This document shows, piece by piece, positions 1 to 64,000 of a DNA stretch of 64,000 nt. The stretch covers positions 6,650,036-6,714,035 of the forward strand of contig CP136069.1 of the NCBI GenBank assembly GCA_032622095.1, given 5' to 3'. The notes beneath the pieces were generated by a model, which was not told the DNA's origin, did not search any database, and saw nothing but the letters and a program-made list of their open reading frames with translations. Numbering within the stretch: the stretch's first letter is position 1; each line of letters begins with the position of its first letter. The position numbers and the translations under genes are program-made. The stretch comes from Siphonodentalium dalli (taxonomy: Eukaryota; Mollusca; Scaphopoda; Gadilida; Siphonodentaliidae).

Positions 1-168
1 TGACTGAGAAGAAATATTTGGAGACTCTATTAGGGATATGATAGATGGTGTGCTTTCCCAAAATAGGACTTGTGAACCTTGTCACTGTTAATAGTATATA
101 TTGGTTTATCTGGTATGTTCCCACAGGGTCATGTGTCAATAACCAATAGCAATAACTTTTCTCGGTAG

Positions 169-259
169 GAACATGCACTACGATGACACGAGAAGAGAAA
201 CTCAGCCGGAAGTTCTCTATGACGAGATATCGCCATCGACTGTTGATAGTGAGTGTTAG
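169..259 (+). CDS. Terminal or penultimate exon of a receptor-like gene (ITIM-like tail), gene enters from the left
   Basis: A pyrimidine-rich acceptor (CTTTTCTCGGTAG) ends at 168, and the sequence then reads open for 29 residues to a TAG at 257-259. The peptide is charged and tyrosine-bearing: HYDDTRRETQ followed by EVLYDEISPSTVDSEC. VLYDEI fits the ITIM pattern (S/I/V/L)xYxx(I/V/L), a known docking site for SH2 phosphatases in cytoplasmic tails of immune and phagocytic receptors. The first base completes a codon from an upstream exon (phase 2 intron). A good donor (GTGAGT) also lies at 249, so the exon could instead stop at 248 in phase 1. That would give the same phases as the 128-nt exons downstream. 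No membrane segment is visible because the rest of the gene is left of the window. The exon call is an inference from splice signals and reading frame; receptor identity is a hypothesis. Confidence 0.42.
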
Positions 260-1289
260 TCCTGTACCACAACTAGCAAAGTAAATCAATTCTAAATCAT
301 ATTAAACTATAAATTACTGTTCATAAGAGCCATGTACATATAGTATGGAAGTCGCTAAACAGAAGACAAAACACATTGTATAGTTACAGGTATATGTCCA
401 GCATGTATACACTCAAGTATGCTATGTTTTATGTAAGGGTTGCTTCTAACCACAGTAGAGAACCACATGGACTGAACTATGGCAGTCCACATGTTGGATG
501 CAGGTACAAAACTAAGTGGGGTGTTTGGTATCAACTAAATGCTAACGAATATCCCAGTATAATATGCAGCTTAAATTGATATACCTGTTTCAATGTTCTA
601 GCTTTAGATATTTTTAGTAGCATATATTTTCTACCAATCAGCGACTGGGCTGGCCGTTTGCTGCATTGGCGATTCTTAGTTCTTTGATATCCGCGCATAT
701 GTCCAGTGTTAAATTACCTATATTTAGAAAAAATCATTTTGTTATCAATTACAATATATTGAAGTTGAAAATGTACCATTACATGATTGTAGCAGTGTTT
801 TTCATTTTGCGTGACCCATGTCATATTTTTCAAAATTAAATGCGAAAATAATGTATGTTCTCCATGGGGAGGGGTAATACAAATTTCTCGGAATGTATGC
901 CGGGTTGGATGTTATATCTATGTTACCTATGAGCCAGTATTCATGTTACCTATGAGCCAGTGTTTATGTTACCTATGAGACAGTATTTGAAAACAAATCT
1001 TCATGTTAGCCTGTATTAACTAATTTTTCAAATAAAACAGCTTCTGATACATGTCAAACTGTCACCTGAACTAAATGAGATAATTTCCCAGTCATTTGAG
1101 TGACATCAGTAGGGTTTTATGCGGTTTGAGACCAAAACGTTTTTTAATTTAGGGGTGGGTGTAAAAACAATAGGGAGTAAACATTTTGGGTGCCGAAAAT
1201 TCCAGATTACAAAAAAGGGACAAAACACAGCGTACCTTCCTGCAATTTGTTTATTACATCCCCCACTGAGTTCCTCCGATTGGCATACC
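260..1289. other. Non-coding stretch after the receptor-tail exon
   Basis: AT-rich sequence with no convincing exon and no long repeat except the short tandem repeat at 920-988. The 67-codon frame at 376-579 has no splice or family support. It may be 3' UTR and intergenic DNA of the gene ending at 259, but no clear polyadenylation site could be tied to it. Confidence 0.5.
920..988 (+). repeat. 23-bp tandem repeat, three copies
   Basis: The word ATGTTACCTATGAGCCAGT recurs three times at 23-bp spacing (from 920, 943 and 966); the last copy has a C-to-A change. Seen directly. Confidence 0.85.
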
Positions 1290-1425
1290 GCCTGAATGCT
1301 AACTTATTAGTTGCACGCACCCGAACAAGTCCATAATATGTCTTTAACCTGAACGTTTACAAAGGACATCTTCAACTCAAATTAATTATTGTTTCATATA
1401 TTATCGATATTAGATCTTTAGTATC
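1290..1425 (+). repeat. Diverged remnant of the end of an 8-kb tandem unit
   Basis: Around 1330-1420 the sequence (CCTGAACG, ACATCTTC, ATCGATATTAGATC in order) matches 8290-8385 and 17190-17285 at clearly lower identity than those two match each other. It suggests an older duplicate (unit 0) left of unit 1. Confidence 0.55.
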
Positions 1426-1692
1426 CTTATTATAAATGTATCTATGTAAATGATCATACGTAAACGTAAGTTGTGAGCCAGCTTTTCAAATTTGGTGGAT
1501 TATTGAAGCGTGTAGTGTTTGCATGATTTGGCAGAGAATATTTTAAACGAAACATAAGAAATGTTTTGTGTACCAACTGATATCAGTTTGGGTTAACAAC
1601 TTAACACGACCTGGTGCCTGCTTTCGCCATTCAGCTGGTGATTGTCAAAGTTGAATTTGATGACTATCTGTTTGTGTTTTTATTATTTCCAG

Positions 1693-1812
1693 TTAGCATA
1701 CGAAGCCTTCCGATCACGTGAGTGTCAAATTACTGCCCCACGCCAGTGTCATGCACGTCAGACGATCAACAGGAAGTACATGAATTTATTGAATTATATA
1801 CATCACATATGA
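1693..1812 (+). CDS. Possible small 3' exon (LAYEAFRSR...), unit 1
   Basis: TTATTATTTCCAG at 1680-1692 is a strong acceptor, and the sequence then reads open for 39 residues (begins LAYEAFRSRECQ, contains RKYMNLLNYI) to TGA at 1810-1812. YMNL fits the YxNx Grb2-type SH2 motif. A GTGAGT donor at 1718 would instead make a 25-nt microexon. The three paralogous copies are too similar to test selection. Unknown product; it may be decayed exon sequence. Confidence 0.25.
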   Translation, partial: LAYEAFRSRECQITAPRQCHARQTINRKYMNLLNYIHHI

Positions 1813-2025
1813 CGTTATGTATTTATTGAAGTACATACTTCACATATGAGGATATGTGCAAACGATGCCAATATAACATCACAAACAGGATGTTTTTGCA
1901 ACGGTTACCGGGTGGTCCAATACTAGAGACAACGTTTCCACTCCATAGTATAACATTTCTACTGTTCTTATATATATATGCCTTTAATACGTTGACTGCC
2001 AACTGCGAGTTGTCTTGTACTTTCT

Positions 2026-2345
2026 ATGTATTACTGAGCAGTGAGTGACACTCAATATGTATTACAAATGGTCTATCTCTTCAATGTATTACTGAGCAGT
2101 GAGTGACACTCAATATGTATTACAAATGGTCTATCTCTTCAATGTATTACTGAGCAGTGAGTGACACTCAATATGTATTACAGATGGTCTATCTCTTCAA
2201 TGTGTTACTGAGCAGTGAGTGACACACAATATGTATTACTGAACAGTGAGTGACACCCAATATGTATTACAGATAGTCTATCTCTTCTATGTATTACTGA
2301 ACAGTGAGTGACACACAATATGTATTACATATGGTCTATCTCTTC
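2026..2345 (+). repeat. 58-bp VNTR, unit 1 (about 5 copies)
   Basis: Period of 58 bp made of a 29-bp half containing CAGTGAGTGACAC and a half containing GGTCTATCTCTTC. Paralogous arrays are at 6097-6300 and 14349-15222. Copy number differs between tandem units, so the array expands and contracts independently. Confidence 0.9.
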
Positions 2346-3193
2346 TAATAAAGGTGCATATAGATTCCAGAGCATAACACAGATTATAGATATGAATCGA
2401 GGGCACTTGAATGGGAAAGTCAATTAATATCAGTTTTATACAGACTTCCTTATGACATTCGTGATATCTTGTTAGCACATTCAATAGAGAGAGTTCCAAT
2501 AGAGAGCACTCTATCTTGTTAGCACACCCAAATGAACGGTATAATATATTTGCCACGAATTGCGATAAACCACTTTAGAATGACTTTATAGACAAATAGT
2601 GCACGTTACACCATCGTTAGTTGTATCTGTATTTTATTATGCCTTTATAGACAAATAATGTACACCATCGTCAGTTGTATCTGAAATTTATTCACAAAAT
2701 AGCTATTTTTAATACTGAAATCTGGATTTAAAAAAATATGTTTTAATTGTGGTCTGGAAGCCCATCTTAAAATATAAATACCATCAATTATGGAAAAAAA
2801 ATTGGCATGTTCGTGCCTGACACCATACTAGATGGAAATTTGAGACTAAATGTGAGGTTATGATATTCCAACCAGTATTCTTACTGTCTGTCACTTTGTG
2901 GACTGAAATGACGCTGTGTTGGGAATTTCCAAAAGGATCAGGTGTTGCGTTGGTAGTTTCAATAGTCGGAAAGCTGAGTTACCAGTGGCTGCCAAAGAAT
3001 TTCACGGACTTCCGAAATTTCAGTCTGGTTCAAAGGGGGTGCAGTTGGGAATTCTAGGGTGGACACCCCAATGGAGATAACCTAGATACGTCCCTGAGTA
3101 CATTATTGTCTATTTTTATTGTTGTGCCCTAAATTTTTGTTTATGTTTACAAGTTCACATTTTAAAATTGTTTATTGTTTGTGTCAAACATAG

Positions 3194-3321
3194 CCCGAGA
3201 GACCCCGATACTTACGAGATGTTAGACACCGGCCACGTGGCGCAGGAAGGTCAATACGCAGGACTACATGGCGTCGTGCTGGATAGAAACACCACACAAA
3301 GTGCAGATACAAGCGAAACAG
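3194..3321 (+). CDS. 128-nt exon with ITAM-like motif, unit 1
   Basis: The exon is bounded by CAAACATAG (acceptor) and ACAG|GTAGAT (donor) and is 128 nt long, entered in phase 2 and left in phase 1. It encodes 42 residues beginning PRDPDTYEMLDTGH and ending DTSETG. YEML and YAGL are separated by ten residues, an ITAM-like YxxL-x(n)-YxxL; classical ITAMs use 6-8, with some up to about 12. Such exons are typical of the cytoplasmic tails of phagocytic or immune receptors (MEGF10/Draper style). This copy differs from the other two by Ser-to-Ala in the second motif (YSGL to YAGL); its other changes are synonymous. No signal peptide or ectodomain exon was recognised nearby, so it may be a stranded exon rather than part of a full gene. 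Confidence 0.45.
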
Positions 3322-3385
3322 GTAGATACTCAACATAAGATAGTTATGTTTATACGAATCATCATTACGAGATAAAGCACTTCAT

Positions 3386-4290
3386 TACATTTATGATCAT
3401 ACAGTCACTACTTGTATACCTACATGTACTCATCTCACCATTAACCATACAGTCACTACCTGTATACCTATTCGACACACATAGTCATATAACCACTCCA
3501 TATACATATGCAGCCCACCCTAGACCATAGATTCACTCCAGGTATACATGTAAACCTCACGAATGGCCATTCATCCCTTCCAGATATACAAAAAACCCGC
3601 ACATACTACCACGCAAACAATCCATACTTGCATATACACTTCACACATGACAATTCAGCAATTCACTGTATAATCATACACGCCATCCATGATAATACAA
3701 CTAAGCCCCATACACCCACCAATGATAATACATCCACGAGATATATAAATATACATCCCACCCGTTACCACACGGACATTCCCTATGTACCCACACGCTC
3801 GATAATGTCCACCCAGCATATATACTCCAGGTATTCATATTCAATCATGACCGTACAGTCATTCCTATGTATACCTATACACATTACCCGTAACCATAAA
3901 ATCACTCCCTATTTATCCACACACCCCATCCACGATCATACAGACAACACATGTACATCCCAACCATGACCTTACAGTCACTCCATATATACATAATCAA
4001 CACATAGCTGACCATGTAGCTATATCCATACACAACACCAATGACCATACAGGCACACCGGGTGCACCCGTATTGGATATACACAATCATACACCATACA
4101 GTTACTCCATGCATACCGATTCACCTCACACCTGACCATGACCTCTCCCTGTATACCTAGATGCATCTTACCATGGACAACCCACTCATAACCATATAGT
4201 CACTCGTGGTATACCTACTCACATCAGTCATGACATAAAATAACTCCCTGTATACCTATTCACCTCACAATTGATCACAGAGTAACTCCC
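3386..4290 (+). repeat. Degenerate minisatellite (CATACAGTCACTCC...GTATACC)
   Basis: Repeats of roughly 45-58 bp built around ACCATACAGTCACT and TGTATACCTATTCACCTC. The long frames at 3508-3969 (+) and 3902-4114 (-) come from this repeat and are not genes. The same array lies at 11855-12760, and inverted at 10386-11010. Confidence 0.85.
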
Positions 4291-5662
4291 TGGCTACGAT
4301 CTTGGCATCCACACTGTATCCTGTTGACATTGTTTTATATTAATGGACCAGAAAAGTCAAAGATTATGGTCCATCTCAGTTCTGTCTCAACGTTCTGCCC
4401 ATTTCCTTTCAATAAATATTGCCAAAATCACAAAAGAGGTTCTCGGCAAAATTACATACTTTAAAATGAATTTGTCATGCCCCATATGGAACTGGGACAA
4501 CTGGGAATAGAACATGTAGTTGTCAGTTAATTAACTAACACGCATAATAACCAAGTGAGTCACAATTTGCTACCTTTTCGGATAATGCAGAGAATGTTCG
4601 GGATATATGTAAAAAATTAGCATTTTACAAATTTGGTTGCCATTTTGGAAGCCATCTTGAGCAATTTGGTCTATAAACACCGTAGTGTGACACATTTAAG
4701 ATAGACCAAAACAATAAACACCTTTCAATCCAAAGATAGTTATATTTTACCTGAAAAAATGGTCCAAACCTGAAAACTTATTTTTGCCAATATGTATGTC
4801 AAGTTTTTGAGAGAAAAGTCCGATATTTTTGACGATGTCAGTGGTGAAAATAGTAAAAATTAACCATGGTGCATCGGGCATGTTAGTATTCAATGAATAG
4901 AATGCAGAATAGCCAATTTTATATATCAACACAACTTGTAAGCGATTGCAGGACACGCTGGTGTAATATTTACAATTTTCCATATTTTGGCGGCTATATT
5001 GGCAGCCATTTTGAGCCAAAGTAAGAATTTTGGTTCCAGTGATTTGGAATATTCATAGGTAACGATATGCCTCACTTACATTACAATGTTCTTTTCATTT
5101 ATTGTTGAAATATGACTAGAATCCCAATTGTGATTTTTTTGTAAAATTTTGTACTGCGTTCTGTAAAATCGAATTTTTGAGGGATTGGAAGGGGCTAGGA
5201 CCCCATTAATTGCATATTTAATTGCTCCAATGATCAGTTAATATACAAAACACAAAATAAAGCCATATTACTCAACCAGTTCCAAACAGCATGAATTGAT
5301 CTAGAAGATATTTGTGAAAAAATGTCATATTTTCAACTTCCGGTTGCCATTTTGGCGGCCATCTTGGATGGTGAGTTTCAATTTTGGCCCAAAAAAGTGT
5401 CATTATGTCTTAGCTTCACGAAAATGTATACATTTGTGTATATTTTACTAGATTTTCCCGCTATAATTTGCATAAAACTGACTTAGGGTCTGGTCTGAAA
5501 AACGGCGGCCATGATGGACGCCATCTTGTCTGGAGTCTAAAAGGCCACTTTTTTTTTCTTGTTAACATTTCTTAAAAGTTGAAGGATATAATACGGAACA
5601 AAATGAGTGGGGTGATGTTAAGTCCCAGGGGGTGCAAGGGTACCCCTATTAGCTCCCGGACT
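4291..5662 (+). repeat. Unique part of the foldback right arm
   Basis: Matches 12752-13928 directly and 9004-10380 in reverse complement. The region 4701-4910 (ATAGACCAAAAC...) is kept here and in the left arm, but is deleted at 13168. No protein was recognised; frames such as 4747-5019 (-) follow the repeat. Confidence 0.8.
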
Positions 5663-5753
5663 TGACAGGTAATGATTCAATCATATTTATTTCAGCTGGT
5701 GATTGTCAAAGTTGAATTTGATGACTATCTGTTTGTGTTTTTATTATTTCCAG

Positions 5754-5873
5754 TTAGCATACGAAGCCTTCCGATCACGTGAGTGTCAAATTACTGCCCC
5801 ACGCCAGTGTCATGCACGTCAGACGATCAACAGGAAGTACATGAATTTATTGAATTATATACTTCACATATGA
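5754..5873 (+). CDS. Possible small 3' exon (LAYEAFRSR...), unit 2
   Basis: Paralogue of 1693-1812 with the same TTATTTCCAG acceptor, open frame of 39 residues and TGA. It ends NYILHI rather than NYIHHI. Same caveats: it could be a 25-nt microexon ending at the GTGAGT donor, or non-coding. Confidence 0.25.
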   Translation, partial: LAYEAFRSRECQITAPRQCHARQTINRKYMNLLNYILHI

Positions 5874-6096
5874 CGTTATGTATTTATTGAAGTACATACT
5901 TCACATATGACGATATGTGCAAACGATGCCAATATAACATCACAAACAGGATGTTTTTGCAATGGTTACCGGGTGGTCCAATACTAGAGACAACGTTTCC
6001 ACTCCATAGTATAACATTTCTACTGTTCTTATATATATATATATATCTTTCTTTAATACGTTGACTGCCAACTGCGAGTTGTCTTGTACTTTCTAT

Positions 6097-6300
6097 GTGT
6101 TACTGAGCAGTGAGTGACACCCAATATGTATTACAGATAGTCTATCTCTTCTATGTATTACTGAACAGTGAGCGACACACAATATGTATTACTGAACAGT
6201 GAGTGACACTCAATATGTATTACAGATGGTCTATCTCTTCTATGTATTACTGAACAGTGAGTGACACACAATATGTATTACATATGGTCTATCTCTTCTA
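6097..6300 (+). repeat. 58-bp VNTR, unit 2 (about 3.5 copies)
   Basis: Shortest of the three paralogous arrays of the CAGTGAGTGACAC / GGTCTATCTCTTC repeat. Confidence 0.88.
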
Positions 6301-7231
6301 ATAAAGGTGCATATATATTCCAGAGCATAACACAGATTATAGATATGAATCGAGGGCACTTGAATGGGAAAGTCAATTAATATCAGTTTTATACAGATTT
6401 CCTTATGACATTCGTGATAAATATTTCGGGTCTAAAAATGTTTAGCAGAATTCCGCACGAATACGTTCGGAGCGAACCAAGTAAGAGCACTATATCTTGT
6501 TAGCACATTCAATAGAGAGAGTTCCAATAGAGAGCACTCTATCTTGTTAGCACACCCAAATGAACGGTATAATATATTTGCCACGAATTGCGATAAACCA
6601 CTTTAGAATGACTTTATAGACAAATAGTGTACGTTACACCATCGTCAGTTGTATCTGAAATTTATTCACAAAATAGCTATTTTTAATACTGAAATCTGGA
6701 TTTTAAAAAATATGTTTTAATTGTGGTCTGGAAGCCCATCTTTAAATATAAATACCATCAATTATGGAAAATTTGTTGGCATGTTCGTGCCTGATACCAT
6801 ACTAGATGGAAATTTGAGACTAAATGTGAGGTTATGATATTTCAACCAGTATTCAGTGTGAAATGTTTTGTTTTTATACCAAAAACCGAACATATTCTTA
6901 CTGTCTGTCACTTTGTGGACTGAAATGACGATGTGTTGGGAATTTCCAAAAGGATCAGGTGTTGCGTTGGTAGTTTCAATAGTCGGAAAGCTGAGTTACC
7001 AGTGGCTGCCAAAGAATTTCACGGACTTCCGAAATTTCAGTCTGGTTCAAATGTTGTGCAGTTGGGAATTCTAGGGTGGACACCCCAATGGAGATAACCT
7101 AGATACGTCCCTGTGTACATTATTGTCTATTTTTATTGTTGTGCCCTAAATTTTTGTTTATGTTTACAAGTTCACATTTTAAAATTGTTTTTTGCTTTAT
7201 TGTTTATGTTTATTGTTTGTGTCAAACATAG

Positions 7232-7359
7232 CCCGAGAGACCCCGATACTTACGAGATGTTAGACACTGGCCACGTGGCACAGGAAGGTCAATACTCAGG
7301 ACTACATGGCGTCGTGCTGGATAGAAACACCACACAAAGTGCAGATACAAGCGAAACAG
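7232..7359 (+). CDS. 128-nt exon with ITAM-like motif, unit 2
   Basis: Acceptor TCAAACATAG, donor ACAG|GTAGAT, phase 2 in and phase 1 out. The peptide has YEML-x10-YSGL, then HGVVLDRNTTQSADTSETG. The frame can be read upstream into a hydrophobic stretch (7113-7231, LKLFFALLFMFIVCV), which tempts a membrane-segment call. In unit 3 the same stretch has a one-base length change, and in unit 1 a 21-base loss, so it behaves as the pyrimidine tract of an intron. The role as a phosphotyrosine signalling tail is inferred from the motif only. Confidence 0.5.
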
Positions 7360-10300
7360 GTAGATACTCAACATAAGATAGTTATGTTTATACGAATCAT
7401 CATTACGAGTTAAAGCACTTCATAGTAAATACATAATTAAACACATTATTGTAATCTTACATGTTATTAAAGTGATATGAAACTCTCTGTTGCGGCTCAC
7501 AGGGAATACATTTGCTCAGGGCAGGTCATTCAATAATTTCTCTGTCAAAGTTGCCAGCAAACAACACAATTATTTCGTATAAATTATATAAAGTGACTCT
7601 CGTTGTCTCTCATTCTTATTTGCTTATCGCTGATTTGTTCGGGGCGAACGAAGGATTGTTTATTTACGTGTGTGTGTAGTACAGACATCGTGTTTTAATA
7701 AATGGCACAGTCCATATTGCTGAATGATTTTACAGTGATAGTTTAATTGTGAATTCTTCAAATGGCTGTATTGGTAGAGCGTATGCTATTAGTATGATGT
7801 AGTGGAATAAACACGTAATATGTCTTAAAATTTGCCCTGTCAAGAGACTCAATACTTAAAGGGATACTGTACTCAAATGTTGTTGTTGGTTTCTATAGTC
7901 TCGAGTCGTGAATAAGTTAACCAGATTTCGATTATTTGAAAGTCTGCTGAGTACGAAGTAATGTTACGGACGACAGATTAGTCGGAATGTGAAAATACAA
8001 ATTGTCGTTGTCGAGTAATTTTTGTACAGTTTTCAAGCAAATATATCAAATAAATGTTATATTATATGCATACTAATCCCGTACACTCATTAAGTTAGTA
8101 TATAGCCACTAGCCAGTGAGTGCCTTGGGTTTACGCCCCGTATCAACAATAATTGTTTACACGATCTTGTGTGCCACGCGTTTTCCAATCCACTATCCGC
8201 TAATTAATTTGATTACGTCTTGTACACGGAAATTCTTAATTTAATTTATGGCTCCAGCCATAAATTAATTTTATATAAAATTATTAACTTTGATTTTAAG
8301 ATGACCTATAAACCTGAACGATTACAAGATACATCTTCGACACAAATTACTTATTGTTCTATATATCATCGATATTAGATCGATGTCATTACCGATAATT
8401 TATTGAAAATGGCGTACAGTATCCATTTAAACAATTACTCTGTACGCCACGAATTGAAGATGATGGCCTGAGAACGACAAGACCAATCGACAATTTATGT
8501 CAAGGTAACCGTCGCGACTGACACCTTACTTTTAAGCATTGCATATATATATATGACAATATACATGTATATATATCACACAATATTTGGTGGAATTACA
8601 CATTTGATAAGTGTAAAAGGCCTCTGGTCAGCCTGTCGGTACATCTCTCTGACTTGGATTTTGTCATTATGGTGTACCAGGTTTGGTGTTAACTTACCCC
8701 GGCAATGTGTTACCTGGTCAGACACCCACTGTAGCCTCGTTTCAATTAACCGAATGAGAAATACACCATGTAATCTTATGCTAACAAAATATTTCTTATA
8801 ACTCACTCCCATTATTGGTTAGAATCGCCTAGCTTTGCCCAATATATTTCCTTAAAACCTATTGACTTATGTTTTGTTTAAAAAAGCACTTGTCAATCAC
8901 GAATCTAACTGATTTTAATAATCCATTGGTATGGAAACTGCAATCAACAAATATGGCATCTGCAGTCGAGAAATAACAATTGCTAATTAAGTACAACCAA
9001 TTTAGTCCGGGAGTTAATACCCTTGCACCCCCTGGGACTTAACTTCACCTCACTCATTTTGTTCCTTATTATGTCCTTCAACTTTTAAGCTATGTTAACA
9101 AGAAAACATAGTGGCCTTTTAGACTCCAGACAAGATGGCGTCCATCATGGCCACCGTTTTTCAGACCAGACCCTAAGTCAGTTTTATACAAATTATAGCG
9201 GGAAAATCTAGTAACATGTATACAAATGTATATATTTTCGTGAAGCTAAGACATAATGACACTTTTTTGGAGCAAAATTGAAACTCACCACCCAAGATGG
9301 CCGCCAAAATGGCCGCCGGAAGTTGAAAATATGACATTTTTTGCACAAATATCTTCTAGATCAATTCATGCTGTTTGGAACTGGTTGAGTAATATGACTT
9401 CATTTTGTGTTTTGTATATTAACTGATCATTGTAGCAATTAAATATGCAATTAATGGGGTCCTAGCCCCTTCCGATCCCTCAAACATTCGATTTTACAGA
9501 ACGCAGTACAAACTTTTACAAAAAATCACAATTGGGATTCTAGTCATATTTCAACAATAAATGAAAAGAACATTGTAATGTAAGTGAGGCATATCATTAC
9601 CTATGATTATTCCAAATCTCTGGAACCATAAATCTTACCTTGGCTCAAAATGGCTGCAAAAATGGCCGCCAAAATATGGAAAATGGTAAATATTGCCCCA
9701 GGGTGTCCTGCAATCGCTTACAAGTTGTGGTTGATGTACACAATTGGCTAATCTGTTTTTTATACATTGCATACTAACATGTCTGATGCACCATGGATCA
9801 TTTTTACTATTGTCACCACTGACATCACCAGAAATATTGGATTTTTCTCTCACGAACTTGACATAAATATCGGCAAAAATTAACTTTCATGGTTCGACCA
9901 TTTGTTCAAGTAAAGTGTAACTATCTTTGGATTGAAAGGTGTTTATTGTTTTGGTCTATCTTAAATGTGTCACACTACGGTGTTTATAGATTAAATTGCT
10001 CAAGATGGCTTCCAAAATGGCAACCAAATTTGTAAAAAAGTTAAAAGTTAACATATCCCGAACATTATATATTCTCTGCGTTATCCGAAAAAGGTGGCAA
10101 ATTGTGACTCACTTGGTTATTGTACGTGCTAGTTAATTAACTGACAACTACGTTCTAACTTGTTTGTCCCAGTTCCGTATGGGGCATGACAAATTCATTT
10201 TAAAGTTGCAGGATGGAATTTTGCGGAGAACCTCTTTTGTGATTCTGGCCATATTATTGAAAGGAAATGGGCAGAACTTTGAGACGGAACTGAGATGAAC

Positions 10301-10385
10301 CATGATATGTGGGTATTCTGGCCCATTATGATAAAAAATTATCAACTGGATACAGGGTGGAAGCCAAGATGGCAGCCAGAGAGTT

Positions 10386-11010
10386 ACTCTATGATCATAT
10401 ATGATGATAATAGGTATACAGGGAGTTATTGTATGGTCACGAATGATGTGTAGGTATATAGGGAGTGCATGCCCTGTTGGTAACGGTGGGACGTGTATTT
10501 ATATATGTTGTGGATGTGTTATCATTGGTGGTGTATGGGGAGTAGATTTATTATCATGGATGGCGTGTATGAGTATGGCAAGTATGGAACTTATGAGTGG
10601 TCGTATGTGCGGGTATTGGTATATCTGGAAGGGCTCACCATTGGTGATGTGCATATGTATACATGGATTGACTCTATGGTCATGGGTATGGCGTATAGGT
10701 ATACATGTAGTGGCTGCATGGTTCATGGTGATGTGAATATGTATACACTGAGTGACTATGGTCGTGAATTTAGTGAATATGTATACATAGAGTGACTATA
10801 TGGTCATGTGTCGGGTGTAGGTGTATACCTGGTGTTCATGCATGGTGACTCGTGGCTGTATCGTCATTTGTGGTATGTACGGGTATAATCAAGTATGGCT
10901 GTATGGTCAGGTATACGTGTATACAGTGGGTGACTATGTTGTCATTTGTGTGGTGTTTATGTACATATGGAGTGGCTGGGATAATGGGTGGGTTGTACAT
11001 GTGTACCTTG
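10386..11010 (-). repeat. Minisatellite, left arm orientation
   Basis: Reverse complement of the CATACAGTCACT / GTATACC repeat family. The overlapping frames at 10401-10736, 10493-10795 and 10821-11057 are translations of the repeat and should not be read as genes. Confidence 0.85.
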
Positions 11011-11011
11011 T

Positions 11012-11092
11012 GTGGCTATCGCTTTCCACAATAACTCAAGGATATGTTAATCAATAGAGAGGTCATGTCATATCGTGGAAAGCGATAGCCAC
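11012..11092. repeat. Perfect inverted repeat at the palindrome hinge
   Basis: GTGGCTATCGCTTTCCAC at 11012-11029 is exactly inverted at 11075-11092, with a 45-bp spacer. It marks the switch of minisatellite orientation and so the centre of the palindrome. Confidence 0.95.
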
Positions 11093-12760
11093 TCATTATC
11101 ACACAGTCATTACATATATACATAAACACCACATACATAACAATATAGTGACCCACTGTATACATGTACACCTGACCCATGACCACGGATGAACATACAG
11201 CCACGCATCACAGTGCAAGCACACCGGGTATACTCCTAAATATGACCCATAACCATATAGTCACTCCTTGTATACCCATTCATCTCACCATTGGCCATAA
11301 GGTCATCCCCTGTATACCTATTCTCCAAACGCATGGTCAAATAGACAATCAATATATACATCAACACCACAACAATGACCATAAAGTCACTCCGGTATAC
11401 ATATGCACATCACCAATGGCCATATAGCCACTTGCTTCATACACATACCCTCACCCATGTTACCTGGTATACTCCTTCACCTGACCTATGGCCATATAGT
11501 CAACCCGTGTGTACATATTCAAAACATTCATACACGATCATGGTCAATCCTTGTATACATATTCACCTCAACATTGGCCATGTCAATCCCTGTATCCCTA
11601 TTTTTCACACCATAGCCGAATAGCCACTCAAGATATACTAATACACCCCAGCCATGTCAGAATAGTCACTCCATGTATGCATATACACTTCATCCATGAC
11701 CATATAGCCACTCGCTATATACACATATCCCTCGCCCATGACAATAAAGCAACACGTGTGTGTACTGGTATAAACTACACATGACGATACCGACACGAGT
11801 CACAAAACAGGAACACCAGGTATACTCATACGCCTGTCACCCCCTGTATAGATGTTCATTACATTTATGATCATACAGTCACTACTTGTATACCTACATG
11901 TACTCATCTCACCATTAACCATACAGTCACTACCTGTATACCTATTCGACACACATAGTCATATAACCACTCCATATACATATGCAGCCCACCCTAGACC
12001 ATAGATTCAATCCAGGTATACATGTAAACCTCACTAATGGCCATTCAGCCCTTCCAGATATACAAAAAACCCGCACATACGACCACTCAAACAATCCATA
12101 CTTGCATATACACTTCACACATGACAATTCACAATTCACTGTATAATCATACACGCCATCCATGATAATACAACTAAGCCCCATACACCCACCAATGATA
12201 ATACATCCACGAGATATATAAATATACATCCCACCCGTTACCACACGGACATTCCCTGTGTACCCACACGCTCGATAATGTCCACCCAGCATACTCCAGG
12301 TATTCATATTCAATCATGACCGTACAGTAATTCCGTGTATACCTATACACATTACCCGTAACCATAAAATCACTCCCTATTTATCCACACACCCCATCCA
12401 TGATCATACAGACAACACATGTACATCCCAACCATGACCTTACAGTCACTCCATATATACATAATCAACACATAGATGACCATGTAGCTATATCCATACA
12501 CCACACCAATGACCATACAGGCACACCGGGTGCACCCGTATTGGATATACACAATCATACACCATACAGTCACTCCATGCATACCGATTCACCTCACATC
12601 TGACCATGACCTCTCCCTGTATACCTAGATGCATCTTACCATGGACAACCCACTCATAACCATATAGTTACTCGTGGTATACCTACTCACATCAGTCATG
12701 GCATAAAATAACTCCCTGTATACCTATTCACCTCACATATGATCACAGAGTAACTCCCTG
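11093..12760 (+). repeat. Minisatellite, right arm orientation
   Basis: Degenerate 45-58-bp repeats on the plus strand. Positions 11855-12760 are nearly identical to 3381-4290. All frames here (11179-11784, 11942-12603) are repeat-derived. Confidence 0.85.
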
Positions 12761-14018
12761 GCTACGATCTTGGCATCCACACTGTATCCTTTTGACATTT
12801 TTTTATCATAATGGACCAGAAAAGTCAAAGATTATGGTCCATCTCAGTTCTGTCTCAACGTTCTGCCCATTTCCTTTCAATAAATATTACCAAAATCACA
12901 AAAGAGGTTCTCGGCAAAATAACATACTTTAAAATGAATTTGTCATGCCCCGTACGGAACTGGGACAACTGGGAATAGAACATGTAATTGTCAGTTAATT
13001 AACTAACACGCATAATAACCAAGTGAGTCACAATTTGCTACCTTTTCGGATAATGCAGAGAATGTTCGGGATATATGTAAAAAATTATCATTTTACAAAT
13101 TTGGTTGCCATTTTGGAAGCCATCTTGAGCAATTTGGTCTATAAACACCGTGGTGTGACACATTTAAGAATGCAGAATAGCCAATTTTATATATCAACAC
13201 AACTTGTAATCGATTGCAGGACACGCTGGTGTAATATTTACCATTTTCCATATTTTGGCGGCCATATTGGCAACCATTTTGAGCCAAAGTAAGAATTTTG
13301 GTTCCAGTGATTTGGAATATTCATAGGTAATGATATGCCTCACTTACATTACAATGTTCTTTTCATTTATTGTTGAAATATGACTAGAATCCCAATTGTG
13401 ATTTTTTGTAAAAAAATTTACTGCGTTCTGTAAAATCGAATTTTTGAGGGATTGGAAGGGGCTAGGACCCCATTAATTGCATATTTAATTGCTCCAATGA
13501 TCAGTTAATATACAAAACACAAAATAAAGCCATATTACTCAACCAGTTCCAAACAGCATGAATTGATCTAGAAGATATTTGTGAAAAAATGTCATATTCA
13601 ACTTCCGGTTGCCATTTTGGCGGCCATCTTGGATGGTGAGTTTCAATTTTGGCCCAAAAAAAGTGTCGTTATGTCTTAGCTTCACGAAAATGTATACATT
13701 TGTATATATTTTACTAGATTTTCCCGCTATAATTTGCATAAAACTGACTTAGGGTCTGGTCTGAAAAACGGCGGCCATGATGGACGCCATCTTGTCTGGA
13801 GTCTAAAGGGCCACTTTTTTTTCTTGTTAACATTTCTTAAAAGTTGAAGGTTATAATAAGGAACAAAATGAGTGGGGTGATGTTAAGTCCCAGGGGCGTG
13901 CAAGGGTACCCCTATTAGCTCCCGGACTTGACAGGTAATGATTAAATCATATTTATTTCAGCTGGTGATTGTCAAAGTTGAATTTGATGACTATCTGTTG
14001 TGTTTTTATTATTTCCAG

Positions 14019-14138
14019 TTAGCATACGAAGCCTTCCGATCACGTGAGTGTCAAATTACTGCCCCACGCCAGTGTCATGCACGTCAGACAATCAACAGGA
14101 AGTACATGAATTTATTGAATTATATACTTCACATATGA
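14019..14138 (+). CDS. Possible small 3' exon (LAYEAFRSR...), unit 3
   Basis: Paralogue of 1693-1812 and 5754-5873 with one synonymous change (ACG to ACA). Same acceptor, frame length and stop. Confidence 0.25.
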   Translation, partial: LAYEAFRSRECQITAPRQCHARQTINRKYMNLLNYILHI

Positions 14139-14348
14139 CGTTATGTATTTATTGAAGTACATACTTAACATATGACGATATGTGCAAACGATGCCAATAT
14201 AACATCACAAACAGGATGTTTTTGCAACGGTTACCGGGTGGTCCAATACTAGAGACAACGTTTCCACTCCATAGTATAAAATTTCTACTGTTCTTATATA
14301 TATATGCCTTTAATACGTTGACTGCCAACTGAGAGTTGTCTTGTACTT

Positions 14349-15222
14349 TCTATGTATTACTGAGCAGTGAGTGACACTCAATATGTATTACATATGGTCT
14401 ATCTCTTCGATGTGTTACTGAACAGTGAGTGACACAATATGTATTACTGAACAGTGAGTGACACAATATGTATTACTGAACAGTGAGTGACACAATATGT
14501 ATTACAAATGGTCTATCTCTTCAATGTGTTACTGAGCAGTGAGTGACACTCAATATGTATTACTGAACAGTGAGTGACACTCAATATGTATTGCAGATGG
14601 TCTATCTCTTCGATGTGTTACTGAACAGTGAGTGACACAATATGTATTACTGAACAGTGAGTGACACTCAATATGTATTACAGATGGTCTATCTCTTCAA
14701 TGTGTTACTGAACAGTGAGTGACACAATATGTATTACTGAACAGTGAGTGACACCCAATATGTATTACAGATAGTCTATCTCTTCTATGTATTACTGAAC
14801 AGTGAGTGACACACAATATGTATTACATATGGTCTATCTCTTCAATGTGTTACTGAGCAGTGAGTGACACTCAATATGTATTACAGATGGTCTATCTCTT
14901 CGATGTGTTACTGAACAGTGAGTGACACAATATGTATTACTGAACAGTGAGTGACACTCAATATGTATTACAGATGGTCTATCTCTTCAATGTGTTACTG
15001 AACAGTGAGTGACACAATATGTATTACTGAACAGTGAGTGACACCCAATATGTATTACAGATAGTCTATCTCTTCTATGTATTACTGAACAGTGAGTGAC
15101 ACAATATGTATTACTGAACAGTGAGTGACACTCAATATGTATTGCAGATGTTCTATCTCTTCTATGTATTACTGAACAGTGAGTGACACACAATATGTAT
15201 TACATATGGTCTATCTCGTCTA
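14349..15222 (+). repeat. 58-bp VNTR, unit 3 (about 15 copies)
   Basis: Expanded array. It mixes full 58-bp units with isolated 29-33-bp half units (TGTATTACTGAACAGTGAGTGACAC) in higher-order runs that repeat within the array, e.g. about 14520-14790 and 14840-15070. Confidence 0.92.
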
Positions 15223-16130
15223 ATAAAGGTGCATATAGATTCCAGAGCATAACACAGATTATAGATATGAATCGAGGGCACTTGAATGGGAAAGTCAATT
15301 AATATCAGTTTTATACAGACTTCCTTATGACATTCGTGATATCTTGTTACCACATTCAATAGAGAGAGTTCCAATAGAGAGCACTCTATCTTGTTAGCAC
15401 ACCCAAATGAATGGTATAATAAATTTGCCACGAATTGCGATAAACCACTTTAGAATGACTTTATAGACAAATAGTGCACGTTACACCATCGTTAGTTTTA
15501 TCTGTATTTTATTACGCCTTTATAGACAAATAATGTACACCATCGTCAGTTGTATCTGAAATTTATTCACAAAATAGCTATTTTTAATACTGAAATCTGG
15601 ATTTTAAAAAATATGTTTTAATTGTGGTCTGGAAGCCCATCTTTAAATATAAATACCATCAATTATGGAAAATTTGTTGGCATGTTCGTGCCTGATACCA
15701 TACTAGATGGAAATTTGAGACTAAATGTGAGGTTATGATATTCCAACCAGTATTCAGTGTGAAATGTTTTGTTTTTATACCAAAAACCGAACATATTCTT
15801 ACTGTCTGTCACTTTGTGGACTGAAATGACGATGTGTTGGGAATTTCCAAAAGGATCAGGTGTTGCGTTGGTAGTTTCAATAGTCGGAAAGCTGAGTTAC
15901 CAGTGGCTGCCAAAGAATTTCACGGACTTCCGAAATTTCAGTCTGGTTCAAAGGGGGTGCAGTTGGGAATTCTAGGGTGGACACCCCAATGGAGATAACT
16001 AGATACGTCCCTGGGAAAATTATTGTCTATTTTTATTGTTGTGCCCTAAATTTTTGTTTATGTTTACAAGTTCACATTTTAAAATTGTTTTTTCTTTATT
16101 GTTTATGTTTATTGTTTGTGTCAAACATAG

Positions 16131-16258
16131 CCCGAGAGACCCCGATACTTACGAGATGTTAGACACCGGCCACGTGGCACAGGAAGGTCAATACTCAGGA
16201 CTACATGGCGTCGTGCTGGATAGAAACACCACACAAAGTGCAGATACAAGCGAAACAG
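16131..16258 (+). CDS. 128-nt exon with ITAM-like motif, unit 3
   Basis: Identical peptide to unit 2 (YEML-x10-YSGL) with the same splice signals and phases. The hydrophobic reading frame upstream is broken here by a one-base deletion in the T-rich tract, which favours an intron just before the exon. Confidence 0.5.
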
Positions 16259-17888
16259 GTAGATACTCAACATAAGATAGTTATGTTTATACGAATCATT
16301 ATTACGAGATAAAGCACTTCATAGTAAATACATAATTAAACACATTATTGTAATCTTACATGTTATTAAAGTGATATGAAACTCTCTGTTGCGGCTCACA
16401 GGGAATACATTTGCTCAGGGCAGGTCATTCAATAATTTCTCTGTCAAAGTTGCCAGAAAACAACACAATTATTTCGTATAAATTATATAAAGTGACTCTC
16501 GTTGTCTCTCATTCTTATTTGCTTATCGCTGATTTGTTCGGGGCGAACGAAGGATTGTTTATTTACGTGTGTGTGTAGTACAGACATCGTGTTTTAATAA
16601 ATGGCACAGTCCATATTGCTGAATGATTTTACAGTGATAGTTTAATTGTGAATTCTTCAAATGGCTGTATTGGTAGAGCGTATGCTATTAGTATGATGTA
16701 GTGGAATAAGCACGTAATATGTCTTAAAATTTGCCCTGCCAAGAGACTCAACACTTAAAGGGATACTGTACTCAAATGTTGTTGTTGGTTTCTATACTCG
16801 AGTCGTGAATAAGTTAACCAGATTTCGATTATTTGAAAGTCTGTTGAGTACGAAGTAATGTTACGGACGGCAGATTAGTCGGAATGTGAAAATACAAATT
16901 GTCGTTGTCGAGTAATTTTTGTACAGTTTTCAAGCAAATATATCAAATAAATGTTATATTATATGCATACTAATCCCGTACACTCATTAAGTTAGTATAT
17001 AGCCACTAGCCAGTGAGTGCCTTGGGTTTACGCCCCGTATCAACAATAATTTTTTACACGATCTTGTGTGCCACTTGTTTTCCAATCCACTATCCGCTAA
17101 TTAATTTGATTACGTCTTGTACACGGAAATTCTTAATTTAATTTATGGCTCCAGCCATAAATTAATTTTATATCAAATTATTAACTTAGATTTTAAGATG
17201 ACCTATTAACCTGAACGATTACAAGATACATCTTCGACACAAATTACGTATTGTTCTATATATCATCGATATTAGATCGATGTCATTACCGGGAATTTAT
17301 TGAAAATGGCGTACAGTATCCATTTAAACAATTACTTTGTACGCCACGAATTGAAGATGATGGCCTGAGAACGACAAGACCAATCGACAATTTATGTCAA
17401 GGTAACTGTCGCGACTGACACCTTACTTTTAAGCATTGCATATATATATCACACAATATTTGGTGGAATTACACATTTGATAAGTGTAAAAGGCCTCTGG
17501 TCAGCCTGTCGGTACATCTCTCTGACTTGGATTTTGTCATTATGGTGTACCAGGTTTGGTGTTCACTTCCCCCGACAACGTAATACCTGGTCACACACCC
17601 ACTGTAGTCTCGTTTCAATTAACCGATGAGAAATACACCATGTAATCTTTTGCTAACAAAATATTTCTTATAACTCACTCCCATTATTGGTTAGAATCGC
17701 CTAGCTTTGCCCAATATATTTCCTTAAAACCTATTGACTTATGTTTTGTTAAAAAAAAGCACTTGTCAATCACGAATCTAACTGAAGAGACACCTCATTT
17801 TAATAATCCATTGGTATGGAAACTGCAATCAACAAATATGGCATCTGCAGTCGAGAAATAACAATTGCTAATTAAGTACAACCAATTG

Positions 17889-17940
17889 TATTACGGTATT
17901 TCCTGAATTGACAGGTAATGATTAAATCATATTTATTTCA
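17889..17940 (+). repeat. Unit junction without palindrome, head of a fourth unit
   Basis: After ACCAATT come 20 bp of unrelated sequence, and then the unit head TGACAGGTAATGATTAAATC...TTTCAG (17909-17940). At the unit 2/3 boundary the same flanks hold the 4.9-kb palindrome. The fourth unit stops at once; GTAATGTCTATGC follows. Confidence 0.75.
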
Positions 17941-18453
17941 GGTAATGTCTATGCAAATGTCAACAGCGCTGTTTCGCGGTGAGTGGGTGGCTCATACCCT
18001 GCAGACGCCATTTTCTTTATGAATGTTGTGATGGGTGACATTTTCTCGCACAAGAATGATTATGTTGACTATTTCGATGAGTGTCGTAGCTCATACTAAT
18101 TATAAGGAGACACCATTATTCTGAGTGAATGTTGCAATGGGTGATACCTGCTCGCACAAGAATTATGTTGACTATTTCCATGAATGCCGAAGATCATACT
18201 CTCCGGATGCCAATATTCTACATGATTCGTGATCGTTTCCACATGGGAACTTTGCGTGTCACATTCCCGCGAGGTGTGGCATCGTGAAATGGCGGCATAG
18301 TTACTCGCGGGAGATCATGCCTGAATATTTTTTCAGACATCCCCCTGATTACAAACCATGTTTTTTTAAATTAAATGACACCTGGTGTATCCGCATCATG
18401 AGAAAACATCGTTTTACAGTGAATTTTTCAGTGGAGATTATAGTACTGCCACA
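17941..18453. other. No gene recognised
   Basis: Contains two loosely similar blocks around GGGTGACATTTTCTCGCACAAGAAT (18033-18057 in parts) and GGGTGATACCTGCTCGCACAAGAAT, about 105 bp apart, an old tandem duplication. The 70-codon frame at 18284 has no support. Confidence 0.45.
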
Positions 18454-18669
18454 TACAGTAATGCCCAAAGAATATGACCCTTTAACCATAGCATAATTAT
18501 GGGACATTTTCTGGATTTAGTCGGATATATGGCTTGTTGCCATTCATCGGAGAGCTCTCATTGAAAGCTTTCCGATGAATGTCAGCAAGCCATATTTCTG
18601 GCTAAATCCTGAAAAAATTCCCATAATTGTGCTGTGGTTAAGGGGTCGATTATTTAGGACATTACTGTA
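18454..18669. mobile_element. Palindromic MITE, CAGTAATG family
   Basis: 216-bp hairpin. The ends TACAGTAATGCCCAAAG and the inverted ...GGACATTACTGTA, with inner arms CATAATTATGGGA and GATTTAG..ATATGGCTTG, fold on each other around 18560. TA at each end fits Tc1/mariner-type TA target-site duplication with CAGTAATG termini. Related 132-bp copies are at 52321-52718. Confidence 0.85.
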
Positions 18670-19101
18670 TATATACATATCAATAGAGCGTCTTCGCGTG
18701 AGATATATTACTATAGTTTGTTTCTCATTTTCTTTATTTTGTGCAATATAATGTATGTATAATCTCTCAATTCAGGCGGCAATAATTATATATTGTAACA
18801 TACATGTAGGGTTTATACGGACAGTCATAACAATGTTACTCGAGACTTAAATATAAATGTAAGTGGTATATGTGGTGGTGAGAAAAATTCAAATATGTGT
18901 TGTTTTACTTATGCATGTGGAGGCACCACCGACATTTCGACGTTTGCACCAAACTGCAAACTCTCAACAGCTCAGAATAATATTAGATGGACATTGCATC
19001 GCAGTGGTTGCCATTGAAGATTATTGTGTGTGTCTATGTTGAAATGAATTGAGTGTTGCAACAACCTCATTCCTTCCCTGAAATTTAGTACACTTAAGGA
19101 G
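18670..19101. other. No gene or repeat recognised
   Basis: AT-rich sequence; nothing on either strand could be supported. Confidence 0.5.
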
Positions 19102-19104
19102 GCG

Positions 19105-19803
19105 CCCCATTCGTGAATTTTCAAAAAACAATTCAATTTAAACTATATATTTAAAGGTGAAAATCATTATCCTTATATTATAACCAATGTATGCTATAGT
19201 ACTATAACAACACATGTTCACCCTCAACATACGAGAAATATGTTCTGATTATGTAAAAAAAAAAGGTGGTTTAAACAAAATAAAAACATTGTTTGCGGTA
19301 GAGTTTGACAATAATTGTTTGCAAAAAAAAAACACTGCATTAAATGTCTGTCAGATTATATAAACGCGGTGTGGAATACACGTTCTTTTTGTTGTTTTAT
19401 GTTATTTTTGGTCCTTCGCACATTAAGAAAATAGTTCTACAAAATTTAATGGCTGCCAAAAAAAAAAACTAAAATATGCAATGAAAAATGTTCGATTTAT
19501 TTTCTCGCAGACAGTAATGATTCCAAATGGTAGACTGAGCGCATAGTCTAGCTGGGTTCATGAGCTAGATACTGCAGTGTGTTTTGTTGCAAATATCTCT
19601 TGTCTATATCGACGTACCTAGAAACAATTTGTTTTAACTTTTTTAAAACAACTTTTGTTTTAATAATTAGAACATATCTCTCATACTGTGATGGTGAACA
19701 TGTGTTGTTATAGTACGAATATTGTATAGCATATACTGGTTTCAAATGATAATGATCTACCCCCTTCAAATGTATAGTTTGCAATTGAGATTCGCGAATG
19801 GCA
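19105..19803. mobile_element. Foldback element with about 165-bp diverged arms
   Basis: CCATTCGTGAAT at 19107 and ATTCGCGAATGG near 19790 begin inverted similarity. It continues through ACTATAACAACACATGTTCACC (left) and its inverse at about 19688-19710, and then GAAATATGTTCT versus its inverse near 19675. A central loop separates the arms. Non-autonomous; family unknown. Confidence 0.7.
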
Positions 19804-20167
19804 AACTTAACATGGACACATGTCTTCGTGTATCGTACATGTGTATACATACAGACATGATAACTAGGAAATATTGCATGCATTGTTGCACTCAATAATT
19901 ATATCTGCACTCTTTTGATTTTGTTTATGGATTTGATACAACTGCTTCTTCTTATGAATTGTCATTTTACTTATGTATTAGTGTCCAGATCAAGTGCAAC
20001 CTCTAAATTAAATTGTTTTTCATCGGCTTTGTGTTATACATGTGTGCAGTCGGTGAATAATGAAAACGTGTCCATATTCATTTGAGAATCATGTAGATCA
20101 AAGCCATAATGAATTAAAACTGACAAAACTATTCAATAAAAACTGTTAGATTTAAATATTTTAAAAA
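19804..20167. other. No gene or repeat recognised
   Basis: AT-rich sequence. The 115-codon minus frame ending at 19548 runs through the foldback arm and is not supported as a gene. Confidence 0.5.
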
Positions 20168-20994
20168 AACATGCCGCCAGCGATCAAACATAGCGTAGCG
20201 ATCAAACATGCCGCCAGCGATCAAACATAGCGTAGCGAGGGGACGGGCCAGCGATCCAACATATCGTAGCGAGGGGACGGGCCAGCGATCAAATATAGCG
20301 TAGCGAGGGGACGGGCCAGCGATCAAACATATCGTAGCGAGGGGACGGGCCAGCGATCAAACATAGCGTAGCGAGGAGACGGGCCAGCGATCAAACATAG
20401 CGTAGCGAGGAGACGGGCCAGCGATCAAACATAGCGTAGCGAGGAGACGGGCCAGCGATCAAACATAGCGTAGCGAGGAGACGGGCCAGCGATCAAACAT
20501 ATCGTAGCGAGGGGACGGGCCAGCGATCAAACATATCGTAGCGAGGGGACGGGCCAGCGATCAAACATAGCGTAGCGAGGAGACGGGCCAGCGATCAAAC
20601 ATAGCGTAGCGAGGGGACGGGCCAGCGATCAAACATAGCGTAGCGAGGAGACGGGCCAGCGATCAAACATAGCGTAGCGAGGGGACGGGCCAGCGATCAA
20701 ACATAGCGTAGCGAGGGGACGGGCCAGCGATCAAACATAGCGTCGCGAGGGGACGGGCCAGCGATCAAACATAGCGTCGCGAGGGGACGGGCCAGCGATC
20801 AAACATAGCGTAGCGAGGGGACGGGCCAGCGATCAAACATAGCGTAGCGAGGGGACGGGCCAGCGATCAAACATAGCGTCGCGAGGGGACGGGCCAGCGA
20901 TCAAACATAGCGTCGCGAGGGGACGGGCCAGCGATCAAACATAGCGTAGCGAGGGGACGGGCCAGCGATCAAACATAGCGTAGCGAGGGGACGG
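20168..20994. repeat. 34-bp satellite, about 24 copies
   Basis: Unit GCGATCAAACATAGCG + TAGCGAGGGGACGGGCCA, exact 34-bp period. Few variant positions segregate: ATAGCG/ATATCG, CGTAGCG/CGTCGCG and GGGGAC/GGAGAC. They are clustered in runs, which points to local unequal exchange. It is much GC-richer than its surroundings. Minus-strand frames (20129-20326, 20901-21134) translate the repeat as RYAMFDRWPVPS and are artefacts. The repeats abut with no unique spacers, so this is not CRISPR-like. Confidence 0.95.
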
Positions 20995-21070
20995 AAATTT
21001 GTATTGCAGCTTGACCCGGACCAGTGAAGCCACAAACTAAACACACCGAGCATAATTTTGCGCTGATCAA

Positions 21071-21442
21071 TTTTTTTTACCCTGTGCCAATGCATTCTCT
21101 TATATATGCGAGTCGACCGTAGGTCGCCTCGCATATATAAGAGAATGCATTGGCTTTACAATTTTTATCATGTTTTTTAAATAAATGTTTCTTACAATTT
21201 TTAGGACATAAAATAAAAAAATATCCATTACCCTGCAGGGAGCCCCACACATATATAGAAGCACATAGAAGAGTGTCGTCTGCTCATGTCTGTCTGGGGC
21301 TCTGTATGGGTGAAATTATAAAATTGTTAAAGAATACAAGAACAAATTATTAAAATTGTAAAAAATTGTTAGGCCAATGCATTCTCTTATATATGCGAGG
21401 CGACCTATTATAAGAGAATGCATTGGCACAGGGTAAAAAAAT
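21071..21442. mobile_element. Palindrome-ended MITE-like element
   Basis: Two near-perfect palindromes, 21087-21153 and 21374-21426, share the arm CCAATGCATTCTCTTATA. They are flanked outwardly by inverted TTTTTTTACCCTGTG (21073) and CACAGGGTAAAAAAA (ending about 21441). The unit looks like a 370-bp element with compound TIRs. A solo arm is at 58486-58519. Confidence 0.75.
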
Positions 21443-21689
21443 ACTTAAATTGAGATCTAATTGCCTGAGAACACATATATATTATCTTATTAGCCTAAGT
21501 ATGATGATGTGCATTCAGGCTGAGTTATTGTGATATCATGCAATAAGCATACAATCATTTACTGCTGACTTATATGGTGTCTAAATTGCCAACAACACTA
21601 TCACTACAAGAAAACTAAGATGCATGCATCAGGTCGGCCGTGAACTATCTACCATAGAATTGTTGTAGCTATCGATTATACATTTTGGA
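21443..21689. other. No gene recognised
   Basis: AT-rich sequence without supported features. Confidence 0.4.
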
Positions 21690-22080
21690 ACACCTGTCTG
21701 TATGTATGTGTGTATGCATGAACACATGCATGTCTGTATGTGTTATAGACTCTAACACTGCTCGACTGATCCGACTCGGATTTGGTATTTAACGTGTCAA
21801 CTTGACCTCGCTCATAGGCATGTTTCTGGACCTTGACCGATCCGACTAAAAATTGTGTGTAGGACTACTTCGTCCCGGGAGCAATATGGACGGGTCCAAT
21901 TTCACGTGGGACCATGTTCTCGAACGTGTTGATATAGGCATGTTTCTGGACCAATTGAACAATAGTTTGGCCAGACGCTGTATATACTGGGTACTGTCCA
22001 GATGGAGGCGATCACAAAAAAATCCCTAAATAGCCCGAACGAAGTCGAGTACATCAGCTAGTTTAATATATATTTTGGAC
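21690..22080 (-). repeat. CTAGCTGATGT-type repeat, minus strand
   Basis: Read on the minus strand it begins CAAAATATAT..AACTAGCTGATGTA followed by a CCCGACTTCG-type hairpin. It matches 29095-29361 on the plus strand through ATTTAGGGATTT, GGCATGTTTC/AACATGCC and GAGTCTATAACAC. Same family as the 29-42 kb arrays. Confidence 0.7.
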
Positions 22081-22560
22081 ATTTGTCTGTCTGTTTGTCT
22101 GTTAGCTATGGCCGGGAAAACTGCCTGACAGATTTGACGAAATTTGATACCTAGGGGAAATTATTTCCAGGGAGTATTTTGGACGGGTCAAATCTTGATC
22201 CCGACCTGACTTTGACATTCAAAAAGATCAATTCAAGGTCAAATCTGGTAAAACGGAAGTATTTCAACGCAATTTAATACCTACTGTTACTTTTGTCCCA
22301 GGAGTGTTTCGGGTGGGTCTAATCATGACCTTGACCTGATCTTGACATTCAAAATTGTCAATTCAAGGTCAAATCGGGTAAAGCCGGGCGGATTTCGACG
22401 GGTACTTTTGTCGTGACTTTTGTCCGGGGAGTGTTTTGGACGGGTCAAATCGTGACCCGACATGACGTTCACCTTTAAAATGGTCAACTCAAGGTTAAAT
22501 CGCGCAATTCTCCGAAAATCAGAGGGGAACATCCCGGACGAAGTCGGGTCCACCAGCTAC
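22081..22560 (-). repeat. Related repeats with AATTCAAGGTCAAAT blocks
   Basis: Three degenerate blocks of TTGACATTCAAAA..GTCAATTCAAGGTCAAAT with GGGAGTGTTTTGGACGGGTC, ending on the plus strand with CCCGGACGAAGTCGGGTCCACCAGCTACTA. That end is the reverse complement of the family's start. Confidence 0.7.
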
Positions 22561-24113
22561 TATTATATATTTCTAGATTTAGTTACAAACTAAATACCTG
22601 TATATTGTACAAAGAAATGTTTGACAAATATATCTGCATCAATATTACCATACGGGTCATTAAAATAGATACGACGAAACAAATTTTGAAGGGTGCATGT
22701 ATCAGGTAAATTTTTATATTTCAAATGATGACAGGAATGCGAAAGTTGAAGTACCTACGTAATACTGGCTATCCGAATGAAGAGATATACATGTATATAT
22801 AAACCAAAATAGAAGATGACTGCTGGCGACAATGTTTTCCAAAAAAATTCAAAGCATTCGATAGCTCCCATCTAGTTGTCAGCCCGAAGATCAATATGAA
22901 GTTTGGTGACTATCAGATGAGGGATATGTCTGTACAGTTGCTAAACAATTCAGTCATGCAAAAGAGGATCAAACAGTAAGATACCAAATTGCTACCTGTG
23001 GTAATGTTTTTTAACGAAATTCGGGAAAATTAGATTACTCTCACTCTGGTTATCCAGAAGATCATTGTGGAATCTGGTGACGATCGGACAAGGGGTGTCG
23101 TCTGTAGGATCAACCAAATTATTTAACCATAAAAATAGTAAAATTCAAGATCACCGCTGGCAGTGATGTCTTCACAAGGATAGTTTGAGAACAAAATATG
23201 GCTCACATCTAGCGGTGACCCAAAATATCCACATGAGAAAAAGTTCTCCAATAAAAGCTGGCTGCAGGGTGCGCCAATTGATTCAAATTCGAAATTTAGC
23301 AGGGTGTACTGCTTGTGGCCATGTTTTCCCCGCAAATTTGATAGACTGATGGACAAAACCACTGAATCCGTTGAATCAATATACATGTATACATGGATTA
23401 ATTTATATGCATTGTTATACACAGTACTGGTATATAAAGGTACTGAAAATAACAATATTACTAGTATACACAAAATAAACCATATATCATGGCTATGGGT
23501 TCTAATATCCGAATATGACAGCTGAGAACTTGGTGTGAATTGAAGAGTGGTGGTGTCTCAAGTATATATAACCCTCCACGCTAGAAACATGCCATTAAAT
23601 GTCATAAGTATAATCTAGCTTGAGGACAGAAGTTATCCATAAAACCCCCCTTAATTCAACTAGGTCCTCGCGCGATGTATGGTCGATCACATGATGATCT
23701 AGGGGGATTAGAATTGTTGTATAAAAACAGCACTGCATGTAAATATAAAATAAAATAGTGCTACATCTTATTACAGATTATTGCCATATATAATCAGTGA
23801 CTATACAGACAGTCTGACAAAATAAAGTTTCAGTGATACTCTATCCGAATAGGGGAATAATTCCAGCTGTTACAGTCAATGGAGCAATTATGAATCTGGA
23901 AATGTGAAATTTCTAAGTAATACTAGATATCGACATGACGCGATAACATATAACGTAAATGCAATATGGCCGCTGGCGACCATTTTTTCCTATAAAATTA
24001 AAAAAATATTTGATAGCTCTCATCTGATAGATCAATATCAAGATAAATATGAAGTTTGGTGATGATCGGATGAGTGAAGTGGACTGTGCTAAACGGTTTA
24101 GTAATGCTTAAAA
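22561..24113. repeat. Degenerate tandem repeats (GAAGTTTGGTGA..ATCGGA)
   Basis: Blocks near 22820-22975, 22980-23100, 23130-23290 and 23940-24110 share CTGGCGACAATGTTTTCC, GATAGCTC(C/T)CATCT and GAAGTTTGGTGA(T/C)(G/A)ATC. They look like an old array of 150-350-bp units. Positions 23300-23930 hold little that can be named, and the 116-codon minus frame there is unsupported. Confidence 0.5.
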
Positions 24114-24425
24114 AGATTCTTACCTTAATATTTTTATGTTCACTTTATAAACTTCACTGAGTCATCTTTTGTCATGTATTGTCATGTATTGAGTTTGATA
24201 TCTTTTGTTAACAGTTTATAAATCATGTATGTCTCATGTTTGTTATTTTAATTTATGTGTGTATTATCATTAAATAAAGTTGCATTCCTTAAAAAGATTC
24301 TTACCTCAATGTTTTTATGTTCACTTTATAAACTCCACTGAGTCATCTTTGTCATGTATTGAATTTGATATCTTTTGTTAACAGTTTATAAATTATGTAT
24401 ATCTCGTGTTCGTTATTATATTATA
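24114..24425 (+). repeat. 178-bp tandem duplication
   Basis: AAAAAGATTCTTACC (24114) recurs at 24292 with about 130 bp of clear similarity through TTTGTTAACAGTTTATAAAT. The first copy ends with an AATAAA (about 24275), suggesting two transcript 3' ends or retroelement tails. Confidence 0.8.
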
Positions 24426-25214
24426 TACACTTTATAGTGTGTTTCAGAACGAAAAAAAATGAATAAAATCAACAAATTCGTAAATTTAATAACAATTCAA
24501 ACGTTGTTGTATTCCATGTCCCAGCCCGGACATATACACCAAATTTCAATAATATTCATTGAGAAACAACGGACCAAACGCCATATAGCACCCGGTATAC
24601 ATCTTTTATTCAGAGCTGGCCTTTTATTCCGAGTTGGCACACGTCGATTGGGGCGAGTTAGCCCTGGGCGAGTACGCCGATTCCGACACCTTCTCTATTT
24701 GCAGCAGGTATACGTTTACGCTGATTTACGCGTAATTTAATTTACAAAGTTCCCCAATTGGTATCGAAAATAGAGCGACCTTATTTGACAGAGAATGCCT
24801 CTGTTATTGATTATCAAGTTGCTATACATTAAAAACGACAAATTCACATGCTCGTTCAAGCGCAGTAGTCTATTTTCCCCATGTTAAAGGACATCCACCA
24901 ATACTAAATAAAGCTAACCTACTGCCGAATGTTTGACACGACAACTGTTAACATTTTGGGCTGAATTCATCTGACGCGGTATTATTCCTCAAAATAAACA
25001 ACAAAACCATCGTTACTTGGAAATGTAGTTTGGGCTAACATTTACATAAATCCTCCACATTATTTATCCCGACACACACGTCAGATGAAAAACAGCCATG
25101 AAGTAAACGGCCAAATTGGCCCAAATAAACTAATTTAATACTGCAACGAATGTATATAATTGCCCGTATGCCATGCCATGTCATCTATTCTTCATATTCA
25201 TCTATTCTTCATAA
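24426..25214. other. No gene recognised
   Basis: AT-rich. The 93-codon frame at 24459 has no family features. CATCTATTCTTCAT is directly repeated just before the LINE (about 25180 and 25198), so it may mark the insertion point. Confidence 0.4.
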
Positions 25215-27618
25215 TCATTTTGCTCCACACGTAGACAATATAACAGATTAAGAAAGAAACTGAGAAAAAAATTCACTGAGTCTCTAACTGAAGATATGAA
25301 CAACATAAATCCGAACAACTCCAAACAATTTTGGAAAGTATTTAATAATTTACACAAAACAAAAACTGTAGCAAAATCGCCAATTACAGACAAACAATGG
25401 ATAGAACACTACACCAAATTACTAACTACCCATGATGATCAATCAATGACGTCTGAACAAATATCTACTGAAAAAAATATATCTGATACAAATCAAGTCG
25501 ATAAAGATACACCATTAGAAAATCAATTTCTAAATAAACCCTTCACATGTTCTGAAATTAAGAAAGGAATAAAAAACCTTAAATCAGACAAGAGAGAAGG
25601 ACCCGATCTTATACTAAATGAATTCATAAAAAGCAGTTCAGACATTCTGTCACTAACTATAACTAAACTATTTAATAAAATACTTGATTGCGGAACTTTT
25701 CCTGAAGAATGGAACCTGTCTTTACTCACATCTATCCAAAAATCTGGTGACCCAACTGACTGTAATAATTATAGGGGAATAAGTATAACCAGCTGTTTGG
25801 GTAAATTGTTCACAAATATTCTACAAAAGAGACTCAGTGAATACTTGGAAACTGAAGATAAGTTATCTATGAACCAAATAGGATTCCGCCAAGGAAGTAG
25901 AACAAGTGACCACATATTTTTTCTGAAAACAATTTTAAATAAATACATTTTATGTGATCAAAAGCAATTATATGCTGCATTTGTTGACTTGAGGAAAGCC
26001 ATTGATAGTATATCAAGACCATTATTATTCAAAAAATTACAAGCGAAAGGTATAAACGGGAAATTTTATAACATAATAACAAGCATGTACTCTAACACTA
26101 TGTATGCTTGTAAATTGGACAATGGTTACAGTGAACCATTTAAAGCAAATATTGGTGTGAAGCAAGGTGATAGTCTTAGTCCAATATTATTTAATTTATA
26201 TGTTGATGATATCACAGAATATATGCACTCCCATCTGTCTGCACCAATATTATTACATGAAACTAAATTTAATCATCTACTATATGCAGATGATTTGGTC
26301 CTCATTTCTGAGACTCAAGATGGTCTGCAAAACTGCCTTGATAGTCTTGAAAGATACTGCAATGATTGGAAGCTAACTGTTAACACTAATAAGACTAAGA
26401 CAATGATATTTTCAAAAAATGTTAATATAGATCACAGTGAACAACATTTCTATTTTGGACCTCTTGAATTGGAGATGGTGGATGAATATAAATATTTAGT
26501 TATTATTTTTCACAAAGGTGGAACCTTAATCAAAGCTGCTGATAGCTTATCAGACAAAGCTAAGAAAGCATATTATGCCATAAAAAGAAAACTAAAGGAT
26601 TATCCAAATTTATCAGTGAAAACATGGATGCAAATAGTCAATTCTATGATAATTCCAATAATGACATATGGATCAGAAATATGGATTTCTGATTTAAATA
26701 TTAACCCTAACTCAATGAAACACATATTTAGTTCATGTGTTGATAAAACTTATACTTCAATCATGAAAGACATACTAGGTGTTAACAGTAAAGCTACAAA
26801 TATTGCAGTATACTCAGAACTCAATACTATACCAACATGCTTAAAAATGTTTCACTCAGCATTCAAATTTCAGAGGAGGTTGATGGAGGTCAGTAAATCT
26901 GGGGACTCATCTTATAGACATAAATTATTAATCTCTGCATTCAATGAAGATAACCTAATTCAGAAAATCAGGCCAAAAATGTCATGGGCTAATTCGTTGA
27001 CTCAAATAGAGAAATTTGTGGGCCAAAAACTCACAATTATGAATGGATCGGAATTAAAAAACTTAATAACAGTTACATATAACTTAAAAGTTGAAAATGA
27101 TTATAAAAGAATTATGAATCTCAATGAAGGTAAACTAAGGTTTTACAGCAAAATTTATGGAATCACCAAACTCCAAGACTATCTCACATATAACATTCCA
27201 AAGGCAAATAGAAGAGAATTGACTAAATTGAGGATTAGTGCTCATGGCCTACATATTGAAACAGGAAGATATACTAGACCAAAAAAAGACGTTTCGGACA
27301 GATTGTGCAACTTTTGTCCCAAACAAGTTGAAGACGAAATACACTTTTTATACTATTGTACTATGTATAAAGACTTGAGAAGAAATTATGACATATTTCA
27401 ACTGGGGGAAAATATTAACAACCCCAAGATGCTGCTTAATCCAAAAACCTTCTTTGCAACAAAGCAAATATGTAATTTCTTCAAAGAAGCCCTAGATAAA
27501 CGTAAATCAAACATACTCTCGAATTAATCTATTATTATATATTAACGACTAGAGCTATAGCTCATATTACGAAATATTAACAAGAGGTTGGTATAGGGTG
27601 AGTTAACCAACACATTAA

Positions 27619-27675
<57 letters not shown>

Positions 27676-27700
27676 GTATATATATATATATATATATCTA
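25200..27700 (+). mobile_element. 5'-truncated non-LTR retrotransposon insertion
   Basis: The coding part is described at 25215-27527. About 90 bp of 3' UTR follow, and then a (TA)n tract (27620-27700) that probably forms the tail. Truncation at the 5' end is the usual result of incomplete target-primed reverse transcription. Confidence 0.8.
25215..27527 (+). CDS. 5'-truncated LINE ORF2: reverse transcriptase plus C-terminal CCHC domain
   Basis: The frame is open from 25215 (after a stop at 25212) to TAA at 27525-27527; the first ATG is at 25296. The 27 codons before it read as the basic endonuclease-RT linker (RRQYNRLRKKLRKKF), so that ATG is internal. Counting from it (743 residues), RT motifs come in order: first catalytic Asp in FVDLRKAID (D231), KQGDSLSP (289-296), YADD (330-333). 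The C-terminal zinc knuckle is C671-x2-C674-x8-H683-x4-C688. The reverse transcriptase would copy the element's RNA at a nicked target. The APE-type endonuclease domain that should precede it is absent, so this copy is dead on arrival but has no stop or frameshift, hence recent. Departures from the family: KAID for KAFD, and YKYLVIIF where YLGxxF is usual. Jockey/CR1-like group by style; exact clade not determined. Confidence 0.9.
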   Translation, partial: SFCSTRRQYNRLRKKLRKKFTESLTEDMNNINPNNSKQFWKVFNNLHKTKTVAKSPITDKQWIEHYTKLLTTHDDQSMTSEQISTEKNISDTNQVDKDTPLENQFLNKPFTCSEIKKGIKNLKSDKREGPDLILNEFIKSSSDILSLTITKLFNKILDCGTFPEEWNLSLLTSIQKSGDPTDCNNYRGISITSCLGKLFTNILQKRLSEYLETEDKLSMNQIGFRQGSRTSDHIFFLKTILNKYILCDQKQLYAAFVDLRKAIDSISRPLLFKKLQAKGINGKFYNIITSMYSNTMYACKLDNGYSEPFKANIGVKQGDSLSPILFNLYVDDITEYMHSHLSAPILLHETKFNHLLYADDLVLISETQDGLQNCLDSLERYCNDWKLTVNTNKTKTMIFSKNVNIDHSEQHFYFGPLELEMVDEYKYLVIIFHKGGTLIKAADSLSDKAKKAYYAIKRKLKDYPNLSVKTWMQIVNSMIIPIMTYGSEIWISDLNINPNSMKHIFSSCVDKTYTSIMKDILGVNSKATNIAVYSELNTIPTCLKMFHSAFKFQRRLMEVSKSGDSSYRHKLLISAFNEDNLIQKIRPKMSWANSLTQIEKFVGQKLTIMNGSELKNLITVTYNLKVENDYKRIMNLNEGKLRFYSKIYGITKLQDYLTYNIPKANRRELTKLRISAHGLHIETGRYTRPKKDVSDRLCNFCPKQVEDEIHFLYYCTMYKDLRRNYDIFQLGENINNPKMLLNPKTFFATKQICNFFKEALDKRKSNILSN

Positions 27701-27743
27701 TTATATATTTTGAAAGATCTGTGTGTGTGTGTGTGTGTGTGTG
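27618..27743. repeat. (TA)n and (GT)n microsatellites
   Basis: (TA)n from about 27622 to 27698, broken once by CCG, then (TG)12 at 27720-27743. Confidence 0.95.
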
Positions 27744-28423
27744 TATTTGTCTGTCTGTGTGTAATCGATGGACTCGAAAATGGCCCAGCCGATTTCGATG
27801 AAACTTGGTATGTGGGGGTATTTTCGGGTCAGGAGTAACATAGGCCTATTGATTTTCAGATCCGAGGTCAACTTTTCACGTGCCGAGGTCAAATCTGTTT
27901 TTACGCCGTTTTGCGCTAATATATTTCAGTTCGGTGCTCACAAATCGATTCGATATAGCGCGAATAATAAATTGCCAGTCATATAATTTGCACGGTTAGA
28001 ATCTGTGGCTCTTCATCTTTCCAATGGTGCATCACACGCCTGTGTACGTTTAAAGTTTCTACCTTAATTATCGGGAAGAACGCAGACCATGCTTCGCTCA
28101 TCGAAAATCATTCCGTAAAATATATTACGCCATCAACATATCGTGACGTGTTCGCGTTAACTCTTGACCGGCCGATGTCGCGTTAACTCATCACCGGCCG
28201 AGGTATCCGCAAATGACATTGTCTATATATCTCGGTAACGGGTGGAGCTATCGACTTGAAATTTGGTATGTGAATGTATCTTGCCCCGGATACGAATTTT
28301 ATCGGGTCGCCGAGCCCGTGCGACGCCAGCTTCGCGCATGCGCAGACCAGATCTCGGAAACGGGTGGAGCAATCGACTTGAAATTTGGTTTTTGAATAGC
28401 CCGGACGAAGTCGGGTCACCTTC
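27744..28423 (-). repeat. Dispersed repeat with CGGGTGGAGC/GCGCATGCGC modules, minus strand
   Basis: Read on the minus strand it starts CTAGAAGGTGACCCGACTTCG (28405-28425 in parts). It carries two TTTCAAGTCGATAGCTCC modules and one TGCGCATGCGCG word (about 28335), as in the arrays at 30.2, 31.2, 35.6 and 38.6 kb. The plus-strand frame at 28263-28508 is repeat-derived. Confidence 0.75.
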
Positions 28424-28459
28424 TAGTATATATATATATATATATATATATATAGCTAG

Positions 28460-28503
<44 letters not shown>
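28424..28503. repeat. (TA)n microsatellite
   Basis: About 80 bp of TA, interrupted by GCTAGC. Confidence 0.95.
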
Positions 28504-28509
<6 letters not shown>

Positions 28510-29094
28510 GTAGTTTATAGGCAGTAATAATATATTAATGATTATATGTGAGACGATATTTATTTATGTATTATATTATATGTTATTTTATTCTTGGATT
28601 ACGCTACAATATGGTCATATCCAATAAAAAATTTGAATTTGAATAATTATGTCTATCTTTATTTATTATGTGCTGTTTCATGTTTATTCAATTTTTGTTT
28701 ACTGTCTCCAGACTTGAGCAAGTTCAATTTCAGTTCGTGATTTAATTAACCGCGAAATCGATATGAGCCAGGGCAAGAGAAATAACTCCATCTTCATGAC
28801 GAGAATATATCACAGCCAATAGACTACGCTTGGCGAGATGCAGGGATATAACTCTTTTAACTTTGCACAATTACTATTTAACGAATCACAAATCGACAGT
28901 ACTGACGATGCAACCAATCGCCCCCTTTTACGTTTCTCCATTTTAATCTACTAGTATTATCATTATTCCTAGTAAATTTGTAACGCTTAATCTCAGGAAC
29001 CGCTAAATACAACAACTACAGCAGACGGCCGATAATTGTGTTCGTACTTGCTTTATGGAGTTATGACCCTTAAACCGGTCACTCACATTTATCG
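28504..29094. other. No gene recognised; one AATAAA-type signal
   Basis: CCAATAAAAAATTTGAATTTGAAT near 28620-28643 (in parts) looks like a transcript or retroelement 3' end. The rest shows no repeat or exon that could be supported. Confidence 0.4.
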
Positions 29095-29361
29095 ACAACT
29101 AGCTGATGTGCCCGATTTCGTCCGGGCTATTTAGGGATTTATTTGCCAGAAACATGCCTACACGTGTATATATGGGCGTATATGAGCAAGGTCAAGGCCA
29201 AGGACAGGGTCGCACGTGAAATTGGACCCACCCATATTGTTCCCTGGATCAAAGAAGGCCTACATACAACATTTGAGTCGGATCGGTCGAGCTGTTTTCG
29301 AGTCTATAACACGCATACATACATACATATACACATACATACATTCCAAAATATATAATAG
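29095..29361 (+). repeat. CTAGCTGATGTGCCCG repeat, 267 bp
   Basis: Begins ACTAGCTGATGTGCCCG with a hairpin (CCCGATTTCGTCCGGG) and ends GAGTCTATAACACGC, (ATACATAC)n, CCAAAATATATAATAG. The next repeat starts directly at GACTAGC. Minus-strand relative at 21690-22080. Confidence 0.8.
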
Positions 29362-30087
29362 ACTAGCAGGTTAGCCCGCCACTGGCGGCAATCGTCAGAA
29401 ACATGACATTTTTAACATTAATTTTTTTAATTTAATTTAATTTTTTTTTTTCAACATGACCCGATTTGACCTTGAATTGATCATTTTCAAGGTCAATGTC
29501 AGGTCGGGGTCACAATTTAACCCGTCCATGACACTTCCCGTAGGTAGCAAGTTTGAGCTCAATCGGTTCGAGTCTATAAAGGACACACACATATATATCA
29601 TTTGTGGGTACCCGTTTCAAGGTGAAGATCACATCGGGCGGAAAAACTGACCCGATGAAAATGTCCCCCGTTCCTATGAAGCCCTACGTACGTAAGAATC
29701 ACACAGAAGCGAGTTCCAATTCGAGCGTGTCCCCCGTTCCTATGAAGCCCTAAGTACGTAAGAATCACACAGAAGCGAGTTCCATTTCGAGCGATAACGT
29801 AAACAAAAGCCGTATGCGAAAGCCGAAGGGAATAAAGAGCGTTAACCGGTTAACGAACCCAAATATGGAAGATATAAGGAGCGTTAGTGCGTTAACACCG
29901 CAGTGCCGTTTTTTGTGACTGAGGGTGGAGAACGGGTGCTCTCAGCTTCTCCAAAACGCCGCGACGACCATACCCGTGGTTTTTTACCCTTAGATGGGAA
30001 GTTTGAGCCCAATCGATGCAGCCGTTTTCGAGTCTATAGAGGACACATATACACATATATTTACGTAGTTCTCAAAATATATAGGAG
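29362..30087 (+). repeat. CTAGCAGGTTAGCCCG repeat with internal 66-bp duplication
   Basis: Starts GACTAGCAGGTTAGCCCGCC and ends TTCTCAAAATATATAGGA. Includes the AAGGTCA-rich block (29465-29515), GGTTCGAGTCTATAAAGG, and a 66-bp direct repeat beginning TGTCCCCCGTTCC at 29662 and 29728. Confidence 0.8.
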
Positions 30088-30092
30088 ACTAG

Positions 30093-32010
30093 CAGGTTAG
30101 CCCGCCACCGGCGGCTTGTCCGAAACATGACATTTTTTTAATTTTTTTTTTTAATTTTTAGCTCCACGCGTTTCAATAAGAAAAATTTGTACCCGGTAGC
30201 TCCACCCGTTTCCGAGATCTGGTCTGCGCATGCGCGAAGCTGGCGTCGCACGGACTCGGCGACCAGATAAAATTTGTACCCGGCGCAAGATACATTCACA
30301 TAGCAAATTTCAAGTCGATAGCTCCACCCGTTTCCGAGATCTCGTCTGCGCATGCGCTGCACGGGTGTCGCACGGGCTCGGCGACCCGATAAAATTTGTA
30401 CCCGGCGCAAGATACATTCACATACCAAATTTCAAGTCGATAGCTCCACCCGTTTCCGATATCTCGTCTGCGCATGCGCTGCACGGGCGTCGCACAGGCT
30501 CGCCAATACGACAGCGACGGCCACCTGGTCAAACTACACTCACGTACCAAGTTTCGTCCCGATCGGTCGAGGTGTTGGTATCTGATGCAAAAGACGAAAT
30601 TGTGAGTGTTGGTCAATAGTCCCCGCCGTGAACCTCATCGTCGCAAAGAGCGGACAGTCAATTAACCCCGTTGTGAACCTCAATCACCAACGCGACGTAA
30701 ACATGTGTTGCGTTCTAAAAATAGGAAAGCACTTTCTCTCTGCTTAATTCTGCAGATGCTAATAACGTTGCTCCCCGTAGGTAGCAATATCGTTGTTGTT
30801 GATATTTACGGCTTGGGGGCTATTTTCTTATTTAGCAAGTTTGAGCTCAATCGGTTCGAGTCTATAAAGGACACACTCATATATATGGCACTTCCCGTGG
30901 GTAGCAAGTTTGAGCTCAATCGGCATTCCCTGGAATTTCCCGTAGATTGGCAGATTCCAGTAGCTTTATAACGATATATCTGGGGAGAAATCTGATGCTA
31001 TATTCGTGATTACCTGGGATGATTTCGGTATATAACTATATACTGTAAAAACAGGTTAGCCCGCCACCGGCGGCTTGTCCGAAACATGACATTTTTTAAA
31101 TATTTTTTTTTAATTTTTAGCTCCACGCGTTTCAATAAGAAAAATTTGTACCCGGTAGCTCCACCCGTTTCCGAGATCTGGTCTGCGCATGCGCGAAGCT
31201 GGCGTCGCACGGACTCGGCGACCCGATAAAATTTGTACCCGGCGCAAGATACATTCACATAGCAAATTTCAAGTCGATAGCTCCACCCGTTTCCGAGATC
31301 TCGTCTGCGCATGCGCTGCACGGGCGTCGCACGGGCTCGGCGACCCGATAAAATTTGTACCCGGCGCAAGATACATTCACATACCAAATTTCAAGTCGAT
31401 AGCTCCACCCGTTTCCGATATCTCGTCTGCGCATGCGCTGCACGGGCGTCGCACGGGCTCGCCAATACGACAGCGACGACCACCTGGTCAAACTACACTC
31501 ACGTACCAAGTTTCGTCCCGATCGGTCGAGGTGTTGGTATCTGATGCAAAAGACGAAATTGTGAGTGTTGGTCAATAGTCCCCGCCGTGAACCTCATCGT
31601 CGCAAAGAGCGGACAGTCAATTAACCCCGTTGTGAACCTCAATCACCAACGCGACGTAAACATGTGTCGCGTTCTAAAAATAGGAAAGCATTTTCTCTCT
31701 GCATAATTCTGCAGATGCTAATAACGTTGCTCCCCGTATGTAGCAATATCGTTGTTGTTGATATTTACGGCTTGGGGGCTATTTTCTTATTTAGCAAGTT
31801 TGAGCTCAATCGGTTCGAGTCTATAAAGGACACACTCATATATATGACACTTCCCGTGGGTAGCAAGTTTGAGCTCAATCGGCATTCCCTGGAATTTCCC
31901 GTAGATTGGCAGATTCCAGTATCTTTTTATAACGGTATATCTGGGGATAAATCTGATGCTATATTCGTGATTATCTGGGATGATTTCGGTATATAACTAT
32001 ATACTGTAAA
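30093..32010 (+). repeat. 959-bp tandem pair
   Basis: Copies 30093-31051 and 31052-32010 are almost identical over their whole length. Each contains three 122-bp modules (30190-30510 and 31150-31470) and then a TTTGAGCTCAATCGG pair. Frames on both strands here (129, 106, 125 codons) are parallel in the two copies only because the DNA is duplicated. Confidence 0.93.
30190..30510 (+). repeat. 122-bp module array with NRF1-like palindromes (30 kb)
   Basis: Three modules of TCCACCCGTTTCCGAGATCT, TGCGCATGCGC, GCACGG(A/G)CTCGGCGACC and CAAATTTCAAGTCGATAG. Position 30225-30236 matches YGCGCAYGCGCR exactly; the next two end in T instead of a purine. Parallel arrays at 31150-31470, 35625-35950 and 38565-38890. 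Confidence 0.85.
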
Positions 32011-33154
32011 AACCAAGCGCGCCATCCGTGCTCGCAGGGTTGGTCAGAAACAAATGTTTTTTAAATTTAATGTATGTTCCGTATATCTCTCTGCAGATGC
32101 AAATAGCGTTGAATGGCAAACAGACGCTCTTTATAGAGATGCGTCAAAAACAAACGCTCATTAAATAATCACTTGATTAACCCACGCCGTACCTTTGCGG
32201 TGATTTGAGATTGGAGAACGGGTGCTCTGAGCTTTTCTAAACTGCGACCACGGTCGTGTCGGTGGGATTTGACACTTACATAGGAAGTTTGAGCTCAATC
32301 TGTACACGCGTTTTGGATTCTATGAAGTACACACACACACATATACGAAGTCTCAAAATATATAGTATAGATAGATAGATAGACTAGCAGGTTAGCCCGC
32401 CACTGGCGGTAATCGTCAGAAACATGACATTTTTTTTTTTTTTTTTTTTTTTTTAATTAATATTTTAAATTAATATTTTAAATTAATATTTTAAATTAAT
32501 TTATTGTTTTTCAATGAGTTAATTGTGCCTTTTTAATTTACTGGCTTTTTTAATTAATTTTGTAATTAATTTTTTTTTTTTTCAATTTGACCCGATTTTA
32601 CCTTGAATTGATCATTTCCAAGGTCAAGGTCAGGTCGGGGTCACAATTTAACCCGTCCATGATACTTCCCGTAGGTAGGAAGTTGATCTCAATCGGTTCG
32701 AGTCTATAAAGGACACACACATATATATCATTTGTGGGTACACGTTTCAAGGCGAAGATCACATCGGGCGGAAAAACTGACCCGATGAAAATCTCCCCCG
32801 TTCCTAGGAAGCCCTAAGTACGCAAGAATCACACAACACGCTCATGTCTGGATACAGTCACGCTCACGCCCGGACCCAGACGTAAGAATCACATTACACG
32901 CATACGCTCTTTATCAACGACACTTCGGATACGAACGCTCTTTAACTATCAACGTGATTAACCCCACAGTGCTGTTTTTTGTGAATGGGAAGGGAGAAGC
33001 GGTGTTCTCCAAAACGCGACGACGACGCGTCCCGTGGATTTTTACCCTTATATAGGAAGTTTGAGCTGAATCCGACCTGCCGTTTTCAAGTCTATAAAGG
33101 ACAAATATACACATATATTTATATATATATACGTAGTTCTCAAAATATATAGTA
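32011..33154 (+). repeat. Further head-to-tail members of the CTAGCAGG family
   Basis: 32011-32380 matches the middle of each 2.94-kb unit (GCGCGCCATCCGTGCTCGC, CAGACGCTCTTTATAG). A new member begins GACTAGCAGG near 32391 and ends CAAAATATATAGTA at 33154. Contains a T/A-rich tract at 32428-32580. Confidence 0.8.
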
Positions 33155-34229
33155 GACTAGCAGGTTAGCCCGCCACTGGCGGCATTCGTCTCATGGCTTT
33201 GTTTCAGAAACATGACATTTTTGAATATGAATTTAATGTTTTTTAAATTTAATATATTTTGTTTCTGAATTGTTTTTTTATTGTTAATTTTTTTTAATTT
33301 TAAATTGTTTTAATTAAATTGTAAATTGTTTTAATAAATTTTTTTGTTTCTGGCGGAAAAATTTACCCGTAGAAATCCCCCCTTCCTAGGAACGACAGAC
33401 AACGCATTCTTTGTTTCGTGAAATCTCTATACGATAACATTGCATTGAATTTAAAACAAACGCTTCCCGTCGGGAAATCTGTCTGCATAATATTTTGAGT
33501 CTGCCGTACCCGTCGTAATGTCGTGAAATCTCTCTGCATAATAGATAACATTGCATTGAATCTGTTGTTGGCATTCAGGGCTTCGGGTCGTTGTTGTTGG
33601 CATCACGGCTCCCCGAAAACTCTCACATTGCCGAAAACGTGTATTTAGTAATATCGTTGTTGTTGATATTTACGGCTTGGGGGCTATTTTCTTATTTAGC
33701 AAGTTTGAGCTCAATCGGTTCGAGTCTATAAAGGACACACTCATATATATGACACTTCCCGTGGGTAGCAAGTTTGAGCTTAATCGGCATTCCCTGGAAT
33801 TTCCCGTAGATTGGCAGATTCCAGTAGCTTTATAACGGTATATCTGGGGAGAAATCTGATGCTATATTCGTGATTATCTGGGATGATTTCGGTATATAAG
33901 TATATACTGTAAAAACAAAGCGCGCCATCCGTGCTCGCAGGGTTGGTCAGAAACAAATGTTTTTTAAATTTAATGTATGTTCCGTATATCTCTCTGCAGA
34001 TGCAAATAACGTTGAATGGCAAACAGACGCTCTTTATAGAGATGCGTCAAAAACAAACGCTCATTAAATAATCACTTGATTAACCCACGCCGTGCCTTTG
34101 CGGTGATTTGAGATTGGAGAACGGGTGCTCAGAGCTTCTCCAAAACCCGACAACTACGGTGTTCGTGGGTTTTTACCCTTAGATGGGAAGTTTGAACTCA
34201 ATCGAGCGAACCGTTTTCGATTCTATGAA

Positions 34230-34269
<40 letters not shown>

Positions 34270-36090
34270 GAAGTCTAGGTTAGCCCGCCACTGGCGGCAT
34301 TCGTCCCATGGCTTTGTTCAAAAAAGCAATTGCAACAGGTTCCGAGACACTTGTGCTGCATTTGCAGCAAATTTCGGCAATAGTCAGAAACATGACAATT
34401 TTAATTGAATTTTTTGTTTTTCAATGAGTTAATTATTTTGTTTTTCAATGAGTTAATTGTGCTTTTTAAATTTTTTAATTGAATTTTTTGTTTTTAAATT
34501 GTGCCTATTTAATTTTGTTTTTCAATTTTACCCGATTTTTTTTTTTTTTTCAATGAACCCGTCCATGACACTTCCCGTATTTAGCAAGTTTGAGCTCAAT
34601 CGGTTCGAGTCTATAAAGGACACACACATATATATGACATTTCCCGTAGGTAGCAAGTTTGAGCTCAATCGGCATTCCCTGGAATTTCCCAGTCAATATT
34701 TAGCAAGTTTGAGCTCAATCGGTTCGAGTCTATAAAGGACACACTCATATATATGACACTTCCCGTAGGTAGCAAGTTTGAGCTCAATCGGCATTCCCTG
34801 GAATTTGCCAGTTACCAACGCGGCTAATGTTGGTACATATATAGAGACCAATTGTCCATCGGCTGTCATGTGTAGTGTAGATGTCTTATAAGCCGACATT
34901 GCCGTGGGGATGCCCGTTCCTACACGCGTTTTCGATTCTATGAAGTACCCACATATATACACACATACACACATATATCCGATCGGTCGAGGTGTTGGTA
35001 TCTGATGCAAAAGACGAAATTGTGAGTGTTGGTCAATAGTCCCCGTGGTGAACCCCAACGCGACGTAAACATGTGTTGCGTTCTAAAAATAGGAAAGCAC
35101 TTTCTCTCTGCTTTCGAGCGATAACGTTTGCGTTGGTTTGTAACCGGGATTTCTGAGAAGCATTATGCCTATAACTACCCCCCCCCCTAAGCCCTGACCT
35201 AAGTGTCATACATACTATAACAATGATGTTGTAAGAGTACTACATCCAATAAATCTCCCCGCATAGGAAATGCAGTCAATGTTACCGTATAACTCTGCAG
35301 ATGCGAATAACGTTGAATGGGAAACAGACGCTCTTTATAGAGATGCGTCAAAAACAAACGCTCATTAAATAATCACTTGATTAACCCCCGCCGTGCCTTT
35401 GCGGTGATTTGAGATTGGAGAACGGGTGCTCTGGGCTTCTCTAAACCGCGACCACGATCGTGTCGGTGGTATTTGACACTTACATAGGAAGTTTGAGCTC
35501 AATCTTTACACGCGTTTTGGATTCTATGAAGTACCCACACACACACATATATACGAAGTCTCAAAATATATAGTATAGACTAGCCGATGAGCCCGACGTT
35601 GTCCGGGCTATTCAAACACCAAATTTCAAGTCGATAGCTCCACCCGTTTCCGAGATCTGGTCTGCGCATGCGCGAAGCTGGCGTCGCACGTGCTCGGCGA
35701 CCCGATAAAATTCGTATCCGGGGCAAGATTCATTCACATACCAAATTTCAAGTCGATAGCTCCACCCGTTTCCGAGATTTCGTCTGCGCATGCGCGAAGC
35801 TGGCGTCGCACGGGCTCGGCGACCCGATAAAATTCGTATCCGTGGCAAGATACATTCACATAGCAAATTTCAAGTCGATAGCTCCACCCGTTTCCGAGAT
35901 CCCGTCTGCGCATGCGCGAAGCAGGCGCCGCACGGGCTCGCCAATACGACAACGTCCACCGCCTGATCAAACTACACACACGTACCAAGTTTCGTCCCGA
36001 TCAGTCGAGAATCGTAGATTTGAATAAATGACAGACAAGCAAACATACATCAGACAGACAGACAAAGAGAGGTCTTCAAAATATATATGA
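33155..36090 (+). repeat. 2.94-kb tandem unit A
   Basis: Begins GACTAGCAGGTTAGCCCGCC. Composite: CTAGCAGG head, TTTGAGCTCAATCGG/GAGTCTATAAAGG blocks (33695, 34580, 34700), a (TA)n tract at 34229-34268, a second AGGTTAGCCCGCC start at 34277, a (C)n tract at 35179, a CTAGCCGATGAGCCCG member at 35578, and three 122-bp modules (35625-35950). No protein-coding gene recognised. Confidence 0.93.
35625..35950 (+). repeat. 122-bp module array with NRF1-like palindromes (35 kb)
   Basis: Three modules at exact 122-bp spacing; TGCGCATGCGCG starts at 35663, 35785 and 35907. Duplicated in unit B (38602, 38724 and 38846 approximately). Confidence 0.88.
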
Positions 36091-37165
36091 GACTAGCAGG
36101 TTAGCCCGCCACTGGCGGCATTCGTCTCATGGCTTTGTTTCAGAAACATGACATTTTTGGATATGAATTTAATGTTTTTTAAATTTAATATATTTTGTTT
36201 CTGAATTGTTTTTTTATTGTTAATTTTTTTTAATTTTAAATTGTTTTAATTAAATTGTAAATTGTTTTAATTAATTTTTTTGTTTCTGGCGGAAAAATTT
36301 ACCCGTAGAAATCCCCCCTTCCTAGGAACGACAGACAACGCATTCTTTGTTTCGTGAAATCTCTATACGATAACATTGCATTGAATTTAAAACAAACGCT
36401 TCCCGTCGGGAAATCTGTCTGCATAATATTTTGAGTCTGCCGTACCCGTCGTAATGTCGTGAAATCTCTCTGCATAATAGATAACATTGCATTGAATCTG
36501 TTGTTGGCATTCAGGGCTTCGGGTCGTTGTTGTTGGCATCACGGCTCCCCGAAAACTCTCACATTGCCGAAAACGTGTATTTAGTAATATCGTTGTTGTT
36601 GATATTTACGGCTTGGGGGCTATTTTCTTATTTAGCAAGTTTGAGCTCAATCGGTTCGAGTCTATAAAGGACACACTCATATATATGACACTTCCCGTGG
36701 GTAGCAAGTTTGAGCTTAATCGGCATTCCCTGGAATTTCCCGTAGATTGGCAGATTCCAGTAGCTTTATAACGGTATATCTGGGGAGAAATCTGATGCTA
36801 TATTCGTGATTATCTGGGATGATTTCGGTATATAAGTATATACTGTAAAAACAAAGCGCGCCATCCGTGCTCGCAGGGTTGGTCAGAAACAAATGTTTTT
36901 TAAATTTAATGTATGTTCCGTATATCTCTCTGCAGATGCAAATAACGTTGAATGGCAAACAGACGCTCTTTATAGAGATGCGTCAAAAACAAACGCTCAT
37001 TAAATAATCACTTGATTAACCCACGCCGTGCCTTTGCGGTGATTTGAGATTGGAGAACGGGTGCTCAGAGCTTCTCCAAAACCCGACAACTACGGTGTTC
37101 GTGGGTTTTTACCCTTAGATGGGAAGTTTGAACTCAATCGAGCGAACCGTTTTCGATTCTATGAA

Positions 37166-37209
<44 letters not shown>

Positions 37210-39029
37210 GAAGTCTAGGTTAGCCCGCCACTGGCGGCATTCGTCCCATGGCTTTGTTCAAAAAAGCAATTGCAACAGGTTCCGAGACACTTGTGCTGCA
37301 TTTGCAGCAAATTTCGGCAATAGTCAGAAACATGACAATTTTAATTGAATTTTTTGTTTTTCAATGAGTTAATTATTTTGTTTTTCAATGAGTTAATTGT
37401 GCTTTTTAAATTTTTTAATTGAATTTTTTGTTTTTAAATTGTGCCTATTTAATTTTGTTTTTCAATTTTACCCGATTTTTTTTTTTTTCAATGAACCCGT
37501 CCATGACACTTCCCGTATTTAGCAAGTTTGAGCTCAATCGGTTCGAGTCTATAAAGGACACACACATATATATGACATTTCCCGTAGGTAGCAAGTTTGA
37601 GCTCAATCGGCATTCCCTGGAATTTCCCAGTCAATATTTAGCAAGTTTGAGCTCAATCGGTTCGAGTCTATAAAGGACACACTCATATATATGACACTTC
37701 CCGTAGGTAGCAAGTTTGAGCTCAATCGGCATTCCCTGGAATTTGCCAGTTACCAACGCGGCTAATGTTGGTACATATATAGAGACCAATTGTCCATCGG
37801 CTGTCATGTGTAGTGTAGATGTCTTATAAGCCGACATTGCCGTGGGGATGCCCGTTCCTACACGCGTTTTCGATTCTATGAAGTACCCACATATATACAC
37901 ACATACACACATATATCCGATCGGTCGAGGTGTTGGTATCTGATGCAAAAGACGAAATTGTGAGTGTTGGTCAATAGTCCCCGTGGTGAACCCCAACGCG
38001 ACGTAAACATGTGTTGCGTTCTAAAAATAGGAAAGCACTTTCTCTCTGCTTTCGAGCGATAACGTTTGCGTTGGTTTGTAACCGGGATTTCTGAGAAGCA
38101 TTATGCCTATAACTACCCCCCCCCCCTAAGCCCTGACCTAAGTGTCATACATACTATAACAATGATGTTGTAAGAGTACTACATCCAATAAATCTCCCCG
38201 CATAGGAAATGCAGTCAATGTTACCGTATAACTCTGCAGATGCGAATAACGTTGAATGGGAAACAGACGCTCTTTATAGAGATGCGTCAAAAACAAACGC
38301 TCATTAAATAATCACTTGATTAACCCCCGCCGTGCCTTTGCGGTGATTTGAGATTGGAGAACGGGTGCTCTGGGCTTCTCTAAACCGCGACCACGATCGT
38401 GTCGGTGGTATTTGACACTTACATAGGAAGTTTGAGCTCAATCTTTACACGCGTTTTGGATTCTATGAAGTACCCACACACACACATATATACGAAGTCT
38501 CAAAATATATAGTATAGACTAGCCGATGAGCCCGACGTTGTCCGGGCTATTCAAACACCAAATTTCAAGTCGATAGCTCCACCCGTTTCCGAGATCTGGT
38601 CTGCGCATGCGCGAAGCTGGCGTCGCACGTGCTCGGCGACCCGATAAAATTCGTATCCGGGGCAAGATTCATTCACATACCAAATTTCAAGTCGATAGCT
38701 CCACCCGTTTCCGAGATTTCGTCTGCGCATGCGCGAAGCTGGCGTCGCACGGGCTCGGCGACCCGATAAAATTCGTATCCGTGGCAAGATACATTCACAT
38801 AGCAAATTTCAAGTCGATAGCTCCACCCGTTTCCGAGATCCCGTCTGCGCATGCGCGAAGCAGGCGCCGCACGGGCTCGCCAATACGACAACGTCCACCG
38901 CCTGATCAAACTACACACACGTACCAAGTTTCGTCCCGATCAGTCGAGAATCGTAGATTTGAATAAATGACAGACAAGCAAACATACATCAGACAGACAG
39001 ACAAAGAGAGGTCTTCAAAATATATATGA
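36091..39029 (+). repeat. 2.94-kb tandem unit B
   Basis: Offset 2936-2939 bp from unit A. The few differences seen are mostly in homopolymer and TA length (e.g. GAATATG/GGATATG near 36160). The duplication is very recent, or recently homogenised. Confidence 0.93.
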
Positions 39030-40653
39030 GACTAGCAGGTTAGCCCGCCACTGGCGGCATTCGTCTCATGGCTTTGTTTCAGAAACATGACATTTTTGGA
39101 TATGAATTTAATGTTTTTTAAATTTAATATATTTTGTTTCTGAATTGTTTTTTTATTGTTAATTTTTTTTAATTTTAAATTGTTTTAATTAAATTGTAAA
39201 TTGTTTTAATTAATTTTTTTGTTTCTGGCGGAAAAATTTACCCGTAGAAATCCCCCCTTCCTAGGAACGACAGACAACGCATTCTTTGTTTCGTGAAATC
39301 TCTCTACGATAACATTGCATTGAATTTAAAACAAACGCTTCCCGTCGGGAAATCTGTCTGCATAATATTTTGAGTCTGCCGTACCCGTCGTAATGTCGTG
39401 AAATCTCTCTGCATAATAGATAACATTGCATTGAATCTGTTGTTGGCATTCGGGGCTTCGGGTCGTTGTTGTTGGCATCACGGCTCCCCGAAAACTCTCA
39501 CATTGCCGAAAACGTGTATTTAGTAATATCGTTGTTGTTGATATTTACGGCTTGGGGCTATTTTCTTATTTAGCAAGTTTGAGCTCAATCGGTTCGAGTC
39601 TATAAAGGACACACTCATATATATGACACTTCCCGTGGGTAGCAAGTTTGAGCTCAATCGGCATTCCCCGGAATTTCCCGTAGATTGGCAGATTCCAGTA
39701 GCTTTATAACGGTATATCTGGGGAGAAATCTGATGCTATATTCGTGATTATCTGGGATGATTTCGGTATATAAGTATATACTGTAAAAACAAAGCGCGCC
39801 ATCCGTGCTCGCAGGGTTGGTCAGAAACAAATGTTTTTTAAATTTAATGTATGTTCCGTATATCTCTCTGCAGATGCAAATAACGTTGAATGGCAAACAG
39901 ACGCTCTTTATAGAGATGCGTCAAAAACAAACGCTCATTAAATAATCACTTGATTAACCCACGCCGTGCCTTTGCGGTGATTTGAGATTGGAGAACGGGT
40001 GCTCAGAGCTTCTCCAAAACCCGACAACTACGGTGTTCGTGGGTTTTTACCCTTAGATCAGGGGGGGGTCGGAAAAAAAATTCAGGCACGTATGGCATTT
40101 TTTCCCTTTCGATCATTTTTTGTACCCACCCACCCCCACCGCCAATTTTTTTTCCGTTTTCGGCAGTTTTTTCCGACCATTTTTTGACACCCACCCCCCT
40201 TTTAACACTAAAACAGAGATTTTCGGGGGGAAATTCACTGTAAACAGCTGTATATGAATTTCTGTGCATACTATTTATCATGGATGTTAACATGGACATG
40301 TAAATAGGAATGAGTCATTTTGAGGTCATTCGGCCAAAAAAACATGGCTGCCAGCGGCCATCTTGGATTTCAATATTTGCAACAAAATACAACACGATAA
40401 CTGCCTTCAGTCAGTTTACCAGTTAGAATTACATTATTTCTCTCTTTCAAAGTGGTTTTGAATCCCAACTCATTGCCAAAACACTAAAAAACAAGTAGGA
40501 TTTTTTTTTTTTAGTCGCGGAAAAAATTGCTTGTTGGTGGCTTTGACCACCCACCCACCCCGGCATACGTGCCGGAATTTTTTTTTTCACCCCCCCCCCT
40601 GCTTAGATGGGAAGTTTGAACTCAATCGAGCGAACCGTTTTCGATTCTATGAA

Positions 40654-40711
<58 letters not shown>

Positions 40712-42020
40712 GAAGTCTAGGTTAGCCCGCCACTGGCGGCATTCGTCCCATGGCTTTGTTCGAAAAAGCAATTGCAACAGGTTCCGAGACACTTGTGCTG
40801 CATTTGCAGCAAATTTCGGCAATAGTCAGAAACATGACAATTTTAATTTAATTTTTTGTTTTTCAATGAGTTAATTATTTTGTTTTTCAATGAGTTAATT
40901 GTGCTTTTTAAATTTTTTAATTTAATTTTTTGTTTTTAAATTGTGCCTATTTAATTTTGTTTTTCAATTTTACCCGATTTTTTTTTGTTTTTCAATGAAC
41001 CCGTCCATGACACTTCCCGTATTTAGCAAGTTTGAGCTCAATCGGTTCGAGTCTATAAAGGACACACACATATATATGACATTTCCCGTAGGTAGCAAGT
41101 TTGAGCTCAATCGGCATTCCCTGGAATTTCCCAGTCAATATTTAGCAAGTTTGAGCTCAATCGGTTCGAGTCTATAAAGGACACACTCATATATATGACA
41201 CTTCCCGTAGGTAGCAAGTTTGAGCTCAATCGGCATTCCCTGGAATTTGCCAGTCACCAACGCGGCGTAATTTTGGTACATATATAGAGACCAATTGTCC
41301 ATCGGCTGTCATGTGTAGTAAAGATGTCTTATAAGCCGACATTGCCGTGGGGATGCCCGTTCCTACACGCGTTTTCGATTCTATGAAGTACTCACATATA
41401 TACACACATACACACATATATCCGATCGGTCGAGGTGTTGGTATCTGATGCAAAAGACGAAATTGTGAGTGTTGGTCAATAGTCCCCGTGGTGAACCCCA
41501 ACGCGACGTAAACATGTGTTGCGTTCTAAAAATAGGAAAGCACTTTCTCTCTGCTTTCGAGCGATAACGTTTGCGTTGGTTTGTAACCGGGATTTCTGAG
41601 AAGCATTATGCCTATAACTACCCCCCCCCCCCTAAGCCCTGGCCTAAGTGTCATACATACTATAACAATGATGTTGTAAGAGTACTACATCCAATAAATC
41701 TCCCCGCATAGGAAATGCAGTCAATGTTACCGTATAACTCTGCAGATGCGAATAACGTTGAATGGGAAACAGACGCTCTTTATAGAGATGCGTCAAAAAC
41801 AAACGCTCATTAAATAATCACTTGATTAACCCCCGCCGTGCCTTTGCGGTGATTTGGGATTGGAGAACGGGTGCTCTGGGCTTCTCTAAACCGCGACCAC
41901 GATCGTGTCGGTGGTATTTGACACTTACATAGGAAGTTTGAGCTCAATCTTTACACGCGTTTTGGATTCTATGAAGTACCCACACACACACATATATACG
42001 AAGTCTCAAAATATATAGTA
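39030..42020 (+). repeat. 2.94-kb tandem unit C, with insertion and lacking its last 0.5 kb
   Basis: Same order as units A and B, with more point differences (e.g. CATTCGGGGC/CATTCAGGGC near 39450). A 543-bp insertion lies at 40059-40601. The unit stops at CAAAATATATAGTA (about 42020) and lacks the CTAGCCGATGAG member with its three 122-bp modules. Confidence 0.92.
40059..40601. mobile_element. 543-bp hAT-like non-autonomous element with TSD
   Basis: Inserted in unit C only. The target CTTAGAT is present once in units A and B but twice here (40052-40058 and 40602-40608). The ends are inverted: CAGGGGGGGG..GGAAAAAAAATTC..GGCACGTATG against CATACGTGCCGGAATTTTT..CCCCCTG. CAGGG termini and a 7-8-bp duplication suggest hAT; there is no transposase. 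Its interior includes an AAACATGGCTGCCAGCGGCC word (40340). Confidence 0.88.
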
Positions 42021-42120
42021 AGAAGATAGACTAGCAAGTTAGCCCGCCACTGGCGTGGTTCGTCTCATGGCTTTGTTCGAAAAAGCATATACATATATAC
42101 GTAGTTCTCAAAATATATAG
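42021..42120 (+). repeat. Last fragment of the CTAGCAGG family
   Basis: GACTAGCAAGTTAGCCCGCC (42031) directly followed by the family's end CGTAGTTCTCAAAATATATAGTA (42100-42122), so the internal part is deleted. Confidence 0.75.
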
Positions 42121-42482
42121 TAGATGACAGAGTATCTCTTGGATGCATTGGGGTAACGGATCGTGACAACTATTGTGATGTAGAACAACTTAAACTTAAA
42201 ATTATTTCATTTCTAAAAATTATCTCCCATCGCGACCAAACTTACATGTCATGGTCTAAGTATCACCTCAATAACGATGCTGTGAACAATTGCCCGGGTA
42301 ACCGGCACCTGAATGCTGTAAAATTGACACAAACTTCCTTGTGGACACAACTCCTCCCAAGCCGATGCTCGGATGAAGGCGGAGTTTGTGATGAATCAAC
42401 ATTCTACATGTATGAACGAGGATACACGCGAAATTTGGCATCGTCGGGCGAAAACTGGTTAGAGGCACGAAGAATCAGATGA
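42121..42482 (+). CDS. Unrecognised open frame next to the repeat array
   Basis: One frame is open from about 42120 to TGA at 42480-42482 (about 120 codons; first ATG 42246). It has acidic/basic residues and several Cys but no domain that could be named, no start context, and no splice signal of note. It may be chance or the remnant of an exon. Confidence 0.15.
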
Positions 42483-43827
42483 CAAACAGTCAAACTTATG
42501 CCAACAGTCAAACTATTCCTTTGTACATACTCATTTATTAAATGGCATACAGCTATGGGGAAATGCAAACCAAATTAGCCGATTTTTTGCCCTTGAAAAA
42601 AAAGTGTCCTAATTGTATGTAATGATACATTCAAGAGTCATATGTAAAAAGTTATGAAATGATAAAACTCAAAAGTCATTGGACATCTCTTCCAACGTGA
42701 GCGTATACTGAAATTAAGACATACACATTGTAAATGTGTCTTTGTTTATGTATGATTGGACGCGAAACGATCTGCCAACATCGTTTACTAATTCATAGGA
42801 ATATACACATATCAACTATGTTAACTAATACACGACGTGATAATAGCATGCGAATGCAATCACCAGGAACCAGTTTTTCTTCAGCACTACCTAAACATCG
42901 AATAATTTTCCAAAGTCTAGCTAACTAATTGTATATCATCAAGCTATTCAAATAGTGTCAATTGCACTGAAAAACATGTTATACATGTAGTTGCAACAGC
43001 ACCATATGTATCGCCTTAGTCGGTTTATTAATGTCTTGGTAACATGAATTATCGGGCCATGGAAACACATGTATACACAGAACATATATTAATACATATC
43101 CCTTTTTGCTAATTATTGATAATTGTACATTCTTATCAACATCCGCCTATTACTCAAATTCGTTCATATTCGTAAATCCATCTGTCATCGCTTGTATTAG
43201 TAATTGTTATATCTTATTGGGGCAGCAGGGAGACAACCATTGATGCTCCTGTGCAATGTATATTATTATATGTCATTTGTCAAATTGTATTTATTGTTAT
43301 TCTTCAAATAAAATCTAATCTGTATTTAGTGTCTGTTCAGTTCTGATTGGTCTATATTGACCCGCATATATACAGCCACGTGATAACATCACAATAAATA
43401 CATATGACATCGTTCGCATGATTGTGCGTAACGTATCTACAACATAATTGTGGCCCTGTGTGTGTGGTTCTAATAAGGCAATGATAATGTGTATTTATCG
43501 GCGGTTTTTAATAAGAATTTACAACTATATTATATTTTGTAACTCTTCCACGATTTTCGCGCGTTTCTACCGTTTTTTTCCGCATATATCAAATTTCACA
43601 CGGATTTCTAAAATAAATCATGTGATATAATACTTTCCTGGAATCTGTAAACGACGAATAATACTCCATAATGTGACGAAATTATTGATGTATTGTGAGA
43701 AAAGCTTCGATTTTTCAAATTTGTGTGTTTTCATCTCCAAGATGAGTGAGTGCTGATAACTTTGGACATCGTTGTAACGTTACATGGCTATATATAGTTT
43801 AGGAAACTAAATCTACAATCACATTGG
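42483..43827. other. No gene recognised
   Basis: AT-rich. CTTCAAATAAAATCTAATC near 43302 could be a polyadenylation site, following a stretch (43190-43290) without a coding frame. Nothing else could be supported. Confidence 0.4.
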
Positions 43828-43832
43828 AATGT

Positions 43833-44184
43833 TGTTACGCCGAGTTATGTAGTAACTGACGAGTTTTGTGGTAGCTCACGAGTTATGTAGTAACAATCGG
43901 CGATTTATGTGGTAGCTCACGAGTTTTGTAGTAAAATCGACGAGTTATGTAATAATTTCAGGTTACGAGTTTTGTAGTAAAATATCGATGAGTTTTGTAC
44001 TAATACTAGTCAGTTTCAAAGGAGCGTTTGATAAAATCTTATATAGTAAATGCAATGTTTTTTGTGTAATTGTTTGTGTGATGGACGTTAATGACACTGT
44101 AGCTCAACTTGATGTTGGTCCCTCGTCACTGCTGTGCCCTTTCTCGGCAGATCTGAGCCAAACTTCATACCTAGAAGTACTATT
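43833..44184 (+). repeat. Left terminal inverted repeat
   Basis: About 352 bp. It begins with subterminal repeats; from 44023 comes GGAGCGTTTGATAAAATC, GTAAATGCAATGTTTTT, GGACGTTAATGAC..GTAGCTCAACTTGATG and CTCGGCAGATCTGAGCCAAAC, all present in inverse order at the right end. Confidence 0.85.
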
Positions 44185-45032
44185 AGCAGGGACTCTAAGG
44201 TCCCAAAAATGGCCAAAGTGTGCAAAATTGGATAAAAACATGAAACTTGGTGTACACATAGTTCATGATATGAGGGTTAAGATAAGAGCGAGACCCAATC
44301 GTGAAAGTGACCTTGATGACCTTGAGGTCAAAGTCAAAATTTCAATTTTTCACAGGCGATATGAGTTATAACATTTTAAAGACAACACATTACTTATACA
44401 TATCACAATTGCATAAATTTGTCTTCAAATATGCCATATTAGTCACTTTTATAACAAAATCTACTATCTTCTTGAGAACTTTTCATATTGAATCTAAAAA
44501 AATAAGTTGGTCATCCGAATAGCTGCAAAATTTCCATGAAAAAATGAATATAAAGTCCCACTTATAAAACATTCTCACTAAATGCCACCACAATCCACAT
44601 CATTGTATTTGCATATATATCAGCGTACAATACAAGAGTGAGACCCAAGCATTAAAATCACCCAGATGACCTTAAGGTTAAAGGTCAAAACTCAGTTTTA
44701 ATATGATCATACGCAATCGTAATAAACGAACCAAAGCTAAATAAATCACATAGGCGTTTCTGCATGTAGCGTTTAAAACAATTCTTGTCACAATCACTTT
44801 ATATATTCCCACCAAATAAGATCCACATGCATAAGGCTTATGTTTGGTGGGGTAATTATAAATAGTTATATATCTTGTCGAGAGCATGAAACTGAAACTA
44901 ACCATTATATAATTGGCGTACTGGGGGAGCTCCCCGCTTCAGATACTCAAAATGTTCATTTCACTCATAACATATCGTCATGTCGATTTAAACGATAGTC
45001 GACAAACAACGTCATCGTGTAACTTTCACCAA
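44185..45032 (+). repeat. Left internal region with AAGGTCA-type blocks
   Basis: GTGACCTTGATGACCTTGAGG (44308, in parts) and GATGACCTTAAGGTTAAAGG (44663, in parts) are two diverged copies about 365 bp apart, each preceded by GAG(C/T)GAGACCCAA. Similar AAGGTCA words are near 55830-55860. The 127-codon frame at 43988 runs through the TIR and is not supported. Confidence 0.6.
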
Positions 45033-45034
45033 TA

Positions 45035-46390
45035 GAGACCTTTCGCAAAACTCACGTTTATGATTACGGATACGGATAGAGTACTACGTCACCAACATTT
45101 GTGTACTTTCTAATGGTTGTCGTATTTTACTATCCGTAATAACGGTTACGATTTCGTGGTTTCTAATAAGCTCAAATAACACCTGAAATTTATTTTCTGC
45201 AATATATCACTTTACTCCGTTCGAGACTGTATATGTATATCATGTAAACCATCCAGTTGTATTGAGCTACGACCTCGGTGTGCTGTTAAGATTGGCAATC
45301 ACTCTACTCGTCGTCGTGAATCGCGAGCTTCCCGCGAAATAAGATCGCTATTCACAACGGATAGTCATCGCTACAAAACTTTGCAGTAATATAAGTGCAC
45401 TATGAAACCAGTCGCCAATAAAAACACAGCTGACATGGATTTGGTGTTACTAAAAGAATAGTTGGCACACCCACCGACATCACCAGAGCTCAGCCGTCTC
45501 TGTTAGGTTTGTTCTTTGCAGTTATTTTAAATTTAAAAAACACAACTCGCACAAATGCGGCATTTAAAGGTACTCAATCCGATTAGATGTCCCCATATCA
45601 TCAGATTCCAACAACAACAATTTTGTTTTTGAAATACCACTTCTGCATGTTATCAGAATCGAGTAATTGCCCAATATTAATGCTGACCACAGTCAACTAT
45701 AGTATAAAATTGCCCAAAACCTGTTATTTATCAATATTTTGTTCAACGAAATTTTGCCGGTTTGTCAAATATCTGACACAAAAAAGCCACTTGATGCACA
45801 TCGCTTCTACCGTGTCGACTTTGTTTCGATTTGGTAGTACCAAATCACAAGTGATGCACATCAACCGTATGTCGGATTTTCTAAACCCAAAGAGGTGATA
45901 GGCCTGTGCAGCCGAAATCGCATTGAAATCAAATTGCGGACTGGAAGGGTCTTGAAGTGGTGGAGTCGTGGTTGATGTGAGGTCTAAATTCAGGAACCCC
46001 TCTTCCTCCATCAGCATAATGTCTATCAGGTCATCCATGATAACAACGAACTGAATTTCCACCACATATGACCTGACATTTATACCTGTATTGCCGCAAT
46101 ACATCACGAGAATCCCGGGTCGTAGGTTGTGACTGGTCGAATAATTGACAATAAACAGGTCATGATTATCGCATTGTTGCAAATGAGACGATAAGTGAAG
46201 TATTAAGGGACTGTATACCAAACACGCGCTTTAAGTTCTAAAAGTGGTACGAAATAATGATGATACGTGTTCGTCAAAACTCTTACGCGTTGTCGTTTTG
46301 CGAAAGGACTTTTTGGCCACACGGATAGACTTACGACTACGAATAGCTATCCGTATTCGTAATCGTAAACGTGAGGATGCGAAAGGTCTC
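45035..46390 (-). mobile_element. 1.36-kb TIR element with Harbinger-like transposase fragment
   Basis: GAGACCTTTCGC..CTCACGTTTA(T/C)GATTACG(G/A)ATACGG at 45035 is inverted at the right end (finishing GGTCTC, 46390), about 44 bp. TA lies on both sides. It is nested inside the 13.5-kb element and holds the transposase fragment at 45724-46221. Confidence 0.75.
45724..46221 (-). pseudogene. N-terminal fragment of a PIF/Harbinger-like transposase
   Basis: 165-codon minus-strand frame; a more likely start is the Met at 46036-46038 (MDDLIDIMLMEEEG), giving 104 residues. The segment AYHLFGFRKSDIRLM, then NKVDTVEAMCIKWLF, has the order and spacing of the helical N-terminus of DDE_Tnp_4 proteins (F.F.K.DI ... 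G.EALC..L.R). The catalytic DDE part is missing, since the frame stops and the element's right side has no continuation. Harbinger transposases cut and paste elements with short TIRs. Family assignment is by remembered motif layout, not alignment; an ISL2EU-type relative is possible. Confidence 0.5.
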
Positions 46391-46392
46391 TA

Positions 46393-48150
46393 CTGACTGA
46401 ATTCGCGTGGAACTGAATGTATCTTCTGCTTTGTTCATAAGTATGTGTTTTCATTCTATTCAAGAAAATAGGATATATATGGATTATCAGATGCATATAA
46501 GTATGCAGACTTATGATAACAATCAAATCCATATTAAATACTATCTTAATTCCTTTTGCACGGTATAGTCTCTACAGAACAATGCAGTATCGATCAACAG
46601 CTGTGAATCGGTTGGAAAATAAAGCTTTGAGATACACGTAGATCGTGTTGAGTTGTGGTGATTTCAGTTTATTTAAAAAAATATTAAAGCTTCCTAGGGT
46701 CCGATGATTTGATCCAGTAGAGTGCCGGAGTAGACCCGTTAGAAATTCAGTATGGACCTACTTTCCCTTATAAATAAAAAGAAATAAATTATTTGATGAC
46801 GTTTATATAAATAGGAGAATGTTGCATGTCGACCGATTTGGGTTGGCCTCTTGGCAGCCGATTACGAGATTAATGCGTTAAGCCCACCAATCTACTGTGC
46901 GACGTTCGTGCTCCCCAAATTCAAAACAACAGCGTCGTATTAGATAATAATTGGTGACGTCACAAAATCAGATATAGTCTATATACGACCCAAAGCGTCC
47001 GGCTTTGGTTCGTTATAAAATTGTTAATGGTGTGAGCTGAGCCTTAATTATTCCTCGATATTTGTCCGAAATTACATATATGTATCTCCAAATATATTAT
47101 AATACTGAACTCTCAGGAGTTCACTGAACTCCCAGGAGTTCTATCAATGTATGAACATATATTTCAGTAAATGTTGATTATAAGATCAAAAATACAATGT
47201 ACATGTAAAGTCACAAAAATAAAATGCCAACGTGATGCCAACAAGTTATACATTTTAGGCACATGTGTTCAATATATGGATGACAAGGGTTTTGCAAAAA
47301 GTATGTTACTTTTATTAAATAACATAATCACTTTTTGCGGTGGCAAAACATTGGCATGCTGACATGGTAATCGATTCTCTGGTCAGTATTCAAGAAAATG
47401 AAAATCGTCGGCAATGTATAGAAAGATTATATGTTGAATATGTAGAACCTACATGCATTCAATTTGGTAACAATTACGAGAACATAATAACTATCATTAC
47501 ATGCACACCCAAGACATGAGGTTTGTTGTCCAGAATATATCACCATCATGTTATTGGCATCAAAATGGTGGAATATAATTTAGCTGTTGGATAAATTGGT
47601 ATGAAAGATTAAGTCATGCTAAAGATAGAACTATAGTGTGGATACAAGAGCGTTGAACATAGACATATCCCTTACTAAAAACCGTAATATATATATATCA
47701 TACCTACACGTTTTGTGCTAATTCTGATTACTCGTCCATCAATTGAGAATGAGCTCACTGATAAAAAAAAACAGTTCGCTCCCAGTGAATGTTGAGATCT
47801 CACCACACAAAAGAAAGTGATCCTTTGAAAGGTCACACAGTTATTGTGCTAAAATCATCCCATGTTGGACAGGAGCAGTCATATACTGTGCCATATAAAT
47901 TATAACAGTGGGGTTAGATACTTGTTGTTGTTGTGTAATATCATCTTCTGGCCATCACTCTGGTCACCAAACTAGTGTCTAGCATCGTGATATAGCATAG
48001 GCTTTGATTCACTAATTCCTGAGATATACCCTGTTGGTCAAATTAATTGGTTATCTCTTGAAAAAAAGATGTTTAGTTTTTGAAAGAAATGCGCAAACAA
48101 TGCTATAATAATATCTTTTCGCAGACAATAAGTCATTGTTATGATACTGA
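46393..48150. other. Mixed dispersed repeats, no gene recognised
   Basis: 46410-46580 is directly repeated at 58040-58215 (GAATGTATCTTCTGCTTTGTTC). 46835-47030 is inverted relative to 58255-58445 (TTAAGCCCACC..ATCTACTGTGCGAC; CAAAATCAGATATAGTCTAT). 47040-48150 shows nothing that could be supported. Confidence 0.6.
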
Positions 48151-49889
48151 GGTGACGTTTACACATAGCCGGTGAAGCCGTTACCCGGCGAACCCGTTAA
48201 CCGGCGAAGGTTAGGCAGAGTGTTTACACATCGCCGGCGAAGATACGCATATATTCATGTGTCTCCTTTGCTTGTTTGTAGTTTTCGTTTTAGTTCTCAC
48301 TGAACTGCAATATGATAAACATCTTGTAAATATCTAGCCGCTTAATGTTAGAGGTATGGTTGGGCAGTATACTAGTGCAATGAAACTTTTTAGAAATGGA
48401 AATGCGAAATTATTAATATCCAACTCAAACTTTCAGGTATTGCTATTGGTATAATTTTAAAGATATTTAAACAGCATTGTTAATGGTTTGTTTGAGTTCA
48501 TAGAGAGCCTGTGAAGTGAGTGTCGCACCAAAAGCATGGTCATTGTCAGTTTTGAGATCTTTTCGTCGCATACATCTACAAATTGGTGTCTAATCATTCG
48601 GATTGGATTTTATATTATATATATAAGTTTCAACATCGCGAATCAAATGTGACACATTTCCGTGTGTACATTATACAATAAAATATGTTTTTTCATTTTA
48701 CTTGGACATTCACCATGCCCATGTATGTAGGGCCGTGGCGATGGGGGTGTCTCATTCCAACTTTAATCAAAATATTCAAAAGCTGGAAATTCATACCTGA
48801 CACGGCATTAGTTGGAAATTTGACATCAGCAATATGTTGAAAACATTGGAAATCTTAAGGCTGGATGCTAGGATTTTGCAATTTTCAGGGTTCAGATTAA
48901 AACAAATTCTCACACCTGGCTATAACCATGGTCGGTCGATAATATTATGTCTTGGTCCCGCCCCCGTTGTCAGCTAAACAGCTATCTAATTTAATTTAAC
49001 TGAATCAAATCTGGGTTCAAGCTGCTTGACGTCACGAGTCAGACCACTAAACATGCTATGATTGGGCAATTTCCAGGTTTAGACACAGGTTCAGATCTAA
49101 AGGAAATCGCTCAATACGGGGCAGTCGAGAGGATTATTGTGAGTGGAAAGTTAGATTAGAACCTAAGTTCCCAACGTGGTGCGTAAATTGGTTTACGCGA
49201 ACTTGTGAGTTTGGTGAGATTCAAGGTTTGGTGCAGTTGGAAATTCCAAAGTTGAACAGTCCCACACCTCCAAATCAAGCCCTCCAGACCCGTCACTGTG
49301 TATATGTCCACGGCGCACTCATATTTAGATTATTGAACTAATTGTCCATTAAGTTTGAATCCATTGAAACGTGCCATCCTATTTATTCCATATAGATATA
49401 TGAACATACATGTACATGAACACGCACATTTAATTCCCTCGAATGCGCAACAAATGTACCATGCACATGCAGAGTACGCGTGTACCATCATCAATTAGTA
49501 TTTATAATAATAGCTTATAACCAAGGTGCGTGACCACCGACGGACAGCTGACCAGAGACAATCATACTGGCACACTGACCAATATATACACAGGTGAAAA
49601 GCGGGCTGGTCTATCAGCGATTGCACAATAAAATTGTTCGAGTTAATTGTTGAAAGGAAATCACCCATGACGGCATGACCCCAGATAAACATCTAACTTA
49701 ACCAGAGCGAATTAGAATCCATACGACAATCAGGTGATTGTACTAAATAATTTTATCCAAAAGTTGAAAACCGTATAGCTGAGTATCCGGATAGCCGTAA
49801 TTCTTATCCGGCGAAGTATAAACACTCCATTCTTATCGCTACCGGCTAAAGCGAATACGATCTTCGCCGGGTAATGTATAAACACCCCC
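48151..49889. mobile_element. 1.74-kb TIR element with CCGGCGAAG repeats
   Basis: Left end GGTGACGTTTACACATAGCC and right end (inverted) GGGGTGTTTATACATTACCC. Both have multiple CCGGCGAAG words (about 48195 and 48230; 49815 and 49863 inverted). CTGA flanks both sides, a possible 4-bp TSD. No coding frame above 65 codons lies within. Confidence 0.65.
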
Positions 49890-49984
49890 TGAATCCTAAA
49901 GCAAGTCATTATTACGCCACCTAGTGTGGTGTTACTAGCATTTGTTTTTTTTATATCGCATGGAGTACAGGGCGAATGTATTCT

Positions 49985-50470
49985 TGGAGATTGTTTGTAC
50001 CTTACTCAATCGTACCGATATAATCACGTAGATGCCGAAATTGTAAAGTTAACGCCAGCGGTGTATAATACGTTTATGAAAATATGATAAATCCTATCGA
50101 TAGAGTCAGGACAGGCTCAAATTGTAAACTTAAAGTCACCGGTGTAATAATATCTTGTTGAAAATATAAATTGTATAACCTATTGGGAGCCCATAATAAA
50201 TGGGAATAACCTATTGGGAGCCCCTGCATGTAGTGAACTGAATTGTGGGTATTTTATGGAGATTGTTTGTACCTTACTGAATCGTACCGATATAATCACG
50301 TAGATGCCGAAGTTGTAAAGTTAACGCCACTGGTGTATAATATGTTTATGATAAATCGTATCGATAGAGTGAGGACAGGCTCAAATTGTAAACTTAAAGT
50401 CGAAAATATAAATAATCTGATAGCCTGAAAATATTGTATAACCTGTTGGGAGCCCCTGGTGTAGTGAACT
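49985..50470 (+). repeat. About 270-bp tandem duplication
   Basis: GGAGATTGTTTGTACCTTACT occurs at about 49987 and 50259, in parts identical through CGATATAATCACGTAGATGC and GGACAGGCTCAAATTG to CCTRTTGGGAGCCC. The frame at 50243-50428 derives from it. Confidence 0.85.
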
Positions 50471-50769
50471 GAATTATGGGTAATTTTAATTGGAGTGCGC
50501 ATGTCTGTTTTTTTTGTAGTAACCGCCATCTTTTATCTTTGGAATTATCGGCGTGTTTTATGAAAATGTCACCAAGATTTCTCCACTCGATTCTTTTAAA
50601 ATGCACCCTAATCGGTCAAATTCTTTTGATAATTCTATCTAAATACATCTTAGCTACTATTCGGATCTGCTTTCCCGGTCGAAAAAGGTTTAGTTTGACC
50701 AAAACGGCTATTGACAAAAGTTTGTTTGTAAAATAGCGTACTCGATAAACCCGGCCGTAGTACGGCCGT

Positions 50770-51150
50770 AGATGGTTATCGAAAACAAATTCAATTTCTT
50801 CCATCTAAAAGATAATTACGCGCTGGACTCTGTCATTTTAAGAATATATAAGTATTACACACAGACACACGAATTCTCAACTCAAAATTTTGAAAAATGA
50901 CAGTTTTGTCAACATAAATCGATTTTATTTGCAAATCCCATGTTATTAAAATTTAACTTATTGTTAAATTTTATCATCGAAAAAAATTCATTTCTTCCAC
51001 CTAAAACATAATTATGTGCTGTATCCTATCATTTTAGGAATATATACGTATCCCACTCAAACACACCAAGTCTCAGCTTAAAATTTTGAAAAATAAGAGA
51101 TTTATCAACATAAATCGATTTGTATGGCAGATCCCATAAATTTTAGGGCC
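50770..51150 (+). repeat. About 205-bp tandem duplication
   Basis: ATCGAAAA..AATTCA.TTCTTCCA.CTAAAA starts both copies (about 50777 and 50977); both end CAACATAAATCGATTT and GCA.ATCCCAT. Confidence 0.8.
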
Positions 51151-51228
51151 CTTCAAATGTTTTCTGAGCTGTTCCATATTGGCACCAGAGTCCATATTTG
51201 ACTGGTTCTACATGATAATTGTGCAACA

Positions 51229-52090
51229 GTACAGTCGCGTTACTTTATACGTCAACATTGGTCATTATCACTCGACAAATTTATTTCGGTCTATCGTATC
51301 AACCCCTATTTCCCCCGCGTAGCCTGACTAAGTGTCAACATTGGTCTTTATCGCTCCACTAATTTGTATCATTTCATCGGTATGAATTCAATATCCAATT
51401 ATCCACATATAACCAACCCAATCTCTAATCCCAGTCCAATTTATTTATTTTTTTCATCGCTATAGTCACGTTACGAAATATTTTATTGAGTGATACTTGT
51501 ACTTATATGTCTATGGTATTACTATAGTATACCGTATACGTATATCAATTGCTATTCCTTTCTATATAATTCTGGTGCCATCTATAGAGATAGAGATAAT
51601 TTCCGACCCCCCCCCCCCGGGCCCCCCCAATTTTATATCATTGCTGCTTTAGTACAGTCGCGATGCATTACATGGCAACATCGCTCCACTAATTTATGTC
51701 AGTTCATCGGTACGAACCCCTTTTTCTCCGAGTCCATATAACCAAACCAACATCTTATCCCGGCCTAAATTATTATTTTTACTTTCATCGGTATAGTTGT
51801 GTTACATACATATTTTTTATCATTTGATTCTAATTTGTATTGTACCACTATAGAAGTCCATAAATTACTATTCTGGCACTATATAGAGATGACTAAAATT
51901 CTGACACCCCCCCCCCCCCTATTTTATAACCTTGTTGCAACAGTAGAGTTGAGATGCATAATATGTCAACATTGGTCGTTATCGCTCTACAGATTTATAT
52001 CGGTTCAATCCTTAGTTCCCTGTAATGCCCACCCCTCCCTCAATTTATTTTTTCATTTGTATTATAGTCTCGTTACGTACACATTTTTCT
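51229..52090 (+). repeat. 300-420-bp degenerate tandem repeats with (C)n tracts
   Basis: ACAGT(C/A)G(C/A)G(T/A)T at 51229, 51653 and 51943 is followed in each by CAACATTGG..ATCGCTC, TTCATCGGTA..AACCCC and TATAGT..GTTAC. C-runs at 51608 and 51906 sit at corresponding places. The frames at 51490 and 51799 are parallel translations. Confidence 0.75.
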
Positions 52091-52320
52091 TTTATAACTT
52101 TTGCTTCAACGCGCCGAGTTCTAGCTGCTGCAGAGAATACAAAACTGACAACATATTGAAATGTAAGCAGGCTTCAAACTAATATTATCCAATAAAAACT
52201 CTGGCTACATCAGAAATTTGTGTATAAGGTGTACTCGCATTTGTTGCGTTAAAAAAAAAAAGGTCCCAAGTCAAGGTCCAAATCCCCAACAAACTGATGT
52301 GAGGTTTAACTCCATCTACA

Positions 52321-52718
52321 TACCGTAATGTCCAAAGTAATTGATCACTTAACCACAGCAGAATTATGGGTAATTTTTCAAGATTTTAAATCCTGAAAAA
52401 TTACCCTTAATTCTGCTGTGGTTAATTGGTCAATTACTTTAGGCATTACTGTAGCCCATATAAGGATGTGAGGTCTAATGATAACTCCATCCACATACAG
52501 TAATGTCCAAAGTAATTGACCACTTAAGCACAGCAGATTGTGGGTAATTTTTCCGGATTTTAAATCCTGAAAAATTACCCATAATTCTGCTGTGGTTAAG
52601 TGGTCAATTACTTTGGGCATTACTGTATCCCATATAAGGATGTGAGGTCTAATGATAACTCCATCTACATACAGTAATGTCCAAAGTAATTGACCACTTA
52701 ACCACAGCAGAATTATGG
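52321..52718. mobile_element. Tandem array of CAGTAATG MITEs
   Basis: Two complete hairpins (52321-52453, 52496-52627) and half of a third (52670-52718). Each has TACAGTAATGTCCAAAG ends and inner CCACAGCAGAATTATGGG, separated by an identical 42-43-bp spacer (ATAAGGATGTGAGGTCTAA..ATCTACA). Period 174-175 bp. Same family as 18454-18669. The 115-codon minus frame is repeat-derived. Confidence 0.92.
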
Positions 52719-53057
52719 CGTTCAATATGGTCTACCTAATTCTGCTCCAAAAACATGTATATTGAATATATGGATGTTTATTGGGGGGAAACCGATTATT
52801 TCAATGATATTTTCATTAACTGGCATCCAAAAACCGACCTACGGGAGCGCGCTTCGCACACGACTGTTTCTTAAGTATATGTGCATATTTAATAAGTCAA
52901 CAATTCGAAGCACAACAAATAAGATTGGCGGGGTCCCTTGCGCTTGCGCGATCTGTCCATCAAAACATATTTAGACATCTCAAGACACGTAAGACCCAAT
53001 AACTTAATATACAGAATAGATACATCTATTGCCTGAGTGACTAATATTTATATTTGT
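52719..53057. other. No gene recognised
   Basis: No repeat or exon that could be supported. Confidence 0.4.
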
Positions 53058-53283
53058 TACAATGGGGTCAAATAGTTGCGAAGCCAGCACCACAATTCTT
53101 TCCCTCCATAGTAAATATTAAAACAACTTATAAAGAATTATTTATTTACCTTATATTTGGTATGGAGCGTCCTTGGTTTACTGGAGTTCAGATTGTTAAC
53201 ATCACGTCACCAAGTCAATTACTCGCGAAGCCACAGCCATAACTATGTCCCTCCATAGTAATTCTCAAAACAACTTCTTAAGA
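53058..53283 (+). repeat. About 145-bp tandem duplication
   Basis: TGCGAAGCCAGCACCA..CCCTCCATAGTAA and CGCGAAGCCACAGCCA..CCCTCCATAGTAA followed by AAAACAACTT in both. Confidence 0.7.
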
Positions 53284-53689
53284 ACAATTGACCAGGTCAG
53301 TCGCGCAATTATTGGAAGAGCCACGGTCAATCATTTTTTTTTAAACCAAATTTTACATTTAAATTATTCCTTTATTTAACCAAAAAAAAAAATTAAATGA
53401 TAAAATTAACTTTTACTACTTGCTAAATTTTATCTTTTAATTATTTCATTTAAATTTTAGACTAAAATTTAAAAATATACAGTCCCAGTATTTACAGTGT
53501 ACTAAGTCCAAGTCTTTATAATCTGTTGAGTGACCCCACAGTCATTTACTTGCTTTGTTAGTAATAATTTGAAGGATTACTTGTTTAAACGCAATTGTTA
53601 TCAAAATATTTTATGTATTTTTTATAATTTATATTTATATGTAATACTATAATCTTGGTGGCGTTACCATTTCTGACTATGGTTTTCTT
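53284..53689. other. AT-rich, no gene recognised
   Basis: Includes an A/T tract with AAATTTTA/TAAAATTT words (53330-53480) that can fold back loosely. Confidence 0.4.
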
Positions 53690-54800
53690 GTTATGGCATG
53701 TTACGGCTGGCTCTCAGGTGTTTACATCTCGGATTCGCTAGACAATGTGTGAAATGGTCATCATGGGGGTGGCCATCATACTAGTATATATGTATCAAGG
53801 GGCCGCATAACATGTTTATGGACTGGATATTTACATCAGTGGCATGTTACCCGTATCCCAATATGGATCATTATAGTGCCGGTATTCAGAAAGTTGTCTG
53901 TCAGATTGTCAGAACAGAACAGCGATGTCTGGGATCTGGATTTCTATAATAGTCTCCCCATATTATGTTATCCGGTACCTCAATAGTGCACAGAGTAGTG
54001 GTATCTAGAAACTGGGTGCATGTCCATAGTGGAGGACGAAAGCAGTGACCAAAATCACTCAGATTCCAGCATTAATTGGTCAGCTAAAGAACCCACCACA
54101 CATAATAACATATATCCATGCAACCCATATATGTATTTAGCCGATGAGCGTCTAGGATTGCCCATGTAGCGGCATAGCGATACATAGGGACTGATTAGTC
54201 AAAGTGCCACATGTTATTGGTGACCAATTACATATACCGGTATAAGACTATTCCTCTAGTTTACCTGTGTCTTTGGATTGGGATGAAATTGCGTGTCATC
54301 TGGGGCGGTATATTGTACGTATTCTGAAACTGGCTCGGCAATGCTCTTGTCTATATTGATGTCTAAAATATCCATATTATGTATCCGTATTGTGGTGGTC
54401 AATTACAAGAGAAGCCACTATACTCGGACAGCTCTAGCAATGACAATATATTCTTATTCTGGGACTGGGCTACCCAAATACAATTCCAGCGGTGGTCGGC
54501 CAAGTTAGCCATATCCAGAACCTTCTTGGCTGACATGGGATGGCCGTAGAGCACTTCTCCGGTGGTAACCAGATTACCTATATCCGATATCCTGGAATTA
54601 GGATGCCGATCGAGTGCACCAATATCACCCATGCACATCCTGAAACTGGGCAACCAATGTGACAGTTTCCCGTCATGACCAGATGCCTGTATTCTGGAAT
54701 AGTATGATCATTGTGCACATCTCCGCGTATGATCAAATTCCCCATACACTGCTTGGCCAGGGTACCCATCTATGAGAGTGGTCCGATTGCTCATGCACTC
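53690..54800. repeat. Old degenerate minisatellite
   Basis: Loosely repeated words every 45-60 bp (ATCCGATATC, CTGG(G/A)ACTGGGC, GTGGTCGGCCA, CCCAT.CAC). It is the most decayed of the window's arrays, and the frames at 54293-54769 follow it. Confidence 0.45.
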
Positions 54801-55980
54801 ACGGGGACTAAACATTCTTCAATTCTGTAATGTCAGGACTTTGTCTGGTAGTACCAACTCTTAAGTATGGAACTGTTTTAATTTTTAAACCACCAAATTC
54901 TCTTCTGTATTTTATGAAGAATAGTAGCTAGGTAACATAATCTTGAGATATGCTGTTAGGAGTTGAATATGATTTCGATATTTCGCCGACTTCACTTTAT
55001 TCGATTTAATTTTCAAAACAGGTATAAATTTTGACTACTACTACATGCGACACGCATATGGTCCGATCTGTATTGGCTTATGACAATGCAATATTAGTGG
55101 GATGAAAATAATTTATCAAAATGGTGTATCTTTGTTGATAAGTGCCGTGTGCTGGTGAAACATGGGTTCCAATTCTGCTCATTTTGGGTCTTTTATTCAT
55201 CATAATAACGTATCTGATAGTGTCAAAATAATCATCGGAACACCAGCTAACTCCATTCACTTTGAGTGGCATGTAAACTCGTCATTCGAATTGAATAAAC
55301 TGATATTAGTTTGGTTTATTGATAGGTCATATCTTGTCAGGTTTACAGAGCGATGAAAGGCTCTGCAGAGGATATATTTCACTGACAATAAATCACTGAA
55401 CACAGGAAAGCAACTGACAAACTTTCCCCATTACATGAATCCCTGTGGGTGGATTACAAACGCACGTATCGGTTTCCCCATCACTAATTGTAATGACTTA
55501 TGTTTGTCTAATGCAACACTTACCTTACCAACTGAGCCACTTTGTGCCCTCACTTATATTGAATATAATTATGATTGTTGCAATGTGTTTGAATGAAACA
55601 TCTAACCTGATATGCCTAAACTATTCCCTCTCTCAAGTGACAATTGACAACTTGGCAAAATTCAAAGTTCAAGGTCACCGAAAACATTCCAACTCTCATA
55701 TAAAGCCCCAAATATTCCGATGTTAGTCATATTATGTCTCCCCGGTGTGGAGTAATGCATACTGTGCACAATTCATACCCTTTTAGCTCCCGTATGCGCA
55801 TTCCAGGCAGCCTCTAGTTAAAATTCATGTTGATGACCTTCACCTTGACCTCACGGTCATATGAGGGGTCTGCTAATTTGGGTCTCGCTTCGAACTGAAC
55901 CCCCATGGTCTACTCTATATGTGTGCCAATGTTCATGCTTTTATCCAAATTTGCACACCCCATCAGCTAACAGCCCCTAC
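54801..55980. other. No gene recognised
   Basis: Interior of the 13.5-kb element. ATAAAGCCCCAAATATTCCG near 55700 and TTCACCTTGACCTCACGG near 55842 resemble the left internal region, but no frame is supported (93- and 96-codon frames have no features). Confidence 0.45.
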
Positions 55981-56330
55981 TATATGGCCATGTTATTAAC
56001 TTGGACCTGGTCCCCATTACACCAGACGTCGCGTTCTGACGGTAATGACGTTGTAGCTCAACCTGATGGTGGTCCATCGTCACTCATCCGCTGTTTATCG
56101 GCAGATCGGGACGAAACTTGGCACATAGACGTATTGTGGCCATGTTATTGATGTGGGACCAGGTCCCGATTACGTTAGCCGTCGCGTCCTGACGGCAATG
56201 ACGTTGTAGCTCAACCTGATGGTGATCCATCGTCACTCATCCGCTGTTTCTCGGCAGATCGAGGCGAAACTTCGTACCTAGAACTATTATGGCCATACTA
56301 TTAACTTGGAGCTGGCCCCGCTTGTAATGG
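55981..56330 (+). repeat. Two tandem copies of the inner TIR sequence
   Basis: TGACGTTGTAGCTCAACCTG at 56045 and 56200 (155-bp period). Each is followed by TCGTCACTC.TCCGCTGTTT.TCGGCAGATCG and GGCCAT..TATTAACTTGG. They match 44085-44190 in the plus sense, opposite to the adjacent right TIR. Confidence 0.8.
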
Positions 56331-57000
56331 TGGTCCGGTGTCACTCCTCCACAGTTTATCGACAATTATTATGGGGCGTCGTTATTCTGTGTTGGTTTAT
56401 ACGGTACCATATTCTTAATACCATGTTATATTGACAATACATAATACAATTATCTATCTATCTAGCCTTACCCACCACACATACTCCTGTGTTCCTTACT
56501 TTATGTATCCCTCATTGGTTGACCAGTTTGTGTGAGAGCTTACCAGCAACAAATGGACTGACTGTCCACTATTACTGTCACATGAACCGTTCACGTTTTT
56601 TCTTTTATTTTTCAACTGCATGTATTATAATTTAATATGCAGAGTGCTACTTTGTCAAATCACATGGGTATCCACAAGAACGAACCAAGAACCAAGAGGT
56701 GGCGTAGGGTTGTCTATATTGCAAAAACAAAGTGAAACGATTATTAGTAACAATAACTGGATGGTAAGCATGCATGACTCGCCGCTCTCTTTTGTTTCAC
56801 GGCTACTGGTGGTTGCGTATATTTCTTAGAGTGCACAAGACGCGAATCCATTATGCACTGAGAGAAAAATGACGAACCACATTTGGTTTTCCACCAAGAT
56901 AGATAGTTTATTCTATTTCACCAATACAACATGGTATTAATAAATAGGACGCGACGTCTGACGCAATGGGGGGCCAGGTTCAAGTTAATAACATGGCCAT
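56331..57000. other. No gene recognised
   Basis: ATCTATCTATC at about 56452. The rest is unclassified interior of the 13.5-kb element. Confidence 0.4.
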
Positions 57001-57368
57001 AGTACTTCTAGGTACGAACTTCGAAGTTTGGCTCAGATATGATGAGAAACGACGCAGCAGTGACGAGGGACCAACATCAAGTTGAGCTACAACGTCATTA
57101 ACGTCCACCACACGAAACACTTACACAAAAAAAACATTGCATTTACTATATACGATTTTATTAAGTCCAAACCCGCCTTTGAAACTTACTAAAAATTGTT
57201 GCTACAAAACTCGACGAGTATTACTCGTTAGCTTGTTTTTTACTACAAAACTCGTCGATATTTTACTACAAAACTCGTAACCCAAATTACTACATAACTC
57301 GTAGATTTTACTACAAAACTCGTGAGCTACCACAAAACTCGTCAGTTACTACATAACTCGGCGTAACA
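57001..57368 (-). repeat. Right terminal inverted repeat
   Basis: Reverse complement of the left TIR with small indels (for instance an extra CGAGTAATACTCGTCGAG block near 57215). Inner limit at CCTAGAAGTACT (57001-57012). Confidence 0.85.
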
Positions 57369-57373
57369 AATGT

Positions 57374-58039
57374 GCTGCTTTTAAGTAGGAAAATATTGAC
57401 AATTGCATTTGATACTCCACGGTGTCGGAGTAAACCCCCAATCGGCACGATTTTGCCGGCATCGCCGTTTACTCCTGTCCGCATTACGTTTTACTGTATC
57501 GATGTACATTGTGCTTAGAAAAATGTCTTTATTCCATTTACTGGAGAGAGATTTGTGTTTTTTAGTATTAAAACACGTCACGGGTAGAGTGTCAAAACAA
57601 TTCTCGAGAAGTGTTTGCAGTGAAAGTTTTGCTGAATGAAACTTAAATTTACCCCGAAATTCCGAATTCGCTCGACTAAGATTGAGTTATTCTCGAGAAC
57701 TGATATCTGAATTTTCTATGAACTCCTGTCACAGCATAAATAGACATTGCCTATCATATATGTCTTCCATTAGTTGGTACAACTTCTAAGTTGACTACTT
57801 TTAACTAATTATACTAGCCCTGGTACGAACAACTCTAACTTGTAGAGACCGATGTGCGGTTTACTGCCCGCAGCGAAGATTATAGGATGACCAGCGTGAT
57901 GCTTGAACTACCTTTCTATTGCATTATATGTCAAAGAAAGACGCAATGAAGTAATACAAATACAACTTTGAACACGGTGTTTGGGTACGAAAAACAAACC
58001 AGCTATGTCCACAGCTTTCCCCATTGTCGGAGTTCGCCT
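57374..58039. other. No gene recognised
   Basis: Flank of the large element. The overlapping opposite-strand frames at 57381-57639 carry no recognisable domain. Confidence 0.4.
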
Positions 58040-58445
58040 GAACCTGCATGAATGTATCTTCTGCTTTGTTCGAAATAGTGTGTTTCCCTTCGATTCCATA
58101 AAATAGTATGATATTTATGGTTGATCACATCCATGTATGTACTATATAGTCATATGATAATAATTAATTCGATATTAGATATATGTTATTTCGTTTCGCA
58201 CAGTACCGTACAGTACCAAGTGCTTTACATCGAATGCCCACCTTAGAACGGTTAATTTGTTATCTCGATCTTATTATAACGAACCAAAGCCAGACGCTTT
58301 GGGTCGTATATAGACTATATCTGATTTTGTGACGTCAGCAATTATTATATAATACGACACTGCTGTTTTGAATGTTTGCGAGCACTTTTGTCGCACAGTA
58401 GATCGGTGGGCTTAAAGCATTAATGTCGTAATCTGAAATAAACGT
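58040..58445. repeat. Second copy of the 46.4-47.0-kb repeat pair, one module inverted
   Basis: 58040-58215 matches 46410-46580 in the same sense. 58255-58445 matches 46835-47030 in the opposite sense (GAACCAAAGCCAGACGCTTT against AAAGCGTCCGGCTTTGGTTC). Confidence 0.75.
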
Positions 58446-58485
58446 GTGCGTCTTTCAATGGCTGGCGTTCCAAAATGAGGGGTCG

Positions 58486-58519
58486 ACTCGCATATATAAG
58501 AGAATGCATTGGCACAGGG
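58486..58519. repeat. Solo arm of the 21-kb palindrome element
   Basis: GACTCGCATATATAAGAGAA followed by TGCATTGGCACAGGG, identical to the right arms near 21128-21153 and 21421-21434. Confidence 0.9.
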
Positions 58520-59226
58520 CATACTTGACATGATCTGAAGTAATCTAGGATGATGACATTCGTATATATAGACGAACAATCCTACTTATAATAGTATTGC
58601 AAATGGTTACCACAAACTCCAGATCGAAGAACCGATCAACCCATGCATACTTGAAGGTGGTATTAGAGTCAGCTTCTCCTTCCTTTTCCCTCATCAGCTC
58701 CTCTTTTTGAGTTCACTCTCCTTGTTTCATCCTGTATGTTACACTCATTGAAGCTTTAATGTTGTATTGTATTGCGCATCATTTCATTACTTATTTCAAA
58801 TTGTGAGGAGCGGGGCACATCTAAGTGGTTAGAACTTGTACCCCAATCCCTGTCTGTCATATACCTTTGCATGTATTGGCAATAAAATATGTTTAACTAA
58901 ATCGACGAACACTTTTTTCGTTTCTATTATATCAATATTTCAGATTTTAAGAACATTCAGGACCTGCGCATTTTACTGAAAATAATATGCAGTCTAATTA
59001 CCCCATGATTTCGTTATTTATTATGGTTCAAATAGTCATGGCGAGAAAAAGTAGATGATATGCAAACTATTCTATTTAAATTCTCCATATTATACCGAGC
59101 GCCAACAATTCGCAGTGCGCATGACAAACCGACATAGACAAAGAGAGACTTCCGGGAAAGTGTTCGTCGATACTAACGATGGGTCATTACTGGAAGCTGA
59201 TCTACGATTATACATTGACGCATGGA
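58520..59226. other. No gene recognised
   Basis: GGCAATAAAATATGTTTAAC (58882, in parts) is a likely polyadenylation signal for an unknown transcript or retroelement tail. There is no supported frame. Confidence 0.4.
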
Positions 59227-60112
59227 TCCTAAATCTAGTTGGATAAGAAGTTATCCAACAGTCAATCAACCGCGCGTTGGATGCCCACAGCACCTGTCTA
59301 CGTTGTGTGAAAAGTTGCATGATAATTTTGTTGGATACACTTTTACACAACGTTGCATAATTATATATTTACTGCCAACGGTTGTATGTTAATTATACAA
59401 ACGTCTTGGATGAAATTTCACACAACACTCAATCAACGTTAATTGCCCACATCACCTATATACGTGTATTGAACTGTTGGGTATTGCGTAGAATTGGATG
59501 GACATTTGTTGATTGGAAAGTTTACCCAACGTTGATTGGAAAGTAAAATGGGACAAGACGTCGTGGATAGCTTTACCGGTAGAGTATACCCTTGTTATAA
59601 TTATTCTTTTACGATACACTGATTATGTAGGCTTTATGTGTTGAGTGTATGGGTGTACTATACTTTAGTCAAATTAGTGCCGTCAGCAGTTGTGTAAATT
59701 TGTAAACTTCAAAATTTGGCAAATATAAATAAATATACACTCAATACATAAAGCCTACATAATCAGTGTATCATACAAAGAATAATTATAACAAAGGTAT
59801 AATATACCGGCAAAGCTATCCACGACGTCTTGCCCCATTTTCCAGTCGCTCGGGAGGTTTTTTCACGCTGTCGTCCATCTTGTTTTGAAACATTTGGAGC
59901 CAAAAACTCGCATGCACCGGAAACGCGCTGCTATTGGATGACCCGGTCACGTGGCGGTTTCATCCAATGTGGTATGAAAGTAATACCACAGAAGACAGTT
60001 CACGCAATCAGTTGTGTACATTGTACTAAACTGTTGGATAATAAGTACACTACACATTCGCACCCAACGAGTTGTATACAACGTTCACCCAACTAGTTGA
60101 ACTAGATTTAGG
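59227..60112. mobile_element. CCTAAATCTAGTT-ended element with nested hairpin
   Basis: CCTAAATCTAGTTGGATAA (59227) and the inverse ending AACTAGATTTAGGG (60112). Many GTTGGAT/CAACAGT/CAACGTTG subterminal words occur on both sides (59240-59540, 60000-60100). No transposase seen. Confidence 0.55.
59548..59838. repeat. 103-bp-arm hairpin
   Basis: Left arm 59548-59650 (ATGGGACAAGACGTCGTGG start) and right arm 59735-59838 (...CACGACGTCTTGCCCCAT) are inverted with few mismatches around an 84-bp loop. Probably an inner foldback element, or the core of the surrounding one. Confidence 0.9.
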
Positions 60113-60727
60113 GTGTGGATCAGCCAATAAACCAAAGCTTAAATATCAAACAATATCTAATCGGGGTTCACGATTAGATGGGGATTATCCGAGTAACACG
60201 TGTCACGCGATGTTAGGATTATATTTCAAAATGAGTATCCTGATATAATCGGAAGGGGGGATAACCTGAGCCAACTTGCCACTTCTAAATGCAGTTCACT
60301 TTAATGATTTCATTGACTAAATAACCAGAAATAACCGAGTTATTCCGCAATTAAAAAACAAATAAAACCTCAAATATTTGTGTACAATTCAACAAACGCT
60401 GTTTCAATAAATTAATTGTGTGTTATAATAAGGGACATGACAATCTGCTGGATGGGATACGGGACAAAACGACAATCTGCGGGACAGAATTTCCAATTGC
60501 GTGGGACGGCCGATATCTCGAGGAATAGAGCACGTAGATGGCTCCTTTTGGTGTCTAACGAAAGGCCCACATTCGCCATATCCACACATATTAACCCCGC
60601 CACTGATCGGACACCAGAAGTTGCATTATTTGATCGACATTTCGAAATCAAGGCCGTGGAACAGCGTGGAGCAGCTGTAGAAATGCATTTTTACAGCAAT
60701 AAGGCTATGCCCACAAGCAAACTTGGT

Positions 60728-61600
60728 TTGCATATGAACATATTATCCACCGGTCATACGCGGTGGAGGTTCTCATATTATCCTCATTTGATTTGAGGTA
60801 ATATGAGAACCTTCCTCGCATATGACCGGTGGATAATATGAACCTCCACCGCGTATGACCGGCGGATAATATGTTTCATATCAGAACCTCCCCCACGTAT
60901 GACCGGAGGTTAATATGAGAACCTCAATCGCGTATGACTGGCGGATAATATGAACCTCCACCGCGTATGACCGGTGGATAATATGTTCATATGAGAATCT
61001 CTCCCACGTATGACAGGAGGATAATAAAAATTATGTTCATATGAGAACCTCACCCACGTATGATCGTAGGATAATATGAGAACCTCCCCCCACGTATGAC
61101 CGGGGGATAATATGAGAACCTCCCTCGCGTATGACTGGCGGATAATATGAACCTCCACCGCGTATGACCGGTGGATAATATGTTCACATGAGAACCTCCC
61201 CGTGTATGACCGGCGGATAATAAAAATTATGTTCATATGAGAACCTCCCCCACGTTTGACCGGGAGAATAATATGAGAACCTCCCCCACGTATGACTGGA
61301 GGATAATATGAGAACCTCCCTCGCGTATGACCGGCGGATAATATGAACCTCCACCGCGTATGACCGGTGGATAATATGTTCATATGAGAACCTCTCCCAC
61401 GTATGACAGGAGGATAATATGAGAACCTCCCTCGCGTATGACCGGCGGATAATATGAACCTCCACCGCGTATGACTGGCGTATAATATGTTCATATGAGA
61501 ACCTCTCCCGCGTATGACCGGCAGATAATATGTTCATATGAGAACCTCCCCCGCGTATGACCAGCAGATAATATGAGAACTCCACCGCGTATGACTGGCG
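60728..61600. repeat. 31-36-bp minisatellite (CGTATGACCGG..GGATAATATGA)
   Basis: About 25 copies of ACCTCC(A/C/T)(C/T)CGCGTATGACCGG + CGGATAATATGA, with TGTTCATATGAG linkers. The first copy is inverted around 60782-60797, making a small hairpin. The 194- and 133-codon minus frames are repeat translations. Confidence 0.93.
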
Positions 61601-62411
61601 GACACATAAGTTTTTAAGTCTATAAGCACTATTTGATTTGAATATTCTTTCGAGCAGTCTGGACCAGTGACATATTCATGCATTCAAACCAGTTATTTTA
61701 TTTTGTAACTTGGCTTGTAATCGCCGGACACCGGCTTCCGGCATCTGGGCTTTTAATCACAATTAAAATAAAAATTAAGTGTGAATTATAACAAATGAAA
61801 AGAACAAATACCTTTTAAAGATTACATTTGATATGTCTTCTGATACATGGTGTATATTCGTATTTTGTGGATGGAGTGCTGCTAAGAACGGCTTAGTTGG
61901 AACGATAAAACGGCTTCAGTCGGCCATTCTATTTTTTACGAGAAAGTAGCGCTCTTTCTTGGAGCGAATTTCTGCAACAATTTCACCGCGTAGTGGACCC
62001 ATTTGGAAAAAAAAATGCATTCACTGTATCTAATCCTACATTTTGATATACTATACGCCCCATTATGTGGAATATATCAGCTGAAATCGATCCTGTAATT
62101 GTATAAACATCGAGTATATTTTTAGCTGTTTTTATCGGCGCGTGTTTGCGTGTTCGCCATTGCAGTATTCGCACTAAAACAGCCATACTGTAGACAAAAA
62201 CGAGTGCGCAGTATTCCACTGCGTTATTTGATACCTAAAACTTGTTGTTTGCTAGCGTATTCATCGAGAAATCTAAATTCTAAACATTAATGTCGAACGC
62301 AGTTTTTCGTGTTTCATGGGTGGGTTAATCGGTCTCTAAGTGTGCATAAATCGAAGTTCGCTCAAATTAATAAATTTATGTTGTGCAATAGATGATAAAC
62401 TTAATTTTAAT
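61601..62411. other. No gene recognised
   Basis: Interior of the inverted-repeat element. The 78-codon minus frame at 61983 has no recognisable features. Confidence 0.4.
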
Positions 62412-62681
62412 ACCAAGTTTGCTTGTGGGCATAGCCTTATCGCTGTAAAAATGCATTTCTACAGCTGCTCCACGCTGTTCCACGACCTTGATTTCGAAAA
62501 TTTTATGTTAGGTCAGTTGTCGATATAATAATGCAATATGTGTGATTAGGGCGAATATCGGCCTTTCGTTAGACACCTAAAGGAGGCCTCTATGCGTGCT
62601 GTATTCCTCGAGATATCGGCCGTTCCACGAAATTTGAAATTCTGTTCCGCAGATTTTCGTTCTATCCCATATTCCATCCCA

Positions 62682-63189
62682 TGTTAGGTCGGTCACATGG
62701 GCCTGTAACGCGCTCCGTTGTCCGCCCCCCCCCCCCCCCCCTTGCACTGCCCATATACGCCGCCTCTATATACGCGCCTTCTTCGCGTTAATGGAACATT
62801 ATATAGACAAGGGGCACTGTAGAAATTCAACGTTTCACCATCGCTCGGGAGTCGCACAAATTTAGCCCATTCACCCCATCAGAAACATTCATACACGTTG
62901 CATTTGATAAAATTTTAACCACCGAATATTGTCTCCGGAGAGCGTATTTTTTAGGATTGATCCGGCTCAGCTAGCAATGGCCGACATGTGTCTCTAAATT
63001 CACCACCCATACAGTTTACTATCATTAAAAATCGGTCAAACGATCAACTAAATATCTGGAACTTAGTGATTTATTGTCGGCTAATAATTTATTTACTCAT
63101 ACAAATCAACACATTGTCAGTAAACAATTTAGATAGAGGAGAAATCTGTCGATAATTCCAACTTTAAAAAATAATTTGTCAAGTCACAC
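62682..63189. other. No gene recognised; poly(C) tract
   Basis: A run of C at about 62725-62742, otherwise unclassified. Confidence 0.5.
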
Positions 63190-63305
63190 AGTTCCTAATT
63201 TTAATATTCATTGTGACCCGACCTTTCCACGACTAACATAGTAGAAACCGCTCAGTGTTAGAATCGAGGTCAGGTAATAATGAATATTAAAATGAGGACA
63301 GTCGG
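63190..63305. repeat. Short hairpin repeat
   Basis: CCTAATTTTAATATTCATTG..GACC (63196) and AATGAATATTAAAATGAGG (63282) are inverted, with about 45 bp of loop. Confidence 0.8.
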
Positions 63306-63439
63306 GGAGCCAATAAGGTCCACCTGCACCCCCCACCCCCGATGATTACAAATAACCTTATTTGTATTGTTCCCTATGGTATCCAGATAAAGAATCCGGA
63401 TTTCACCGAAAAATAAATGTGGCCCTACTAGGTGCTAGA

Positions 63440-64000
63440 GCCATTTGAATCCAAGATGGCCGCCATTTCCTCTAATTCCGACCAGCTGTATTTAATCGTT
63501 GTAATAGATCGGTTGTTAGCAAAAGACACAGACAAAATGTATGCCATTTTGTTGGTATGATGTCCGTCTTCAAAATGACGGCAAATAATTTCGAAAAATG
63601 ACGTCATATGCACGAAAATAGGAAATTTTATTAATATTTCACCATATCTTCCATTTTTCTTCACATTAATCATTAGTAAATGGCAATGTTTTTGAGACTG
63701 CCATCAAGCGTGATATTATAGCGTCATTTTAATGTATTTGCCATTGACGGGGGTTCCGTAATAGATACAGAAAGAGGATTTAAAAAAAAGGGGTGAAATT
63801 TTCGATTTTTTTTTGCAAGACGATTTTGATAGTCATTTTAACGACAAGCCACACATGCTGTTACTAGAATGTCAACAACTATGTGCTTTATTTTATTGGA
63901 CGGATGTTTTACTTCAATGGGAATGAAATTGGTGTATAAAATTTCCAAAATGGCCGCCGAAAATATGAAAAATGGTAAATATTGCCCCAGGGTGTCCTGG
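63440..64000 (-). repeat. Edge copy of the foldback-arm repeat family
   Basis: 63945-64000 (AAAATGGCCGCC, then GGTAAATATTGCCCCAGGG) matches 9661-9710 in the left arm. CCAAGATGGCCGCCATTTCC at 63452 has the same word pattern. The copy continues beyond the window. The 81-codon minus frame at 63428 lies within it. Confidence 0.7.

Follow-up and report, generated by a model that had tools for sequence, protein, structure and literature searches.

The window analysed here, a stretch of 64,000 nucleotides from the scaphopod Siphonodentalium dalli, contains a 13.5-kb structure bounded by inverted repeats and by an exact 5-bp duplication, in which no transposase is visible. The question raised by this locus is whether so large a structure transposed as one unit. 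A sequence-only reading had proposed a giant non-autonomous element or, alternatively, one in which nested insertions had taken the place of the genes, and the comparison of copies across the genome allows both proposals to be evaluated.

Structure of the outer element

The outer element spans positions 43833-57368, has the termini TGTTACGC...GCGTAACA, and is flanked by target site duplications (TSDs). Its terminal inverted repeats (TIRs) and the remaining parts are arranged as follows.

43828..43832, no strand: left 5-bp TSD, AATGT (family TSDs exact in 32 of 42 pairs)
43833..44183, + strand: left TIR and left part of a short MITE-like element, with an array of a 19-21-bp subterminal motif (short-copy and TIR alignments)
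55986..57368, + strand: right part of the short element, with 153-bp tandem repeats (56003-56308), a core and the right TIR (56999-57368) (alignments to copy L039 and between TIRs, repeats)
57369..57373, no strand: right 5-bp TSD, AATGT (exact match to the left copy)

The inverted repeats at 43833-44183 and 56999-57368 are identical in their outermost 52 bases, in inverse orientation, and their local alignment (351 against 370 bp) scores 451, whereas the highest score among 200 shuffles was 49. The 52 bases, the approximately 350 bp of inverted similarity, the TGTTA...TAACA ends and the exact AATGT flanks described in the sequence-only reading were thus all recovered, with the same coordinates. 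So were the terminal motif arrays, each end containing seven matches to ACGAGTTTTGTAGTA when up to two mismatches are allowed. The absence of a visible transposase also held, as a six-frame Pfam search confined to 44184-55982 returned no family at E<=0.1. Rfam gave no match in the window at the gathering threshold.

Both outer parts belong to a short form present elsewhere in the genome. The left part (43833-44183) has 87-92% identity to the first 351-367 positions of seven further short copies, and on the right 55983-56237 is 89.8% identical to positions 349-602 of L039 and 56366-57360 is 91.7% identical to positions 792-1759 of the same copy.

A second transposon within the first

Six of the seven short copies are continuous across the point at which the window copy is split, with a 3-base overlap between the alignment blocks, the exception being L030, where the junction is not seen. 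The joined junction was found uninterrupted at 53 of 57 loci (best match 98.75% over 80 bp, gap-free), some of these matches coming from other monomers because the junction query can match any 152-bp monomer. What separates the two halves is a transposon of a different family, with its own TSD and its own inserts:

44181..44183, no strand: left copy of the 3-bp TSD of the nested element, TAT (3-base block overlap in six of seven copies)
44184..55982, + strand: nested TIR transposon TAGCAGGG...CCCCTACTA, 11.8 kb with its own later inserts (recurrent ends, collinearity with copy L070, junction loci)
44184..44700, + strand: conserved left end of the nested family (88% to L070 8-539)
45030..46395, no strand: third-layer element with inverted ends CAATAGAGACCTTTCGCA...TGCGAAAGGTCTCTACTG, of an abundant family (inverted arms and genome matches)
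47013..48137, + strand: continuation of the nested family (L070 537-1560, three pieces)
48138..53704, no strand: extra 5.6-kb block within the nested element, missing from L070 (L070 comparison)
53705..55982, + strand: right part of the nested family (L070 1603-2845 and 3457-4534)
55983..55985, no strand: right copy of the 3-bp TSD of the nested element, TAT (short-copy alignments)

Both boundaries of the nested element, whose inverted ends are diverged, recur in the genome: 35 of 39 non-self matches to the left end begin exactly at 44184, and 36 of 39 to the right end stop exactly at 55982. When these matches were paired by eye they gave 16 left/right pairs, 11 of them 3.5-5.5 kb apart. One 4.5-kb member of the family, L070, has TAA on both flanks, and six collinear pieces of it align to the window insert between 44181 and 55984. 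Its six-frame Pfam search produced nothing except a weak match to TXNDC16_N (E 0.064, 14.3 bits against a cut-off of 27), far under the cut-off. Within the nested element, the third-layer element has a sharp left edge, genome matches mostly starting at 45030-45033 with up to 97% identity; its right edge is placed by the inverted arms, because the genome-search query stopped at 46184.

The length of 13.5 kb is consequently not a property of the outer element, since 11.8 kb of it came later, as an independent insertion that has a TSD of its own. At this locus a non-coding short-form DNA transposon of ~1.7 kb is interrupted by a different TIR transposon at 44184-55982. Of the two proposals of the sequence-only reading, the nested insertion therefore stands, nothing shows a replacement of genes, and a giant element does not apply to this copy. 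That a single non-autonomous element of 13.5 kb transposed as one unit, as its exact TSD and intact ends might suggest, is highly improbable and already contradicted, for the interior comes with a separate TSD, with inverted ends and with boundaries that recur in the genome. Other members of the family are truly 11-13 kb long and gene-less, so that the giant reading does hold for relatives with the same ends, but the interior of the window element is unlike theirs, an 11.7-kb form sharing only 1.16 kb with it, all in the outer parts.

Two unrelated short copies, or two solo ends, could also lie by chance in inverted orientation 13.5 kb apart, and in the part of the genome for which the exact ends were listed in full, 60 of 244 do lack a convergent partner. 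The probability of this is practically nil: the right half resumes the short form at the very point where the left half stops, six of the seven copies compared showing the 3-bp overlap there, and AATGT is common to both outer flanks. The sequence-only reading had considered its case lost if the TIRs occurred mostly alone as short MITEs and were paired here by accident. Short forms account for about half of the pairs (45 of 92), and an accidental pairing is contradicted by the matching TSDs and by the collinearity of both halves with individual short copies that have no interruption.

The outer family in the genome

A search of the host assembly (2.23 Gb, 9 contigs) for further copies of the TIR, as had been suggested, found 416 copies of the exact 24-bp end and none of the reversed control. 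The 352-bp end was scored in 40 copies, most of which are at 90-92% identity. Among 42 end-pairs tested for a 5-bp TSD, 32 have an exact one, against a rough chance expectation of 0.05, four have one mismatch and six have none; the exact TSDs often contain ATG or CAT. Pair spacings range from 0.6 kb to over 12 kb, 45 of 92 pairs measuring between 0.3 and 2 kb and 44 above 2 kb. TIRs conserved between dispersed copies, a TSD of fixed length and the lack of a recognised transposase gene in the parts scanned or read are features of a non-autonomous, MITE-like TIR DNA transposon, and TIRs made of tandem direct repeats (the 19-21-bp and 152-bp arrays), together with a large variation in size, are foldback-like.

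The sequence-only reading had also called for a copy with the same TIR encoding an integrase or transposase, and none was recognised in the sampled copies. Pfam detected nothing in six frames of ~6.7 kb from the central region of the long form L049/L050, or in three forward frames of a 1.3-kb piece of a second, L051. Reading by eye of the open reading frames of at least 80 amino acids in 12 end-pairs larger than 2 kb, with array-coded frames omitted, revealed no transposase. For 16 further end-pairs, pieces were fetched and judged by eye in the hunt for an autonomous copy, and the sampled pieces contained no frame recognisable as transposase-like. Ten of the 16 centre pieces match gene-less forms over their full length, three match partly (L065, L072, L077) and three do not match (L059, L060, L078). 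Among the pairs behind these last centres, that at C6:174.76 Mb has another piece, L068, with a match to a gene-less form, that at C5:145.07 Mb matches in none of three pieces, and that at C4:123.12 Mb was sampled in one piece. A Gypsy-like integrase with an H2C2 zinc finger was likewise not recognised in the sampled copies, by Pfam in parts of two long forms and by eye in the rest. Separately, two elements among the 12 end-pairs contain LINE-like frames.

Relationship to known systems

The short forms resemble MITEs in being non-coding and numerous, with TIRs and a fixed TSD length. Classic MITEs are shorter, however, than the 0.6-1.9 kb of these copies, which carry 152-bp arrays and grade into gene-less forms of 4-12 kb. 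Polintons (Mavericks) have a 6-bp TSD, AG...CT ends and genes for polymerase B and integrase, whereas the outer family has a 5-bp TSD, TG...CA ends and no Pfam family in the scanned parts. Long, internally repetitive TIRs and structural variation between copies recall Galileo and other foldback-like elements; Galileo is assigned to the P superfamily through its transposase, and no such gene was recognised in the outer family. Tetris and DAIBAM, a foldback element of Drosophila virilis and its MITE, are similar in being apparently non-autonomous, in the satellite-type tandem repeats of their TIRs and in combining larger modular forms with a MITE with common ends (PMC4079207); the likeness is one of description and not of sequence or TSD, the host is different, and their monomer is ~220 bp instead of 152 bp. 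IS3EU and IS481EU were set aside on termini and TSD length, following PMC10045372.

PMC2836005 gives termini of TGTNR for Ginger elements and 4-bp TSDs at RTATAY for metazoan Ginger2; TDD-4/5 have TIRs of 260 and 297 bp and TSDs of 5 bp, and full Ginger2/TDD elements among the table rows listed measure ~2.8-6.7 kb. The TGTTA termini of the outer family fit TGTNR and its TSD has the length of those of TDD-4/5 and differs from the 4 bp at RTATAY of metazoan Ginger2 (PMC2836005). A further difference is that no integrase gene was recognised in the sampled copies. A non-autonomous derivative could still belong to Ginger2/TDD, and we do not claim membership. Judged by termini and TSD alone, the chances are about even that the enzyme of the outer family is integrase-like, with Ginger2/TDD-type as the best fit.

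Only a little less probable is that another or an undescribed transposase making 5-bp TSDs, and not a Ginger/TDD-type integrase, drives the family. Its target preference is not RTATAY, no integrase was recognised in the sampled copies, and Transib/RAG-type transposases also make 5-bp TSDs. Transib/RAG-type termini are of the CAC type, whereas the ends of the outer family start with TGTTACG. Moreover, PMC2836005 and PMC10045372 report TG...CA termini and short TSDs in Ginger and in the related families IS3 and IS481, which argues against a different type of enzyme.

A probable history and its implications

We consider it very probable that the 13.5 kb were built up by successive insertions. First, a non-coding TIR transposon of ~1.7 kb with the TGTTACGC...GCGTAACA termini, TIRs of ~350 bp and a core of 152-bp tandem repeats would have inserted at AATGT and duplicated it, a step supported by the TSDs of the family. 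Second, the left TIR would have received, at its inner edge, an element from another TIR family, abundant and unrelated to the first, with a 3-bp TSD and TAG...CTA termini, as the uninterrupted copies and the separate TSD demonstrate. Third, the nested element would itself have been interrupted, among others by the 1.4-kb element at 45030-46395; that this is a later insert is well supported, and the 5.6-kb block is presumably another. As for mechanism, the outer family may be moved in trans by a DDE transposase, most likely integrase-like. Such an enzyme would recognise the motif arrays of the termini and cleave at the TG/CA ends, and its joining reaction would have a 5-bp stagger. Mobilisation by an undescribed or rare type of transposase able to move gene-less elements of ~12 kb seems unlikely.

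The window copy is in itself of little weight, its "giant" element being an annotation trap that the comparison of copies resolves. The large gene-less forms of the outer family look recently active, as six further loci carry, at 99% identity, a 2.5-kb stretch of an 11.7-kb form. Forms of ~12 kb carry satellite-like arrays at both ends and an internal 33-copy array of the terminal motif. Given this apparent activity, the arrays and the fixed 5-bp duplications, the large forms could inform on passenger-only elements: they could show the upper length at which such an element still moves, and how transposon ends seed satellite DNA.

A nested insertion within a short transposon

The terminal inverted repeat (TIR) structure in the window is an ordinary short transposon that has been split by a nested insertion. 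The inverted repeats, the ends and the duplication reported by the sequence-only reading are all present at the places it gave, as are its terminal motif arrays, with seven matches at each end. The two arms align over 351 and 370 bp and share 52 identical outer bases; the score is 451, against 49 for the best of 200 shuffles.

43833-57368: outer element, flanked by AATGT at 43828-43832 and 57369-57373

One of the two alternatives in that reading, a giant non-autonomous element of 13.5 kb, is contradicted by short copies of the family that run continuously across the split. When seven of them were aligned to the window, the first 351-367 bases of all seven matched 43833-44183, and in six the next alignment block begins at 55983, overlapping the first by three bases (TAT), and the right block then reaches 57368; the seventh, L030, shows no such junction. 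A probe joining 40 bases from either side of the insert was searched in 57 loci fetched from the host assembly (L002-L058, some of them halves of one element), and was found uninterrupted in 53, at best with 98.75% identity over 80 bp and no gaps, and was absent from L034, L035, L036 and L056. The junction is part of a tandem repeat of 152 bp, so some matches are to other monomers.

The insert and its layers

The insert (44184-55982) ends in diverged inverted repeats, TAGCAGGG... and TAGTAGGGG..., which align with a score of 95, where shuffles reach at most 35. Among the best 40 of 1,934 candidates for its left end (first 846 bases searched), 35 of the 39 non-self matches begin exactly at 44184 and the other four nine bases later; for the right end (last 600 bases; best 40 of 261 candidates), 36 of 39 stop exactly at 55982. 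Within these scored candidates, left and right matches pair, by eye, at 16 places, 11 of them at 3.5-5.5 kb and five at 6.4-16.4 kb. One paired copy, L070, measures 4.5 kb, has TAA on either flank and is collinear with the insert in six pieces. The larger blocks between these pieces, 44701-47012 and 48138-53704, are most simply explained as later inserts, and the former contains an abundant third-layer element.

44181-44700, 47013-47122, 47160-47288, 47497-48137, 53705-54914 and 54940-55984: insert pieces collinear with L070
45030-46395: 1.4-kb third-layer element within 44701-47012, its left edge recurring in the genome and its right edge set by inverted arms

The insert yielded no coding domain, and L070 only one weak match below the cut-off. 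The third-layer element contains a 168-aa open frame (45724-46230, minus strand) that gave no match at E≤0.1 in a six-frame Pfam scan; by eye we take it to bear a slight resemblance to part of a PIF/Harbinger-type transposase. Elsewhere in the window, a 770-aa open frame (25215-27527, plus strand) looks by eye like the reverse transcriptase of a non-LTR retrotransposon.

Copies and target duplications of the outer family

The genome-wide search proposed by the sequence-only reading does reveal more copies: the exact 24-bp end occurs 416 times in the host assembly (2.23 Gb, nine contigs), and its reversed control not at all. A search with the 352-bp left end brought up 842 first-look candidates; 40 of them, including the window copy, were scored, and most of these are 90-92% identical. 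All 40 were fetched and, with 12 further pairs of more than 2 kb and the window copy counted once, 52 entries were examined for duplications; nine had one or no recognisable end and one was set aside as duplicating another entry in inverted orientation, which left 42 with both ends. Exact 5-bp duplications flank 32 of these 42, where roughly 0.05 would be expected by chance; four have one mismatch, two a 4-bp match only and four at least two mismatches. L011 and L012 seem to be a single locus duplicated in opposite orientation, which leaves 31 of 41 as independent cases. At L029 and L030/L032, the flanks are mutually reverse-complementary (6 bp) in place of a direct 5-bp repeat.

Large gene-less forms

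From contig C1 to C5:165.15 Mb, where the combined listings of exact ends are complete, 244 ends resolve into 92 convergent neighbouring pairs and 60 unpaired ends; three pairs are of 72 bp, 45 of 0.3-2 kb and 44 of more than 2 kb, six of the latter at 11-13 kb. One cluster of ends, at C2:37.91-38.82 Mb, includes three 72-bp end-to-end pairs and a run of minus-strand ends about 40-60 kb apart, which suggests a large tandem or segmental amplification carrying an element fragment.

Three other large copies each have 10.8-11.1 kb in common with an 11.7-kb copy, L049/L050. The long form carries 152-bp arrays at each end, and this gene-less copy also has an internal array about 2 kb from its nearer end.

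C1:38657728-38669444 (L049/L050), element positions 8837-9548: interior array in which the 21-bp terminal motif is repeated about 33 times

A 2.5-kb stretch from the middle of L049/L050, used as a query, recurs at six non-self places with 99% identity along almost its entire length (best 40 of 8,449 first-look candidates). Judged by eye, at least 13 match places, counting that of the query, are enclosed by two convergent exact ends at a distance of 18 kb or less; three of these places are on C7-C9, where the listing of exact ends omits those preceded by G. One segment, L049:5000-6602 (element positions about 4672-6274), is found apart from the rest of the query at 15 scored places (92-95%) and may thus be an older element that was captured or nested. 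Two forms of 4.5-5.1 kb consist mostly of both outer parts of the L049/L050 type, with the middle absent. A 6-8-kb subtype (L045, L061, L064, L071 and L079) has a common interior with 94-96% identity from copy to copy; by eye, part of it is a fragment of a LINE reverse transcriptase, apparently a retrotransposon piece amplified by a DNA transposon.

Mobilisation and related systems

Members of the outer family carry TIRs and fixed 5-bp duplications, are dispersed in the genome and include gene-less forms present in near-identical copies. A transposase supplied in trans would bind the terminal motif arrays, cut the ends at TG/CA and attach them to the target DNA with a stagger of 5 bp. Our best guess for this enzyme is a Ginger2/TDD-type integrase, because TGTNR termini are the Ginger pattern and TDD-4/5 make 5-bp duplications, according to extracts of PMC2836005. 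We do not claim membership in Ginger2/TDD, because metazoan Ginger2, in those extracts, differs from the outer family in the length of its duplications and in its choice of target, and because the sampled copies (Pfam on one long form, the others judged by eye) yielded no recognisable gene of this type. Extracts of the top-ranked literature on duplications of 5 bp, on foldback elements and on non-autonomous elements with satellites do not describe the family. Among the systems compared, the closest described anatomy is that of Tetris and its MITE DAIBAM, which, in extracts of PMC4079207, are likewise apparently non-autonomous, with tandem repeats inside the TIRs and large and miniature forms with common ends.
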